Assembly: GCA_019359325.1 (NCBI GenBank)
Contig: JAHHHN010000008.1
Location: 62,001 to 126,000 of the forward strand
Origin: Mojavia pulchra JT2-VF2
Lineage (GTDB): Bacteria > Cyanobacteriota > Cyanobacteriia > Cyanobacteriales > Nostocaceae
Reading direction: 5' to 3'
Length of the DNA stretch: 64,000 nt
Below are positions 1 through 64,000 of this stretch, piece after piece; the first letter of the stretch is position 1; the number at the start of each line of letters is the position of its first letter. The notes under the pieces are model-generated. The model was not told the origin of the DNA and searched no databases. It saw only the letters and a program-made list of their open reading frames with translations. Made by a program: the position numbers and the translations under genes.

Positions 1-2888
1 TTTTCAAAAAATACGGCGCTAAAGCCGGGGAAGCCAACAGCCTTGACAATATTGGATATGTGTATCTGCGTAAAGGTGAATATACCAAGGCGCTGGAGTT
101 CTTGCAGCAGTCTTTAGCGATTCGCAAACAAACACGCGATCAATGGATATCTCTCTTCTACATAGCCGAAGCTTATACCAATTTGGGTCAGTATCAAAAA
201 GCGTTAGATGCTTATCAACCAGCCTTAGGCATTCTTAGAGAACTGCAAGCAGCTAATCCAAAAGACTCTAGCTACTCTACCAGCCAAAAAATTATGCTCA
301 CTGATACGGGGGCATTGTACTTCAGAATGGGTCAGTATCAAAAGGCTCTGGATTTTTATCAACAAGCTTTGGCGATACAAAAAGCAAATAGCGATCATAT
401 TGGTAGCGCCGATACTCTAAATAATATTGGAGTCGTTTACATCAATTTAGGTAACTACACTCAAGCACTAGACTCTTATCAAAAAGCTTTAAGCACTGTC
501 CAAGACTTCTGCTATAAAGAGAAATTAACTTGCTTTTATGGCACAGAAGCAGCAATTTTAAATAACCTTGCAGGTGCATACTTTAGCTTAGGTCAATACC
601 AAAAATCCTTAGATTTGGCGGAAAAATCCTCAACTATTTATAGAAAATTTCGCACTGGTGAATATAAGGGAGCAACTAAACAAGATATAAAGTTACTTTA
701 TGATGCTTTGGGACAAAACCCCCAAGCTTTGCAACAAGTTACTAATCGCGCTAATGTTGGTGATGCTTTTGGTAAAGACTCCTTTCAATTTCAAGGCGAA
801 GCACTTAACCTCAACAATATTGGACAAATTTACTTTAGCCAAGGTAAATATGAACAAGCACTTAAGCTATATCAACAAGCTTTAGATATTTATAAAGCTA
901 ACAAATATCCAGCAGGTATTGCTGTAACTCTCAATAATATTGGGCGTGTTTATAGTAATACAGGTAAATATAGCCAAGCAATCGAGTCCAATCAGCAGGC
1001 TTTGACTAATTATCAAGCAGTAGGCGATCGCACTGGCGAAGGTGTAACAATTAGTAATCTTGGACAGATATACCAAAAACAAAATCAATATGAAAAAGTT
1101 TTAGGACTTTATCAGCAAGCTTTAGCAATACACCGCGAAGTTAGCGACAAAATTAGTGAGACTGCAACTCTGAAATATCTGGGAGATGTACTATCTAGCC
1201 AAAATCAACCGCAACTAGCGATCGGATTCTACAAACAATCAGTCAACCTTACCGAAACAATTCGTCAAAATTTACGCGTTGTACCCAGTGATATTCAACA
1301 ATCTTACACAGAAACTGTTGCTGAAAGATATCGCCGATTAGCTGACTTATTACTCAAGCAAAATCGTTCCGCAGAAGCTCAACAAGTTTTAGATTTATTG
1401 AAAATCCAAGAAGTAAATGATTTTATTGGTAATTGGCGTGGAAGTTCCGAAAAAATAGTAAATACTCCCAAAGTAGGGAATCCTCAAAGAGGAGTTAATA
1501 CAGAAACGCAACAAAAGCTGCCTTTACGACCTCAAGAGCAAGAGATTTCTCAAAAATACAGCGTCCTACAAGACAAAGCAATTCTTTTAGGTAAAGAACT
1601 TACAAGTTTGCGACAAATGAATCCCAAAGAACGCTCATCAACGCAAGAAAAGCGTATTGCCGAATTAGTGAAACTAGAGCAACAAATTACTGCTGAGTTT
1701 AACAAGTTTATTAAAAGTCCTTCTGTAGTAGCGTTAGTTCAGCAATTATCAGTGGCTTCTGGACAAGAAAATCTTAGTTTAAGACAGCTAAACTCTATTC
1801 GGGAGAATTTGCGCCAGTTAAATCAAAAAGCAGTCTTACTTTATCCGTTAGTTTTAGAAGATAGATTAGAGTTAGTCATTGTTACGGCAGATGCACCGCC
1901 AATTCATCGCACAGTACCAGTTAAGCAAGAAGAGTTAAATAAGGTAATTCATGAGTTTCGCCAAACAATTCAAGTTACACATAAAAATGTTAAAAATCCA
2001 GCAAATAAGTTATACAATTGGTTAATTAAACCAATAGAAAATGACCTAAAACAAGCAGATATTAAATCAATTATTTATGCACCGGATGGGCAATTAAGAT
2101 ATGTTCCCTTGGCAGCATTATATGACGGCAAAGATTGGTTGATACAACGTTTTATTATTAACAATATTACATCTGCTAGCTTAACTAAATTCGATAACAA
2201 ACCAGAGAAAAATATCAAAATTTTAGCTGGTGCTTTTACAAAAGGTGATTACACAGTAAAATTTGGCAGTCGTGAAGAGATATTTAGTGGTTTAGAGTTT
2301 GCTAAACAGGAAGTAGAAACTTTAGCTAAAACAATCCCAGGGACTAAAATATTATTAGATAATAATTTCAACCCTCCAGCCACAATTCCTCAGATGAATG
2401 ATTACAAAATCGTTCATTTGGCGACTCATGGGTTACTTGTTAAAGGTAGTCCAGAAGATTCATTTATTTTATTTGGCAATGGAGAACGTGCGACTTTACG
2501 AGATATAGAAAATTGGTCTTTACCAAATGTAGAATTAGTAGTTTTGAGTGCTTGCCAAACTGGTTTAGGCGATAAATTAGGTAATGGGCAAGAAATTATT
2601 GGTTTAGGATACCAGATTCAATTAACAGGAGCCAAAGCATCTATTGCTTCATTGTGGTCTGTATCTGATGGCGGAACCCAAGCTTTAATGAATGTATTTT
2701 ATAAAGTATTACAAGCAGGTAATACTACAAAAGCTGAAGCTTTGCAAAAAGCACAACTTGCCTTACTCACAGGTGATTATTTAGAAAATGGTAAGAAGCA
2801 AGCTAATGCTTCAACTACTGAGGCTGCAAATGAGTTTCGTCATCCCTACTATTGGGCACCCTTTATATTGATTGGTAATGGGTTGTAA
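1..2888 (+). CDS. TPR-CHAT protein (caspase-like protease domain), 5' end outside window
   Basis: Probable signalling or effector peptidase. The frame is open to the left edge: the first complete codon is at base 3 and the GTG at 60 lies inside a TPR repeat, so the true start is outside. Counting from 60, residues 1-400 are tandem TPRs (recurrent LNNIGxVYxxxGxYxQALxxYQQAL), 400-560 is a helical linker, and about 620-940 is a CHAT domain. The CHAT dyad is present: HLATHG with the second His near residue 790 and LSACQTG with Cys near 832. The C-terminus carries the usual HPYYWAPFILIG ending. CHAT proteins are caspase-clan cysteine peptidases, often in prokaryotic immunity or cell death; the substrate here is unknown. 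It is convergent with a second TPR-CHAT gene at 3097-6981. Confidence 0.9.
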   Translation, partial: FKKYGAKAGEANSLDNIGYVYLRKGEYTKALEFLQQSLAIRKQTRDQWISLFYIAEAYTNLGQYQKALDAYQPALGILRELQAANPKDSSYSTSQKIMLTDTGALYFRMGQYQKALDFYQQALAIQKANSDHIGSADTLNNIGVVYINLGNYTQALDSYQKALSTVQDFCYKEKLTCFYGTEAAILNNLAGAYFSLGQYQKSLDLAEKSSTIYRKFRTGEYKGATKQDIKLLYDALGQNPQALQQVTNRANVGDAFGKDSFQFQGEALNLNNIGQIYFSQGKYEQALKLYQQALDIYKANKYPAGIAVTLNNIGRVYSNTGKYSQAIESNQQALTNYQAVGDRTGEGVTISNLGQIYQKQNQYEKVLGLYQQALAIHREVSDKISETATLKYLGDVLSSQNQPQLAIGFYKQSVNLTETIRQNLRVVPSDIQQSYTETVAERYRRLADLLLKQNRSAEAQQVLDLLKIQEVNDFIGNWRGSSEKIVNTPKVGNPQRGVNTETQQKLPLRPQEQEISQKYSVLQDKAILLGKELTSLRQMNPKERSSTQEKRIAELVKLEQQITAEFNKFIKSPSVVALVQQLSVASGQENLSLRQLNSIRENLRQLNQKAVLLYPLVLEDRLELVIVTADAPPIHRTVPVKQEELNKVIHEFRQTIQVTHKNVKNPANKLYNWLIKPIENDLKQADIKSIIYAPDGQLRYVPLAALYDGKDWLIQRFIINNITSASLTKFDNKPEKNIKILAGAFTKGDYTVKFGSREEIFSGLEFAKQEVETLAKTIPGTKILLDNNFNPPATIPQMNDYKIVHLATHGLLVKGSPEDSFILFGNGERATLRDIENWSLPNVELVVLSACQTGLGDKLGNGQEIIGLGYQIQLTGAKASIASLWSVSDGGTQALMNVFYKVLQAGNTTKAEALQKAQLALLTGDYLENGKKQANASTTEAANEFRHPYYWAPFILIGNGL

Positions 2889-2910
2889 TCATTAAATTTT
2901 TGTTCATTAA

Positions 2911-3033
2911 TAGACTTATTGCAAAAATCCGAATATTAGTAAAAGAACAGTTGCACATAGATAAACACAGATAAATATCGGTGCTTATCTGTGTTTATCT
3001 GTGGTTTTATATAAAAAACATAAACTTATGCAA
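2911..3033. repeat. Dispersed repeat with 16-bp hairpin between convergent genes (copy A)
   Basis: Bases 2959-2974 and 2985-3000 form a perfect 16-bp inverted repeat (AGATAAACACAGATAA) with a 10-base loop. It lies between two convergent CHAT genes, so it could end transcription from both sides. The flanks (TTGCAAAAATC on the left, ACTTATGCAAGA on the right) recur at 55650-55740 and partly at 62325-62372, which marks this as a member of a dispersed repeat family rather than a simple terminator. Confidence 0.65.
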
Positions 3034-3096
3034 GAAAACTATTAATGAGGATTTTACGCCTCATGCTTCGACCCAACCTACAAAATTTATTGCAAT

Positions 3097-6000
3097 CTAA
3101 CTTGATTTACCTGTAATTGTAAATGCTGCCCAGTAGTAAGGGTGGGAGAAAAGTTTTTGTTCAGGCGTAATTTTACTAGTTCTATACATTTGCGTTGCTA
3201 TATGCGTCCTAACTTTTAAATCATCATAATGTAAATTATTTAATAAATTCTCATACCATTTAGTCAGTTCAATTGCAGTTATTTCCTTCAACCATGTTGT
3301 GACTTCAGTTAATGTAGTTGCTGCCGATTTATCTGGCTGTAACCGTCGATAAAATTCTATGATTACTAAGTCATTGGCAAACGATTCTACAGTCCAAAGA
3401 GTATTTATAACCAGAGGAACTCCACCACTTAGAAAAGCATAAGCTAAATTTACATATTCGTTGGTGATAATGGGATTGCTAATAGTTGTAGTTTCACAAG
3501 CCGATAATGTAACCAGGTTGTAACTGACTAAAGTTTGTTGGCAGATTTCTTCTAAAGTAAGTTTGTCGTTATCGGTTAAAGCCAATTCTGATTTCTTCGG
3601 CTCGCTGAAATTGTTAATGATATGCCCCGTAAAGTGAAATACATTGTAATCATCAGTTAAGGCATTTAGGACATTATTCTTATTAGCTTGTTCTCCCTGA
3701 ATACGTTGGCAATTAGCAAACATTTGGCTAACAATTTCAGATTGCAGTTTGGCAAATTTCAGTGGAGGATAACCTGTGGTGTTGGGATGCTCCACACTAA
3801 GTAAGAATTGATTTTGTTTATGCCATGCTGGTTCAGCTTTTGCTGTTAATCCTATTTGGATACTTGGCAGATAAGTAATGGTGCAATTAGCCTCGACAGT
3901 TGGCCAATCTTCTGGAATAGGGGAACAGAGATGAAAAAGCGCATGGAGAGGCAATCTGTGCAAGTCGCGGTGGGGCATTAAAATCAATTGAGTAATGCCT
4001 TCGAGTTCCTGAACGATTGTGGAAATGTTGAGGATATTTTTTAGCTGTAACAGCCTTGCTTCCATATCCATGTACCAGGAATGGTTGCTTTGATGCTGTT
4101 TGTCTTGAGATTGGCTGCTATATTCCTGGTATTGTTGATTCCATTCTTGTAGCCAATCTTCAAAGGCCATCAAACGTCTGACTGCTTCAGGTAGGCGCAA
4201 TTCATGCGAACCTATAGGAGCTTCTCCTAAGTGAATCGCCCCCTCATCTTGTATAGGTGTAAACAAGAGGATGGGCGAAGGAGCTTCGTCTTTAAGAATA
4301 AAGGTTTGTAGGGAAGTTGGGCTAATGTGCCAATAAATAATTGCTGTTTTAGGATTGAGCAACTGCTGAATTGCAGAATAGTTTGGTGCGTAAGTTTGCT
4401 CCTCCCAACCCAAAAGTAGCCAGTTTAAACAAGCATTTTTACCTTGTTCGGCAATTTCCCAAGCTTCCACCAAGTCACCGTAGTTTACAGCTAAATCAAC
4501 AGCTAATTGCCCAAATCCTGCAAATTTCAGGGCTAGCTGTCTTTTACTATCATCAGGGCGAGTTGATTCACTCAGCAATTGTTGAAGTAAATCGCTACCG
4601 TATTGTTGTAATTCTTGTGCTTGTTCTGTTTCGCCCAAACCTACAAGTGTTTTGATTAGAGATTGCAATACTTCTAGATGTAACTGAGGAAAATCTTCGC
4701 TGGTGAGCGTTAATAGTGCCTGATTGTACTCATCTACAGCTTTTTGCCAATGACTGCGGGGTGTGGAATTATTCTTACCTTGTTCATAATAAGTATTAGC
4801 GATCGCCAGATGTAATCTGCCCCATCCTTCAGGGTGAGTGTCCGGGCGAACGTATTTCAAGCCTTCCTCGTAGCTAGCTAATTTTCCTTCATAGCCGCCT
4901 TGCTTTAATGCTTGATTTGTAGATGTAATGCCAGTAAACAAACTTAACAAAGTCTCAGGATGAATTAAACTGCCAGCAGCAGTACCGCGACCAATCCAAG
5001 CTTCCCAATAGTCAAGTTTAATTTGCAAAGCACTGTCATAAGAGGCGATCGCTTCTGCAAACCGCCCTAAATGAAACAGCGCGATCGCCTGGTTGTACCA
5101 AGCTAAGTGGAAATCGGGTTTAATTGCTATAGCTTTACGGTAAGAAGTAATAGCTTCTTCACGGCGTCCTAAGTTATCCAACGCCACACCGCGGTTATAC
5201 CAAGCTAAGTAAAAGTCGGCTTGAATTGAGAGTGCTTTATCCCAAGAGGTGATTGCTTCTGACCAACGTTTTAAATTAAATAGCACTACACCCCGATCAA
5301 TCCAGACTTCATGATAGTCGGGTTGAATTTCAAGAGCTTGATCGTAAGATGCGATCGCATCTTCATGTTGCTCGCCCACAGCCAAAGCTATACCTCGGTA
5401 ATACCAGTTTTCCTGATCTTCTGGTTGCAGAAGTAGGGCTTGGTCGTAACTGGAAATTGCTTCCCATAATCGCCCTAACTTCAGCAGTGCTAAACCTCGG
5501 CTAGACCAAGCATCTGCGAAATCGGGTTTGATTTCAATGACGTGTTCAAAAGAAGCGATCGCTTGATCAAATTCTCCTAATTCACCTAAAGTTCCACCTT
5601 TGTTGTACCAAGCTTTGTAGAAATCGGGTTTCAATTCTATGGCTTTGTCGTATGAGGCGACAGCTTCTACAAAATGTTCTAAATGAAATAATGTCAAGCC
5701 TCGATTAAACCAGTATTCATAAAAATTAGGTTTTAGTTCTATGGCTTGGTCGTAGGATGCGATCGCTCCTAATAAATCTCCAGTTTTGGCTTGCTGAAGA
5801 CCTTGGTAAAACCATGCTTGCGCCCGATCAATTTTTGGCTCAGTAACTAATTGCGAATTCTTCTTACGAATTGCCAGTTCGGAAGCAAGTTCTTGGACTA
5901 GGTTGGTACTCTGATCTAACCTCACCAACAACTCATCAAAAGCGTCTGCAACTTTTGGCTCTAATTTCGCCAAAGATTTATCCCACTTCTGTTCTTCTAA

Positions 6001-6981
6001 TGGTCTTTCTTCTTCTTGTGTGGGTGGAATCTGAATATTCTCTTCTATAAAAGAAGTGAGGAGCGCGTCTTCTGGAGAGGGAGTAAGAATATTATCTAAG
6101 GCTGTGGTTTCGGTTTCCTCTTCTGGCTCTGAGAAAATCTCAAATAACTTGTCGATTTCATCTTCTTCAGCTTCCGTTTCTTCTGTAATAGAAGCGAGAG
6201 TATCATCTGGGATTGTTGTTTCCTCAGCTTGTTCTGCTACCGATTCAGAAAACAGATCTAATAACTTGGCGATCGCATCTTCTTGTGAAGTAATGGGGAG
6301 AGTCGGTGACGTTGTATTTTCGGCATCTTCGCCTTGATATTCCCATAACACTTCCTCTATATTGCCCGTCCATGCTTCCTCAACAGAGGCCATTTCGGGT
6401 AATGGGATTGTGGTTTGAGTCTCTTCCTCCTCGTACTCCCATAACCGTTCGCCTAGCTTACGCATCAACTCCTGCCCAGGAGTGTTTAAAAGGCTTTCTT
6501 CGGGCGTTGTGGTTTCAAATTCATCAAACTCGACTGGATGATCTTGCTCCTCAATCTCTTCATAATATGTTGCTGAGTTTCGCGTTAACAGCCTGATGCC
6601 AATGTCATAAGCAAGTTCTCCGATTCTGCCAATACCAAGTTCGCCCAGTTGTATCATCTGGGATGCTAAATGTTGGTTTGGTGCAGGTGAATTGAATAAT
6701 TTTTCGCCAAAGCTCAACAGCCAATCTATCCAGCGATCCTCATTAATGCGATTTTCCATCCGTTGCAGATACTTTAGCGCCCACTGCTTTCCTCGTGCCT
6801 GATGCACTCCTTCCAACAGTTGGGTAAATAAAAGTTCTAGATCCCCATTAGTCAATTCGGGTGGTGACCCTACCACCCTGTATCCGTTTGCAGCATTTAG
6901 AGAACCATTCTGCTGGTTTTCATCGGGACGCTGTACAAGTTTTTGAAGCCGCTGAATTAGACGCCTGAGCATCTGCCACAC
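3097..6981 (-). CDS. Large TPR-CHAT protein with N-terminal module shared with its neighbour
   Basis: A 1294-residue likely caspase-like effector. Start is GTG 6981, with an ATG three codons in. Residues 1-150 form a basic amphipathic helix plus a module containing ELTNGDLELLFTQLLEGVHQ. Residues 150-370 are a very acidic Thr/Glu-rich stretch with twofold repeats of an LWEY motif and of a KLxxxFSE motif. Residues about 390-720 hold roughly nine 34-residue TPRs of the AIASYDxAIExKPDF type. A helical region follows, then CHAT at about 960-1290 with FHFTGH (His 1120) and LSACET (Cys 1162). The 42-residue His-Cys spacing equals that in the 1-2888 protein. The small gene 7185-7883 just upstream on the same strand encodes a separate copy of the N-terminal module. 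Function is inferred from the family only. Confidence 0.9.
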   Translation of the reverse strand: MWQMLRRLIQRLQKLVQRPDENQQNGSLNAANGYRVVGSPPELTNGDLELLFTQLLEGVHQARGKQWALKYLQRMENRINEDRWIDWLLSFGEKLFNSPAPNQHLASQMIQLGELGIGRIGELAYDIGIRLLTRNSATYYEEIEEQDHPVEFDEFETTTPEESLLNTPGQELMRKLGERLWEYEEEETQTTIPLPEMASVEEAWTGNIEEVLWEYQGEDAENTTSPTLPITSQEDAIAKLLDLFSESVAEQAEETTIPDDTLASITEETEAEEDEIDKLFEIFSEPEEETETTALDNILTPSPEDALLTSFIEENIQIPPTQEEERPLEEQKWDKSLAKLEPKVADAFDELLVRLDQSTNLVQELASELAIRKKNSQLVTEPKIDRAQAWFYQGLQQAKTGDLLGAIASYDQAIELKPNFYEYWFNRGLTLFHLEHFVEAVASYDKAIELKPDFYKAWYNKGGTLGELGEFDQAIASFEHVIEIKPDFADAWSSRGLALLKLGRLWEAISSYDQALLLQPEDQENWYYRGIALAVGEQHEDAIASYDQALEIQPDYHEVWIDRGVVLFNLKRWSEAITSWDKALSIQADFYLAWYNRGVALDNLGRREEAITSYRKAIAIKPDFHLAWYNQAIALFHLGRFAEAIASYDSALQIKLDYWEAWIGRGTAAGSLIHPETLLSLFTGITSTNQALKQGGYEGKLASYEEGLKYVRPDTHPEGWGRLHLAIANTYYEQGKNNSTPRSHWQKAVDEYNQALLTLTSEDFPQLHLEVLQSLIKTLVGLGETEQAQELQQYGSDLLQQLLSESTRPDDSKRQLALKFAGFGQLAVDLAVNYGDLVEAWEIAEQGKNACLNWLLLGWEEQTYAPNYSAIQQLLNPKTAIIYWHISPTSLQTFILKDEAPSPILLFTPIQDEGAIHLGEAPIGSHELRLPEAVRRLMAFEDWLQEWNQQYQEYSSQSQDKQHQSNHSWYMDMEARLLQLKNILNISTIVQELEGITQLILMPHRDLHRLPLHALFHLCSPIPEDWPTVEANCTITYLPSIQIGLTAKAEPAWHKQNQFLLSVEHPNTTGYPPLKFAKLQSEIVSQMFANCQRIQGEQANKNNVLNALTDDYNVFHFTGHIINNFSEPKKSELALTDNDKLTLEEICQQTLVSYNLVTLSACETTTISNPIITNEYVNLAYAFLSGGVPLVINTLWTVESFANDLVIIEFYRRLQPDKSAATTLTEVTTWLKEITAIELTKWYENLLNNLHYDDLKVRTHIATQMYRTSKITPEQKLFSHPYYWAAFTITGKSS

Positions 6982-7184
6982 TCTTGGATTTTGTTTAACC
7001 TAGATTGTAGCCAGCGTTGTCATAAAAAGATCATGAATTACGTAAAAACCCAACGCCTGTTTCTGTAAATCTTTAAAAAAGTACACACAATTGTTGTAGT
7101 TAGTATCTTCCGCTACACCTAAGTTAATTACCTTGAGATAGTGCAGACGGGACTTTGAGCTTTTTTGTCTTAAACCCAGTCAAG

Positions 7185-7883
7185 TTAAGATTCTGTTTGA
7201 TCTGTAGCTGATTCATTAGCAGCATAAAATTGATTGACCAGTGCTTGGACAATAACTTGCGGATCATCTGTCTCCAGCCCCAACTGTTGGGCGACCTGCT
7301 GACATAATTGTTCATCCTGCTGCAACATAATAAACAACTCTTCCAAGGTAATGGTTTGGTAGTCTCCTTGTAAAAGGTTTTCTCCTGTATCTGCTTCACC
7401 TGCTATCGGATAGCTTTCTTCAGGTAGCGATGGGTTGCTGACAGCATCCGGCCCTGCATATTCCCAGATTGGTTCGCCTTGATTGCGTGTCAAAACTTGC
7501 ATACCAATATCATAGGCAACGTCTCCGACTTCACCTACACCCAACTCACCCAGTTGTACCAGTCGCGCCGCCAATTCGTTATTAGGTGTAGGAGATGCTA
7601 GCAATCTTTCACCTAACAGCCGTAACCATTCCACCCAGCGTTCAGTTGTAATGCGATGTTCAATATTATGCAGCCACTTCTGCGCCCACGCTTGTCCTCG
7701 TGCTTGATGCACTCCTTCGAGAAGTTCGTTGAAGAGAAATTCCAGATCTGTATCACTTAGCGGTGGCGCTGGTTCTTTTGGGACATCTCTCCTAGCTTGG
7801 GAGGGAGTTTGTTTCCCACCAAACAAGCGCTGAAAAAATCTTTTAAGCCACTGAACAAGCCGCCTGAGCATCTGCTGCACCAT
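7185..7883 (-). CDS. Free-standing copy of the CHAT protein's N-terminal module
   Basis: A 232-residue protein with no recognised catalytic domain. Residues 1-140 align closely with residues 1-145 of the CHAT protein downstream. Both start with a QMLRRL basic amphipathic helix. Both then have DLExLFxxLLEGVHQARG, a WAxKxLxxxExRI block, and QLGELGxGxxGxxAYDIG followed by LLTRN or VLTRN. It also has one IWEYAGPDA motif resembling the VLWEYQGEDA motif of the CHAT protein. The C-terminal 60 residues are acidic and Gln-rich. It lies 203 bp upstream of the CHAT gene in the same direction, suggesting co-transcription. It probably arose by tandem duplication and may act as an adaptor or inhibitor through homotypic contact. 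That role is inference. Confidence 0.85.
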   Translation of the reverse strand: MVQQMLRRLVQWLKRFFQRLFGGKQTPSQARRDVPKEPAPPLSDTDLEFLFNELLEGVHQARGQAWAQKWLHNIEHRITTERWVEWLRLLGERLLASPTPNNELAARLVQLGELGVGEVGDVAYDIGMQVLTRNQGEPIWEYAGPDAVSNPSLPEESYPIAGEADTGENLLQGDYQTITLEELFIMLQQDEQLCQQVAQQLGLETDDPQVIVQALVNQFYAANESATDQTES

Positions 7884-8098
7884 TGAGTATTAGTTACCCT
7901 AAGATTGTAGCGATCGCACTGTACTATAGCGTCAATCAAGTCAATAATTAATGTAGAAATGCTGCCCCAATTGGTCAGGCTACTCACAGCCAAGAATGCT
8001 CATTTGTTAGAATAGAAGGCCACTACAATGACGCAAAGCGTTTAGTTCTGGGTAGTTTAGAATAGTTAAATCTCGAACTCGCCTGGGTGCTGCAATCC

Positions 8099-10069
8099 AT
8101 GTCTTACGAACCCCTGCACCACAAGTATCGCCCAAAGAGTTTTGCGGAACTAGTGGGTCAAGAGGCGATCGCTACCACCCTCACTAACGCGATCCGCTCA
8201 TCCAAAATCGCTCCTGCTTATTTGTTTACCGGCCCCAGAGGTACAGGAAAAACCTCTAGCGCCCGGATTCTAGCCAAATCTCTCAATTGTCTACAAAGCA
8301 ATCAACCCACTGCTGAACCCTGTGGCGTGTGCGATGTTTGTCAGGGAATCACTAAGGGCTACTCTTTAGATGTAATTGAAATCGATGCAGCTAGTAACAC
8401 TGGTGTCGATAATATCCGCGAAATTATCGAAAAGGCACAGTTTGCCCCTGTGCAATGTCGCTACAAGGTTTATGTGATCGATGAGTGTCATATGCTCAGT
8501 AACCAAGCATTTAATGCGTTACTGAAGACACTTGAGGAACCACCAAAACACGTAGTTTTTGTCTTAGCGACAACCGATCCCCAGCGAGTATTGCCAACAA
8601 TTATTTCTCGCTGTCAGCGGTTTGATTTTAGACGCATTCAATTAGAGGCGATGGTGAAGCATTTGAGTGTGATCGCCAGCAAAGAAAATATTAATATTTC
8701 GCCAGAAGCTGTAACCTTGGTAGGCCAAATTGCTCAAGGAGGATTGCGCGATGCAGAAAGCCTACTTGATCAATTAGCACTGTTGGCTGGTGAGGTAACG
8801 CCGGAGAAAGTTTGGGATTTAGTCGGTTCGGTCAGTGAACGAGATTTATTGGCGCTTTTAGGTGCGATCGCTCAAAATCACCCAGAGGCTGTTTTAGACT
8901 CTACTAGAGCAATCTTAGATCGTGGTCGAGAACCGCTAACTATTCTCCAAAATCTTGCTGCTTTCTACCGTGATTTACTCATTGCCAAAACTGCCCCTAA
9001 TCGTCAGGATTTAGTTGCTTGTACTCAGCAAACCTGGAAAGCACTAGTTGAGTGTGCCCAACAGTTAGAAATAAGTACAATTTTGGTGGGACAGAAACAC
9101 CTACGAGAAGCAGAACTGCAAATTAAAAACACCACTCAACCGCGTTTGTGGTTGGAGGTAACATTCCTCGGATTGTTACCGAGTGCGAATGTTCAACCAC
9201 AAGCCTCAACTATCTCACCGCGAGTTAACACAGCTGCTGTATCTCCCAGCTATTCTCCAGCAGTTGCTCAAAATCACCAAGTTTCTGCACCGCCTCCAGT
9301 TGATTCACAAACAAATCAGAGTCCTCCGGCAGTTACCCAAAATCACCAAGTTTCTTATCCGCCAACAAATCACAATTTAGCGGCTAACTCAGTTTCACCA
9401 CCCACCCCAGAGCCTGTATCTATTCCTGCCCCACCTGCAATAATTGAACCAGTAACCTCAGAAGCTGTTGAAGAAGCACACTATGACTTAACTCAGGTTT
9501 GGCAACAGGTGTGTGCTAATTTTCCACCTTCCAGGCAAGCTTTACTAGGGCAAATGTGCCAGCTAATAGAGTTTAACGGGGCAGTAGCGCGTGTTGCTGT
9601 TAGAGGTGCAAAATGGTATGAAAAACTTAAATCTGATCTGCCGATGATGAAGGCAGCTTTCCAACAGACTTTTCAGCGTGAAGTTCAGGTAAATCTGGAA
9701 CAAGTAACCTCTGCAACTCCTACCTCAGCTAGAAGAAACCCTTCGCCGCAAGACTCTGCTCGCGTTCAGCAGCCAGCTACATCCAAGTATGAGAGGCAAA
9801 TTCCGTCTCCAGCGCCACAACCAACACCAGCACCAGGTAAAATCGAGCCAGTGGCGACAAATACGGGGATGGTACAGACTTTGCCTCCGCCGCAACAACC
9901 CCAAACACCCGTACCTGATTCCCAAACTGATGAAGTTGCAGACGCAGCCCAATGTCTGGCAAAATTTTTCGACGGTCAAATCATCCGCTTCTTGGATAAT
10001 GCAATAGACTTGTCCGAAAATGTTACTTTGCCTGAGTCGGTATATGAATCAGATGATGATGATGATTAA
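8099..10069 (+). CDS. dnaX: DNA polymerase III subunit gamma/tau
   Basis: Clamp-loader ATPase of the replicative polymerase. The frame extends up to GTG 8087, but ATG 8099 gives the usual start MSYEPLHHKYRPKSF. Visible motifs are Walker A GPRGTGKTS, a four-Cys zinc site ending CGVCDVC, Walker B VIDECHML, sensor 1 LATTDP and the SRC arginine-finger segment. The C-terminal third is a Pro/Gln/Thr-rich tether followed by a tau-like domain and an acidic ESDDDDD tail. No intein is inserted, unlike some cyanobacterial dnaX genes. The tether contains an in-frame near-duplication (9260-9286 and 9329-9355, 69-bp period). No clear frameshift slip site was seen. It is divergent from the 7185-7883 gene. 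Confidence 0.96.
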   Translation: MSYEPLHHKYRPKSFAELVGQEAIATTLTNAIRSSKIAPAYLFTGPRGTGKTSSARILAKSLNCLQSNQPTAEPCGVCDVCQGITKGYSLDVIEIDAASNTGVDNIREIIEKAQFAPVQCRYKVYVIDECHMLSNQAFNALLKTLEEPPKHVVFVLATTDPQRVLPTIISRCQRFDFRRIQLEAMVKHLSVIASKENINISPEAVTLVGQIAQGGLRDAESLLDQLALLAGEVTPEKVWDLVGSVSERDLLALLGAIAQNHPEAVLDSTRAILDRGREPLTILQNLAAFYRDLLIAKTAPNRQDLVACTQQTWKALVECAQQLEISTILVGQKHLREAELQIKNTTQPRLWLEVTFLGLLPSANVQPQASTISPRVNTAAVSPSYSPAVAQNHQVSAPPPVDSQTNQSPPAVTQNHQVSYPPTNHNLAANSVSPPTPEPVSIPAPPAIIEPVTSEAVEEAHYDLTQVWQQVCANFPPSRQALLGQMCQLIEFNGAVARVAVRGAKWYEKLKSDLPMMKAAFQQTFQREVQVNLEQVTSATPTSARRNPSPQDSARVQQPATSKYERQIPSPAPQPTPAPGKIEPVATNTGMVQTLPPPQQPQTPVPDSQTDEVADAAQCLAKFFDGQIIRFLDNAIDLSENVTLPESVYESDDDDD

Positions 10070-10080
10070 TTAGAGATAGA

Positions 10081-10119
10081 AAAAAATGAAGGATGAAAAA
10101 TTTCTCCTTCATCCTTTTT
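10081..10119. terminator. Bidirectional intrinsic terminator
   Basis: Arms AAGGATGAA (10089-10097) and TTCATCCTT (10108-10116) form a 9-bp stem with a 10-base loop. An A-run at 10081-10086 and a T-run after the right arm give a U-tract on either strand. It lies between convergent dnaX and the glycosyltransferase gene. Confidence 0.8.
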
Positions 10120-10122
10120 ACT

Positions 10123-11532
10123 TTAGACTTTCTCAGCGCCTGTATGGACGGTTTTCACCCATTTTAGGCGTTTTGGTTGTACTGACATTCGGGCAGTGGT
10201 ACTGCTGATCACCACAAGCCAGTGGAACATATATAAAGTTCCGCGTAGCGTCTGAAGCAGCAGGAGAAAATATGTAGAAACCTGGGATTTTGGCTCTTTA
10301 CTAATCCGCGTTAGACCCCTAAACATCCCTAGCACTGACATAGTAACTGACAAGCTAGTGATTGGAGCTAACATTGGCGGACGATGCCGGGCGATCGCCA
10401 TTAATAAATCTGGTATCGCTGCTGTCGGTAAGATATACATAATGATCATAAAGACTAGCAGATCCCAGCTTTTCCTCGTCCCCATACGGTTTTTGAGGAT
10501 TAAATCCCAATAATCTAAATAGCGCTGATATCCGCCTTCTGCCCAACGGTTACGCTGATGCCAGAGTGCGATCGCATTTGTCACGCCCTCTTCTTCTACC
10601 GCTGGATAAAACACACATTCAATATCCCAGTTATCTAAATGTAAACGCAGCGTCAGATCCAAATCATCAGTGATAGTTTCTTCATTCCATCCGCCGCAGC
10701 TTTCCAAGGCTGTGCGCCGGACAAATTGGCCGTTGCCTCGCAATTCGCCTATACCGCCAAGGGCAGTCCGCTGTTGCTGAAAATAGGTATCAACGGCCAT
10801 TTCTGCCATTTGACCCTTAGTCCAAAAATTTTCCTTGGCGTTGGCGATTGATTTTCGCACCTGCACCGCCCCTACCTGTTCTCTTTGAAATAAAGGTACT
10901 ACCTGTAGCAACAGATCTGATGATACTTGGGCATCGGCATCAAACACTGCTACAATTTCGCCTTGAGTCAGCGGTAGCACCTGATTCAATGCCCCCGACT
11001 TACCACCAGTAGCTTGTGCTGATCGCCTGAGAATTTTGAGTTGCTTGTATTGCTTTGCCAGTTCTGTTAGTAACTGCGGTGTGCTATCACTGCTGTGATC
11101 GTCAATTATCCAGACTTCGTACTTTCCATCTGGATATTCCAGACTGCAAAGACTTTTGACTAATCTGCCAATTACTGCTTCCTCATTTTTCGCTGCCACT
11201 AACACAGATACAGAAGGGAAATCTCCCTCTACTTGTTTTAGATGACGGCGAGGTCTGGCAAATACCACCTCTAAGGCATGAATACCTAAGATAGTAGTCA
11301 ATCCCAGTACAAATATATACCCCCAGGAAATTAAATGCAGGGCGATCGTGCTACTCCAGACAACAGTCAAAACTAGAGCTGCTTTGCGTCTGCGTCCTTG
11401 AAACCGGAATGGTAGAAACAAAGGTTCTGCCTCTACCTCTGACTCCTCGGTTGCTGAGAGGTCAGACAACAGAGAGTTGAGCGGATCAAGCTCGTTGCTA
11501 GAATCGTTTTCGGGCCAGAAATTCGCTGGCAT
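10123..11532 (-). CDS. Membrane-bound processive glycosyltransferase, family 2 (cellulose-synthase-like)
   Basis: Likely inner-membrane polysaccharide synthase. The start is ATG 11532 (MPANFWPEND). Residues 50-95 contain two membrane segments. The cytosolic GT-A domain follows, with DDHSSDS, FDADAQ (the DxD metal site), TITDDLDL (acceptor-site Asp) and the processivity motif QRNRW. Two or three hydrophobic segments follow in the C-terminal 120 residues. This DD-DxD-D-QxxRW set is typical of cellulose, hyaluronan and related synthases. The sugar and product cannot be read from the sequence. There is no PilZ domain, and no BcsB or BcsC partner is nearby. It stands alone, convergent with dnaX. 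Confidence 0.9.
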   Translation of the reverse strand: MPANFWPENDSSNELDPLNSLLSDLSATEESEVEAEPLFLPFRFQGRRRKAALVLTVVWSSTIALHLISWGYIFVLGLTTILGIHALEVVFARPRRHLKQVEGDFPSVSVLVAAKNEEAVIGRLVKSLCSLEYPDGKYEVWIIDDHSSDSTPQLLTELAKQYKQLKILRRSAQATGGKSGALNQVLPLTQGEIVAVFDADAQVSSDLLLQVVPLFQREQVGAVQVRKSIANAKENFWTKGQMAEMAVDTYFQQQRTALGGIGELRGNGQFVRRTALESCGGWNEETITDDLDLTLRLHLDNWDIECVFYPAVEEEGVTNAIALWHQRNRWAEGGYQRYLDYWDLILKNRMGTRKSWDLLVFMIIMYILPTAAIPDLLMAIARHRPPMLAPITSLSVTMSVLGMFRGLTRISKEPKSQVSTYFLLLLQTLRGTLYMFHWLVVISSTTARMSVQPKRLKWVKTVHTGAEKV

Positions 11533-11889
11533 AGGTTACTTGTTTCAAAAACCAGTATTTGTCTACGCCCATAAAGAAGCTGGAAATCAGGTAACAACAT
11601 TCACCCTTGATTAAAGGGGATGTTTAAGTGTTATTGCCCCCAGCTTCAATAAAAGCCAATGCGACCCTATTGTAACTGACATTCTTATATTTCTTCACAG
11701 TAGCTTTTATTGCTCATCCGATTACCGGGGTTTAGTCTTCATCACATGGTGCTAGTGGAATGCAGTCAAATCCAAATTTCCCCATCGCTTCATCTCCTTA
11801 GTATGTGTAAACAGAAACTTTTTGGGAATACTTACTATTGACACCCACTGACATCTCCAGTTGTCGACTAACTTGAGGAATATTCAACG
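11533..11889. other. Divergent intergenic region, 357 bp
   Basis: Lies between the divergent glycosyltransferase gene and the gene at 11890, so it should hold both promoters. No structured RNA, repeat or convincing small ORF was seen. Confidence 0.5.
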
Positions 11890-12264
11890 ATGTCTATTGA
11901 GCAACTCCAGCCAGCCAGCCAGCAACAAGCAAGTGTTTACTTACCCTACATTCAAGGCAGCAAGCGCAATTTTTTACCCTATGCTATCAGTCTCTATCAA
12001 AAAGGTGTTTTGGAAGGACAGCGCAAAATAGAAGCCAGCGACAATATTCCCTTTGTCGCCACCTGGAATGTTGCCAGCCTACCTTCAGACTTAACGCGTT
12101 GTCGAATACAGTTTGATGGCGATGCTGAACTAAGTTATGAACTGATGATGGCAAGTTTCGAGTTTATTAGTTATTTAATTGAATTGATGGACAACTATAA
12201 GCGCCATCGCGTAACCGATTTTTCGCAAGCTTTTTATCGCAAGCTGCTGCGTGTAGATGAATAA
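11890..12264 (+). CDS. ebsA: Conserved cyanobacterial protein, probable EbsA-type pilus assembly factor
   Basis: A 124-residue soluble protein with no signal peptide or membrane segment. ATG 11890 is preceded by GAGGAAT-type purine-rich sequence. The central part (LPYAISLYQKGVLEGQRKI, then NIPFVATWNVASLPSDLTR) looks like the cyanobacteria-specific family I recall as EbsA. That family is needed for type IV pilus assembly and biofilm self-suppression in Synechococcus elongatus. The assignment rests on memory of the family and length, so the symbol is provisional. The next gene downstream (12473) is the P-loop phosphotransacetylase-like protein in the same direction, 208 bp away. Confidence 0.55.
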   Translation: MSIEQLQPASQQQASVYLPYIQGSKRNFLPYAISLYQKGVLEGQRKIEASDNIPFVATWNVASLPSDLTRCRIQFDGDAELSYELMMASFEFISYLIELMDNYKRHRVTDFSQAFYRKLLRVDE

Positions 12265-12472
12265 AGCCACCTTAAGCGCCAAAAACTAATAATTATGGAT
12301 ATTGGTAATCCTATCGCCCGAAAAAGCCCCTATTATCAGCCCTACACTCCCTCGATAGTTGGGCAATAACTCCTGGAAGTCAGGTTTGTAGCAACAGCGA
12401 TCGCGAAGTTCGACCTAAAATTAGGAAACACCAAGCTAGGTTCTACTTCCTTTTGAAATTAGGAGTGCATGT

Positions 12473-13567
12473 GTGCCAAAATCCGCAAAATGTTTGCTGA
12501 TTGGATCAACTGAGACTTATAGCGGTAAATCTGCTACAGTCCTAGGTTTATCTTATCAGCTACAGCAAAAAGGGTTGGATATTAACTATGGCAAACCCCT
12601 AGGTACGTGTTTGAATGTATCTGGCGGCAGCGTGGTTGAAGAAGATGTCCAGTTGATTACTCACAGCCTGAATCTACCAGAAAGCCGTATTGTACCCACA
12701 ATGCTGGCTTTGGATGAAGTAAGTGTGCAAAAACGCTTATGCGGCGAAGATAAAACCAATTATCAACAGTCTTTATTGCAGCAATATTTGCAAATGCCTC
12801 AAGGAGATTTGGTGTTGCTAGAAGGGGCTGGTGATTTGGAAGAAGGTAAGTTGTTTGACTTATCTTTGCTGCAAGTGGCTGAAGTATTAGATGCTACTGT
12901 ATTGTTGGTAGCACGTTATAAATCGCTGCTTTCGGTTGAGGCACTGTTATCTGCTAAAGAACGTGTAGGCGATCGCTTGATTGGTGCTGTAATCAATGAT
13001 ATCCCTACCGAACAATTAGAAACTGTAGCAGATGTCTTGCGGCCGTTTTTAGAACAGCAGGGCATTCCTGTGCTGGCAATGCTACCAAAAAGTGATTTGT
13101 TACGCAGTGTCAGCGTTGGCGAACTAGTAAAGCAGTTAAATGCTGAAGTTCTTTGCCGCAGCGATCGCTTAGATTTGATGGTGGAAAGTTTAGCAATTGG
13201 CGCGATGAATGTGAACGCCGCTGTCAAATATTTTCGTAAACGCCGAAATATGGCAGTTGTGACAGGAGGCGATCGCGTGGAAATTCAGCAAGCTGCTTTG
13301 GAAACTTCTACCCAATGCCTGATCCTCACTGGACAGCTACCACCTCCACCATTCATCCTCAGTCGCGCTGAAGAACTAGAAATCCCCATTTTGTCTGTTG
13401 ATTTAGATACTCTCACGACTGTAGAAATTGTTGATCGTACTTTCGGACAAGTCCGCGTTCACGAACCGATTAAGGTACAGTGCATTCGTCAGCTGATGAG
13501 CGAGCATTTTGACCTTGAGCGCTTGCTATCTAAATTAGGGTTAAGTCCGGCAGCAGCGCTACCGTAG
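12473..13567 (+). CDS. Phosphotransacetylase-family protein: BioD-like P-loop plus DRTGG domain
   Basis: A 364-residue cytosolic protein. GTG 12473 is chosen because AGGAG lies 7 bases upstream. Residues 5-200 form a dethiobiotin-synthetase-like ATPase fold with the P-loop variant GSTETYSGKS and the LVLLEGAGDLEEG segment. Residues about 215-320 match a DRTGG domain (IGAMNVNAAVKYFRK, then AVVTGGDR). This arrangement equals the N-terminal regulatory part of long phosphotransacetylases, but the acetyl-transfer domain is absent. A sensory or regulatory role is therefore more likely than Pta activity. The exact function is unknown. Confidence 0.85.
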   Translation: MPKSAKCLLIGSTETYSGKSATVLGLSYQLQQKGLDINYGKPLGTCLNVSGGSVVEEDVQLITHSLNLPESRIVPTMLALDEVSVQKRLCGEDKTNYQQSLLQQYLQMPQGDLVLLEGAGDLEEGKLFDLSLLQVAEVLDATVLLVARYKSLLSVEALLSAKERVGDRLIGAVINDIPTEQLETVADVLRPFLEQQGIPVLAMLPKSDLLRSVSVGELVKQLNAEVLCRSDRLDLMVESLAIGAMNVNAAVKYFRKRRNMAVVTGGDRVEIQQAALETSTQCLILTGQLPPPPFILSRAEELEIPILSVDLDTLTTVEIVDRTFGQVRVHEPIKVQCIRQLMSEHFDLERLLSKLGLSPAAALP

Positions 13568-13623
13568 CCTTATCTACTAAAAAATTCAGAGCATAAATGC
13601 TCAGTTATCAGTTAGAGGGTTTT

Positions 13624-13764
13624 ATGAATGCTGAGGGTACAGTTGGTTCGCTATCACCATCTAAGCGGTACTTCCAGAATCCACAAAAACTAACAGAACC
13701 AGCCAAGTTTCAGTATCTAACTCTCCTGAATGCTATTAGTTACGAAACGCATTGGATGGCTTGA
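13624..13764 (+). CDS. Possible 46-residue small protein
   Basis: ATG 13624 follows GAGGG by 4-5 bases and opens a frame MNAEGTVGSLSPSKRY... ending at TGA 13762-13764. The stop codon falls in the loop of a 10-bp hairpin. No homologue is recognised, and codon evidence over 46 codons is weak. It could be chance within a 326-bp gap (13568-13893) that otherwise contains only the hairpin. Confidence 0.3.
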   Translation: MNAEGTVGSLSPSKRYFQNPQKLTEPAKFQYLTLLNAISYETHWMA

Positions 13765-13782
13765 TCACACCGAGCCATCCAA
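13752..13782. terminator. Perfect 10-bp hairpin
   Basis: TTGGATGGCT (13752-13761) pairs with AGCCATCCAA (13773-13782) around an 11-base loop. No T-run follows, so it may be an RNA-stability or pause hairpin rather than a full intrinsic terminator. Confidence 0.5.
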
Positions 13783-13893
13783 CTACTGAGCCAAACATTT
13801 GAGAAAATGTAACAATGTCTAACTCAAGTAGGCTTCGCACTTACACTCTGTTTGGTAAAATAGCTGGGTTGTTTAATCTGATTACGTCCATCT

Positions 13894-14397
13894 TTGAGCC
13901 AGTCAACAGACCTCATCAACCTCGATACATTAGCGCAAGAACTGGCGACAATCCAGCAAACAGGTTCTAAACGAATTGCCTTGCTGGGTTCGCGTCATGT
14001 CCCAATTACGCATCAGAATCTGATTGAAATGATGACCTATGCCTTAGTTTTATCAGGCAATCGAGTCATCACCTCTGGCGCGACAGGTAGCAATTCCGCT
14101 GCCATCCGGGGAGCAATGCGGGCCGACCCCAATTTGTTGACGGTGATTCTACCCCAAAGCTTAGAACGCCAGCCCCATGAATCGCGTCAGCAACTAGAAC
14201 AGGTAATGCATCTAGTAGAAAATCCCAGTAACGATAATCTCTCCCTCGCTGAAGCGAGTTACATTTGCAATAAGGAGATAGTTTCCCGCTGCCAGCAACT
14301 GATCTGCTTTGCGTTTCACGATAGTCGCACTCTCCTACAAACTTGTAGAGATGCAGAAGAACAAAGAAAAGTGGTAACGCTTTTCTACTTTGACTAA
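13894..14397 (+). CDS. DprA/SMF-like Rossmann-fold protein
   Basis: A 167-residue protein. TTG 13894 is the only start that includes the MSQSTDLINLDTLAQ segment. The core RIALLGSRHVPITHQ, then GNRVITSGATGSNSAAIRGA, resembles the nucleotide- or ssDNA-binding Rossmann fold of DprA/LOG proteins, which have GSR and SGGAxGID-type loops. The protein is about half the length of DprA and lacks its other domains. Cyanobacterial members are usually labelled recombination-mediator protein A. Binding activity is inferred from the fold only. Confidence 0.75.
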   Translation: MSQSTDLINLDTLAQELATIQQTGSKRIALLGSRHVPITHQNLIEMMTYALVLSGNRVITSGATGSNSAAIRGAMRADPNLLTVILPQSLERQPHESRQQLEQVMHLVENPSNDNLSLAEASYICNKEIVSRCQQLICFAFHDSRTLLQTCRDAEEQRKVVTLFYFD

Positions 14398-14519
14398 AGA
14401 GAGCCTGAGTTCGTGTAAGTGTAATTATGGCAATGGGCAACTCCGTATGGTAATGAGTAATCAGTTTTTCTAATTAATCATTACCAAATAAAATTCACGG
14501 ACAATTATCTATTAGGTTG

Positions 14520-14939
14520 ATGACGCTACTACAACCGCCTGTTTCTGCTGTTTTTTTATATAGTATTGCTGCCGCTGCGGTACTAATTTATCTACCGTTT
14601 TTGCTGGTAGGTTATGCGCGTGTTCGTGTCGGTTACGATATGTCCGCTCCTCGCGCCATGTTTGATAAATTACCGCCATACGCTCAAAGAGCTAGCTGGG
14701 CACACCAGAATTCTTTTGAAACGTTTATAGTGTTTACTGCGGCAGCATTGATGGCATACGTTACAGGCGTTAATTCTTCAACAGCAGCAGTGGCAGCAAT
14801 CGCCTTCGTTGTAGCTCGGTTGCTATACTCGATTTTTTATATATTGAATATACCCCCTTTGCGATCGCTGATGTTTGCCATTAGCTCCCTTAGCTCTGGC
14901 ACTCTCATGGCCTTAAGTATCATCCAAGTTAATAGCTAG
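14520..14939 (+). CDS. MAPEG-family membrane protein
   Basis: An integral membrane protein of about 139 residues. TTG 14517 precedes ATG 14520; I favour ATG 14520. Four hydrophobic segments are visible: 11-32, 65-85, 88-110 and 115-135. The family signature lies in RAMFDKLPPYAQRASWAHQNSFETFIVF, which contains the conserved AHQNxxE segment. MAPEG proteins include glutathione-dependent enzymes such as microsomal GST, but bacterial substrates are mostly unknown. It lies between the DprA-like and YajQ-like genes on the same strand with 120-bp and 86-bp gaps. Confidence 0.85.
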   Translation: MTLLQPPVSAVFLYSIAAAAVLIYLPFLLVGYARVRVGYDMSAPRAMFDKLPPYAQRASWAHQNSFETFIVFTAAALMAYVTGVNSSTAAVAAIAFVVARLLYSIFYILNIPPLRSLMFAISSLSSGTLMALSIIQVNS

Positions 14940-15025
14940 AGGGAGTAAGCAATTCAAATTTCAAAGTGAAAGAATACTAGCTCTCATCGCTATTCACATC
15001 TAACATCTCAAATCCAAAATGTGCT

Positions 15026-15517
15026 ATGGCTTCTAATTATTCCTTTGACATCGTGAGCGAATTTGACAGACAAGAATTGGTCAACACTGTCGATCAAGTT
15101 GTGCGAGAAATCAAAGGCCGTTACGACCTCAAAGATACTGCTACAACTGTCGAGTTAGGTGAACAAAGCATTGATGTTAGTACCGACAGTGAGTTTACTT
15201 TAGATTCTGTTCATAACATTCTCCGAGAAAAAGCCGCTAAACGTAATCTTTCCCAAAAAATATTTGATTTTGGCAAAGTTGAATCAGCCAGCGGTAACCG
15301 TGTACGTCAGGAAATCAAACTCAAAAAAGGTATTAATCAAGAAGTTGCCAAACAAATTTCTAAACTGATTCGAGACGAATTTAAAAAAGTACAAGCCTCA
15401 ATTCAAGGTGATGCAGTGCGGGTGACTGCCAAATCTAAAGATGAGTTACAAACTGTCATCCAGCGTCTGAAGCAAGAAGATTTTCCTGTAGCTTTGCAAT
15501 TCACAAATTATCGTTAA
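15026..15517 (+). CDS. yajQ: YajQ-family nucleotide-binding protein
   Basis: A 163-residue cytosolic protein of normal length for the family. The N-terminus [19 protein letters not shown] and the segment [10 protein letters not shown] are diagnostic. [17 protein letters not shown] lies in the second ferredoxin-like half. YajQ proteins bind nucleotides or RNA, and some bind cyclic di-GMP; none of these can be proved from sequence here. The start is ATG 15026. Confidence 0.93.
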
Positions 15518-15565
15518 AACCATGTAGAGGTAGGGCTATGCCCTGCCTTACTAGTGATGATATTG

Positions 15566-16795
15566 CTAATATTTAGATGAAAAAAAACTTAAACTCAAAC
15601 TTTTTCGTAAAAATGATAGGCTTTTAACTGCCAGCCTAATTAAGAATATTTTAGAAAAACTTTCAAATTTATAGTTAAAAAGTAAATCTACAATTTCATC
15701 AATATTTAGAAATTTAAGGTAAGTGATTGATCTGTCTACTAAACTATCACTATCAAGCAGATACTTCTTCATTCCTAGCTTTTCGGAAATTATCCACTTT
15801 TTATAAAAAACTTTATACATTTCTTGTTGATAATTTTTGAAGTCTACTAATTCCCCATCTAAATATTGATTTATATATTTAAAAGCAATTTCGGCACTAT
15901 GCATACCATGTCGAATCCCCTCACCACCCAAAAAATTTACTGTTGATACAGCATCTCCAATAGCTATGATATTATTTTTATAATAATTGTCTTTAAGCCC
16001 TTTACTATACTTTAAGGTTCCCCCATGAATCTCAAGTATTTTGTAGCTTTTAGGTTTAATATATTCTTTTATGATTAGTTCAATATAATATTTAATAGGT
16101 TCTGGGTTTGGAATTAATTCATGTTGAGAATTTAGCGATCCAGCCCCTACTTTTAATTTAAATTTTTCCATAGGAAATACCCAAGAATATCCTTTGGGCA
16201 TCCATTTATGACCGAGGAAAAAAGTTAGCTGGTCACATTGTTTTTCATAATCTTCCTCTTCTACTTCTATCAGGTATTCAATTCCTGTACCGCTGTAGAA
16301 GAATGGCTGCTCCTCTTTTTTGTTATACATTACAGCCCTGGATGGTCCAGTTGCATCGACTAAGACCTTGGCTGTAACTCTAATCTCTCCTTCTTTTTTT
16401 GATTTTAAAACTATGATAGTTTGGTCTTCTTCTACTTTTTTAAGATAAAAACATCCCATCCAAACTTCGCCGCCATGGGCTATAACTTGATTTGCTAAAT
16501 ATTCTTTTAATTTAGAAAAATCTAAAACTACACCAAGAAGTTTTGAAGACTTCCAAGTTTCATTAAGATTTGTAGTTACAATTTTAATTCCTTTCCAAAA
16601 GCTACCTATTACTTCATTAGGTAAATCAAACTTTGCCAATGTTTCTATAGGAGTCCCTGCACTGGAGAAGCTATTTACAGAAAAATTTTCATATCGTTCT
16701 ACTAACAAAACTTTGCGGCCAGCTTTAGCTAGTAATCTCGCACAGTGTCCCCCAGCAGGGCCTGCTCCTACAACTACTACATCAAAACTCTTCAT
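15566..16795 (-). CDS. FAD-dependent oxidoreductase of the geranylgeranyl-reductase type
   Basis: A 409-residue flavoprotein. The N-terminal VVVVGAGPAGGHCARLLAKAGRKVLLVE carries the GxGxxG dinucleotide-binding fingerprint with a terminal Glu. The mid-region DATGPSRAVMY and the later AIGDAVSTVNFLGGEGIRHGMHSA match the second FAD contact (GD) of the FixC/ChlP superfamily. Substrate is unknown; the region is too divergent from ChlP to claim chlorophyll synthesis. The gene is noticeably more AT- and Lys-rich than its neighbours (runs of AAA and ATA codons), which suggests acquisition by transfer. It is monocistronic and convergent with yajQ. Confidence 0.82.
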   Translation of the reverse strand: MKSFDVVVVGAGPAGGHCARLLAKAGRKVLLVERYENFSVNSFSSAGTPIETLAKFDLPNEVIGSFWKGIKIVTTNLNETWKSSKLLGVVLDFSKLKEYLANQVIAHGGEVWMGCFYLKKVEEDQTIIVLKSKKEGEIRVTAKVLVDATGPSRAVMYNKKEEQPFFYSGTGIEYLIEVEEEDYEKQCDQLTFFLGHKWMPKGYSWVFPMEKFKLKVGAGSLNSQHELIPNPEPIKYYIELIIKEYIKPKSYKILEIHGGTLKYSKGLKDNYYKNNIIAIGDAVSTVNFLGGEGIRHGMHSAEIAFKYINQYLDGELVDFKNYQQEMYKVFYKKWIISEKLGMKKYLLDSDSLVDRSITYLKFLNIDEIVDLLFNYKFESFSKIFLIRLAVKSLSFLRKSLSLSFFSSKY

Positions 16796-16958
16796 AAAGT
16801 TTATATATAAAATATTATGAAATAATATGATAAAACCGATTAATACGGCTTGGCATTACTTTTGAAAATTGACATTTCCTTTAGAATAAATTTTTGAATT
16901 CTCTTAAAGCTACGCGGTAAATAGTAGCTAATCAGAGAATTCTTTCAGATGACTAAGT

Positions 16959-17423
16959 TCAGAGAACTTTATGAGTGTGGGAATGCTGTTTAACGTTGTC
17001 TTCTTTGGTAACTACTCTGGTGGCGTTAAGCACTCGCTTGCGTTCAGTAGAATACTTGAAGTCTGTATAACTTGTACCCAAGGGAATTAGAGATTTAGCA
17101 CTTTCACGACGCTTGTAGGTACGAGCAGCAGCAAATACTCGTGGCACAAATTCATCTCCAATTTGAGCCGACTCTGGAAAGCCTGCTGGCAACAACGGCG
17201 TATCATTGTCTAACACAGTTCCTAAAGTTGTCGCGCAAGCCAGTTTATAGGAGGTTGGAATACCCTTCAACAGCGCTTCCAAAGCAGCAGAGGGTATAGG
17301 TTCAATAACTTCGATTTGATGAACTTCTCCATCTTCCTTGACAAAGCAGGTTGCCAAGCCGACAACAATGTAATCATCAGCATTTAAATCTGGAGCATTA
17401 GGATAAGAAATTGCAGTTGTCAT
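16959..17423 (-). CDS. Conserved cyanobacterial protein of unknown function
   Basis: A 154-residue soluble protein. The start is ATG 17423 and the ending KQHSHTHKVL is His-rich. It contains YIVVGLATCFVKEDGEVHQIEVIEPIPSAALEAL. The sequence looks familiar as a cyanobacteria-wide hypothetical protein, but I know no function. It has no signal peptide and no membrane segment. Downstream of its stop lies the AT-rich FAD oxidoreductase, 163 bp away. Confidence 0.75.
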   Translation of the reverse strand: MTTAISYPNAPDLNADDYIVVGLATCFVKEDGEVHQIEVIEPIPSAALEALLKGIPTSYKLACATTLGTVLDNDTPLLPAGFPESAQIGDEFVPRVFAAARTYKRRESAKSLIPLGTSYTDFKYSTERKRVLNATRVVTKEDNVKQHSHTHKVL

Positions 17424-17919
17424 AAGAAAATTTTTTCAAACCTTAAAAATCAGAGCAAAAGATTAGGGAATGGTGAAAGCTGAAGAGATATTGCTGATTC
17501 CACATGCTTTTCAAGCTTTTTCACCTAAATAGTTGTTGCCACGTTGCACTAAAAACTAGGGGGAAACACAGCAACGCTAGGAGGTTGCTTTTGCATTCTT
17601 GGCATTGCCGTGTTCCTGTGTTCTCTTTTTAGTCTCTAATGAACGGCTTGTTGGCATTCTACCAAGTTGTCGCTCTCACGACTTGACTAGTCATTAAGAT
17701 TGATATTTGCTTTTTCTGGAATTTAACTTGGGGATGAGGTATCTATTATCAGGTTTGGGGATTAATTATTGGTGTGGGGCGAAGTTTTTCACTTGCCGCG
17801 GTGGGTTTTGAATTTTGAGTATCCCTTGACACTCTCACAACTGAGCTATTAGCAAAACTAGCCGCAGAACACAATTTATATTTTGCTTTCAAAAAGTTAA
17901 TTGTATTGTGCAGGATAAT
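17424..17919. other. Divergent intergenic region with a weakly folded patch
   Basis: About 496 bp between divergent genes. Around 17555-17635, ACTA...GAAACACAG can pair imperfectly with CTGTGTTCTC...TAGT. Inside lies AGCAAC-GTTGCT, and a T-run follows. This is a weak candidate for a small RNA. Nothing else was seen. Confidence 0.3.
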
Positions 17920-18636
17920 ATGAGTAATATCTCGTCTTTGGCTTCTGGAGATCAGCAAAATAACGTTTATAAATTAGTTATAAATGATACGTTAGGTAAT
18001 CAAGAGCATCGAGCTAACGGTCGTGAGAAATTAGCCTTAGAGGATAGTTATTTACGCTCTTGTGCTTTGAAGTTGGCTCAAAAAGGAGATTACGCTGAGG
18101 CGATCGCACTGTTAAATCAACTGATTCACCGCCATCCTCAAAATGCCGTTGATTACAACAACCGAGGGCTGATTTATTTTCAAAGTGGTGAAACACAAAA
18201 AGCAATTGTTGATTATAACACAGCATTGCAGATTAATCCTAGTTTGGCTAGTGCTTATAATAACCGGGCGAATTACTACGCTGCTTGTGGAGAATTAGTA
18301 GCAGCGATCGCCGATTATGATCGAGCGATTGATTTGAAACCTAGCCATGTTCGGGCCTGGATTAACCGAGGTATTACCCTGCGCGATTTGGGGCAATACG
18401 AAGAGGCAATAGAGAATTTTGAGGTCGCACTACTTTTCGGGCAACTAGAAGGGCACATTTGGGCAGAGAGAGGCAGAACCTATCATTTGTGGGGGGATTG
18501 GAATTGCGCGATCGCTGATTATCGTCGTGCCCTTACTCTACTACCCAGCGGCAAAAGGTATGTTCCTGGTTGCCGCTTGCGTTTACAACTAGAAAATTGG
18601 TTAAACGAGCTGCTATCTCCTCAGCATCCTGAGTAG
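17920..18636 (+). CDS. TPR-repeat protein
   Basis: About 238 residues. ATG 17920 is preferred (AGGA 4 bases upstream), although GTG 17908 is in frame. Four to five TPRs occupy residues 45-225. They are recognisable from EAIALLNQLIHRHPQNAVDYNNRGLIYF, KAIVDYNTALQINPSLASAYNNRANYY and AAIADYDRAIDLKPSHVRAWINRG. TPRs mediate protein-protein contact; no enzymatic domain is present. The partner is unknown. Confidence 0.85.
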   Translation: MSNISSLASGDQQNNVYKLVINDTLGNQEHRANGREKLALEDSYLRSCALKLAQKGDYAEAIALLNQLIHRHPQNAVDYNNRGLIYFQSGETQKAIVDYNTALQINPSLASAYNNRANYYAACGELVAAIADYDRAIDLKPSHVRAWINRGITLRDLGQYEEAIENFEVALLFGQLEGHIWAERGRTYHLWGDWNCAIADYRRALTLLPSGKRYVPGCRLRLQLENWLNELLSPQHPE

Positions 18637-18851
18637 ATTAAGTTGTTGAGGTAATTAAAAATTCAAAGTTATTATTTGAATTTTTCCGTAGAGCCTAGCA
18701 ACCCTTAATCACTAATGGCTAATAGATGATAACTAAGCAGTTCTTTAACAATTAGCTATTAACTATAAACAGTTAGCTAATTTACCTAAAAAAGCGTTGA
18801 TACAAAGCTACAAAGTAAATAACTTTAATAATTTTAAGTACGCTATTTTCC

Positions 18852-19265
18852 TTAAGGTGATGACTCTGGTTGAGCAACTTCTTCTGTTTTATCCTGATTC
18901 ATCAGCACGATTTGACGTTGGTTAGGATCAAATCGGTATCCTTGTTGTTGCATAATGCTTTTAGCTTGATGGGGATCGAAGTTGCGGCTAAATTGCGCCT
19001 GCAAAAGATTGACACGTCCTTCCATCTGCTTGACTTCAGTACGAATTTCTCGCAATTTTTCTTGCTGTAACCTGTGATGAGGTAAAAGTTGCATCAAGGC
19101 AGAAACTGCTGCCGCTGCGATCGCAAGATTCACTACTGTCTTGACTGACACTTCCAGAGCCATTACTTTATGAGACCTCTGGCGAAGATGTCGCTTTGGA
19201 CGAGGAGCGACCCGAGGTTTTTGTATGGGTTCTTGCGGGGGACTGGACGGTTGAAACGCGTTCAT
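18852..19265 (-). CDS. Small bitopic membrane protein, FtsL/DivIC-like layout
   Basis: About 137 residues from ATG 19265; the longer frame from 19322 gives an unlikely N-terminus. The order is a Pro-rich basic cytoplasmic part (SSPPQEPIQKPRVAPRPKR), a membrane segment about residues 35-55 (TVVNLAIAAAAVSALMQLL), a short coiled coil (LREIRTEVKQMEGRVNLLQAQ), then a short C-terminus. This size and topology resemble septum or division proteins of the FtsL type, but sequence identity is too low to claim it. The function is unproven. Confidence 0.7.
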   Translation of the reverse strand: MNAFQPSSPPQEPIQKPRVAPRPKRHLRQRSHKVMALEVSVKTVVNLAIAAAAVSALMQLLPHHRLQQEKLREIRTEVKQMEGRVNLLQAQFSRNFDPHQAKSIMQQQGYRFDPNQRQIVLMNQDKTEEVAQPESSP

Positions 19266-19517
19266 GATAATAAAAACGACCTCGTAAATTGAAGGAGAAC
19301 AGCGTAAAAAGCCTACTTCCACAGATTACAGCTTGATTTAGCTGCCATATTACTTCATTTTTAGGAAATTGCTACACGTGTGTTCAAAGCCAAAAAATAA
19401 ACCTGGCATACGTAAGTAGCTTTCGTAGATAATTGACGGCATAAAGCCGCAAGTATCTAGAACTTGCACCCCGTAATGCCAGGATTATCAGTCTAATAAC
19501 TGTGTCACACTGTGACT

Positions 19518-19646
19518 TTATTTGTAAAGTTCGGTAGATAACCGCCAAGCCAGAATTCCTGGAATCAGCGCTACAACCAGAGCGATGTAGACTTGGGTAT
19601 CTGATATGGATGTCACAGCCAGGTACAGGGTATTTGATATAGGCAT
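19518..19646 (-). CDS. psaM: Photosystem I reaction centre subunit XII with an 11-codon N-terminal insertion
   Basis: Single-helix photosystem I subunit in the thylakoid membrane. The C-terminal part DTQVYIALVVALIPGILAW followed by RLSTELYK is plainly PsaM. From ATG 19646 the protein has 42 residues, against about 30-32 in the family. The extra part reads MPISNTLYLAVTS before ISDTQ, so ISNT and ISDT look like the two halves of a duplicated start. The first 13 bases of the two 33-bp units match in 12 positions. A GTG at 19616 would restore a 32-residue product but lacks a good ribosome site. The ATG has AGGAGG 9 bases upstream. Confidence 0.88.
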   Translation of the reverse strand: MPISNTLYLAVTSISDTQVYIALVVALIPGILAWRLSTELYK

Positions 19647-19655
19647 GGTTGGAAA

Positions 19656-19661
19656 CCTCCT
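19656..19661 (-). promoter_or_regulatory. Ribosome binding site of psaM
   Basis: A perfect AGGAGG lies 9 bases before ATG 19646. It argues that translation starts at the long form of PsaM, not at GTG 19616. Confidence 0.75.
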
Positions 19662-19803
19662 AAACTCAATGCATTTTGAACAGTTCGTTTACTACTTTTC
19701 CTTGTTTTGCCAAATTTGTGGAATATATTGTTACAAGATGCAACAAAAGCAGAAATTAATCAGTAGCTATTAGATATTCTTTTTTAGAAAAATATATAAA
19801 TCT

Positions 19804-21069
19804 ATGGATTTGTTTCTAGGGATCGACTTCGGTACTTCTGGCGCGAGAGCTATAGTAATCAACGATGAAGCTTGCATCCAGGCAGAGGCGAGGTATCCTT
19901 GGAAAGTTTCAGCTAACTCTGATTTGTTAAGTGTCTGGCAAACGGCTTTATTTACGCTTCTAGAATCGATTCCTGAGGGCTTACGGCGAGGAATTAGAGC
20001 GATCGCCATTAACGGGACTTCTTCCACTATCTTGCTGGTAGACGCCGCTGGTAATCCTGTAGATGAACCTTTGTTGTATAACGATGGGCGGGGATCGGTA
20101 ATGCTAGAACAGTTGAGGAGCGTTGCACCGCCAAATCATACAGTATTAAGTGCTACATCTAGCCTAGCTAAAATTCTATGGATGTTGCAGTTACCAAGTT
20201 TTACCAAAGCGCGATATTTCCTACACCAAGCAGACTGGCTAGCATTTCTTTTGCATGGACGCTTAGGTATTAGCGACTACCACAACGCCTTAAAGCTGGG
20301 TTATGACGTTGAACAGTTAAAATACCCAGAATGGTTAGGAAAGCTGGAAATTCCAATTCCGTTACCTGAAGTTTTAGCTCCAGGTACTCCAATTGCAGAA
20401 TTACGCCCGGAAATTACGACTCGTTTCAGTTTTCGTCCTGATTGTCTAGTTTGTGCTGGCACGACTGATAGCATTGCCGCTTTTCTCGCCAGTGGTGCAA
20501 AATTACCTGGTGAAGCCGTGACATCTTTGGGTTCAACATTGGTACTTAAGCTACTAAGTCGTAACCGTGTTGAAGATTCACGCTACGGAATTTATAGCCA
20601 TCGTCTAGGCGATTTGTGGTTGACTGGGGGTGCTTCTAATACGGGGGGTGCAGTTCTACGACAATTCTTCACAGACGCTGATTTAGCAAGCCTTAGCCGT
20701 GAAATTGATCCTGCCGTAGCCAGCCAGTTGAATTATTATCCATTGTTAAAAGCAGGCGATCGCTTTCCAATTAATGATCCCAATCTACCCCCACGATTGG
20801 AACCACGTCCAGATAATCAAGTGGAGTTTCTGCATGGGTTGTTAGAAAGTATTACCCGCATAGAGGCACGAGGGTACGAATTGTTACAGCAACTAGGGGC
20901 TGATCGGTTAACCCATATTTACACTGCTGGCGGTGGTGCAGGGAATAATACTTGGACTATTATTCGTAGGCGGTATTTAAAAGTGCCTGTAGTCTCCTCA
21001 AAACATACGGAAGCAGCTTATGGGACAGCGCTTTTAGCAATGCGGGGGATAGGGAGTGCTGAGTGCTGA
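19804..21069 (+). CDS. FGGY-family sugar kinase, probably ribulose/xylulose-type
   Basis: A 421-residue ATP-dependent carbohydrate kinase. The start is ATG 19804. The N-terminal FLGIDFGTSGARAIVI is the phosphate-1 loop of the actin/hexokinase fold. CAGTTDSIAAFLASGA, VTSLGSTLVLK and YTAGGGAGNNTWTIIRRR give the second nucleotide-binding half. Length and N-terminus match the small cyanobacterial/plant group characterised as D-ribulose kinases rather than 500-residue xylulokinases. Substrate remains inference. The last codons (GSAEC, stop 21069) fall inside a GAGTGCT heptamer repeat that runs on to 21085, so the natural C-terminus may have been altered. It is divergent from psaM. Confidence 0.87.
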   Translation: MDLFLGIDFGTSGARAIVINDEACIQAEARYPWKVSANSDLLSVWQTALFTLLESIPEGLRRGIRAIAINGTSSTILLVDAAGNPVDEPLLYNDGRGSVMLEQLRSVAPPNHTVLSATSSLAKILWMLQLPSFTKARYFLHQADWLAFLLHGRLGISDYHNALKLGYDVEQLKYPEWLGKLEIPIPLPEVLAPGTPIAELRPEITTRFSFRPDCLVCAGTTDSIAAFLASGAKLPGEAVTSLGSTLVLKLLSRNRVEDSRYGIYSHRLGDLWLTGGASNTGGAVLRQFFTDADLASLSREIDPAVASQLNYYPLLKAGDRFPINDPNLPPRLEPRPDNQVEFLHGLLESITRIEARGYELLQQLGADRLTHIYTAGGGAGNNTWTIIRRRYLKVPVVSSKHTEAAYGTALLAMRGIGSAEC

Positions 21070-21085
21070 GTTCTGAGCTATGAGT
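21055..21085. repeat. Short heptamer tandem repeat overlapping the kinase stop
   Basis: Variants of GAGTGCT (GAGTGCT, GAGTTCT, GAGCTAT) occur in tandem. They encode the last residues and the stop codon of the FGGY kinase, an STRR-like invasion of a gene end. Confidence 0.65.
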
Positions 21086-21122
21086 TAATAAGTATTAGTT
21101 ACTCCCTTTGTCCCCCTTCCTC

Positions 21123-22136
21123 TTATTCACCTTGGTGAATTTTTTGATAAACCAAATCCCGCAGAATATTGGCTTTTTGATTAGTAATAGACGCGTGTAG
21201 ACTCCTGAGAGTCATCCGCACCAGCAAGTTTTTCTGATGGGGTTGGATACCCAGACGTTGAATCGCTTTTTCTGAAAGTTCCTGGTAGAAAGTTTCGCTT
21301 AATATTGCCACAGACTCTAATAGTTCAGCATCATTAACCAACGCCTCTACTATCTGTTCGCAAATATCCTCTAAATCCGTATCTATCCCGGTGACAATCG
21401 ACATATCTCGGCTGATACTGGGTTGATTAGATACCTGATTATAGGTTTCCAGGTTCATCATCTGGGCAGCTATTTGGGGATGGGTGCTTCGTAGCAAGCG
21501 AATATCATCTATCCCCTTTACTAACATCGCCAGACGATCTAATCCCCAACCTGATGCTAATCCTGTATAGCCAGGTTGTAGTAAACCAGGATGAATTTCC
21601 CCACATTCTCCTACCTCAATCCAATTACCATCAACTAACACTTCAATTTCTAAACCGTTGCAGGTATATGGGTGTGAGGTTTCATTTAGGCGATAGGAAA
21701 CGCCTGGAAGAATTGCGTTGAGAATAACAGCAATTAATTTAATTAAAGCTTCTCTACCCAATTTTTGACGTTGGCTAATCAACCACACATCCATTTGGTG
21801 TGGTTCCCCGACATGGCGCTTATCCACCACATCACGACGGTAACAAATACCGGGGTGGAGAATGAGTTGTTCCCCCTGTAGGTGAGGAAGTAACTCTGGC
21901 ATGATGACAGTAGTATGAGTTCTTAGTAGCCTACCGTCGCTGAGGTAACGGGTGTATTTGGAGGAACGCGATAAACTTTCACTGGGGATATAAAGCTTAT
22001 CGTAGTTGTTGGCGATCGTGGTGATGGGAGAGGAACGCCAAATTGTTGGTTCAGGATAACCGGATGCTTGCAGAACTTCGGCTATTTTGTAGACGATGAG
22101 ATTAATGGCGTGAATACCATTTGCCGGGTTCGTCAA
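21123..22136 (-). CDS. Stand-alone PheS-like class II synthetase domain fused to FDX-ACB
   Basis: A 337-residue protein resembling mitochondrial-type PheRS. Motif 2 (ICYRRDVVDKRHVGEPHQMD) and motif 3 (SGWGLDRLAMLVKGIDDIRL) match PheS catalytic cores. WIEVGECGEIHPGLL matches the Phe-pocket region. Residues about 240-335 (ISRDMSIVTG to the C-terminus) look like the anticodon-binding FDX-ACB domain normally found at the end of PheT. The PheS N-terminal tRNA-binding coiled coil is missing. The start is unclear: TTG 22136 is the only reasonable codon, while the frame stays open about 90 bases further upstream without an ATG. The role could be aminoacylation, amino acid activation for a secondary product, or a decayed paralog. 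Confidence 0.8.
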   Translation of the reverse strand: MTNPANGIHAINLIVYKIAEVLQASGYPEPTIWRSSPITTIANNYDKLYIPSESLSRSSKYTRYLSDGRLLRTHTTVIMPELLPHLQGEQLILHPGICYRRDVVDKRHVGEPHQMDVWLISQRQKLGREALIKLIAVILNAILPGVSYRLNETSHPYTCNGLEIEVLVDGNWIEVGECGEIHPGLLQPGYTGLASGWGLDRLAMLVKGIDDIRLLRSTHPQIAAQMMNLETYNQVSNQPSISRDMSIVTGIDTDLEDICEQIVEALVNDAELLESVAILSETFYQELSEKAIQRLGIQPHQKNLLVRMTLRSLHASITNQKANILRDLVYQKIHQGE

Positions 22137-22283
22137 GTCCGGCTTAAGAAGTCCAGGTGGTTCATTTTTTGCCTCTTTTGATATTTTTTGTAATATGAAT
22201 GTAATATGGCACGGCGAATGGCCGCATCACTCAATTGGGTGAGTTTTAGATAGACTGTGGTTTTATGGCGGAAGATTGAGGAA

Positions 22284-22511
22284 CGAACCACAAAGGACGC
22301 AAAGAGCGCGAAGATAAGACTAGGAAAAAGAGAGAAGTTTGTTTAAGAAGGTTTAGCCTCCTTCTCTGTGTCACGCCAGTTGCTACAACGCGGCGGCACT
22401 TCCTACCCTGCGGGAAGCCGCTTCGCGTCTACAAGTCGGCAAAGCCGCCCAACGGAGTGCCTTGGGAACCCGCGCAACGCACTGGCTCCTCTGTGCCTCT
22501 GCGGTTCGTTA
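22284..22511. repeat. Repeat-flanked non-coding segment related to the GxxExxY element
   Basis: The left arm 22284-22315 begins CGAACCACAAAGGACGCAAAG and the right arm 22487-22510 reads as AACGAACCGCAGAGGCACAGAGG on the minus strand. The arms resemble the ends of the 24803-25275 element, but no GxxExxY gene lies between. The interior (about 22370-22470) is a GC-rich repeat with CCCTGCGGGAAGCCGCTTCGCG. This accounts for most of the 372-bp gap 22137-22508. Confidence 0.5.
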
Positions 22512-23480
22512 AAGATTCTTTCCTGCTAACTTCTGCAAGGCCAAAAAACCAGCACCACAAGCAGGTTCATGCTTGGGAGATATCACTTTTACTTCAGAAA
22601 ACTGCTTACCCAGAGATGCTGTAAACCTCTCATGCATCTTGGATTTACCTTGCCACACACTTCCGGTAGTGACTACTTCTAAAACTGGGCGATCGCTAAA
22701 AATTTCATCAATAACTGTAGAAGTAGCTGTCACTAGATATTGCACAGCATCATCAATAATTTTATTCGCTACTTCATCGCCTAAAGCTGCTGCTAAGTCT
22801 ACAATTTGTGCTAAAGCAGCTATTTCTGTAACTCCCCAGTTTCGGCGATAGATTAATTCAATTAAACCATCTATACTTGGCAATTCAAGATAAACTTTAA
22901 AAATCTCTAACAGACTTGTTGGTATTCCACTTCCGTCATAAGCTTTTAATGCAGCTTGCATACCAGCGATCGCAATTTTATAGGCACTACCTTCATCTCC
23001 TAAAATGTATCCCCAACCACCAACTCGCTTGGTAATTCCCTGATGATTTCGCCCGTAAACTATTGAACCTGTACCTGCTGCTACTACAATTCCTACATCA
23101 TGACCAATTCCACCAACTAAAGCAATAAAAGCATCGTTGCAAATTACAATATTTGATGTTGTTAATGCCCAGCTTATAGGTAGCGATTTATTATCTTGTA
23201 ATTCTTTTACTAAACCTTTTACAACTTCAATATCTTCTGCCCGTCCGACACCTGCTAAACCTAAGCAAATTGCAGAAACTTCTATAGGTTTTGTGAGATT
23301 CGGGACTTGCTCGGTTGTAGCCTGAATTGCAGATTGAATTGATTTGTAAGCTGCTTCAATACCTATACTTTGATAGTTGGATGCGCCTGCTTCACCACGG
23401 CTTATAACTTGGCGTGTTTCATCCATTAAAACACAAACAGTTTTGCTACCACCGCCATCAATTCCCAAAACATAACTCAT
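22509..23480 (-). CDS. N-acetylglucosamine-type kinase (BadF/BadG/BcrA/BcrD ATPase family)
   Basis: A 323-residue cytosolic kinase. The start is ATG 23480. VLGIDGGGSKTVCVLMD is the phosphate-1 loop, GEAGASNYQSIG is the sugar-binding segment, IVVAAGTGSIVYGR is the phosphate-2 loop, and EVVTTGSVWQGK is the adenosine region. The family includes GlcNAc and MurNAc kinases. It is the second gene after an AmpG-like transporter on the same strand (52-bp gap), so import and phosphorylation of cell-wall or chitin amino sugars is a reasonable inference. Confidence 0.85.
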   Translation of the reverse strand: MSYVLGIDGGGSKTVCVLMDETRQVISRGEAGASNYQSIGIEAAYKSIQSAIQATTEQVPNLTKPIEVSAICLGLAGVGRAEDIEVVKGLVKELQDNKSLPISWALTTSNIVICNDAFIALVGGIGHDVGIVVAAGTGSIVYGRNHQGITKRVGGWGYILGDEGSAYKIAIAGMQAALKAYDGSGIPTSLLEIFKVYLELPSIDGLIELIYRRNWGVTEIAALAQIVDLAAALGDEVANKIIDDAVQYLVTATSTVIDEIFSDRPVLEVVTTGSVWQGKSKMHERFTASLGKQFSEVKVISPKHEPACGAGFLALQKLAGKNL

Positions 23481-23532
23481 GGATCAATTAAAAAATATTT
23501 ATTTTAGAGAGTAACATATTCAGCCATTTATT

Positions 23533-24798
23533 TTAATTTGTAGAACGATTGGCTTCTTCTTTTAAAGGAATGAAGAATATAGCAATCATTCCAGGAATGG
23601 TAAGTAAACAAACCAAGACAAAAAATAATGGATAGCCTACTGCTTTTTGAATTGACCCACTAATTGCTCCTGGCAACATCAGACCTAATGCCATGAGTCC
23701 AGTAGATATAGCATAGTGAGAAGTTTTATATTCGCCTTTGCAAATATACATTAAATAAACACTAAAAGCTGTAAAGCCAAGACCATAGCCAAATTGTTCT
23801 AAAGATACTAGGGGATAAACTAATATCAGTGATGGTTTAGCATAAGCCATATATACATAAAACAAGTCAGGTAAATTCAAGGCTAAAGCCATTGGCAACA
23901 GGCATTTTTTTAATCCATATTTGGAAATTAATACTCCTCCTAAAATACCTCCAAAAATCAAAGACAGTACACCAAAAGTTCCATATATCCAGCCAAATTC
24001 TTCAGTTGATATACCTAAGCCTCCTTGTTCTATTTTGTCTAGCAAGAATAAGGAAGCTATCTTAAGCAGCATTGCTTCACCTAATCTGTAGAGTAAAATG
24101 AACGCTAGAATTGCCACTATTTTCTCTTGCCGAAAATATGTATTGATAACATCCCAAAAAGGTATATTGTTGGCTTCTTTCTGTGTTTGGCGTGGGGTAT
24201 CTGACTCAGGTACAGGTAAAATGAAGCGATGGAAAATAAAAAGAATTGCAAATATTACAGCAGAGAATCCTATAGATATAGTCCAACTTAAAGGGATATT
24301 ATTGAGGCTATTTTCCAACCGGCCAGCTACAACTACTAATAACCCGCTACCAAATAACACAGCAAGCCGATAAAATAGTGAGCGAATGCCAACAAAAAAA
24401 GCTTGTTGTGCTGGATTTAAAGCCAACATATAAAAGCCATCAGTGGCAATATCGTAAGTAGCTGAAATAAATGCACCAACCGTCAATGCTGCCAAAGATA
24501 AGAAAAAGAAATTAGGCAGTTGTAAAGACAAGGCTACTAAACTCAAACAACAAAACATGCCAAATTGAGTTACAAGTATCCATGTTCTTTTAGTTGAGTA
24601 AATATCCACAAGTGGCCCCCAAAACATTTTGATGACCCAAGGGAGATAGAGAAAACTCGTCCAAGCTGTTATTTGGTCGTTATCTATGCCTAGTTTTTTG
24701 TAAAAAATTACGGAAACGGTGCTGATGATGACGTTGGGGACACCTTCGGCGAAGTAGAGGGTGGGGATGTATGTCCAAGGGGAGGTTTGAGGTTTCAT
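23533..24798 (-). CDS. MFS transporter, AmpG-like
   Basis: A 421-residue permease with about 12 hydrophobic segments. The start is ATG 24798. The N-terminus YIPTLYFAEGVPNVIISTVSVIFYKKLG and SFLYLPWVIKMFWGPLVDIYSTKRTWI are typical of the AmpG/acetyl-CoA-transporter branch of the major facilitator superfamily. AmpG imports GlcNAc-anhydroMurNAc peptides for murein recycling in Proteobacteria. Here the solute is inferred from the downstream amino-sugar kinase, not proven. It is the first gene of the two-gene unit. Confidence 0.85.
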   Translation of the reverse strand: MKPQTSPWTYIPTLYFAEGVPNVIISTVSVIFYKKLGIDNDQITAWTSFLYLPWVIKMFWGPLVDIYSTKRTWILVTQFGMFCCLSLVALSLQLPNFFFLSLAALTVGAFISATYDIATDGFYMLALNPAQQAFFVGIRSLFYRLAVLFGSGLLVVVAGRLENSLNNIPLSWTISIGFSAVIFAILFIFHRFILPVPESDTPRQTQKEANNIPFWDVINTYFRQEKIVAILAFILLYRLGEAMLLKIASLFLLDKIEQGGLGISTEEFGWIYGTFGVLSLIFGGILGGVLISKYGLKKCLLPMALALNLPDLFYVYMAYAKPSLILVYPLVSLEQFGYGLGFTAFSVYLMYICKGEYKTSHYAISTGLMALGLMLPGAISGSIQKAVGYPLFFVLVCLLTIPGMIAIFFIPLKEEANRSTN

Positions 24799-24802
24799 AA
24801 TA

Positions 24803-25275
24803 CGAACCGCGAAGGGCGCGAAGTACGCGAAGGAAGATTAAGAAGAGAGGATAATACGTTTTATGCCGTCTTTGAGGAGGGGGACGTTAAAGTTAATGAG
24901 AAGGCCTAAAGGGTAGTTAGTCATTTTAAGGTAGGAGATAACTTGAGCCTCATGAATGGGAGTTAAATTTTGAACAGCTTTTAACTCCACAATTAGAGAG
25001 TCTCCAACCAAAAAATCTAATTTGCCTTCACCTACTGGACGACCTTTGTAGTGTACTTTTACTGGATGCTCAAACTTATAAGGTATCCCCCGCATCAGAA
25101 ATTCTTCTCTTAACGCCTTGTGATATACCTCCTCCAAAAACCCAGATCCTAATACCCTATGCACTTCAATAGCCGCCCCAATCACTTCGTAAGCTAAGTT
25201 TTCTACCCTATCGCTTAGTTGTCTCATCTTACCTTCCTCCTCTTCCTTTGTGTACTTTGCGTTCTTTGCGGTTCG
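24803..25275. mobile_element. Compact cassette: GxxExxY gene between 35-bp inverted repeats
   Basis: Bases 24803-24837 and 25241-25275 are inverted copies of one 35-bp sequence (starting CGAACCGC and ending AAGTAC..AAGGAAGA). They match at 29 of 35 positions, and every difference is G versus A. The left repeat abuts the stop codon of the GxxExxY gene and the right one ends 14 bases before its start. Repeat arms plus gene total 473 bp. A related gene-less pair lies at 22284-22511. Mobility is inferred from this structure; no transposase is present and no target duplication was established. Confidence 0.55.
24838..25227 (-). CDS. GxxExxY protein
   Basis: A 129-residue protein. The start is ATG 25227, with GGAGGAAGG upstream. 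The name-giving motif is GSGFLEEVYHKAL. Then come GEGKLDFLVGDSLIVELKAV, which has a D...ExK pattern reminiscent of PD-(D/E)xK nucleases, and YLKMTNYPLGLLINFNV. The family is widespread, small and often scattered in repeats; its function is not known. Here it sits tightly between inverted repeats, as described for the surrounding cassette. Confidence 0.9.
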   Translation of the reverse strand: MRQLSDRVENLAYEVIGAAIEVHRVLGSGFLEEVYHKALREEFLMRGIPYKFEHPVKVHYKGRPVGEGKLDFLVGDSLIVELKAVQNLTPIHEAQVISYLKMTNYPLGLLINFNVPLLKDGIKRIILSS

Positions 25276-25344
25276 TTTCCATCAAACCCTCTCCAACCCT
25301 GTGGCAAAATTTATTAGAGTCCTTCCAAACTTAGTTTTCCCAGC

Positions 25345-28300
25345 ATGACCGCAACCATACTTAATCTCCCTAGTCTTTACGATCCCTTCTCCACAGAAGC
25401 CAAGTGGCAAAAATTCTGGGAACAGAACCAAGTTTACAAAGCCCACCCCAACAAAGGTGGCGAACCCTACTGTGTTGTAATCCCGCCGCCGAATGTCACC
25501 GGCAGTTTGCACATGGGTCACGCTTTTGAAAGTGCGTTGATTGATGTTCTGGTGCGCTACCACCGGATGCAGGGGCGTAATACTTTGTGGCTACCTGGAA
25601 CTGACCACGCTAGCATCGCTGTCCATACGATGCTGGAAAAGCAACTCAAAACTGAGGGTAAAACTCGCTATGAGTTGGGGCGTGATCAATTCTTAGAACG
25701 CGCCAAGCAGTGGAAGGCAGAATCTGGCGGGGCGATTGTGAATCAACTACGACGCTTAGGCGTTTCGGTAGACTGGTCGCGGGAAAGGTTTACCCTGGAT
25801 GAGGGTTTATCTAAAGCTGTGGTCGAAGCATTTACTCGCATGTATGAGGAAGGCTTAATTTATCGCGGTGAGTATTTAGTTAACTGGTGTCCAGCTACCC
25901 AGTCGGCGGTGTCTGATGTAGAGGTGGAAAATCAAGAGGTAAACGGTAATCTCTGGCACTTCCGCTATCCTCTTACGGATGGTTCTGGTTATGTGGAGGT
26001 GGCGACGACTCGACCAGAAACCATGCTGGGTGATACTGGAGTGGCGGTTAATCCCGATGATGACAGATATAAGCACTTAATTGGGAAGACACTAACTCTA
26101 CCAATTCTGAATCGAGAAATTCCAATCATTGGTGATGAGTTCGTTGATCCAACATTTGGGACGGGCTGCGTTAAGGTAACTCCAGCCCATGACCCGAATG
26201 ACTTTGAAATGGGTCAGCGTCACAATTTGCCGTTTATCAACATCCTCAATAAGGACGGTACTCTCAACGCCAATACTGGGGAGTTTCAAGGACAAGACCG
26301 CTTTGTTGCGAGAAAAAATGTCGTTTCTCGCCTCGAAGCAGATGGCTTTTTGGTGAAGATAGAAGATTATAAGCATACCGTTCCTTATAGCGATCGCGGC
26401 AAAGTCCCCATTGAACCTCTGCTTTCTACTCAATGGTTTGTCAAAATTCGCCCATTAGCTGACAAGTCTTTAGAATTTCTTGACCAGAAAAATTCCCCAG
26501 AGTTTGTTCCTCAACGTTGGACTAAGGTTTATCGTGATTGGCTAGTCAAGCTGAAAGATTGGTGTATCTCTCGCCAACTATGGTGGGGACATCAAATCCC
26601 AGCTTGGTACGCTGTGAGTGAAACGGACGGGCAAATCACCGATAACACTCCGTTTGTGGTCGCCAAATCAACAGATGAAGCTTGGGAAAAAGCTAAAGCA
26701 CAATTTGGCGAAAATGTCCAGCTTGAACAAGACCCAGATGTGTTGGATACCTGGTTTTCTTCAGGACTTTGGCCGTTTTCAACTTTAGGCTGGCCAGAAC
26801 AAACTCAGGATTTAGCAACTTACTATCCCACCACGACTCTAGTAACGGGCTTTGACATTATCTTCTTCTGGGTTGCCAGAATGACGATGATGGGTGGGCA
26901 CTTTACTGGGCAAATGCCATTTAAGGATGTTTACATCCACGGGTTAGTGCTGGATGAGAAAGGTCAGAAGATGTCTAAGACCAAAGGTAACGGCATTGAC
27001 CCGCTATTATTAATTGACAAATATGGTACTGATGCTCTGCGCTACACCTTAATTAGGGAAGTGGCTGGCGCGGGTCAAGATATCCGGTTGGAGTACGATC
27101 GCAAAAAAGATGAATCATCATCGGTGGAAGCTTCCCGCAACTTTGCTAACAAGTTGTGGAATGCAGCCCGGTTTGTAATGATGAATTTGGATGGACAAAC
27201 CCCAGCCCAACTAGGTCAACCACTCAGTACTGAACTTAGCGATCGCTGGCTGTTATCCCGCTACCATCAAGTTATTAAGCAAACTACTAATTACATCGAT
27301 AACTACGGGCTAGGGGAAGCCGCGAAAGGACTGTACGAATTTATTTGGGGCGATTTCTGCGATTGGTATATTGAACTGGTGAAGTCTCGCCTCCAACAAG
27401 GTGCAGATCCCACATCGCGGCGGGTAGCCCAGCAAACCCTCGCCTATGTGCTAGAAGGGATTTTAAAATTACTTCATCCCTTTATGCCTCACATTACTGA
27501 GGAGATTTGGCAAACTCTTACCCAACAACCAGCAGATTCAACCGAAACTTTATCGTTACAACCTTATCCCCAAGTTGATACCAACTTGATCAATACGGAA
27601 CTTGAGGTACAATTTGAAATGCTGATTGGCACTATCCGCACTATTCGCAATTTACGTGCCGAGGCGGATATTAAACCAGGGGCGAAAGTGACTGTCAATT
27701 TGCAAAGTGAAAGCCCTAAAGAACGGCAAATCCTGACTGCTGGACAAGCTTATATTAAAGATTTGGCTAAGGTGGAGACTTTAACCATTGCTGACAAGTC
27801 TAATAATCAAACGGTTACACCGAAAAAACCTCTGAGGGGTTTAAAAACAATAGGTTTGATTATTGTGGGAATTGTCTTTACTAGGTTGGCTTACGCTGTT
27901 GGGAATGCAATTGATGATGTTCCTCTATTTGGAACTTTCTTTGAAATAGTTGGTCTTGTTTACACAACTTGGTTTGCTCTCCGCTATTTACTGTCGGCTC
28001 AGGCTAGACAAAGGTTTTGGGCAAATTTGTTCCAGCCAAGGACTGACAAGCATCTACCACAGACAGAACCACAACAACCCCAGGAACCAGAAAACGCGAT
28101 CGCAGGTGTTGTGGGTACTGTACAAGTGGTAATTCCTCTCAAGGGTGTAGTAGATATCGAAGCGGTACGTGCCAAACTAGAAAAGAGTCTCAGCAAAGCC
28201 GAAGCAGAAGTCCAATCCCTAAGTTCCAGGTTAAGCAACTCCAATTTTGTGGATAAAGCTCCCAAAGATGTGGTACAGGGTGCGCGAGATGCTTTAGCAG

Positions 28301-28353
28301 AGGCTGAAAAACAAGCAGAAATTTTGCGCGATCGCCTGCGTGGTTTAGCATAG
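25345..28353 (+). CDS. valS: Valyl-tRNA synthetase with CAAD membrane-anchor domain
   Basis: Charges tRNA-Val. It has 1002 residues from ATG 25345. Class I motifs are HMGH at 56-59 and KMSKT near 542. The editing domain ([19 protein letters not shown]) and the [17 protein letters not shown] segment are intact. The anticodon-binding domain spans about 640-800. At about 825-900 there is an inserted hydrophobic segment ([20 protein letters not shown] and [18 protein letters not shown]). This matches the cyanobacterial aminoacyl-tRNA-synthetase appended domain (CAAD), known to tether Anabaena synthetases to thylakoids. The usual C-terminal coiled coil (930-1002) follows. Confidence 0.95.
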
Positions 28354-28472
28354 CTGCAATGAGTAATGGGTAATTTGTAAACTTACCCATTACCAGTTAG
28401 AAACCCTTGAAAAATCAGAAATCAAAAATCAAAAATTAATTTTGAGTTTTGAATTGGAGTGAAGCGACAGTC

Positions 28473-28916
28473 ATGCTATATCTAGCTCAGGTACATAAAA
28501 ACGAATTTTTAGAGCAATACCAGTTGCGCTTATTGGCGCGTCAGGAAACTGATGATCTCTGGGCGATTATCCCAGAAGAGGCTTTTATTCTTTTGGGAAA
28601 AGGAAACACCATGTGCGAGAAATTGCTGGTGTTAGTGGAGCTTTCACCCACAGGCGATATTGAAAGACTGGAAGATGCCACAAACTGGGTACTATACTTG
28701 GTGCGAGCTTATCTTTCTACTGGTATTACCCCAGACTTTTTGCAAGAGGAAGCAGAGCGAGCAGAACACTGGCGACAAGCCCTGACATTGCAAAACCAAG
28801 ACTTAGCCCGTCGTTCCCTAGAATTGGAAGCCCGCCGTGAACAAATTCAAGCCCTAGAAGAGAGTCTTAAAAAAGATAGAAATAGTTTCCATAAAGAGGA
28901 GCGGGCTGAGTCTTAA
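28473..28916 (+). CDS. Conserved cyanobacterial protein with C-terminal coiled coil
   Basis: About 147 residues. ATG 28473 is favoured over TTG 28449 because MLYLAQVHKNEFLEQYQLRLLARQ is a typical start for the family. A compact N-terminal domain is followed by a charged coiled coil (about 100-145: LARRSLELEARREQIQALEESLKK). No signal, membrane segment or known catalytic motif was found. It is downstream of valS on the same strand (119-bp gap). Function unknown. Confidence 0.75.
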   Translation: MLYLAQVHKNEFLEQYQLRLLARQETDDLWAIIPEEAFILLGKGNTMCEKLLVLVELSPTGDIERLEDATNWVLYLVRAYLSTGITPDFLQEEAERAEHWRQALTLQNQDLARRSLELEARREQIQALEESLKKDRNSFHKEERAES

Positions 28917-29047
28917 ATAATTCAAAATAGCAATAAATTAAAATTAGCGATCGCAAGTAATAGCAATCAGCAGTTTGTGTATTTTGGATTGTGCTATGTA
29001 GCTGATATCGTGACTTTTAAAAATTGAGATTTTGCATAAATATAATT

Positions 29048-29371
29048 TTATTTAGCAGCATCTTCAACATCAGTTAACGCGCAAGCAAATTCTCTAAAAG
29101 ATGTTTTAATTAACACCTCTTTCATTGACCTTTCAAGAGCAGAATCACGTATAATATCTGTTAATTCTACAAATAATAAAGGAATCATAAAACGATCTTG
29201 ACGATCAATCTGTTTTAAGCAAGACATTATAAATGCGTAAAGTTCTGTTTTTCTAGGTTTCGTTTGTTCTTCCCATGTTTGAAACGCTAACCGAAATGTT
29301 TTCAAGCGTATCTCGTTAATGTTGTAAGACGCATCTTTGTATCGAATTGATACGCGTTGTGGCATTTCCAT
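29048..29371 (-). CDS. Hypothetical protein, 107 residues
   Basis: Open frame MEMPQRVSIRYKDASYN..., charged and helical, ending ALTDVEDAAK. It fills an otherwise empty AT-rich stretch and overlaps no better gene. No homologue is recognised and no strong ribosome site is visible at ATG 29371. The first residues (QRVSIRYKD) may reflect a regulatory DNA- or protein-binding domain, but this is speculation. Confidence 0.5.
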   Translation of the reverse strand: MEMPQRVSIRYKDASYNINEIRLKTFRLAFQTWEEQTKPRKTELYAFIMSCLKQIDRQDRFMIPLLFVELTDIIRDSALERSMKEVLIKTSFREFACALTDVEDAAK

Positions 29372-29694
29372 AAGTTTTAGTTGAAAAACTATATATAAAA
29401 TTTTATTCAGTTTTATTTTGACTTATCCGGAGAAATAGTATTTTTGTTAGCATCACTGAATATAGTGTTGATGTGAAATCATTTCGTTTTTAGGTCGCTA
29501 TAAATAAGCGCAAAGGGAGAAGGGGTGAATAATTTGTAGCTGTAATTTAGGAGATTATAAAAAACTTCAGTATACAATTCCAAATTTGGCTTTTTTGCTA
29601 GCGATCGCGTATACAATCCTTTATAAACAAACTAGATATACTTATACAAGAAAGTCGAAAAGGCATGTAGTCTAAATATGCCAGATCTAAAAAT
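29372..29694. other. Intergenic, 323 bp
   Basis: AT-rich gap with one HIP1 site (GCGATCGC, near 29601). It should hold the promoter of the acetyltransferase gene. No other structure was seen. Confidence 0.4.
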
Positions 29695-30192
29695 ATGGAC
29701 GCTAACGAAATAACCCTTCGACCTGCTGTAGAAAAAGATGCACAGGTTCTTAGTACAATTCATATTGCTGCTATAAAAGCGTTACCTGCTACTTTCTACA
29801 CCCAGAAACAACTGTTGGCTTGGCGCAATTACCTTGAAAAGCCTGATGGCTCAAATATGTTGAAGAATATACAGCTAGACAATTGCTGGGTTGCTGTTGA
29901 GCATGATGTAGTCGCAGGATTCGCAAGTTTCATTGTTGATGAACTTATCGCGTTATATGTTCATCCCAACCATCAAGGTAAAGGGATAGGGCGAACTTTA
30001 GTTAAACATTTTTGCAACGAAGCTAGTCAACAAGGTATAGATAAGGTGCTAACAACTGCTAGCCTTTATGCTGAAGGTTTTTATTTACGCTTGGGTTTTA
30101 CTATGATCAAAAGGGAACCTCATCAGTTAAGAAAAAGGGTAGTTGTTCCAGTTGCTAAGATGAGTAAAACATTAGTTAACTCTAAAAAATGA
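29695..30192 (+). CDS. GNAT-family N-acetyltransferase
   Basis: A 165-residue protein from ATG 29695. The acetyl-CoA pyrophosphate-binding motif is visible as HPNHQGKGIGRTLVKHF (R/Q-x-x-G-x-G/A). The fold's beta-4 segment ELIALYVHP precedes it. The acceptor substrate is unknown. An imperfect hairpin (30201-30224, CCTCCT/AGGAGG) follows the stop and may help end transcription. Confidence 0.88.
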   Translation: MDANEITLRPAVEKDAQVLSTIHIAAIKALPATFYTQKQLLAWRNYLEKPDGSNMLKNIQLDNCWVAVEHDVVAGFASFIVDELIALYVHPNHQGKGIGRTLVKHFCNEASQQGIDKVLTTASLYAEGFYLRLGFTMIKREPHQLRKRVVVPVAKMSKTLVNSKK

Positions 30193-30285
30193 TCAAAAAT
30201 ATCCTCCTACATAATGAGGAGGGTATTGCAGATATTAAGTAAAAATTATTATTTTCCTTTCTCTGTGTAAGAATCAAACGAACTT

Positions 30286-30384
30286 ATACCAATTCAAATA
30301 ATGTTTGCGACATATAAATTATTCGTAAGGACGCAACATTATTGTGTCCCTACCCATCTGTCGCATTGTTTTTCAAATTGGTAT
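30286..30384. repeat. 99-bp MITE-like inverted-repeat element
   Basis: The ends ATACCAATT and AATTGGTAT are inverted, with imperfect arms of about 26 bp that end GCGACA. Inside is a smaller hairpin (30325-30353, GTAAGGAC...GTCCCTAC), a type seen widely in Nostoc intergenic DNA. The right end touches the stop codon of the NIL-domain gene. Confidence 0.55.
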
Positions 30385-30668
30385 TACCAATCGCCTGCTG
30401 TTGTTTCATCCCATATTTGTAAATTTAACTCTTTAAGATGGTTGAGCGCACTTTTAATTTGTGCATCTGTTCCTTGTAATTCCAGGTCAAACCAACCATC
30501 TCCAACAGCATTAGCTCCCAGAATTGCAGCAGTAATATTCACAGTTAGACCGTAATCAGACACCAGACGAGAAATCACAGGTTCCTGATGATAGTCCTTG
30601 GGAATTCTTACCCTAATGCGTTTATTGGTAAGTAAATTGTCACTAGCCATATCTGTTTTATTCAACAT
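30384..30668 (-). CDS. NIL-domain protein of the sulfate operon
   Basis: A 94-residue soluble protein. KRIRVRIPKDYHQEPVISRL, then VNITAAILGANAVGDGWFDLEL, matches the NIL domain, a ferredoxin-like fold found at the end of some ABC ATPases, where it binds ligand and regulates transport. ATG 30668 overlaps the end of cysW by 11 bases; ATG 30650 is an alternative. It is the fourth gene of the sulfate operon, so a regulatory role in sulfur-compound uptake is inferred. Confidence 0.88.
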   Translation of the reverse strand: MLNKTDMASDNLLTNKRIRVRIPKDYHQEPVISRLVSDYGLTVNITAAILGANAVGDGWFDLELQGTDAQIKSALNHLKELNLQIWDETTAGDW

Positions 30669-31533
30669 CTTTAATGCGGGTTTTCCGTTCGAGAATCTCT
30701 TTCAGCACCAGAGTTACTACTGCTAGCAATGCCAACAGTACAGCAGCAGAGAAGGCAGCTTCAGTTTCATACTGTTTATAAGCATCCTCTACAAATAGTG
30801 GTAAACTCTGGGTTTTGGCGGCAATATTGCCAGATACTACTGAAACCGCTCCGAATTCACCCATGGCTCTAGCATTGGTCAGAATTAAGCCGTAGAGTAA
30901 GCCCCAGCGAATACTAGGTAGGGTGACGCGCCAAAATATTTGCCAATCGTTTGCACCCAGAGTTCTTGCAGCTTCTTCTTGATCGCTGCCAAACTCCTCT
31001 AAAACAGGAATCACTTCCCTTGCAACAAAAGGCATACTAACAAATGCTGTAGCCAGTATCATACCTGGCAAGGCAAAGATAATCTGGATATCATGTGCTT
31101 GAAGCCAAGGGCCAAACCAGCCATTTCGGCCATATAGCAGCACAATCATTAATCCAGCGACTACGGGCGAGATAGAAAAGGGAAGGTCAATAATACTTAA
31201 GACTACAGCCTTACCAGGAAAATTGTGACGAGCGATCGCCCAAGCTGCACACAGACCAAATACAGCATTTACAGGGACAGCGATCACAGCCAATATCAGC
31301 GTCAGCCAAGCTGCATGGAGAAAAGCGGGTCGGCTCAAGTTAGACAGAAACGGGCCAACGCCCTTGCTGAAAGCTTGAATAAAAACGTTGATAGCAGGGA
31401 TGTATTGAACTAGAACTAAATAGGCGATCGCAATCCCAATTAAAATTGTTGGTACCCAACTCTTAGGCTTTTGAGGTTTGCCTGTATCTTTTTGAGATGC
31501 AGATGAGTGAAAACTTGGCTCATTTACTGTCAT
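30658..31533 (-). CDS. cysW: Sulfate ABC transporter permease CysW
   Basis: A 291-residue inner-membrane subunit with about six membrane segments. The ABC-binding EAA loop reads [30 protein letters not shown]. The start ATG 31533 overlaps cysT by 14 bases. It works with CysT and SbpA to import sulfate (or thiosulfate). The order sbpA-cysT-cysW-NIL implies one transcript. Confidence 0.93.
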
Positions 31534-32395
31534 ATCTTCTTGACCACGCTTGTAACAAATTAATTGCTAGGAGCAACACTAACGAAATTGCTAGTAAAAC
31601 CACGCCAATAACAGTTGCGCCGGAGTAGTCATACTGCTCTAGCCGCTGGAAAATCAGCACCGGTGCAATCAAATCTTGGAAGGGCGTATTAGAAGAGATA
31701 ATCACAGTTGAGCCATACTCCCCAACCGCGCGGGAGAACCCCAAAGCAACACCAGTCAAAATCGTGGGGAATAAAGGCGGCAAAATCACTTTCCAAAAAG
31801 TTTGCCATTGAGAAGCACCCAAAGACCAAGCGGCTTCTTCAATTTCATGTTCCATTTCTTGAAGCACAGGCTGCACTGTCCGCACGACAAATGGCAACGA
31901 GATAAATATCATTGCCACTGCTACTCCCGCACGGGTGAAAGATACTTTAATTCCTAGCGGTGCTAACAGTGAACCAATCCAGCCATTATTGCTATACACT
32001 GTTGCCAGTGTTAACCCTGCAACCGAAGTTGGCAGCGCAAAAGGTAAATCTACGGTGGCATCAATTATGCGTTTCAACGGAAAGTCATAGCGCACCAAAA
32101 CCCAAGCAATCAGAGTTCCAAAAACTCCATTGAGCAGAGCCGCGAACAATGAGGTGACAAAGGTGACATTATATGTTGCTAATGCAATATCACTGGTAGC
32201 GATTTCCCAAAATCTGGCTGGAGGTTCCGTACTTGCTTTTAGGAACATGGCCCCAATTGGGATAAATAACATCACTGTCAAATATCCCAGCGTAATTCGC
32301 CAAGTCCAGGGAATCTGATGCAACTGATGCAGCAACGTTTTCCAGGCTGGAGTTTTACGGTCAACTTCTACAGAAGGAGATAAAGCCATAGTCAA
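31520..32395 (-). CDS. cysT: Sulfate ABC transporter permease CysT
   Basis: A 291-residue inner-membrane subunit. The EAA loop is [49 protein letters not shown] is a typical CysT/CysU segment. The start is ATG 32395. It shares weaker similarity with CysW, as expected for the paired permeases. It lies 165 bp downstream of sbpA. Confidence 0.93.
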
Positions 32396-32560
32396 AAATT
32401 CAAAAGTTGAATGCCAAAATCATGAAACTCAAGTTTTGACGATGCCAAAGGTAAATAACCTAGAGCATCGAAACTCATACACCGCAGTACTTTGTCGTTG
32501 CCATTAGTCATTTTTCATTTTAGATTTGTAGATAAATCATGACTAATGACTAATAACTAA

Positions 32561-33706
32561 TTAGCGTTTCTTTTGAGCTTGAATCTTGTCAAAAAGAGCG
32601 CCATCTGCGAAGAACTTGTTCTGAACCGTATCCCAACCACCGTAGTCCTGAACTGTTCCCAAAGTTTTAATCTTAGGATATTTGTCAGCAACTTCTTTAG
32701 TTTGAGCTACTGTTTCATTTACAGGACGGAACCCTAACTTGGCAAACTCCTGTTGAGCTTCTGGAGTATAGAGGAATTTAACAAACGCTTCTGCTACCTC
32801 ACGGTTGCCATGTTTATCAACATTTCTGTCGACTACAGCGATCGGATTATCGATGGAGATATTTATATCAGGGACGATATAATTAACATTTTCGCCCTTT
32901 TGTTCTGCCAGAATAATTTCATTTTCATAGTTGATCAATGCATCACCCTGACCTTGTTTGAAAAAGGCATCCGTTGCTTCACGCGCATCTTTAGTCAAGA
33001 CTGGTACATTATTGTAGATTTTGGTCACAAAGTCAGTAGCTCTCGCCTCATCTCCCCCAGCTTTAATCGCAGAATTCCATAAAGCTAAGAAATTCCAGCG
33101 AGCAATACCTGATGTTTTAGGATCAGCAGTAATTAGTTTTACTCCATCTTTCTCCAAGTCTGACCAGGAATTGATACCTTTAGGGTTACCTGGACGAGTA
33201 ACTAATGCAGCAACCGATTTGGAAACAATACCATCGTTAGGAACTTCCTTCTCCCATCCTGGCTGAATCAATCCAGCCTTCTCAATCCTTTGGGTATCCA
33301 ATGCTAGTGCCAAGTGAACGATATCTGCTTCCAAACCATCAATAACAGCACGAGTTTGGGAACCAGATCCGCCATAGCTTTGCTTAAAGGTGACAGTTTG
33401 GTTATGTTCTTGCTTCCACTTTTCTACAAACTTGGGAATTATAGCTTCGTGCGCTGCCTTAGTGACAGCAAAGGAAACTAGCGTTAGTTCAACATTTTGC
33501 TTGGTGGCAGAAACATTACTAGCCGTAGGGGTTTCACTAGAAGAATTGCCACTATTGCCGCCAGAGCAGGCCGCAAGCGCTACACTTAAGATTGTCCCTA
33601 CCAAAAAGAGCGATACAAAGCCTTGAAGCGAATTTAGCCTGAACCGATTAGTTATCCGCTCAGTACTCAGTTGCAATCGTTTCAGGGGACGCGGCCACAG
33701 ATTCAT
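32561..33706 (-). CDS. sbpA: Sulfate-binding protein, lipoprotein-type
   Basis: A 381-residue periplasmic binding protein. ATG 33706 has AGGAGG 7 bases upstream. A long N-terminus leads to a hydrophobic stretch and lipobox LAAC, with the modified Cys at 47. KQSYGGSGSQTRAVIDGLEADIVHLALALD and GGWDTVQNKFFADGALFD are characteristic of the SbpA/CysP family. First gene of the operon. No cysA ATPase gene is in the operon or elsewhere in the window. Confidence 0.93.
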   Translation of the reverse strand: MNLWPRPLKRLQLSTERITNRFRLNSLQGFVSLFLVGTILSVALAACSGGNSGNSSSETPTASNVSATKQNVELTLVSFAVTKAAHEAIIPKFVEKWKQEHNQTVTFKQSYGGSGSQTRAVIDGLEADIVHLALALDTQRIEKAGLIQPGWEKEVPNDGIVSKSVAALVTRPGNPKGINSWSDLEKDGVKLITADPKTSGIARWNFLALWNSAIKAGGDEARATDFVTKIYNNVPVLTKDAREATDAFFKQGQGDALINYENEIILAEQKGENVNYIVPDINISIDNPIAVVDRNVDKHGNREVAEAFVKFLYTPEAQQEFAKLGFRPVNETVAQTKEVADKYPKIKTLGTVQDYGGWDTVQNKFFADGALFDKIQAQKKR

Positions 33707-34129
33707 TCCAGATCCTCCTCTAAAAAAATACGGTTACTCTAGAGCAATACCGTATATACGCTGGTATATATGATGATTGCAGGTATCCCTAGAAAAAAGC
33801 AAGAGGGAAACTGCATATTCTCGATAGTAATTATGGAGATTTTACCAAGTTGATGGGCAATTAAAACTGCTCAAACAACTTTTCTCGGAAATAGCTGATT
33901 TATTAGTAAGTCTGTCCTGCTTGGATTCGTATTTTTCTCTGCCGCGCGATCGCCTGGTACTATGTGGCAACTTCAAACAAGCACCGTAGTTTTGAATAAA
34001 GACAGTATAAAGTTAATTTGACAAACCGTTTTTTATTTTAAAAAAAGCTAGCAAGCACAAATTGGCGAGCTAAAACTCAAAAAACTAGGAATTATTACCA
34101 AATTTAAAATCAGGCTTCACGCTATTAAT
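33707..34129. other. Upstream region of the sulfate operon, 423 bp
   Basis: Contains the sbpA ribosome site and, further out, an AT-rich part with a GTATATAC palindrome (about 33751-33758) that might be a regulator site. I cannot name an operator. No gene was seen. Confidence 0.4.
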
Positions 34130-34903
34130 TTATTTAGATGTAAGAGGTAAACCGTCCTGAAAAACTAGTAATTCTCCAGCTGAGATGGGAGTCCAAACCT
34201 CGTTATCAGTCAGAGGAGTAGTAGCGATGACAGCGACGCGATCGCTTGGCGAAGTCAACTTCTGAAAATCTACTGTCATGTCTTGATCAATCAAGTGAGC
34301 AGCAGCAAAAGGCGCTTGACGCACAATGTAGCTCAGGTGAGTTGAGCAGTGGGTAAAAAAGTGTTCTCCATCTGAAAGTAAGTAATTAAACACACCTTGT
34401 GATGCAAGCTTTTCAGTTACTTTACGCAGTACAGGATATAGTTCTTCGAGAGGAGGCTTGCCCTGAGGAAAGCTTTGACGCAAAGTTTCAAGGATTACAC
34501 AGAATGCTTTTTCACTATCGGTGTTACCCACGGCTTGATAAAAGCCCATGTTTTCAGGATTAAAGTCTGGTAAATTGCCGTTGTGAGCAAACACCCAGTA
34601 CCTTCCCCACAGTTCCCTTTGGAAAGGGTGACAGTTTTCTAGGGCAACTTCACCTTGGGTAGCTTTGCGGATATGGGCAATTACATGGGTAGAGTGGATG
34701 GGATAACATCGCACTAAATCTGCCACCGGAGAATTAACCGAGGGTTTAGCGTCTAAAAAAATTCGACATCCTTTGTTTTCAAAAAAAGCAATACCCCAAC
34801 CATCGCAATGATGGTCAGTCTTTCCTCCTCGTGCAGAAAAGCCTTCAAAAGAAAAGCAAATATCTGTTGGGGTATTGCAATTCATTCCCAGCAGTTGACA
34901 CAT
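34130..34903 (-). CDS. Class II glutamine amidotransferase (YafJ-like)
   Basis: A 257-residue Ntn hydrolase. It starts MCQLLGMN, with Cys2 as the N-terminal nucleophile after Met removal. Further family segments are HCDGWGIAFFE, HIRKATQGEVALENCHPF and VFAHNGNLPDF, followed by GNTDSEKAF. The substrate is uncertain: relatives range from gamma-glutamyl hydrolases (EgtC) to unassigned amidotransferases. It stands alone on the minus strand. Confidence 0.9.
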   Translation of the reverse strand: MCQLLGMNCNTPTDICFSFEGFSARGGKTDHHCDGWGIAFFENKGCRIFLDAKPSVNSPVADLVRCYPIHSTHVIAHIRKATQGEVALENCHPFQRELWGRYWVFAHNGNLPDFNPENMGFYQAVGNTDSEKAFCVILETLRQSFPQGKPPLEELYPVLRKVTEKLASQGVFNYLLSDGEHFFTHCSTHLSYIVRQAPFAAAHLIDQDMTVDFQKLTSPSDRVAVIATTPLTDNEVWTPISAGELLVFQDGLPLTSK

Positions 34904-35111
34904 TGATGTTGCCGCTTTGAATTTGAGATTAACGTCTGGGATTAAGATACTTCAGAATGTTGCAATAGTTCTGGTGCGATCGCTTCAATCTGGAAATTTA
35001 GCGCCGATACTTTTCAAGCTATTCCCAGCAGAACCAGAATCACATTCTTTTTTCAAATTGATATAACTTTTTAACTGAACCGTATTAAGCTGCTCTTAAT
35101 TAAATATAGAT

Positions 35112-36095
35112 TTAAGGATACTCGTGAGAAACAAATGGGACGGCCACTATTTCCCCCTCAGTTTCTCCTACTTGCACTTTCAAGCCAATACCACCTGCTT
35201 TGGTGCGAATGTAACCTAACCCAAAGTAGCCATTGGTGGTTTCAGTGTAACTGGTTAGTTTGCCAACTTTTTCGTCTCCTACTGCAATTACTGCTCCAAC
35301 TTCAGCAGGAGCGCTGAGGCGAATACCCCATAAATGTTGCTTTACACCTTTATATGTGTTTAAACGGGCAATGGTTTCTTGTCCGATATAGCAACCTTTG
35401 TTAAAAGAAATGGTCTGCCATAAACCAACTTCTAAAGGATTGTAATCATCTGTCAACTCTGCATCTGGAGCCGGACGCCCTTGTAAAATTCGCAACAAAT
35501 CCCAAGCGCGATCGCTCAATTCCACTGCGCCTAACTCTAAAATTTGGCTCCATACCTTCTGTTTCTCAGCATCTGGCAAAATTAGGGTATATCCAGGGTC
35601 AGCCAAGCCGCTACCCACAGCAACGATTACTCCTCCATTGACTAGAAGATGATTGCCATAGGGTTGACCGATAATAGCTCCAGCACCTAATTTTTCGATA
35701 ACTGCGTCACTTCCTGGGCCAATCAAACTAAAGGTTGCAGTTTCATCAGTCACATCGGTCAATTGCACTTTATCAGCAAAAAAGATATAGCGATCCAACC
35801 ATTGCATGACAAACTCGCGGCGGTTGGGCGAAACCAACAATAAAACCGCATCTTCTAAAACGTAGCCAGTAACCAAGTCAATTGTGCGAGCGGTGGATGT
35901 TACCATCACAGTATCACAGCCTTGTCCTGGCTTGAGGCTTTGAAAGTCATTAGTACTTTGGTTGTGTAAAAAGCGAAGACGCTCATCATCAGAAACACGG
36001 ATACGCCCCCAGTGGGAGCGATCGCATACAGCAACCCCTGCTTTTGCGGCTTCGATAGCTGCTGCGTCTTTACTGTCAATTGCAGATGTTGGCAT
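35112..36095 (-). CDS. ygfZ: Folate-binding Fe-S repair protein, YgfZ/GcvT-like
   Basis: A 327-residue protein resembling the aminomethyltransferase GcvT. The diagnostic YgfZ motif KGCYIGQET contains the conserved Cys. FLHNQSTNDFQSLKPGQG and the end GLGYIRTKAGG fit the family. YgfZ proteins use folate to protect or repair Fe-S clusters. The start ATG 36095 (MPTSAID) is usual. Confidence 0.92.
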   Translation of the reverse strand: MPTSAIDSKDAAAIEAAKAGVAVCDRSHWGRIRVSDDERLRFLHNQSTNDFQSLKPGQGCDTVMVTSTARTIDLVTGYVLEDAVLLLVSPNRREFVMQWLDRYIFFADKVQLTDVTDETATFSLIGPGSDAVIEKLGAGAIIGQPYGNHLLVNGGVIVAVGSGLADPGYTLILPDAEKQKVWSQILELGAVELSDRAWDLLRILQGRPAPDAELTDDYNPLEVGLWQTISFNKGCYIGQETIARLNTYKGVKQHLWGIRLSAPAEVGAVIAVGDEKVGKLTSYTETTNGYFGLGYIRTKAGGIGLKVQVGETEGEIVAVPFVSHEYP

Positions 36096-36408
36096 GGTGA
36101 TGAAGAGTTGCCCTGTTTTAAGGTTTACCCATTGGAAATCTTAGCAAATCACAGTTTGCAGGTTCAATGTATTTAAAGGTAGAGCTATGAAGAAACTATC
36201 TACGCTATTTGCTGAACTATTGGTAATTATCCTAAATTGACTTACACCAGACAGGTGCTATAACATTTTTGGTCTATCTGTAATACCTTGTTTGGGTCTT
36301 GATTTGTTCTTGTTTATTTTCGACCCTATTTATTAAAAATAAAAACATCAAAATAAGATTAACTCCTTGGCTATAAGAACCAGGAGTTTTAAGAAAAAAA
36401 TTCCATGA
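36096..36408. other. Intergenic with hairpin after the PHP gene
   Basis: A gap of 313 bp. Near 36361-36390, ACTCCTTGG and CCAGGAGT form an imperfect hairpin (one bulge) next to a run of A/T. On the minus strand it would follow the PHP-domain gene and could act as its terminator. Otherwise nothing was seen. Confidence 0.45.
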
Positions 36409-37095
36409 TTACAAACGTTGGAGCAGGTTTAAACCATGAGTATCAGTGCCACAAGTATTAAAAAGACCATACTCACTAGCCAACTGTTGCACCTGTTGTG
36501 ATTCCAAAGAACTGGGTCTCCAAGGGTTGGGGTTGTTATAAGCATAGAAAGTTTCCACGCCATCAATTCCATTTTCGGCCGCAACAGGAATCAGGTCTAA
36601 GTGCGATCGCTTATAGCGTGCTGGATGAGCAAGTACAGCTAATCCTCCTGCTTCATGAATAGCAGCAATTACTTTGTTTGCTTGATATTCTATACCTGTA
36701 GTAATTCTTCTTTGCAGATAAGGTTTCATACTAGGGTGTTCTGGCTCAAAGGAATAAGCCAAAATATGAACTTCAATGTTCAAAAGATTGGCATTAATTT
36801 CTACACCACTCCACAAATGAGGAATGGTTGCACCAGGATTATTCCACCTCCAGTCTTCTAACCAAGCTTTTGCTGCTTGATAGCCACCAATACTATGATG
36901 GTCTGTGATCGCTAGCCCTTGTAGTCCAATGGCGATCGCTTGTTCCATCAACGCCGTTGGTTGCAATCTGCCATCTGAGTAGACAGTATGCATATGAAAG
37001 TTGAACAATCTCGGACAACTTTGAGCATCAATATTCTGGAATACTTGCTTCAAAAGCACCGTGGAAGCCGAAGTACAGGCAATATTTACAACCAT
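36409..37095 (-). CDS. PHP-domain metal-dependent phosphoesterase
   Basis: A 228-residue protein. The PHP metal sites are FNFHMHTVYSDG (HxH), ITDHHSIGGY and LAHPARYKR, with GVETFYAYN and TDTHG later. The N-terminus (MVVNIACTSASTVLLK) is short and unremarkable. Relatives include histidinol phosphatases and TrpH-like nucleotidases, so the substrate is open. The gene stands alone. Confidence 0.9.
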   Translation of the reverse strand: MVVNIACTSASTVLLKQVFQNIDAQSCPRLFNFHMHTVYSDGRLQPTALMEQAIAIGLQGLAITDHHSIGGYQAAKAWLEDWRWNNPGATIPHLWSGVEINANLLNIEVHILAYSFEPEHPSMKPYLQRRITTGIEYQANKVIAAIHEAGGLAVLAHPARYKRSHLDLIPVAAENGIDGVETFYAYNNPNPWRPSSLESQQVQQLASEYGLFNTCGTDTHGLNLLQRL

Positions 37096-37434
37096 AACCC
37101 CCTCTGAACAGAATTACATTACTCTAAACACACCAACACGCCACACCTTTCCAGATCAGAAACAACCAACACGTTAAATTAGTGCTGGTATATATTTCTT
37201 GACTTCAATAGTAAATTTTTTCAATATGTTAAGACTACGTTAGCAAATCTCAACGCTGACGGACATGAGTATTTTCGATGGCTTTAATTAGGATAAGTAA
37301 AAAATATTGCCAAAAAGCCCATGGAAGTTAGTAACAAGGCTTATGGCAAAAAATGAGTAAATATAAGGATTATTTAGAGCGCTCCGCTGTACTAAACCTC
37401 AAAAAGCTTGATTTTTGCGTATCAATTCTGCAAT
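37096..37434. other. Intergenic, 339 bp
   Basis: Lies between purM and the PHP gene, both on the minus strand. AT-rich, no small gene or clear structure seen. Confidence 0.4.
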
Positions 37435-38490
37435 TTACTTCAATAATCCCACTAAAGAATTAGAGCCAGTAATTACTTCACCGATCGCAAAAGCAGTAAT
37501 ATCCTGTGATTGAAAATAGGATATTGTTTGGTCTACCTGAGTAGGTGGAACCAACAGCACAAAGCCAATGCCCATATTAAAGGTATTGTACATAGCTTCG
37601 GAACTAACCCCTCCAACTTCGGCTAGCCATTGAAATAGAGGTGGAATTACCCAACTATTGGGGTCAATTTTGATCGTTTGCTCTTTCCCTAAGCATCTGG
37701 GCAGATTTTCTGGCAACCCACCGCCTGTAATATGAGCCATACCATGAATTTCTATTCCAGCTTGACGCGCTGCTAGGACGGGTTTGACGTATATGCGCGT
37801 AGGTTTGAGAAACGCTTCTCCTATAGTTGCGCCACCTAATAATTCTGGGCGTAGGTGCGGAGCAACTTGCCGCCAGGCATCGCTCCAAGCAAAACCTTGA
37901 TCGCTGATAATCTTTCGCACTAAACTCAAGCCATTACTGTGTACGCCAGTACTAGCAAGAGCGATCGCTACATCTCCTACTTGGACTTGAGAACCATCCA
38001 GCATCTGGCTTTTTTCTACAATGCCCACACAAAATCCAGCCAAGTCATACTCACCCACTTGGTAGAAACCAGGCATTTCTGCTGTTTCTCCTCCCAGCAA
38101 AGCACAACCAGCCTGCTTACATCCAGAAGCTATACCAGTTACTACCTGAGTTAATTGCTCTTTATCGAGCTTACCTGTTGCCAAATAATCTAAAAAAAAC
38201 AGCGGTTCTGCGCCAGATGTCAGCACATCGTTAACACACATGGCCACTAAATCAATACCAACGGTGTCATGCTGGTTAAGAATTTGAGCGATTTTCAGCT
38301 TTGTACCCACGCCATCTGTGCCGGAAACTAATACTGGTTCCCGAAAACCCCCTGGAATTTGAAAGCAGCCACCAAAGCCACCCAGCCCACCAATTACTTC
38401 CGGTCTAAAGGTGCCATGAACCAAATTGCGAATTTGATCTACAAAAGCTCGACCCGCTTCAACATCAACCCCAGCATCCCGATAATCCAT
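37435..38490 (-). CDS. purM: Phosphoribosylformylglycinamidine cyclo-ligase
   Basis: Makes AIR in purine synthesis. A 351-residue protein of standard length from ATG 38490 ([17 protein letters not shown]). Motifs are [16 protein letters not shown] (ATP site), [31 protein letters not shown] and [13 protein letters not shown]. No other purine genes are adjacent. Confidence 0.97.
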
Positions 38491-38818
38491 TCCTTACTGC
38501 ACCGTTATCAATCTGCTACAAACTTAGGACATCATCACACATTTAGAAGCTGTTTTTAAATAAGAAATTCATCAAATCCATAAGATAAGCCGTTAATAAA
38601 CTAGCTTAACTTAATTGAAAAAACATATTCACTTGGCATTTACAGCATCATTTGCTAATAGGATTTTAACATTACTGCATCTCTCCTGAGATAGAGAAAT
38701 AGCTTGATCAAGCAGATAAAAGTATGAAAACCTTACCCTAAATATTTCAGCATTACTCAATGGGCGGAAATACAGCTGTTTCTTAGCTCATAAACTTCTT
38801 GAAAAGTAGAGAACGTAT
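38491..38818. other. Divergent intergenic region, 328 bp
   Basis: Holds the purM promoter and the start region of the malectin/Kelch gene. No repeat or RNA was recognised. Confidence 0.4.
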
Positions 38819-41014
38819 ATGGAAAATATGCCATCAAATATAAGGATTAATACTGGTGGAACAACTTACACAGATTTAACAGGTAATGTTTGGTCAGCAG
38901 ATGCTTATTTTACTGGTAGTAATACTTACAGTGCAAGCAAACCCATTAGTGGCACTAGCGATCCCATACTATATCAGACAGAACGCTGGGGAAACCAATT
39001 TTCCTACAATATTCCAGTAGCTAGTAGCGGCTTGTACAAAGTAAATCTCGACTTTGCTGAAATTTACTGGTCTAATCCAGGACAGCGAGTTTTTGACGTA
39101 AATATTGAAGGTTCACTTATCCTTGACAATCTGGATCTTGTGGCACAAGTTGGCGCAAATACAGCTTGGAGAAAATCAGTAGATGTTGAGGTTAAAGATG
39201 GAGTTCTCAATATAGACTTTTCTGCAAGTGTAGACAATGCAAAAGTTTCCGCTATTGAGGTTATTCCTAGCTCAATCACCTCTCCACCGCTAGCACCCAT
39301 CCGCCTCGAAGCGGAAAAAATGAGCCTAACGAACTACCGCATTGAATCGAATAGCAGCGCTTCTGGCAGCGCAATAATTGGCCTTGTAGGGGGCCCTACT
39401 GACGAAACAGGTATAGCTGAAACTACCTTTAATGGCCCTACTAGTACCTACAATGTTGTAGCTGGTTACTATGACGAAAACGACGGAGTTGGTCGTTTTG
39501 ACGTCAATATTGGCACTCAGCAATATGGATGGAATCTTGATCAAAATTTCGGTAGTAATCTAGCTAATGCTCAGACTCTTGTACGTCGAACCATTGCTAC
39601 TGGGCTAGTAATCAACAATGGAGCTGCCATCAAGATCCAAGGTCAGGAGAGTATCCCAGGTGACACAACAAAGTTAGAACACGCAAGATTTGATTACATT
39701 GAATTTATTCCCACTAATCAAACATCAACAGACTCAACACCACCAACGGCAAGTTTATCTGCTGCAAACGTCACTACTAGCGGTGGGACAAGTCACAATT
39801 TTACGGTGTCCTATGGCGACAACGTAGCAGTAAATGTATCTTCCTTGGATTCTCAGGATATTGTGGTGACTGGCCCCAATGGGTTGAAGCCGTCGGTAAA
39901 ATTGGTAGGAGTGAATACCAACAGCAACGGTACACCCCGAACTGCAACTTACCAGATTACTGCTCCGGGTGGTAGTTGGGATGCGTCTGACAACGGTAGT
40001 TATACTGTGTCAGTACAAGCTAATCAAGTTAGTGACACCAGCAACAACTATCTCCAAAGTGGTGCTTTAGGGGTATTTACAGTCAACATCAACCCCGGAA
40101 CGCCTTTGACAACTCCAGGGATCTGGGATTCAGGTGCAAAAATGTCTATAGCACTAGGTGAAGTTAGTGCGGGAGTAATTAACGACAAACTTTATGTAGT
40201 CGGAGAAGGCAGCAATGCTACCCTTGCTTACAATTTGGCAACTGGCACCTGGAGCAGCAATTTAGCAACACGACCATTCGTTGGGCATCACCATGCAGCA
40301 GAAGTTTTTAATGGAAAACTCTATCTACTTGGTGGATTAGGTGGTGGTGCGGCAGGGAAAGTACAAATTTACAATCCTGCTACTAACAGTTGGACTTTAG
40401 GCGCTGATATGCCCTTCGCAGCTGGCTCTAGTTCGTCTGCTTTAATTAATGGCGAAATATATATAGCTGGCGGCATTATTGGTTCCTCTACAACCGATCA
40501 AGTAGCTAAATATAATCCAGCAATCAACACCTGGACGATGCTGGCATCTATGAAGCAGGGACGCAACCACACTGCTGCTGCTACCGATGGCAGTAAGCTA
40601 TATGTCTTTGGTGGGCGTGGTTTTGGTAGCGGTGATGGAAATGTTCCAGCTAATGGATTTGATACAGTGCAAATCTACGACCCTGCTACTAATACTTGGA
40701 TTTCTAGCTTAGATTCTGGCTCATCTCTCAAGCCACTACCACAGGCACGAGGTGGGATGGGTAAAGCTGCTTATTTTAACGGCGAGTTCTATGTCATGGG
40801 CGGCGAAACTCTAAGCGGTGCGGGAGCAACTGCCAATCAGGTCTATAACCGCGTCGATATCTACAACCCCAAAACGAATACTTGGCAGCTCGGTAACTCT
40901 ATGCCAACTGCTCGGCATGGCATCTTCCCTCTAGTGTATGGCAATGAGATCTATGTTGCTGGAGGTGGCACAAAAGTAGGGCACTCTAGTTCCGACGTTT
41001 TGGAAATTTTTTAA
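38819..41014 (+). CDS. Malectin-domain and Kelch-repeat protein
   Basis: A 731-residue, probably carbohydrate-binding protein. ATG 38819 starts MENMPSNIRINTGGTTYTD. Residues 8-152 match malectin (IRINTGG, VNLDFAEIYW, VFDVNIEG). Residues about 160-300 look like another beta-sandwich carbohydrate module (RLEAEKM, FDYIEFIP). Residues about 305-425 are an Ig/adhesion-like domain (PPTASLSAANVTTSGGTSH). Residues 440-731 hold about five Kelch blades (GKLYLLGGLGGG, GEIYIAGGI, LYVFGGRG). No Sec signal peptide is visible, so export, if any, would need a non-classical route. Role unknown. Confidence 0.85.
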   Translation: MENMPSNIRINTGGTTYTDLTGNVWSADAYFTGSNTYSASKPISGTSDPILYQTERWGNQFSYNIPVASSGLYKVNLDFAEIYWSNPGQRVFDVNIEGSLILDNLDLVAQVGANTAWRKSVDVEVKDGVLNIDFSASVDNAKVSAIEVIPSSITSPPLAPIRLEAEKMSLTNYRIESNSSASGSAIIGLVGGPTDETGIAETTFNGPTSTYNVVAGYYDENDGVGRFDVNIGTQQYGWNLDQNFGSNLANAQTLVRRTIATGLVINNGAAIKIQGQESIPGDTTKLEHARFDYIEFIPTNQTSTDSTPPTASLSAANVTTSGGTSHNFTVSYGDNVAVNVSSLDSQDIVVTGPNGLKPSVKLVGVNTNSNGTPRTATYQITAPGGSWDASDNGSYTVSVQANQVSDTSNNYLQSGALGVFTVNINPGTPLTTPGIWDSGAKMSIALGEVSAGVINDKLYVVGEGSNATLAYNLATGTWSSNLATRPFVGHHHAAEVFNGKLYLLGGLGGGAAGKVQIYNPATNSWTLGADMPFAAGSSSSALINGEIYIAGGIIGSSTTDQVAKYNPAINTWTMLASMKQGRNHTAAATDGSKLYVFGGRGFGSGDGNVPANGFDTVQIYDPATNTWISSLDSGSSLKPLPQARGGMGKAAYFNGEFYVMGGETLSGAGATANQVYNRVDIYNPKTNTWQLGNSMPTARHGIFPLVYGNEIYVAGGGTKVGHSSSDVLEIF

Positions 41015-41140
41015 AACATGACAAATTTGATGGTCATGCTACTCGTCAATAGGTAGAAGGTACTCTAGTAAGACGTTTAGAAATGTGGAAGGCGTAGTGT
41101 GGCAACCCATCTACGTCTTCATCAATTTACCCCTACTGCG

Positions 41141-41350
41141 TTAAAACACTTCATCTTCGATACCGCGCCACCATTCCCCCAAGCTCATTAAGTCTTGGTA
41201 AATATCTTCTAATTCCTCGGCATAGGCATTTTCTGAAAGTGTGGCTCGACGTTCTTGGAGTTTCTTAAGGCGTAGTTGCACTAAGAGCCAAGGTTTAGCG
41301 ATGCTATTGGTTGCCTCAAGGTATCGAGCTAGTTCTGTGCTATCCATCAT
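41141..41350 (-). CDS. Small acidic hypothetical protein
   Basis: A 69-residue helical protein with MDSTELARYLEATNSIAKPWLL and AYAEELEDIYQDLMSLGEWW. The amino acid pattern is protein-like and the frame is in a free gap. The start could be ATG 41350 or the next ATG. Function unknown. Confidence 0.6.
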   Translation of the reverse strand: MMDSTELARYLEATNSIAKPWLLVQLRLKKLQERRATLSENAYAEELEDIYQDLMSLGEWWRGIEDEVF

Positions 41351-41679
41351 ATTTATATTTTGGATGTTAATGTCATTACTTTTTAAGATACAAGAGGCGG
41401 CTACAAGCGATAACTTTTATCGAACTTAGGACTTATGTACCAAGTCCCTTAAGACTGGGTATAAATCTTTTGAACACCTACACTTCTTCCAAAGGCTTGA
41501 TTTTTCGTTTCATTGCGTAAGTTTTGAACTGAACTGCTGTCAATTTACCCAGCGAATTAAAAACAGCCACGATACTAGTCGTGACTGCTGGGGATTTTAA
41601 TGAATTTAACCAACTGATTGTTCGGCTTTACAAAGCTGGCAAGAGCTACTAGTGTAGCTAGTTCCACACTGACAAATGA
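41351..41679. other. Intergenic after sodB, 329 bp
   Basis: Contains small stems (AGCTAC/GTAGCT near 41645-41660 and CACGA/TCGTG near 41568-41583) that may be part of sodB termination. No gene was seen. Confidence 0.4.
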
Positions 41680-42282
41680 TTAAGCTTTGGCGTAATTTTC
41701 AGCAGCGAAGTCCCAGTTGAGCAACTGATCGAGGAAATTCTTGATAAACGCAGGACGAGCATTTCTATAATCTATGTAGTATGCGTGTTCCCAAACGTCT
41801 AGGGTTAAGAGTGCTTTCTGCCCATAAGCTAGAGGGTTCTCTGCATTTGGTGTCTTGATAACTTTCAGTGTGCCACCATCATCGATTAGCCAAGCCCATC
41901 CACTGCCAAATTGAGTTGCAGCAGCATTAGAGAATTCTTCTTTGAATTTATCGAAGCTACCAAAATCTTTATTAATCTTGTCAGCCAGTTCACCTGAAGG
42001 TTGACCACCACCAGCTGGCTTTAGGGAGTTCCAGAAGAAGGTGTGGTTCCAAACTTGAGCAGCGTTGTTGAAGACTCCAGCTTTAGAGGAATCTTTGAAT
42101 GAAGCTTGGATTACCTCTTCCAAGGACTTATCGGCAAGTTCTGTACCATCAGTGAGCTTGTTTAGGTTGTCTACATAAGCTTTGTGATGCTTGCCATAAT
42201 GATATTCAAAAGTCTCTCCTTTCATGCCATACGGCTCTAGAGCATTAAAGTCGTAGGGTAGGGGGGGCTGTACAAATGCCAT
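41680..42282 (-). CDS. sodB: Superoxide dismutase (Fe type)
   Basis: Removes superoxide. A 200-residue protein of family length from ATG 42282. Metal ligands are seen in EYHYGKHHKAYV (His 28), WNHTFFWNSL and LDVWEHAYYIDYRN (Asp and His). The AQVWNHTFFW form fits Fe-SOD rather than Mn-SOD, which usually has a different residue set. No signal peptide, so it is cytosolic. Confidence 0.95.
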   Translation of the reverse strand: MAFVQPPLPYDFNALEPYGMKGETFEYHYGKHHKAYVDNLNKLTDGTELADKSLEEVIQASFKDSSKAGVFNNAAQVWNHTFFWNSLKPAGGGQPSGELADKINKDFGSFDKFKEEFSNAAATQFGSGWAWLIDDGGTLKVIKTPNAENPLAYGQKALLTLDVWEHAYYIDYRNARPAFIKNFLDQLLNWDFAAENYAKA

Positions 42283-42887
42283 TGTGTGAAATCCTCTCTT
42301 TACCGTTTTCCAGTTTAAAGCGATCGCAGAAACTTAGGAAATTACAGGTTTTGTGTTTAGAGATTTTATATCCTTGATGCTGGAATATAAAACTTAACAT
42401 GGTCATTTTACTACCAAAGTGAAGATTAACACAAAGGACTTTTCTAATAAGTTAAATCGCCAGGAATTAATAAATATAAATAAAAATAGCTAATAGTTCG
42501 TAATCATAGCCAAAAAAATCGGCTTTTCCTCCCATCCCTTTAAGGGATGGGAGGAAAAGCCCAATTACTAATTGGTACTAAAACCAATGGTCAATGACCA
42601 ATAACTAAATCGATGTTTTCGCGCGCCGAGGTATGAGTTAATTAGCCTTTAGGAGTTAGCGATCAGGCTCTAGCTTTAAAGATTTCCCTAATAGCATGAC
42701 AAAAATTAATTCAAATCAGTCTCAGGCCAGATGAATTATTATCAAAATTAACTAATTATCATACCTACTAGTTTGATTTAGACAAATTTTAGCTGATTGT
42801 AAAATCATCTGATACCATCTTTTAATCTCTAGCTTGTAAGAATGGTGAATGAACTAACACTCATTCACCGCTCATATGACCAAGAGG
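42283..42887. other. Intergenic region with a 41-bp near-perfect palindrome
   Basis: A 605-bp gap between the sodB promoter and the panC-cmk end. At 42521-42561, GGCTTTTCCTCCCATCCCTT is followed after one T by its exact 20-base reverse complement. No T-run follows, so it is not a classical terminator; a cruciform or strong RNA hairpin is possible. Smaller repeats (TTGGT/ACCAA, TGGTCA/TGACCA) follow to about 42610. No gene was seen. Confidence 0.6.
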
Positions 42888-44489
42888 CTAACGAGATAAA
42901 AGCTGTTGGCAATAATTAACAATTTGTGTTGTGACTTCAGCAACACTGAGACCATCAGTTTTAATCTCAATTGCATCTGCGGCTTTTTGCAAGGGCGAAA
43001 CTTTGCGACTGCTATCTTTCCAGTCACGTTCAGCAATGTCACGTTCCAGTTGCTCTAAGCTTACTTCAGGCTGACTTTGTTTTTTAAAGTCTTGCTGGCG
43101 ACGACGTGCGCGTTCACTGACAGAAGCGGTTAAGAATATTTTTACTTCAGCGTCAGGAAACACATGCGTACCAATGTCTCGTCCTTCGGCTACTAAACCA
43201 CCTCTTTTACCCCAGCTTTGCTGTTGTTTCACCAATGCTTTACGTACAGAACTCTGTGCAGCTATTGCCGATACTTTAGATGTTACTTCAATAGACCGAA
43301 TTACTTGAGTAACATCAGTACCATTAATCCAAACCTGTACGGGCGATTGCAAATCTTGGCTGGGAGTAAGTTGGATTTCGCATTTGTGGGCTAATTCAGC
43401 GATCGCGCACTCATCGTCAATGGCAATTCCCTTTTGCAGCACTAACCAAGTAACGGCACGATACATAGAGCCTGTATCTAAATACACCAGCCCTAGTTTG
43501 GCTGCAACTTGACGAGCTACTGTAGATTTTCCAGCACCAGCTGGCCCATCAATGGCGATGATAGGTTGGCGATCGCACAAGATGATATTGTCAATTAAAC
43601 GTGTAGAACCAAGACGAGCTGCGATCGCGAGCATTGCTTCCTCCTCAACTTTTTCTATAGACATCAACGTAGACGGTTCAACCAATTCAATATATTCCAC
43701 TACGACATTACTGACCATTGCCACTTGTTGCTTAACTACCTCTATCAGCTGGTTGCTGTTGCGAACCCCCGCTTTGAAGGCAGCCTCAGCTTCTTGTAAG
43801 CTGCGATATAACACCGCTGCTTGCTCTTTTTCTGTTGCAGTCAAATATTGATTGCGAGAACTTAATGCCAGACCAGACACTTCTCGCACCGTTGGACAAG
43901 CAACAATCTCTACTGGAAAATTCAAATCAGCTACTAATCTTCTAATAATTGCCAGTTGCTGACCATCCTTTTGACCAAAGTAGGCTCGGTCAGGTTGTAC
44001 CAAGTTAAAAAGCTTGGTCACAATCGTAGCCACGCCCTGAAAGTGACCTAGCCGGGAACCACCACACAAGCCTGTTATCATAGCAGATGGAGGGATTACT
44101 TGTGTCACCTTCGATTCTTGTATACTCTTCTGGGGAATTCCCAGTTCTTCCGGAGTAGGTGCAAAAATTACGTCTACCCCAGCTTGTTTACATAGTTGTA
44201 TGTCTAGCTCCAGAGTTCGGGGGTAGCGTTGCAAATCTTCATTTGGAGAAAATTGCAGGGGATTGACGAAAATACTAACAATCACCGTGGAATTTTCTTG
44301 CCGCGCTCGTTCAATCAAGCTTAAATGACCTTCATGCAATGCTCCCATCGTCGGCACAAGACCGACCGCAGTCTGGTACCAGCTAGTCATTTCATCTAGT
44401 ACCAAATCCTCTGGAAATGCTTGTTTATTTTCCGAGTGGCGTTTAGTTAAATAGCAGCTTAAAGCTGCAACTGTTGTCAACAGGCGCAC
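42888..44489 (-). CDS. panC-cmk: Bifunctional pantoate-beta-alanine ligase / cytidylate kinase
   Basis: A 533-residue cyanobacterial fusion. Residues 1-290 are PanC (VGLVPTMGALHEGHLSLIERA, then PLQFSPNEDLQRYPR) for pantothenate synthesis. Residues 305-533 are CMP kinase (IIAIDGPAGAGKSTVARQVAAKLG, DTGSMYRAVTW, EGRDIGTHVFPDAEVKIFLTA). GTG 44489 is used: AGGGG lies 6 bases upstream, and the N-terminus MRLLTTVAALSCYL fits PanC. About 25 residues between that start and VGLVPTMG are extra compared with the shorter forms I know. The ribosome site lies in a hairpin arm. Confidence 0.95.
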   Translation of the reverse strand: MRLLTTVAALSCYLTKRHSENKQAFPEDLVLDEMTSWYQTAVGLVPTMGALHEGHLSLIERARQENSTVIVSIFVNPLQFSPNEDLQRYPRTLELDIQLCKQAGVDVIFAPTPEELGIPQKSIQESKVTQVIPPSAMITGLCGGSRLGHFQGVATIVTKLFNLVQPDRAYFGQKDGQQLAIIRRLVADLNFPVEIVACPTVREVSGLALSSRNQYLTATEKEQAAVLYRSLQEAEAAFKAGVRNSNQLIEVVKQQVAMVSNVVVEYIELVEPSTLMSIEKVEEEAMLAIAARLGSTRLIDNIILCDRQPIIAIDGPAGAGKSTVARQVAAKLGLVYLDTGSMYRAVTWLVLQKGIAIDDECAIAELAHKCEIQLTPSQDLQSPVQVWINGTDVTQVIRSIEVTSKVSAIAAQSSVRKALVKQQQSWGKRGGLVAEGRDIGTHVFPDAEVKIFLTASVSERARRRQQDFKKQSQPEVSLEQLERDIAERDWKDSSRKVSPLQKAADAIEIKTDGLSVAEVTTQIVNYCQQLLSR

Positions 44490-44568
44490 AAAATACCCCT
44501 AGTTCTTCGTTATCCCTCCCCCGTTAGTTTATATCTGAAACAGAGGTAAGAAATGTTTGAACTAGGGG
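44490..44568 (-). promoter_or_regulatory. Putative RBS-masking hairpin in the panC-cmk leader
   Basis: Read along the mRNA, CCCCTAGTTC (from 44568 to 44559) pairs perfectly with GAACTAGGGG (44505 to 44496), 53 bases apart. The second arm contains the Shine-Dalgarno AGGGG, 6 bases before GTG 44489. Pairing would hide the ribosome site. No known riboswitch consensus was recognised. Confidence 0.4.
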
Positions 44569-44678
44569 AATTAAGTGATAGCTAATAGAAAGCAGAGTGT
44601 AGGGAGTAGCAAGTAGAGATGAAGTTGACAGTTGAAAATTAAGCGCCAACTGTCAAAAGTGAACATTACTCAGTTGTT

Positions 44679-45788
44679 TTATTTTCCTAAAACTTCAATA
44701 TGTACTGGAGCAACGCCACTGCTGATCATTCCTAAAACGCGAGCTGCGCCAAAAGAAAGGTCAATAATCCGCCCCCGAATATAAGGGCCTCGGTCATCAA
44801 TTGACACCACTACAGAACGACCATTGCGGGTGTTGGTAACGCGAACCCTTGTACCAAAGGGCAAGCTACGATGAGCGGCAGTCATTCCTTCGGGATTGAA
44901 CCTTTTACCGCTAGCAGTACGGGTACCAGAACCATCATAGCCGTAAAAAGAAGCCATGCCTCTGAAGTTGAGTCGCACTGGGCCAATGGCAATTTTTTGT
45001 GGCAACTTTGGCATTGACACTGGTAGGCGAACTGGTAAATCGGCAATTTCGCTAATGGGAGATGCATTGCCGATCAGCCTACGCAGGCGGTTGGTTGCTT
45101 GCAATGCATCTTGTGCAAGATTATTGGTGGAATCTGCTAGGCGTGTATTTTCATTAATTTCCACCAGTTCTTCGCCCTTGAGTTTGATCACATAGCGATC
45201 GCCTGGCTTTTGCTGGGAAGAAGAACCTTTATTCTGGGCTTGATTGGCAACTTTTGATTCGCCATTTCCCTTCCAGCTAACAATAATCTGAGTAGCATCC
45301 ACGTTTTCCCGGAGTAACTGGTTGATTCTAGCTGCTATTACACCAGCTTTCTGAACCGGGTCATTGGGAGTAGCACTAATTTGGTTACCCACATTCGCTA
45401 CATTCCCGACACTTGCAACCTTGGGTGAGTTGTTAGCAATAGGGGCGTACATTTGTACGCCCCCAGCGTCTCCAGTTGCGCCAACTTTACTATCAGCATT
45501 TGCAACTGGCGAAGAACTCAAAAAGGTAAGAACAGGAATATTTCGGATAAAAAGGGTTGCCGCCTGACGACCTTTGATGTTGTGAGGATGAATTTCTGTC
45601 ATCACAGCATCAGAGGTAACTTTCCCTGCTGAGGATTGGTACTCTCCTACTTTGACAACATCGCTAACAGGTGATTGTTGGGGAGCTATAGAACTTCCCT
45701 TGGTAGTAGTTTGAGTCCGACCGGCTGAGGATGTCCCTAAAACAGCTAGAGACAGGGCGACAATAGTCCACAAATGTCTTTGATTCAT
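44679..45788 (-). CDS. rlpA: RlpA-type septal lytic transglycosylase
   Basis: A 369-residue exported protein. The start ATG 45788 gives a signal peptide (LWTIVALSLAVLGTSSAG). A long Ser/Asn/Val-rich linker leads to the double-psi beta-barrel domain, residues about 278-368 (GMASFYGYDGSGTRTASGKRF, AAHRSLPFGTRVRVTN, VVSIDDRGPYIRGRIIDLS). RlpA cleaves naked glycan strands and helps daughter-cell separation; no SPOR domain is present. A GGGGCGTACA palindrome lies inside the linker. Confidence 0.92.
   Translation of the reverse strand: MNQRHLWTIVALSLAVLGTSSAGRTQTTTKGSSIAPQQSPVSDVVKVGEYQSSAGKVTSDAVMTEIHPHNIKGRQAATLFIRNIPVLTFLSSSPVANADSKVGATGDAGGVQMYAPIANNSPKVASVGNVANVGNQISATPNDPVQKAGVIAARINQLLRENVDATQIIVSWKGNGESKVANQAQNKGSSSQQKPGDRYVIKLKGEELVEINENTRLADSTNNLAQDALQATNRLRRLIGNASPISEIADLPVRLPVSMPKLPQKIAIGPVRLNFRGMASFYGYDGSGTRTASGKRFNPEGMTAAHRSLPFGTRVRVTNTRNGRSVVVSIDDRGPYIRGRIIDLSFGAARVLGMISSGVAPVHIEVLGK
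45442..45463. repeat. Palindromic repeat inside the rlpA coding sequence
   Basis: GGGGCGTACA (45442-45451) and TGTACGCCCC (45454-45463) are exact inverted arms around TT. This palindrome type is common between Nostoc genes; here it is translated as part of the linker (GGVQMYAPIA). Confidence 0.6.
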
Positions 45789-46564
45789 GCGTCCGATTTT
45801 AAAGCGACTGTAGAACAGAAGTTTTTATGGTTCGTGGAATTTTGTACCACCGAAAGTGTTATTCCCCTACAACTCGAACTCGTTCCGCTTTCACTTCTTG
45901 TTTATAACTGCAACAGACTAACACGAACCATTGAGCTTGGGGATCAGGGTTTTAGCGTAGATCTTGGTAACTTTAGCAAATTTAGATTTCGATTTCAAGC
46001 GTCAAACCTTTCCTATATGCGGATTTTAGCTGTGTAACGTTTTTTTCGATAAGTAAAACTTTTATTCTGGAAAGTTAACATTTTTGGTCGATTAAATTGA
46101 GCAAACAGCCTTTTTAACTGCCACAGCGTTTTAAAATTATCGTGTATTATTGATTACGTGCTATTACTTAAAATTGATTTTAAATTTTTATCAATATAAA
46201 AGTTTTAAAATAAAATTACATATTGATTATTTGCCATTAAACCCTCTAAGATAAAGATTTTTAGGCTAAAAGTTATGGAAAATAAATTAGAATTTATAGT
46301 TATTATTTTATCTAAATATTTAAATTTAAAATTTAAGTCTGGTAATAAACCTTTATGTTGTATACGTAAAATTGCGTAATCTAAAAATTAAATAACAGAT
46401 TAAGGTTAATGTTATATTTTTTACAATTGAATAAAACCAGTATCAGAAAATTAAGCAAAAGTTACAGGTATACATAGATCAGTTTGTCAATCTAAGCAAT
46501 AAAATCGCATTTATACCTACAGTAGTTAATTAAGTATGATTTTTTAGAGCAAGCTGTTAGCCTC
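45789..46564. other. AT-rich intergenic region, 776 bp
   Basis: Divergent upstream region of rlpA and glsA. Bases 46040-46520 are extremely AT-rich with homopolymer runs. A plus-strand frame at 45774-46037 overlaps the rlpA start and does not look like a gene. No RNA was recognised. Confidence 0.5.
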
Positions 46565-47575
46565 ATGGGAAATCAAGGAGATTTAGAGAGAGTTGGATCG
46601 CCATTGCTATCCGTTATCGAGGATTTGCATTCCAAATACAAGTTACTGCAAGAAGGTACAGTAGCAAACTACATTCCGGAGCTGGCAAAAGTGAATCCTG
46701 ACTTGTTCAGCATCTGCATTGTGACTGTAGATGGTCAGGTTTATGAAGTTGGAGATTACGAGCAGCTGTTTACAATTCAGTCAATCTCCAAGGTGTTTGC
46801 TTATGGACTGGCTCTTGAGGATCATGGACGAGATTATTTTTTGACTAGAGTGGGCGTGGAACCTACAGGAGACGCATTTAACGCGATTATTCTGGATGAA
46901 AAATCAAATCGACCATTAAATCCAATGGTAAATGCAGGGGCGATCGCCACCACCAGCTTAATTAAAGGATCTGATCCAACCGAACGCCTTAACCGGATGT
47001 TGGATATGTTCCGGCGATACATTGGCCGTGATGTATTCGTTGATATTTCGGTGTTTACCTCAGAACGCAGTACAGGTCATCGCAACCGAGCAATGGCGCA
47101 TTTAATGCTCAACTTTGGCATGATTGACCAGAATATTGAGGAATCCTTGGATCTTTACTTCCAACAGTGTGCTGTGATAGTAAATTGCCGTGACTTGGCA
47201 GTTATGGCAGCAACTTTGGCGAACAAAGGTAGAAACCCCATTACACAAGAACAAGCAGTAAAAAGCAGTTACATTAAAGACATTTTGAGCGTTATGTACA
47301 CTTGCGGAATGTATAACTTTGCTGGTGAATGGGCTTATAAAGTTGGTCTTCCTGCTAAAAGCGGCGTTTGTGGGGGAATCATAGCTGTTGTACCGCATCA
47401 GATGGGAATTGGAGTATTTTCGCCACTGTTGGATATGCGTGGTAATAGCGTGCGAGGTGTAAAGGTGTGTGAAGAACTTTCCCAGCAATTAGGTTTACAT
47501 CTATTTGAATGTTCAAATAAGGACTCTAAGCTTGGTGAAAATTTATCTCAATGCCATTTAAAGGATGAAGGATAA
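46565..47575 (+). CDS. glsA: Glutaminase A
   Basis: Hydrolyses glutamine to glutamate and ammonia. A 336-residue protein from ATG 46565. The serine-beta-lactamase-like motif is QSISKVF (Ser 73, Lys 76). [29 protein letters not shown] and [26 protein letters not shown] are typical of glutaminases. No STAS or cNMP domain is attached. The C-terminal KDEG overlaps the left arm of a hairpin. Confidence 0.95.
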
Positions 47576-47595
47576 AAAATAAATTTTTCATCCTT
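47561..47595 (+). terminator. Hairpin at the end of glsA
   Basis: AAGGATGAA (47561-47569, in the last codons) pairs with TTCATCCTT (47587-47595). The same nine bases form the dnaX terminator. No T-run follows the right arm, so termination efficiency is uncertain. Confidence 0.5.
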
Positions 47596-49052
47596 GCTGA
47601 GGTCATTAATAACAATAGCTATTAATGCAGGTACTAGGATTATGAGGTGACACATTTTGCAGGCATAATTTAGTCATTTTGGCTATAGATATGGTTGTGG
47701 GTACAGGAGCAAGAATTAGCAAAGTTTAGATTGTTATTGAGAAAATAGCAGCTTGCGGCTCTCTGATATATTGCCTGGGTTTACAATATTTGAGAGCTTG
47801 TACCAAATCAACTATATTAGCTGAAACTGATAAAGGTTTAGTGTACGAAATCACAGATTCAATAATAAGGCAATAGTTAAACCCGCAATTAATCAAATCC
47901 AATTCCAAATGATACAAGCCACTCCTAGCTGACTGTTAAAAGTTTATGATATTTCCAGAGTTTTTATTTAAAAATTATAATTTTGCTACAAATATTTTGA
48001 AACTAAATATACAGTTTTTACTATTTATGTACCATTTAATGGCTTTTTAATTGTAAATTTGATACTTCATAATAACTTGATATTTTTAATTAATATTTAA
48101 ACGAATATTTTTGTTAATTAATATTATTTAGTTGTAGGATAATCTATATAAACTTACTGTGTCGCTATCAAGACGCTCTGGTTAATATGTAAATTATCTT
48201 GGCATATCATGATTACAGCAGTAGACTCTAGAAACTGGCTACAAGAAAGCCGTTATAGTAGTCGGGGTAACTTTTATTTGTTTGCGCCGATGGTCAACTT
48301 CAACATCATAGCTGAAGCTGGGGAAACCCCACCTTGATGTGCTTAGACCAAGTTGCCTTCTGTTGTAGTAATGTTTCGTTAGGGGAGATTGCTTCGCTCC
48401 ACTTTGTTTCGCTCGCAATGACAGTTGCTACTTTTGATTGCAACTTGGTATTAGATATCTGAGAAACTTCCTGGGAGATTTTTCAATATTATATTCGGAT
48501 ACGAGTGAAGGAAATCCACTCATCATTTCGCTGAGTCTGCTGTAATTTTGTGGAATAAGTGATTTTTTCACTGAGTAACTGAAGATAATCACCTGTAGCA
48601 ATACCAGATTTTATACACTGGCAACCTAATAGATAATCTGATAAAGCGATAATATTTGGTTGTGAATCTATTCCAATTAATAAAAGCTTGTTTCAAATTA
48701 GCATCAGTACGAAATTTTAGGATTCTAATAGAAATGCAGGCTGAATCGGTAACTAGAATATCTAATTTTCGGGATATCTTGGATATCATTTTGCTCGATT
48801 GCAAACTAGAGAAGATTGGTTTGTAAGCAGTTTTTGTAATTTTGCATTTGCCTAACGTCGCATTAAAGATAAGCAGTACTTGTTGCGGTGAACTGGAAAA
48901 TCAATAAGATTCATCCGGTTTTTTCCTTGCATTGTGCATATTAAAGTCAAAAAACTACAAAACCAAGGCAGCTTGTTATGTCAAATATTTGCTTTGCCAC
49001 TTTAGTAAAAGCAAATTAAATATTGGTAAATAGTTTGCAGGAGATTAGCTAC
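47576..49052. other. Long AT-rich gap, 1.48 kb
   Basis: No convincing gene. A 42-codon frame at 48210-48338 (MITAVDSRNWLQESRY...) could be a remnant. The MITE-like element at 48347-48449 is the only clear structure. Two minus-strand frames (47726-47917, 48589-48804) have gene-unlike composition. The end carries the acyltransferase promoter. Confidence 0.5.
48347..48449. repeat. 103-bp MITE-like element
   Basis: Starts ACCAAGTTGC and ends GCAACTTGGT, perfect 10-bp inverted ends. The inside contains TTCGCTCGCAATGACAG. The ends resemble the ATACCAATT ends of the element at 30286-30384. Confidence 0.5.
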
Positions 49053-50231
49053 ATGAATCAATTGCAGAAAAATCATTCTGAGAAGAAACTACATCTTCAT
49101 TATCTAGATGGCTTACGTGGACTAGCAGCTTTGTATGTAGTACTTGTCCACATTGAACCTTCTATAGGAGAAGAATTGCCAACATTATGGTTATGGTTTG
49201 GTAAATTCCTGAGATATGGTGCGTTTGCTGTAGTGATTTTTATTGTACTTTCTGGCTACGGGTTAATGCTGTCAGTAGTGCGCTCTCAAAAGGGTTATGT
49301 TTCAGGAGGTTTACTAGATTATATTAAACGGCGATCGCGGCGAATTTTACCACCTTACTATGCGGCTTTAGGTTTCTGTATACTATTAGCGATCGCAATC
49401 TTTTTAATAGAACGATTCACACCTTTTCAATGGAATGAGTTTGCAGGAAAAGGGTCATTTGAGCCAAAATTTTCCTTGATTGATGTCTTATCCTACCTGC
49501 TACTAATTCACAATCTCAGCCCTAGCACACATATTGCCATTAATCCACCAATGTGGACTGTTGCTAGTGAATGGCAGTTATACTTTTTCTTTCCCCTCTT
49601 ATTGCTACCTATATGGCGGCGTTTTGGGTTGCTAACAGTTGTTATTAGTGCCTTTTTAATTGGTACAGCACCTTTATATCTCTTGAATAGATTGTTTGAA
49701 ACAGCCAATCCTTGGTTGCTTGGCATCTTTGCTTTGGGAATGGCAGCAACAGATATTGGATTTTCGCAAAAACCTCAGTTAATTGCGATGAGAAATTCTC
49801 TGCGGTGGGATTTATTGGCTATTGTCTTTACTGCTATTGCTTTTGTAACCGAGTGGAAACAACTAGGTTTAGATATCTGGATTGGCCGGAGTTTCTTTGG
49901 TTTGGCGGTTGCTTGTCTATTTATTTACTGCACCAAGCTTTCCTTAGATGGAAAAAAGCTACCGTCAATTTTGAGGATATTAGAGCATCCTTGGGCGATC
50001 GCACTAGGAACATTTTCTTACAGTTTGTATCTCACTCACGGGCCAATTTTAGTGTTGCTGCGTTACTTCCTTGTTAGCCAACCGTTGTCGCCATTCATGT
50101 TTGCAACCTTGTCTTACGTGATGGGTGTGGTAATGTCGCTGGTATTTGCCTATCCGTTTTATTTAATCTTTGAACGCCCATTTATATCCAGTTTCATCAA
50201 AAAGCCCAAAGTAAACGATGCTGTAATTTAA
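49053..50231 (+). CDS. Acyltransferase family 3 membrane protein
   Basis: About 392 residues from ATG 49053, which has AGGAG 9 bases upstream; TTG 49023 is less likely. HLHYLDGLRGLAALYVVLVH is the family's N-terminal motif, followed by about ten membrane segments and a polar loop with PPMWTVASEWQLYFFFPLLLL. Such proteins O-acylate surface sugars or antibiotics; the substrate is unknown. The gene stands alone. Confidence 0.9.
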   Translation: MNQLQKNHSEKKLHLHYLDGLRGLAALYVVLVHIEPSIGEELPTLWLWFGKFLRYGAFAVVIFIVLSGYGLMLSVVRSQKGYVSGGLLDYIKRRSRRILPPYYAALGFCILLAIAIFLIERFTPFQWNEFAGKGSFEPKFSLIDVLSYLLLIHNLSPSTHIAINPPMWTVASEWQLYFFFPLLLLPIWRRFGLLTVVISAFLIGTAPLYLLNRLFETANPWLLGIFALGMAATDIGFSQKPQLIAMRNSLRWDLLAIVFTAIAFVTEWKQLGLDIWIGRSFFGLAVACLFIYCTKLSLDGKKLPSILRILEHPWAIALGTFSYSLYLTHGPILVLLRYFLVSQPLSPFMFATLSYVMGVVMSLVFAYPFYLIFERPFISSFIKKPKVNDAVI

Positions 50232-50357
50232 ATCCAGACACACTTTGTATTGCGGCATAATGTTGAGCTAATTTTGCTCAATCTTCACTATCGACGCTTT
50301 GCCTTGGTAGTAGTTGGAACCGAACAATATCATCGAGATAGAGAAAGATATATAGTA

Positions 50358-50394
50358 AAACCACAGATAAACACAGATAATTTATCTGTGGTTT
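50358..50394. terminator. 14-bp hairpin between convergent genes
   Basis: AAACCACAGATAAA (50358-50371) pairs with TTTATCTGTGGTTT (50381-50394). The arms end in A and T runs, so it can act on both strands. The ACAGATAA/TTATCTGT core is shared with the dispersed repeats at 2911 and 55650. Confidence 0.7.
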
Positions 50395-50405
50395 CAATCT
50401 GAAAC

Positions 50406-52430
50406 TTAACCAACTGTAATTACAGTACCTAGACTCTCATTCGCCAACCTATCTACTGCACACACAGCATAGGTTCCCGACCCAACAGCGGCAGAGGTTG
50501 TGCCAGCAGGCAAAACTTGCTGAAGTACCCAACTATCACCACTTTGCCGATAAAGCGTCCAGGAACGAATTGGCTGATTATCACCAGGTTGCCAATTGAG
50601 TTTGCCGTTATTAAATAGTAGTAGTGTGGGAGGTTTTGGTGCTGTTGTATTCTGCCAAGATAAAGTTGGCGGCAAGGCAGGTTTGTTATAAAGCACACTT
50701 TGGAATTTATCAGCAATACCCTGGCTATTGTCCATCAAAACACCTACATTAAAGAAGATATTCCCCAGTGATAATAGTCCTGCTTGGCTACGACTAATTT
50801 TTACCTGCTTTTCAATCTCTTCACTTTCCCGACTCTTGTTGCTTGGTTCTGTAAGATTGTTACCAGCGTAAACGTGTCTTTGCTTTGTGTTTATCTGTGT
50901 CCACCACTTTAGCAACGCAGAATAACTTTGTTGTGTTTGGTCGTTGCGCCAGTAAAGTTGAGGAGCGATATAATCAACCCAACCTTGTTCTAACCATTTT
51001 TTCGCGTCAGCATACAGCACATCGTAGGCATCCAAGCCGGTAGTGCCTGGTGGTTGTCCGGGACGGTAAATACCAAAGGGACTAATGCCAAATTTAACGT
51101 AAGGCTTTGTGGCTTTAATTCCTTCATATAGACGCAGTACCATGAGATTAACATTTTCCCGCCGCCAATCACTCAAGCTGAGTCCACCGCCAGCGGCTTT
51201 ATAAGCTGCGTAGGTTTTGCTATCGGGGAAAGTCTGACCCGATATCGGATAGGGATAAAAATAGTCATCTAAGTGAATAGCATCCACGTCATAACGACGC
51301 AGAACATCAATAATGACGTTATAAGCTCTGTCCTGAACAAGTTTCACGCCTGGATCCATCCACAACTGATTACCCCATTGGTAAACAACTTCGGGATTAG
51401 TCACAGCTATGTGGGGACGGACATTCGACCCTTGCTGAATGGAAGACTTGGCACGGTAAGGATTAAACCAAGCATGAACTTCTATATTGCGCTGACGGCA
51501 CTCAGCGATCGCAAACTCTAACGGATCGTAAAATGGTTCTGGAGCTTTACCCTGAGTTCCTGTAAGCCAAGCACTCCAAGGTTCTAAAGTAGAAGCATAC
51601 AGGGCATCGCCTTCTGGCCTTACCTGTAAAATTAAGGCGTTAAAGTTCAGCGCCTGTAATCGATTGATAATTGCCAGTAGTTCAGATTTCTGTTGAGCAA
51701 CAGGTAGTCCGGCTTTGGAAGGCCAAGTACTATTCCATACTGCTGCTACCCAGGCCCCGCGAAACTCTCGCTGATGATTTACCTTGACGGTAGTAGGCGT
51801 TACTGGGGTGGGTGTTGATGTTGGTGGTATTACCAGATAGGCAGAGGTGATCTTGTCAGCTTGCCCTAGATAAACCAAAGCTTGATAGACTATCACCGCT
51901 ACATCAGCACGAGTCGCCGCTATATTGGGGTTGAGTATTTTTATATTTGGGTAGCTAACAACTAACCCTGCACTTGTTGCAAGAGCTACCTGGTTTTTAG
52001 CATAACCTGCGATCGCAGCTGCGTCTTGATACAATTGCGGCAATGCACTCAACAGGTCAGGTTTTATCTTATTGGCAATCTCTAAGCCGTTGACTATAGC
52101 AACTAAAACATCACCCCTAGCGATTCTATCGTTAGGGCGGAAAGTTTTATCGGGGTATCCAGTAATAAATCCTGTTTCATAAGCTTTTTTAATAGCACTT
52201 ACTGCCCAATGATTAGCAGGCACATCATTAAAAGGGACATACTGTCGCTTTAAAGGTAATGTAAAAACTGCCGCAATAATGGCAGCAAATTCAGCGCGGG
52301 TTACTGAGTTATCGGGGCGAAAAGTCCCATTAGGATACCCATTTAAAATACGACGCCCCGATAAAGCTTCAATAAATAAGCGTGCCCAATGGTTTTTAGT
52401 ATCCGAGAACGGTGTAGGAGTAGATACCAT
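50406..52430 (-). CDS. SLH-domain glycosyl-hydrolase-like protein (GHL10)
   Basis: A 674-residue, probably surface-associated protein. Residues 5-190 carry three S-layer homology domains (FSDTKNHWARLFIEALSGRR, FNDVPANHWAVSAIKKAYETG). A Pro/Thr linker (190-215) leads to a GHL10 catalytic-type domain, residues 216-545 (FRGAWVAAVWNSTWPSKAG, LNFNALILQVRPEGDALY, VDAIHLDDYFYPYPI, DYIAPQLYW). A C-terminal fibronectin-like part follows. No signal peptide: an in-frame stop lies just upstream of ATG 52430, so none is hidden. Substrate unknown. Confidence 0.88.
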   Translation of the reverse strand: MVSTPTPFSDTKNHWARLFIEALSGRRILNGYPNGTFRPDNSVTRAEFAAIIAAVFTLPLKRQYVPFNDVPANHWAVSAIKKAYETGFITGYPDKTFRPNDRIARGDVLVAIVNGLEIANKIKPDLLSALPQLYQDAAAIAGYAKNQVALATSAGLVVSYPNIKILNPNIAATRADVAVIVYQALVYLGQADKITSAYLVIPPTSTPTPVTPTTVKVNHQREFRGAWVAAVWNSTWPSKAGLPVAQQKSELLAIINRLQALNFNALILQVRPEGDALYASTLEPWSAWLTGTQGKAPEPFYDPLEFAIAECRQRNIEVHAWFNPYRAKSSIQQGSNVRPHIAVTNPEVVYQWGNQLWMDPGVKLVQDRAYNVIIDVLRRYDVDAIHLDDYFYPYPISGQTFPDSKTYAAYKAAGGGLSLSDWRRENVNLMVLRLYEGIKATKPYVKFGISPFGIYRPGQPPGTTGLDAYDVLYADAKKWLEQGWVDYIAPQLYWRNDQTQQSYSALLKWWTQINTKQRHVYAGNNLTEPSNKSRESEEIEKQVKISRSQAGLLSLGNIFFNVGVLMDNSQGIADKFQSVLYNKPALPPTLSWQNTTAPKPPTLLLFNNGKLNWQPGDNQPIRSWTLYRQSGDSWVLQQVLPAGTTSAAVGSGTYAVCAVDRLANESLGTVITVG

Positions 52431-52643
52431 TATTGATTCAGCTAGCTAGCTTTAATTTTGATTATCCTATGTTAATTTAGCAACATCGAAGCGATCGCTG
52501 CTCGTATGTCAGCTAACAGACTAAGGTTAATTCAGGCTGAGGCGGTAGCCTTGGTAAGTGTCCGCATTCTTCAGGTAATGCCTGTTAGCTAAGAAGTCTG
52601 TCATTTGTAGGATATATCGATGAGCTAATTTTTTGTGCAACTT

Positions 52644-52760
52644 ATGGTTAACATAGTAGGTCAAGTTAATTTAGAAGAATTTTTATCTCTACCAGAAAAA
52701 TATGCAACCCGTAAGTTTATATATGGTAAAGCGATTCCTAATTTGAAGAGGCAGAATTAA
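52644..52760 (+). pseudogene. Uma2-family fragment
   Basis: The 38-codon frame MVNIVGQVNLEEFLSLPEKY... has the look of the N-terminus of a Uma2 (DUF820) restriction-like nuclease (EEFLxLPE, then YGKAIP). It stops at TAA 52758 with no downstream continuation found in other frames. It is a short relic, and the assignment is tentative. Confidence 0.4.
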
Positions 52761-52842
52761 TTGAATTTTATTTTTTACTTTAAAACCCGATACGATAAAT
52801 ATTATTTCAGATATTGCTGAAACATAAGTACAGACACTGATA

Positions 52843-53034
52843 ATTAAAGAACAGATTACACAAGAACTAGAAAAATTACCTGAACCGTTGTTGCAATAAA
52901 TTTTAGATTTTGTTCTATTTTTACAAGCCAAGCACCAGCAGCGTAAAATGCTAGACATTACTATTATGAGTGAACCATCGCTGCAAAAAGATTGGTTAAA
53001 ACCAGAGGAAGAAGCAGCATGGCAGTATTTATAA
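52843..53034 (+). pseudogene. Broken DUF2281-type antitoxin
   Basis: The frame from about 52843 reads IKEQITQELEKLPEPLLQ, then a TAA stop, then ILDFVLFLQAK and later DWLKPEEEAAWQYL before TAA 53032. Both halves fit the DUF2281 antitoxin pattern (LEKLPEPLxxEVLDFLxFL ... WLxPEEDEAW). The internal stop after LLQ shows that it is inactive. No intact toxin is next to it. Confidence 0.55.
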
Positions 53035-53203
53035 GTAATTAATAAAATTATTGAAATTATATAATGCTGAAGTATGTATCATGTATTAATTGGCATTTTA
53101 CACCAACTTCATAAACTACGTTTATTGTAATATTTTGACTGCGATCGCACTTTTGTTAAGTTGGTTAAAATAAAACTAAGAAAAGTAGTATTGGATTGAA
53201 AAA

Positions 53204-53659
53204 GTGCGAAGAAATCAATTCTTTTACATCTTATTTGTGGTTAGTTTAGTTGGCATCCTTGGCTTTTCTTATGCTAACAAGCGATCGCCTGTCACTAGTT
53301 GTCACTCATGGGGATTTATTTCCGCAAAAGCTGAAAAATACTATACGTATCCAGAGAAATTAGTAGTTCAGCCTTGGCGTGGTCAGCATCATGTCTATGG
53401 TATCTTTATGGTTCCAAATGGACATACGCCTGACTACTTAATTACAGTTACATTACCAGAAACCAAGACATACTGTGGCACAATAAACTATGGCCGCAGT
53501 AATTCTATGGAGGGGATTTCTGCCAAGCCAGGACATTATCTAGTGAAAGGATATTTGAACACAAGGATTGCTCTGTGGTGGATTGCCCACGGAAAAGTAG
53601 ATCAGTTAAAACAACCGAGTAACTGGAAGTTGGGCTATACCAAAAAAGAGCAAACATGA
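53204..53659 (+). CDS. Exported hypothetical protein
   Basis: A 151-residue protein from GTG 53204. The N-terminal MRRNQFFYILFVVSLVGILGFSYA is a signal peptide or anchor. The rest is a small beta-rich domain with two Cys (CHSWGF, KTYCGTINYG) and a tail KQPSNWKLGYTKKEQT. No family is recognised. It is convergent with the nucleoside transporter gene, 7 bp away. Confidence 0.6.
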   Translation: MRRNQFFYILFVVSLVGILGFSYANKRSPVTSCHSWGFISAKAEKYYTYPEKLVVQPWRGQHHVYGIFMVPNGHTPDYLITVTLPETKTYCGTINYGRSNSMEGISAKPGHYLVKGYLNTRIALWWIAHGKVDQLKQPSNWKLGYTKKEQT

Positions 53660-53666
53660 TATCTTT

Positions 53667-54875
53667 TCACACCAGTATTCCCGCAATACAAGCGGTGATA
53701 AAGCCTGCAAGTAAACCACCAATCATCGACTTTACCCCCATACGAGCTAAGTCATGTTGACGATTTGGTGCCATGCCTGCAATGCCACCAATAGTAATTC
53801 CAATAGAACCAATATTGGCAAAATTACACAATGCATAAGTGGCAATAATTATCCCTCTTTGGGAAATATTGCCACTGGCAATTAGGGTTTTTAAATCCAA
53901 GAAAGCAATAAACTCATTGAGAATCGTCTTTGTACCCAATAAAGCTCCTACTTGTCTACAATCAGCCAAAGGCACACCCATCAGCCAGGCTACAGGAGCC
54001 ATGATAAAAGACAAAATCCATTGCAAAGACAACTGCGGCAAACTAACTAGTCCTCCCAAGCATCCCAGCAGCGCATTTACAGCAGCTAGTAAACCCAAAA
54101 AAGCAATGATCATCACGGCAACGTTAACTGCTAGCTTCACACCGTCAATTGCTCCCGTGGTGGTAGCATCGATTACATTAACGTAATTAGTTCTGACATC
54201 AATCTTTGCTTTACCAGCGGTTTCAGATACTTCCGTTTCTGGGTAAAGCAATTTTGATACCACTAAAGAAGTAGGGGCTGTCATAAAAAAAGCAGCAATT
54301 AAATGTTCAGCAGGTATTCCAAACGATAAATATGCTCCTAGTACTCCCCCGGCGATTGTGGCAAATCCACCAGTCATCACTGCATGAAGTTCCGATTGCG
54401 TCATTGTCGCCACATAAGGTTTAACAATTAGTACTGACTCTGTTGGCCCCAAAAATATATTGCCTGCACAAGATAAAGACTCCGATCCTGATGTTTTCAT
54501 TGTCTTCATCATTACCCACGCCAGCCCATTCACTACCCGTTGCAAGATACCGTAGTAATACAAGACGCTGATAAAAGCAGAGAAAAAGATAATTGTAGGT
54601 AGCACTTGGAAGGCAAAGAAATGATCCTTGAAATTCTCGCCGAAGACAAACTTTGCGCCAACATCAGAAAATGCTAAAAAATTGCTGACTACATCTCCTA
54701 GAGATTTAAATATAATTAAACCGCCTGGTGTTTTAAGAATCAGCAGTGCAAATATAAACTCTAACCCCAAACCCCAAGCCACAGTTCGCCAACGCACAGC
54801 ACTGCGATTGACAGATAAGGCATAAGATATACCGATGAAAACTAATATTCCTAGCGCGGAAATTGCACGTTCCAT
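53667..54875 (-). CDS. Concentrative nucleoside transporter (NupC family)
   Basis: A 402-residue inner-membrane symporter with about ten membrane segments. ATG 54875 starts MERAISALGILVFIGISYAL. Family segments are VLPTIIFFSAFISVLYYYGIL, GPTESVLIVKPYV, MTGGFATIAGGVLGAYLSFG and YALCNFANIGSIGITIGGIAGMAP. It imports nucleosides with H+ or Na+. The nearby amidohydrolase and isochorismatase genes suggest use of nucleosides or bases as nitrogen source. Confidence 0.92.
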   Translation of the reverse strand: MERAISALGILVFIGISYALSVNRSAVRWRTVAWGLGLEFIFALLILKTPGGLIIFKSLGDVVSNFLAFSDVGAKFVFGENFKDHFFAFQVLPTIIFFSAFISVLYYYGILQRVVNGLAWVMMKTMKTSGSESLSCAGNIFLGPTESVLIVKPYVATMTQSELHAVMTGGFATIAGGVLGAYLSFGIPAEHLIAAFFMTAPTSLVVSKLLYPETEVSETAGKAKIDVRTNYVNVIDATTTGAIDGVKLAVNVAVMIIAFLGLLAAVNALLGCLGGLVSLPQLSLQWILSFIMAPVAWLMGVPLADCRQVGALLGTKTILNEFIAFLDLKTLIASGNISQRGIIIATYALCNFANIGSIGITIGGIAGMAPNRQHDLARMGVKSMIGGLLAGFITACIAGILV

Positions 54876-55120
54876 AATGACTCACAAGTTTGCACTACTA
54901 AAACATTAAGCTACAAAGAATACAGAATAATCTGTCTTTTATTAAAGAATTTTGTTAGCAAATATTATTTGATGATGTACTACAATGTATCTCGAAAGTC
55001 AAGTAATTAGTTTTTATAAAAATAAATCGATTTTTAGATATCTAGCGCCTAAACAATTGAAACGTTAAAGTGTTCTCTAAGAGTTAACTATCGCCATATT
55101 TTTGGAATAACCCTGTAATT

Positions 55121-55222
55121 ATGAAACTGAATGTAATTAACAATTATTGTGAAAAAAATAGCAGCACTTTGGAAGTTAATTCTGTACAGGGAGAAGGTTC
55201 AGGGTTTATAATTCAGAGTTAA
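55121..55222 (+). pseudogene. Relic of a histidine kinase C-terminus
   Basis: A 33-codon frame ends ...CEKNSSTLEVNSVQGEGSGFIIQS. It resembles the end of a HATPase domain (EKHxGxLxVxSxxGxGTxFxIxI). The DNA before it can be read as a degraded G-box. It is too short to be functional. The remainder of the gap 54876-55239 is AT-rich and empty. Confidence 0.35.
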
Positions 55223-55239
55223 TTTTTTAAAGTTTGTTT

Positions 55240-55527
55240 ATGAACCGGATGTTTCGGCGGTATCATCGCCAAATTGCGATCGCCTTATGCTTGCCCTTAT
55301 TTTTGACTGTCCTAACTGGAATGGGCTATACAATTGCTCATGAATGGCTGCATCAAGATGAATTAGGCGGTATTATTCTGCGGCTTCACACTCTAGAGAT
55401 ATTACATTTAGAAACAATTTATCCAATTTTAAATGGCTTGGGATTAGTCGGTTTGTTGATCACTGGTTTGAGTATGACAGGTTTATTTAACCAACGCTCA
55501 AATCAAAACACTCACGATAGAGGGTAG
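55240..55527 (+). CDS. Small PepSY-like transmembrane protein
   Basis: A 95-residue protein. ATG 55240 is preferred over TTG 55234. A basic start (RMFRRYHRQ) leads into a membrane segment (IAIALCLPLFLTVLTGMGYTI), then LHTLEILHLE and a second membrane segment (GLGLVGLLITGLSMTG). The RYHRQ/IxxPLFLTxLTG pattern recalls PepSY-associated membrane proteins. Role unknown. Confidence 0.65.
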   Translation: MNRMFRRYHRQIAIALCLPLFLTVLTGMGYTIAHEWLHQDELGGIILRLHTLEILHLETIYPILNGLGLVGLLITGLSMTGLFNQRSNQNTHDRG

Positions 55528-55564
55528 GGACTTCCAAGTAAAAAAATATTCCATCGTTTTGATG

Positions 55565-55600
55565 GCAGGGGAGCAGGGAGCAGGGAGCAGGGAGCAGGGA
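55565..55600. repeat. Heptamer tandem repeat (GCAGGGA)
   Basis: About five tandem GCAGGGA-type units, an STRR of heterocystous cyanobacteria. It sits in a non-coding gap downstream of the PepSY-like gene. Confidence 0.8.
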
Positions 55601-55649
55601 AAGCCGTTTTGAAGGAGTAAAATTGGATAATTTATTTTTTGGAGTTACC

Positions 55650-55740
55650 CTAGGCTTGTTGCGAAAAATCAAATAAAACTTAAAAGAACCACCGATATTT
55701 ATCTGTGGTTCGATCTACAAAATATGAACTTATGCAAGAG
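55650..55740. repeat. Dispersed repeat (copy B)
   Basis: Starts TTGTTGCGAAAAATC and runs through TAAAAGAACCACCGATATTTATCTGTGGTT to AACTTATGCAAGAG. It matches the outer parts of the repeat at 2911-3033. AACCAC/GTGGTT form a short stem here. Confidence 0.55.
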
Positions 55741-55789
55741 GTTTATTGTAGCGATATCCTTCTAGGGCGTTGGCTACTTTGGTCTTTGC

Positions 55790-57211
55790 TCAAGAATAAC
55801 CCAAATCTCGTGTCGGTAAACCCATGACTGTGCGATAATGAGCTTCGATTTGCGCTACAGTTTGAGACTGGCGCTGAGTATCCCATTGGCTGTGATTGAA
55901 TAATTCTTGCTGTAAATTCTCAACGTTGATGGTATTAACTTTGCCATTAGCAACAATTTGCTTACCACTTACCCAAGCACTATCAACAACATTAGTAGGA
56001 CGTCCTAGAACTAACAAACCAATGGGATCTGTACGGGGAAGCAACGATAAATTTTTGAGATCATAAAGTACTAAATCGGCTTGTTTACCCACAGATAAGG
56101 AACCGAGTTTATCTCCCATGTTCAGCCCCTTTGCACCTCCCAATGTTGCCATTTCTACTGCTTGTCGGGGTGTAATCCAGTGCTGATAATCTAAATCTGT
56201 AATGTTGTGCAAGATAGACCCAATTTTAATTGCTTCGAGCAAATCTTGCGAGTCATTGCTAGAGGCTCCATCACAACCAAAGGTAACATTTACCCCGGCT
56301 TGACGATATTTTAAGATTGGGGCAATACCGCTACCTAAACGTAAATTACTCAAAGGGTTATGGACAACTGTAGATTGGGTTTTAGCAAGGATAGCAATAT
56401 CAGCATCACTCAACCAAACACAATGAGCAAGAGAAGTGCGATCGCCTAAATAACCAATCCGCTTGAGGTGTTCAACAGCAGTACAACCGTATTTCTCTTG
56501 GGCGAGTTTTTCTTGGGCTTTGGTTTCGAGTAAGTGAGAGTGACGGCAAAGATTATAGCGATCGCTTAATTCAATGCATCCAGTAAACAAAGCATCACTA
56601 CATAATTGAATCCCAGTTGGTGCAACTAAAATACTGACACCTTCATCCGGGCGATGAAACTGTTTCACCACCTCTTCTATAAATTCTAATGTTGCCACCG
56701 TTGAGCGAAAATAAGGCTCATGAGTTTGTTGTGATTCACCTGATGGGATACCTGCTGTCAGGGATTCATCTTGAATTAAGGGGGCGATAAAAGCGCGAAT
56801 CCCCACTTCTCTGTAAGCGCGAGTTGCTGTGGCAATGGTTTCTACCTCTTGTCCGGGAATTAACACCAAATGGTCTACTACACTCGTACCGCCAGAAAGT
56901 AGAGTTTCTACCGCCGTTCCCAAGGCGCTGAGATAAACCTTTTCTAAATCGAGAGGGGCAAATTCGTAAAGTTCCGCCAACCATAATTCTAAAGGCAAAG
57001 GCGGTATTGCTCCTCGTTGCCACATTTCTGAAGAATGGGTGTGGGCGTTGATGAATCCTGGAAGCAACAGCTTATTTGTACCATCAAAGGCAGCGCCAAC
57101 CACATCTAGATGCGGTGCAATAGCGGTGATTTTACCATCCACAACCTGAACATCAACAGTTGTGTAAGCATCATGGGTGGCAATTAAAACATTTTGGATA
57201 GTAAAGTTCAC
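55790..57211 (-). CDS. TRZ/ATZ-type amidohydrolase
   Basis: A 473-residue metal-dependent deaminase or chlorohydrolase-type enzyme. The start is ATG 57211. Metal residues are in LPGFINAHTHSSEM (HxH), LCRHSHLLETKAQ and GCDGASSNDSQDLLEAIK (Asp). Family substrates include guanine, cytosine, triazines, MTA and SAH, and none can be chosen from sequence. It is divergent (83 bp) from an isochorismatase-fold hydrolase, suggesting a shared nitrogen-heterocycle pathway. Confidence 0.9.
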   Translation of the reverse strand: MNFTIQNVLIATHDAYTTVDVQVVDGKITAIAPHLDVVGAAFDGTNKLLLPGFINAHTHSSEMWQRGAIPPLPLELWLAELYEFAPLDLEKVYLSALGTAVETLLSGGTSVVDHLVLIPGQEVETIATATRAYREVGIRAFIAPLIQDESLTAGIPSGESQQTHEPYFRSTVATLEFIEEVVKQFHRPDEGVSILVAPTGIQLCSDALFTGCIELSDRYNLCRHSHLLETKAQEKLAQEKYGCTAVEHLKRIGYLGDRTSLAHCVWLSDADIAILAKTQSTVVHNPLSNLRLGSGIAPILKYRQAGVNVTFGCDGASSNDSQDLLEAIKIGSILHNITDLDYQHWITPRQAVEMATLGGAKGLNMGDKLGSLSVGKQADLVLYDLKNLSLLPRTDPIGLLVLGRPTNVVDSAWVSGKQIVANGKVNTINVENLQQELFNHSQWDTQRQSQTVAQIEAHYRTVMGLPTRDLGYS

Positions 57212-57294
57212 GATTTTAACCTTGATTAAGTAATCGGACGCTTAAGAGAATTTCAAGCTACAAAATATAAAATGGTGTTGGGTATTGCAAGTTT

Positions 57295-58077
57295 ATGAAT
57301 CAGCCTTTTCGGACATTGGGAGTTGCACCAAATGCTTGGGCAGTGAATCATGCGATCGCAGACATTACTCGTCCGCAAAAGACCCCACAACCCGTTATCT
57401 TATCAACAGAAACTAAAACCCTGCGCCTAGACTTGGCCAAAGCCGCCATTATCGTCGTTGATATGCAAAACGACTTTTGCCACCCCGATGGCTGGTTAGC
57501 GCATATTGGCGTAGACGTGACTCCGGCGCGTCAGCCCATTGAACCTTTACAAAATTTACTTCCTAAACTCCGTCTGGCTGGTGTACCGATAATTTGGCTA
57601 AATTGGGGAAATCGTCCTGATTTACTCAATATTAGTGCTGGCTTGCATCACGTCTACAATCCTACAGGCGAGGGCGTAGGATTAGGTAATCCCTTACCTA
57701 GTAATGGTGCTAAGGTACTCATGGCTGGTAGTTGGGCAGCAGCAGTAGTAGACGAACTACAACAACTACCACAAGATATTCGCGTCGATAAATATCGCAT
57801 GAGTGGATTTTGGGATACTCCCTTAGATAGTATCTTACGCAACCTCGGAAAGACGACACTGTTCTTTGCTGGTGTGAATGCCGACCAATGTGTGATGGCT
57901 ACCTTGTGCGATGCTAACTTTTTAGGATATGACTGCGTATTAGTCAAAGACTGTACCGCAACCACATCTCCCGAATATTGTTGGCTAGCGACTTTGTACA
58001 ACGTCAAACAATGCTTTGGTTTTGTGGCTGACTCGCAAGCAATTTTTACAGCATTGCAAACAAATGGCGAGTTCTAA
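57295..58077 (+). CDS. Isochorismatase-family cysteine hydrolase
   Basis: A 260-residue amidohydrolase. Catalytic Asp is in VVDMQNDFCHP (Asp 56) and catalytic Cys in NADQCVMATL (Cys 199). The relatively long N-terminal segment (about 45 residues) resembles RutB/biuret-hydrolase-type members. With the divergent amidohydrolase and the downstream cupin it may degrade ureido or carbamoyl compounds. The substrate is inferred only. Confidence 0.88.
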   Translation: MNQPFRTLGVAPNAWAVNHAIADITRPQKTPQPVILSTETKTLRLDLAKAAIIVVDMQNDFCHPDGWLAHIGVDVTPARQPIEPLQNLLPKLRLAGVPIIWLNWGNRPDLLNISAGLHHVYNPTGEGVGLGNPLPSNGAKVLMAGSWAAAVVDELQQLPQDIRVDKYRMSGFWDTPLDSILRNLGKTTLFFAGVNADQCVMATLCDANFLGYDCVLVKDCTATTSPEYCWLATLYNVKQCFGFVADSQAIFTALQTNGEF

Positions 58078-58199
58078 TACCTGAAATTTATTTAGTAATC
58101 GGTACTTTTGTAGCTAGGTTTACAACTAATAACTCAAGTTTCAGAGCCAGGAAATCATAGGTTTTCAGAATTATCAAAAACTCAAGAGGAGATACATAA

Positions 58200-58655
58200 A
58201 TGCACGCTTCTAAATGTGTAATTCCTGTGATCAAGTCTCCGAAAGATTACCAAGTATATCGCATCAGTCCCCAGGACACAAATCGATTAGCAATTATCTT
58301 CGATACAGCAAACGCTAATACATCCTTGACTTGTTGTGTGGAAATTTTTGATGCTGGTGGGCAAACTCCACCAAATCGCCACCAATGGGCAGTGGAAATG
58401 TTTTTTGTACTCAAAGGTGAAGGAATAGCTGTTTGTGATGGCAAGAAAGTACCAATTAAAACAGGAGATAGTTTATTAGTACCTCCGACTGGCACTCATT
58501 TGATTAAAAATACAGGTTCAAGTCGCTTGTACACATTGACAATTATGGTACCAAATGAAGATTTTTCGGAACTAATTCGTAGTGGTATTCCTATGGAGTT
58601 GGATGCAGAAGATATGGCAGTGCTTGGGAGATTAGATGCTTTAATGCCTTGTTGA
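58200..58655 (+). CDS. Cupin-domain protein
   Basis: A 151-residue protein from ATG 58200 with AGAGGAG upstream. Cupin motif 1 is PPNRHQWAVEMFFVLKGEG (His, Glu) and motif 2 is GDSLLVPPTGTHLIKN (His), so metal binding is likely. It lies 122 bp after the isochorismatase-type gene, same strand. It could be an enzyme or a sensor for the pathway. Confidence 0.88.
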   Translation: MHASKCVIPVIKSPKDYQVYRISPQDTNRLAIIFDTANANTSLTCCVEIFDAGGQTPPNRHQWAVEMFFVLKGEGIAVCDGKKVPIKTGDSLLVPPTGTHLIKNTGSSRLYTLTIMVPNEDFSELIRSGIPMELDAEDMAVLGRLDALMPC

Positions 58656-59675
58656 AGAAGAATACAGAATTTAGTAGGGTAGCACAGCTGTGCTACCCTA
58701 TTGCTTTTTTATAGTCAACTTAACGCAAAACGGGCGGTTAGAAACCGCGTCTACACAAACAAAACCCACCTCCATGGGTTTCAAGACCTTGATTTGACTT
58801 TAGTCAGCACAGGCGGGCTTCGTTTGTGTGCAAGATGAACCGCGAATTGCATTCGTCAAGGCTGTATATAGTGCATCTTCATTCAGCTACTCAAACGAGA
58901 AAGCAATCAACCATTTTGAAAACCAAAATTTCATTTTGCTTACTAAATCTACCGAAATGAGAAAGCAAACTGGGGTTTGAGAAAACAAAAGCTGATTTTG
59001 CTTGCTGAATCTACCGAAATGAGAAAGCAAAAGCTGATTTTGCTTGCTAAATCTACCGAAATGAGAAAGCAAACTGGGGTTTGAGAAAGCAAAACTTAAT
59101 TTTGCTTGCTAAATCTACCGAAATGAGAAAACAAGCTGGAGTTTGAGAAAGCAAAAGTTACTTTTGAGAAAGTAATTGCAGCTTTTGCTAATTGAATTTA
59201 GCCTAAACATGAAGTTTAGATAAAATTCTTTAAAAAATTGCTGATAAATGCTGATTATTTTTTATCAAAGTAGTGTCTACAAGTATAAATTACTACTTTA
59301 GTATGAGAATAAGAAAGGCGATCGCCCTCCGCCAAGAGCCGAGGATGTTTGGAAAGGCATAAAGTATACTAAAAACCCCCATTCCCTACAAGGGAAGCGG
59401 GCTAGGGGGGTTAGGTTTGAGAGACTTTAATGTTAATAACAATACTTTTGAAACAACCTCTAAAAGTATTCATCCTATTCCGCCTTCTAAAACGTAATTT
59501 TTGCTGTGGGGGAGATAGCGAATAAAAATTGTGAAATTACGTTTCTAAATGCAAATTGGTATCATGTAGAGACGCAATTCATTACGTCTGAATGCTGATT
59601 TGCGGAATTACAGGTTTGTAAAGTGAAGAATACCTCAATTGATGCCGAGAGTGCTGGAAGTTAGGGTAAAAACCA
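58656..59675. other. Repeat-rich non-coding region, 1.0 kb
   Basis: Contains a hairpin AACCCACCTCCATGGGTT (about 58774-58791), the 42/62-bp tandem repeats (58943-59170) and another inverted repeat AACCCCC...GGGGGGTT (about 59376-59413). Near 59564 a GTAGAGACGC-type repeat occurs. No protein gene was seen; the minus-strand frame 58887-59072 only translates the tandem repeat. Confidence 0.6.
58943..59170. repeat. Nested tandem repeat with 62-bp and 42-bp units
   Basis: CTAAATCTACCGAAATGAG (or CTGAATCT...) starts at 58943, 59005, 59047 and 59109, giving periods of 62, 42 and 62. The 42-bp form lacks 20 bases that lie between two GAGAAAGCAAA copies in the long unit. AAGCAAAA and TTTTGCTT within each unit can pair around GCTGA. 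Not CRISPR: periods differ and there are no unique spacers. Confidence 0.75.
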
Positions 59676-60340
59676 ATGCTGTGGAATGTTTTACAAGCAA
59701 TTCGCCGTCAGATAACTCAAAAGCTAGGATTATCCCCGTCCAAAAGTAGCACAGACGCAAACACAACCCCTATATCTGACCCCCAGCTTGAGTTTTTATC
59801 GCAGGTACTTAAGGCTACAGCAAACAGTGACGGCGATGCCAAGGTGATACACCCACTGCTGAAAGCGAACCGAGACAAGCTAGACATGAACTTTGCCCAA
59901 ATTTTACGCAGTTGGGCAATGGCAACTCTACCAGACTTAGAAATAGACACAGCACGAAGTATTTCATTAGTTATTATCAATTTCAGTAACCGGATGTGGG
60001 ATTTTCCCTTGGGGAACCGGGCGAATAATCTGGAAATTGCCATCACAGGTTATGAAATTGCACTCACTGTTTTTACCCAGGATCGCTTTCCCATAGATTG
60101 GGCAATGACGCAAAACAACCTGGGTATTGCTTACTGGAACCGCATCCGATACCAATATAGAAGTAGAAACAGTTGCGCGTTACTTCCACCCCACCACTGT
60201 TTTAAAAAAAGCCCAAGCCACCAAACAAGCTTTTTCGCAAGCCGTGGCAAATTCGCCGGATGTGCAAGTCGTTCACCTTTCTTGTCACGGCTACTTTGAT
60301 ATTGAATCGCCTGTAAATTCTGCCATTGCTTTAGCTGATT
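59676..60340 (+). pseudogene. Broken TPR-CHAT gene (internal deletion)
   Basis: From ATG 59676 the frame reads a basic helix (MLWNVLQAIRRQITQKLGL), the segment TPISDPQLEFLSQVLKA and one TPR start (AMTQNNLGIAYWNRI). Near 60147 the reading frame jumps: another frame continues with EVETVARYFHP, then VVHLSCHGYFDIESPVNSAIALAD, which is the middle of a CHAT domain with its His. The Cys half is gone. Thus the TPR array and the rest of the CHAT domain are lost, with a frame change between the pieces. The N-terminus resembles those of the proteins at 3097-6981 and 7185-7883. Confidence 0.75.
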
Positions 60341-60583
60341 GTGTTTCGTCCACCTTCCATCTTAGCTGTCGGTACTGGCATTGGCGCAGGTGGAATCATG
60401 GCATCTAGTTACACCTTGGTGGAAGTGGGAAATGATCCTATCCTCAAAGCTTTGCACACTCCAGTGGCCAATCGCTTTACCGCATCCATCACCTACAGTT
60501 TACTTTTTGGCTTCGCTATAGGAATCTTGATTTGGGGTTGCGATAAACTTTGGCAGTCCCATAAGCAAAGACGGCAGCAATAA
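60341..60583 (+). pseudogene. C-terminal fragment of a membrane protein joined to the broken CHAT gene
   Basis: An 80-codon frame starting in the CHAT relic: PPSILAVGTGIGAGGIMASS, then NRFTASITYSLLFGFAIGILIW and a basic tail. It has one clear membrane segment and a Gly-rich loop, so it looks like the end of a transporter whose 5' part is missing. I cannot name the family. It ends 18 bp before the CocE-type hydrolase and may have formed an operon with it. Confidence 0.55.
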
Positions 60584-60600
60584 GCCCAAGATTATCATTC

Positions 60601-62229
60601 ATGCTTAAAGTCCTCCCCAAACAAACTGCCTCCATGCACACCCGCGATGGTGTACGCCTAGATGCAGATATCTATCGCCCGGATGCTGAAGGTGAGTTTC
60701 CGGTATTATTAATGCGACAACCTTATGGTAGAGCGATCGCATCTACTGTTGTTTATGCCCATCCTACTTGGTATGCTGCCCACGGCTACATTGTAGTAAT
60801 TCAAGATGTCCGAGGGCGAGGCACTTCTGAGGGAGAATTTAAATTATTTAGTCACGAAATTGCAGATGGTGAAGACTCAGTAAATTGGGCAGCAAACATT
60901 CCTGGTAGTAATGGCAAAGTCGGAATGTATGGCTTTTCCTATCAAGGAATGACTCAGCTATATGCAGCCGCTAATAAACCAGCAGCCTTAAAAACAATTT
61001 GCCCCGCCATGATTGGCTATGATTTATATGCTGATTGGGCTTATGAAGGAGGCACATTCTGTTTACAATCTAACCTTGCTTGGGCGATTCAATTAGCTAC
61101 AGAAACCGCCCGATTAAGAGGAGATAAAACAGCGCATCAAGCATTATTTACGGCTTCTCGCAATTTGTCTTTAACTAATCCAGAAATTCTCCAACATCTT
61201 GCCCCTGAGTCGTTTTATCATGAGTGGCTAGCAAATTCCCAACCAGATGCAGCTTACTGGGAAGAACTTTCGCCCAAACGCTACTTGCAAACTGTTGACT
61301 TGCCCATGTTCCACATTGGCGGATGGTTTGATACCTATTTGCGAGGAACTCTGCATTTATATAAAGATATAGCAGGCCGTAGCCATACACCTCAACACCT
61401 GTTAGTCGGGCCTTGGGCACATTTACCTTGGGGTCGTAAAGTTGGCGCAGTTGACTTCGGCCCAAAAGCCGCTAGTCCTGTAGACAAAATGCAAGTTCGT
61501 TGGTTTGACCAGTTTCTCAAAGATGTAGATACAGGGTTATTACATGAATCTCCCGTTTGCCTATTTGAAATGGGAACCAATATTTGGCGGACTTTCCCCA
61601 ATTTCCCTACACCAATGTACAAAATTTACTTTTTGTCAACCACCGGACTAGCCAGCATCCGCGAAGACTCTGGAACCCTAAACCCCAGTCCCCAGCCCCC
61701 AGTCCCTAATACCTTCGACGTATTAGTTCACGATCCTTGGCGACCAGTTCCAGCTTTGGGTGGTCATGCAGCGCTTCTGGCTGGTATGTTTGAGCGATCG
61801 CACCTTGATTCGCGTTCAGATGTATTAACTTACACTAGCGAAACGCTAGCCGCAGACTTACATTTAGCGGGGGATGTGGTTGTAGAAATTTGGTGCAGCG
61901 CTGATCAACCTAGTTATGATTTGTGTGCAGTGCTTTCAGAAGTACATCCTGATGGACAAGCGTATAATTTGACTCAGGGTTATGTTCATTGTCAAGCTGG
62001 GGTGAATCCCTTACCTACAAAAATTCAATTGCAAGCGACTTGTGCGCGAATTGCCAAGGGTAATGCTTTACGTCTCAGTTTGAGTGCGGCTTGTTTTCCG
62101 GCCTACGCTATGAACTCTGGAACTGGTGCGGTAATTAGTAGTGAAAGTTTATTGGATGCTCAAGTTATCACTTTAACAGTGAGTTGTGGAGGCGAAGCTA
62201 TTTCGCAAGTGTTGTTACCTGTGATTTGA
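60601..62229 (+). CDS. CocE/NonD-family hydrolase
   Basis: A 542-residue serine hydrolase of the X-Pro-peptidase S15/CocE group. ATG 60601. The nucleophile is Ser 113 in GFSYQG; the acid and His are in the C-terminal parts (GGWFDTYLRG and VGPWAHLPWG). The C-terminal jelly-roll begins near 370. About residues 360-372 (NPSPQPPVPNT) are encoded by a CCCCAGT-type repeat. Substrates in the family range from cocaine esters to glutaryl-amides and peptides; unknown here. Confidence 0.88.
   Translation: MLKVLPKQTASMHTRDGVRLDADIYRPDAEGEFPVLLMRQPYGRAIASTVVYAHPTWYAAHGYIVVIQDVRGRGTSEGEFKLFSHEIADGEDSVNWAANIPGSNGKVGMYGFSYQGMTQLYAAANKPAALKTICPAMIGYDLYADWAYEGGTFCLQSNLAWAIQLATETARLRGDKTAHQALFTASRNLSLTNPEILQHLAPESFYHEWLANSQPDAAYWEELSPKRYLQTVDLPMFHIGGWFDTYLRGTLHLYKDIAGRSHTPQHLLVGPWAHLPWGRKVGAVDFGPKAASPVDKMQVRWFDQFLKDVDTGLLHESPVCLFEMGTNIWRTFPNFPTPMYKIYFLSTTGLASIREDSGTLNPSPQPPVPNTFDVLVHDPWRPVPALGGHAALLAGMFERSHLDSRSDVLTYTSETLAADLHLAGDVVVEIWCSADQPSYDLCAVLSEVHPDGQAYNLTQGYVHCQAGVNPLPTKIQLQATCARIAKGNALRLSLSAACFPAYAMNSGTGAVISSESLLDAQVITLTVSCGGEAISQVLLPVI
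61682..61708. repeat. CCCCAGT heptamers inside the CocE gene
   Basis: Variants of CCCCAGT occur in tandem in frame, coding for NPSPQPPVPN. They match the non-coding heptamers at 62419-62466. Confidence 0.6.
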
Positions 62230-62324
62230 ATTTTGAATTGGTAAGTAGTTGGACAAAAATAAATTTATTCGTGGAGACAGGGAACAAGAAAATGTATGTA
62301 ATTAATTGTGTCTAAGTTCTATTA

Positions 62325-62372
62325 TCGGTCTGCATCTGTGGTTCGATATAAAAAATTTAGACTCATGCAATC
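62325..62372. repeat. Dispersed repeat (partial copy C)
   Basis: CATCTGTGGTTCGATATAAAA followed by AGACTCATGCAATC resembles the right half of the repeats at 2911 and 55650. Confidence 0.45.
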
Positions 62373-62418
62373 AATTTAACACCTAGTTTGGGCACAACCA
62401 GGGAAATTAAAATCTTTT

Positions 62419-62466
62419 TCCCAGTCCCCAGTCCCCAATCCCCAGTCGCCACTCCCCAATCCCCAA
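62419..62466. repeat. CCCCAGT/CCCCAAT heptamer tandem repeat
   Basis: About six CCCCAGT, CCCCAAT and related units in tandem next to the kinase stop. This is a classical STRR of heterocystous cyanobacteria. Confidence 0.85.
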
Positions 62467-62467
62467 C

Positions 62468-64000
62468 TTAACCCAACTTGAATTGACTAACTAAATCCAT
62501 GATTTTTTCAAATTGAAAATTATGAGCTAAGTCAAAAAGAGATGTTTTTAATACAGCATTTTCAACAGGAAGTTCCTCAAGCAAAGCTATGATTAAGTCA
62601 TCACTGCATTGTGCAGCGGCATTATATAGCTGTGTTACCCATTCAGGTGATATTTGAGATAACAAAGGCACTAAATCAGAAGTCGTTAAAATTTGTTCTG
62701 ATGAGGTTTGACTTAGATTTACTATTTGATTGTTATCTTCTTGATAAAGATATCTTACCCCTAAATATTTGCTCAATTTTTCTAAAAGTATTTCCTCTCG
62801 AAATGGCTTGTTAATTAAATCATCACAACCTGCTTGGAGTATTGCTTCTCGTTGTTCCTCAAAAGCATTGGCAGTCAAAGCAATAATAATGGTATTAAGT
62901 ATTGGGTAATGAGTACAATTTTCAAGTTCCATTTCTCTAGCTTTGATAATTCTTGTGGCTTCATAGCCATCCATAATTGGCATCCGCATATCCATAAAGA
63001 TCAGGTGTGGTTGCCATTCCATCCATTGGGCGATCGCTTCTTGACCATTGGCAGCTTCCCGCACTACAAAGCCGATAGCTTTTAAAAGTTTAACTCCCAC
63101 AAGACGACTATCTTGGGCATCGTCAACCACTAAAATGCGATATTCTGGTTGAGCGGGTGCTAAACCAATAACTCGGCGTTGATTGTGCTGAATCGGAATT
63201 TCCCTAGCTGCGGTGAGACTGATTTGAATATTAAAGGTAAATCTGCTGCCTTCACCCAAAACGCTAGTAACATTAATATCCCCACCCATCAGTTGTACAT
63301 ATTTGCGGCTAATTGCTAAACCTAGCCCTGTTCCTTGTTGTGATTTTCTTCCGGTTTCGGTTTGCCCAAAAGCTTCAAAAAGTAAGTCCATTTCTTGAGG
63401 ATCAATACCAGGCCCGGTGTCTTGAATTTCAAAAATTAGGGATTGGGTACTCGGAAGAGTCTGTTTCTTAGTCCCTAGCCGCCAGTCCTCAGCCCCTTGT
63501 TTCACTCTTAACGTTACGCTACCACTATCAGTAAATTTGATAGCATTTCCCAAGAGGTTAAGTAAGACTTGCAGCAGTTTACTTTCATCGGTTTGCACAT
63601 ATTGAGGAAGATCGGGAGCATAATCAAATATTAGTTGTATGTTTTTAGAAGTTGCTCGAAAGCAGAGGATTTTTTCCAAGCTTTCTAAAAGCCGAATTAA
63701 ATCAAAATCGTTAACATTTAAGGTAGTTCTGCCAGCTTCGATTTTGGACATTTCTAAAATGTCATTAATCAAGTTGAGAAGATGTTCACCAGCACGATTA
63801 ATTATTGCGAGATTCTGCTGATGCTCACCAGATAAGGAATCCTCATGGCTCATGACCTGAGTGAAACCCAAAATGGCATTAAGCGGGGTACGTAGTTCAT
63901 GACTCATATTGGCGAGAAATTCACTTTTAGCACGATTGGCAGCATCAGCAGCGATCGCAGCTGCTTGTAATGCTTGCGACTGGCTTTGAGTTTGTGCTAG
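62468..64000 (-). CDS. Hybrid histidine kinase with receiver domain, 5' end outside window
   Basis: The frame is open to the right edge, so the sensor part is outside. Visible order: dimerisation helix ANRAKSEFLANMSHELRTPLN (phospho-His), HATPase (LLNLLGNAIKFTDSG, DTGPGIDPQEMD, GTGLGLAISRKYV), receiver (ILVVDDAQDSRLVG, phospho-Asp in IFMDMRMPIMDGYEA, ALTANAF, INKPF) and about 100 C-terminal helical residues that could be a degenerate phosphotransfer part. Within the HATPase, about 18 residues (GAEDWRLGTKKQTLPSTQ) before SLIFEIQDTG come from repeat DNA. The signal sensed is unknown. Confidence 0.93.
   Translation of the reverse strand, partial: LAQTQSQSQALQAAAIAADAANRAKSEFLANMSHELRTPLNAILGFTQVMSHEDSLSGEHQQNLAIINRAGEHLLNLINDILEMSKIEAGRTTLNVNDFDLIRLLESLEKILCFRATSKNIQLIFDYAPDLPQYVQTDESKLLQVLLNLLGNAIKFTDSGSVTLRVKQGAEDWRLGTKKQTLPSTQSLIFEIQDTGPGIDPQEMDLLFEAFGQTETGRKSQQGTGLGLAISRKYVQLMGGDINVTSVLGEGSRFTFNIQISLTAAREIPIQHNQRRVIGLAPAQPEYRILVVDDAQDSRLVGVKLLKAIGFVVREAANGQEAIAQWMEWQPHLIFMDMRMPIMDGYEATRIIKAREMELENCTHYPILNTIIIALTANAFEEQREAILQAGCDDLINKPFREEILLEKLSKYLGVRYLYQEDNNQIVNLSQTSSEQILTTSDLVPLLSQISPEWVTQLYNAAAQCSDDLIIALLEELPVENAVLKTSLFDLAHNFQFEKIMDLVSQFKLG

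Follow-up and report, generated by a model that had tools for sequence, protein, structure and literature searches.

The locus analyzed here raises the question of what a small gene of the GxxExxY family does between two inverted copies of one short repeat, and whether gene and repeats belong together. The window is a stretch of 64,000 nucleotides from Mojavia pulchra JT2-VF2 (contig JAHHHN010000008.1, forward-strand positions 62,001 to 126,000), and coordinates are given from its first letter. The features of the cassette, together with a nearby single copy of the repeat, are as follows.

24803..24837, plus strand: left (MFS-side) arm; three CRCNRAG units of the GAAG subtype, abutting the stop codon
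24838..25227, minus strand: GxxExxY (PDDEXK_3) gene for a putative nuclease of 129 aa; TIGR04256 141 bits, PF13366 138 bits, model pLDDT 94.6
25189..25203, minus strand: codons 9-13 (ENLAY) in the N-terminal helix; residues 9, 12 and 13 predicted to read bases, from a column scan and independent pairs
25132-25134, minus strand: E32 codon, invariant in alignment A1
24979..25017, minus strand: codons 71-83 with the predicted catalytic D71, E81 and K83; D71 and E81 invariant and K83 at least 90% conserved in alignment A1
24943-24945, minus strand: Q95 codon, invariant in alignment A1
25241..25275, minus strand: right (valS-side) arm; three CRCNRAG units of the AAAG subtype, 13 bases before the ATG
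22286..22313, plus strand: solo repeat copy with no gene attached; 2 mismatches, 0 expected by chance

The two arms are inverted with respect to each other and identical at 29 of 35 positions, each of the six mismatches being a G on one arm and an A on the other. The CRCNRAG units are spaced at ~9 bp within each arm, and a looser inverted repeat spans 24802-24857/25221-25276. The match of the arms is far beyond chance: the flank-to-flank inverted score is 28, compared with a median of 10, a 99th percentile of 16 and a maximum of 22 for sliding controls within the window (n=411). The original prediction had described 35-bp inverted ends that differ only by G/A changes and had placed one of them against the stop codon, and both statements are confirmed; the gap that it had put between the other end and the start codon also exists, at 13 bases and not 14. 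Terminal inverted repeats, a criterion for MITEs and insertion sequences, are present at the cassette. On the side of the right arm, the valS ORF (25345-28353) has a C-terminal extension with hydrophobic stretches, which presumably resembles the membrane-anchoring CAAD domain of cyanobacterial aminoacyl-tRNA synthetases.

The repeat is not confined to the window gene: with ≤3 mismatches allowed, the arm pattern occurs in 55 scattered copies across the 8.19 Mb genome of the strain, the solo repeat at 22286..22313 among them, compared with 0 for the reversed pattern. Most of these copies are single arms, and neighboring pairs face inward in 2 cases and outward in 2. The genome holds three GxxExxY genes, each with inverted arms of its own subtype, and the arm type of the third gene occurs in 29 copies versus 1 for the control. 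Several copies sit within MITE-like elements with unrelated ends; for seven solo repeats (L026, L027, L029, L031, L006, L016 and L025) these ends are CAATACGGTTCAGTTAAG or AGGACTTACGCAA, so part of the repeat spread may be hitch-hiking.

Both ends of GxxExxY loci carry inverted, ~9-bp-phased repeats, in Cyanobacteria and Bacteroidota as well as in some ten further phyla. The cyanobacterial sample comprised about 100 loci out of 244 genomes, with GxxExxY in about a fifth of the genomes, and a further set of 80 related loci came from Cyanobacteria, Neomarinimicrobiota, Planctomycetota, Chloroflexota, Bacteroidota, Nitrospinota, Dadabacteria, Proteobacteria and others. In the latter set, inverted arms were visible by eye and by score, with a median inverted score of 28.5 (76 loci) versus 11 for 190 control genes on the same contigs and 9 for the direct orientation. 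Bacteroidota loci, taken as the 30 best profile hits in 257 genomes, scored 21.5 versus 12 for controls (only 7), and GxxExxY was found in 127 of these 257 genomes, about half. The collection of GxxExxY loci that had been proposed as a check on the original prediction thus yields arms at nearly all core loci.

The arms could be typed at 171 of 179 loci (one side only at some) and fall into five families: A, CRCNRAG units; B, AACGCAGAT units; C, ATCCTG...ATCCTGATTCAGACAA; D, AATCAT...TTCAGAC; and E, AATCCGTG units. On the GxxExxY protein tree the five arm types require 4 changes, which is the minimum, and with the unarmed group included 6 changes are required versus a shuffled mean of 30.5. Judged from this tree, the five arm families correspond to five protein clades. 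Arms were absent at some distant PDDEXK_3 members (L283, L284, L287 and L288), and a few GxxExxY loci are degraded or single-armed, without the full pair. At one locus on a Fusobacteria plasmid (L338), GxxExxY is flanked by GATTTAATCCGTGTACCTAT in direct and not inverted orientation. At another (L058, arms around 3900-4480), the same ~50-bp insert (GAGGCAGTGCGTTGCGGGGGTTCCCCCCCG...) lies at the same place in both arms, which is suggestive of copying from one arm to the other.

Chance or generic intergenic repeats as the source of the arms were rejected using the control genes and the direct-orientation control. Dispersed repeats are plentiful in intergenic DNA and might flank a gene by accident, or an inverted repeat might arise by chance, but control genes lack inverted flanks, arm families map to clades and, as described below, protein residues map to repeat bases, which leaves this explanation scarcely credible.

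The window ORF matches the GxxExxY profile TIGR04256 at 141.2 bits (cut-off 35) and PDDEXK_3 (PF13366), its sole Pfam match, at 138.3 bits (cut-off 22). The best fold match of its model is SSO0001 (4ic1, Z 10.1), which we take to be a Cas4-type protein, and further matches are lambda exonuclease, MGME1, AddAB, Dna2 and several restriction enzymes. Across 40 diverse sequences E32, D71, E81 and Q95 are invariant and K83 is nearly so (at least 90%). By its modeled fold the GxxExxY protein is a small PD-(D/E)XK nuclease of the Cas4/lambda-exonuclease kind, and the D...ExK pattern, earlier read as a hint of a nuclease, is supported by this fold and the invariant residues. Activity itself is inferred from the fold and the invariant catalytic residues, none having been measured, and we regard it as very likely.

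A column scan against the fifth unit base (GAG or AAG) gave 0.68 bits for residue 13 and 0.67 for residue 12, the next column reaching 0.38; the window protein carries Y13 and A12 at these positions. The same two residues lead the scan when valS-site cassettes are left out, and with the distal arm alone residues 13 and 12 score 0.66 and 0.71. Since the association persists with only the distal arm, linkage at the DNA level was rejected as an explanation of the code. In 152 of 157 rows, T12, or S12 together with G13, pairs with GAG and the rest (mostly A12) with AAG, and D9 pairs with C at the fourth unit base (24/26 versus 1/78). Independent pairs, for which the tree was built without the code residues, agreed with the GAG/AAG code in 8-9 of 10 cases and opposed it in 0 (p about 0.008); they were too few for a test of the D9 rule, and the code positions were picked after the data were seen. 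Residues 9, 12 and 13 all lie on the N-terminal helix (6-26) of the model. There is a strong case that the GxxExxY protein recognizes its own arms, and its suggested role as a repeat partner gains support from the near-universal arms at core loci, the agreement of arm family with clade and the co-variation of N-terminal residues with bases.

Across the 244 cyanobacterial genomes, repeat A reached at least 3 copies in 23 of 45 gene-positive versus 2 of 199 gene-negative genomes (p 9e-18) and at least 10 copies in 15 gene-positive versus 0 gene-negative genomes; within the window's own family the figures for repeat A were 18/24 versus 0/5 (p 0.004). At least 3 copies of repeat B were present in 22 gene-positive and 0 gene-negative genomes, and of repeat C in 16 and 0. 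Seven genomes with a C-type gene held 136-602 C repeats versus 5-131 in other C-repeat genomes (p 9e-5), an excess that holds within one genus (p 0.008). For B repeats the trend with a B-type gene was not significant (p 0.07), and some genomes hold B repeats without a B-type gene. Genome kinship was controlled in these statistics only through the within-family and within-genus contrasts. C-type repeats were also observed in tandem arrays with periods of 53 and 79 bp (G239:C1:224297-224693 and G143:C2:22503-22923).

Two-armed units without the gene were read in G350, a Nitrospinae genome. Related loci led to 23 genomes, for the most part from outside the cyanobacteria, and five of these genomes carry about 40-90 repeat copies. 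Neighboring copies ≤500 bp apart in G350 face inward in 22 cases and outward in 0. Nineteen of the 20 units read are gene-less arm-cargo-arm units of 53-268 bp with GCCAC...GTGGC ends; the twentieth is a 453-bp unit with the same ends, and what it encodes is GxxExxY and not a known transposase. Both arms share one subtype (AAG or GAG) in 20/20 units, as judged by eye. The units are often centered in other palindromes, and around three of them (L313, L315 and L330) the outer arms resemble other repeat families (CACGGATGAACACGGAT...), in nested-doll fashion.

At the valS site, 72 loci with both arms were compared (subtypes AAAG, GAAG, CAAG and AGAG). Both arms are of one subtype at 66 of these 72 orthologous loci, the window being among the six exceptions. 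Mapped onto a ValS N-terminus tree, the arm subtype requires about 30 changes, and the two arms change together; this tree is weak, and if only its supported branches are counted, 3 to 8 changes remain necessary for each subtype. Two loci (L072 and L080) have flanks that are 97-100% identical and a gene interior that is 96% identical, and differ in both arms (CGCCAAG in one, CGCAGAG in the other) and in codons 2-16. A comparable joint difference of both arms separates L191 and L192, which are of the same genus. The arms of L060 are of unlike subtype (GAAG and AGAG) and its protein has the mixed code EQLTY, possibly as an intermediate. At a second shared site in two strains, flanks that are 97.5 and 98.0% identical enclose cassettes that are 77% alike and in opposite orientation, and the difference ends within about 20 bp of the arms. 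This is whole-cassette exchange at a fixed place.

Such exchange, like the concerted arms, could be produced by a homing-type drive without transposition, in which the nuclease cuts repeats, only gene conversion between existing copies follows, and new sites arise through hitch-hiking in MITEs and tandem duplication. The failure to find empty sites (see below) and an orthologous intergenic site at which two relatives carry unlike repeat subtypes point the same way. Conversion alone, however, would hardly produce repeat copies scattered by the hundred, or gene-less units with varied cargo in unrelated places, and we consider the homing-type explanation quite improbable.

The valS-site cassette has long been present in the family and is mostly vertical; where it has been lost, a solo arm remains at L173 and decayed remnants at L174. 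Empty sites in relatives had been anticipated; no clean one was found at the valS-site losses or among the other sites compared, no target duplication was seen at the sites compared, and no filled/empty sites of solo repeats were found among 55 Nostocales loci. The original prediction was to be refuted if other loci lacked the repeats and empty sites never turned up; the first of these conditions clearly does not hold, and the second stands for now. The search for genomes of the window's genus yielded only its own genome. A 92-98% identical pair was syntenic over only about 33 kb, within which one repeat had arrived inside another MITE and one orthologous intergenic site carried differing repeat subtypes. 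In G239, at about 3854500 (L310/L311), an A-type repeat lies inside an insertion whose ends are GGCGTTGCTGA...TCAGCAACGCC; the corresponding place in the relative G097 lacks this insertion. No near-identical cassettes were found at different sites of one genome in four multi-copy genomes. Carriage by plasmids or phages was rejected, GxxExxY being present on 8 of 72,556 plasmid records and in one haloarchaeal virus, without arms; none was confirmed in IMG/VR by a narrow pattern scan. The description of the cassette as a minimal mobile unit therefore stands in part: gene-less units and replaced cassettes speak for it, whereas the window cassette is old beside valS and lacks a clean empty site.

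The age and synteny of the cassettes and their rarity on plasmids would also suit a protein that recognizes the repeats without moving them, a domesticated DNA-binding or hairpin-processing factor (for autoregulation, transcript ends or repeat stability) with the arms as operators and the repeats spread by other elements. The recognition code is equally compatible with such a factor, and since some scattered copies ride inside other, unrelated MITE-like elements, the spread need not stem from the GxxExxY protein. It does not readily account for gene-less units that share the two-armed layout and matched arms, for replaced cassettes, for repeat numbers that track gene presence or for invariant catalytic residues, and we consider it unlikely, without dismissing it.

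We prefer the reading, with a probability of roughly 60%, that the cassette is a self-recognizing nuclease-repeat unit that binds its own arms, cuts, and is copied by break repair. The 129-aa protein would bind the ~9-bp-phased units of its arms, and in each CRC-NN-AG unit the variable bases would be read by helix residues 9, 12 and 13. Its PD-(D/E)XK site, as inferred from the fold and the invariant catalytic residues, would nick or cut DNA at or near an arm, and break repair from another arm-bearing copy may then spread arms and sometimes whole arm-cargo-arm units. The GxxExxY gene would be the autonomous partner and the scattered repeats non-autonomous, as are RAYTs and REPINs. Copying by break repair would explain the paired subtype changes, the fixed-site cassette swaps, and the gene-less units and solo arms in gene-carrying genomes; it is favored over classical transposition because the arms differ in pairs, exchange occurs at a fixed site, plasmids are rare carriers and no target duplication was seen. 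Counting against a nuclease-repeat unit are the lack of a clean empty site and of a target duplication, the old valS-site cassette, the rarity on plasmids with only one virus, the repeat copies carried inside other MITE-like elements, B repeats without a B-type gene in some genomes, and the choice of the code positions after the data were seen. The copying step taken alone, that is, copying driven by the nuclease, is an inference that we hold to be evenly balanced.

The closest known arrangement is that of REPIN/RAYT (TnpA_REP) 'REPtrons', in which a gene is flanked by inverted copies of a genome-scattered repeat, gene-less inverted doublets occur, partner and repeat co-evolve, and inheritance is mostly chromosomal and vertical (PMC3116915, PMC8266576). 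GxxExxY shares the flanking inverted cognate repeats scattered in the genome, the gene-less doublets, the co-evolution and the chromosomal, vertical habit. The RAYT enzyme, however, is an HUH tyrosine enzyme (Y1 transposase, TnpA_REP) and not a PD-(D/E)XK nuclease, its repeat is a tagged palindrome (e.g. GTAG) and not a run of ~9-bp direct CRCNRAG units, and several copies per genome are common for GxxExxY. The GxxExxY unit resembles REP/RAYT in the way it works without belonging to it, enzyme and repeat both being of another kind. Type II MITEs of Anabaena sp. 90, which have no matching transposase in the genome (PMC3542288), are likewise short cyanobacterial elements that carry no gene and have inverted ends; the GxxExxY system differs by a cognate nuclease gene in the same kind of unit, and no target duplications were seen. 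Proteins of the Cas4, lambda exonuclease and RecB type are the closest folds to the model, but GxxExxY is only 129 aa long, neither a partner helicase nor Cas genes were seen at the locus, and it has flanking cognate repeats and an inferred base-reading N-terminal helix. No earlier description of a GxxExxY repeat system was found in open papers, in which GxxExxY mentions are incidental, and the repeat strings had no relevant occurrence in the open literature, preprints and most subscription papers being outside reach. We call the unit categorically new because, to our knowledge and within the same limits of access, no known repeat-partner system could accommodate it.

It is an even question whether the large GxxExxY family as a whole consists of nucleases that propagate themselves (or maintain repeats) through a readable protein-DNA code, in which residues 9, 12 and 13 of one helix determine the bases of the phased units. 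Each lineage would then have its own repeat population, and the targets would include several widespread and so far unexplained bacterial repeats, of the CACAGAG, AACGCAGAT and ATCCTGATTCAGACAA types. If true, this would provide a function for a family that is widespread in the sampled Bacteroidota and cyanobacterial genomes, name the origin of several common bacterial repeat families and constitute a second, unrelated solution to the REP/RAYT mode of genome life. The residue-base code is directly testable at the bench and might yield a small DNA-reading nuclease with a choosable target.
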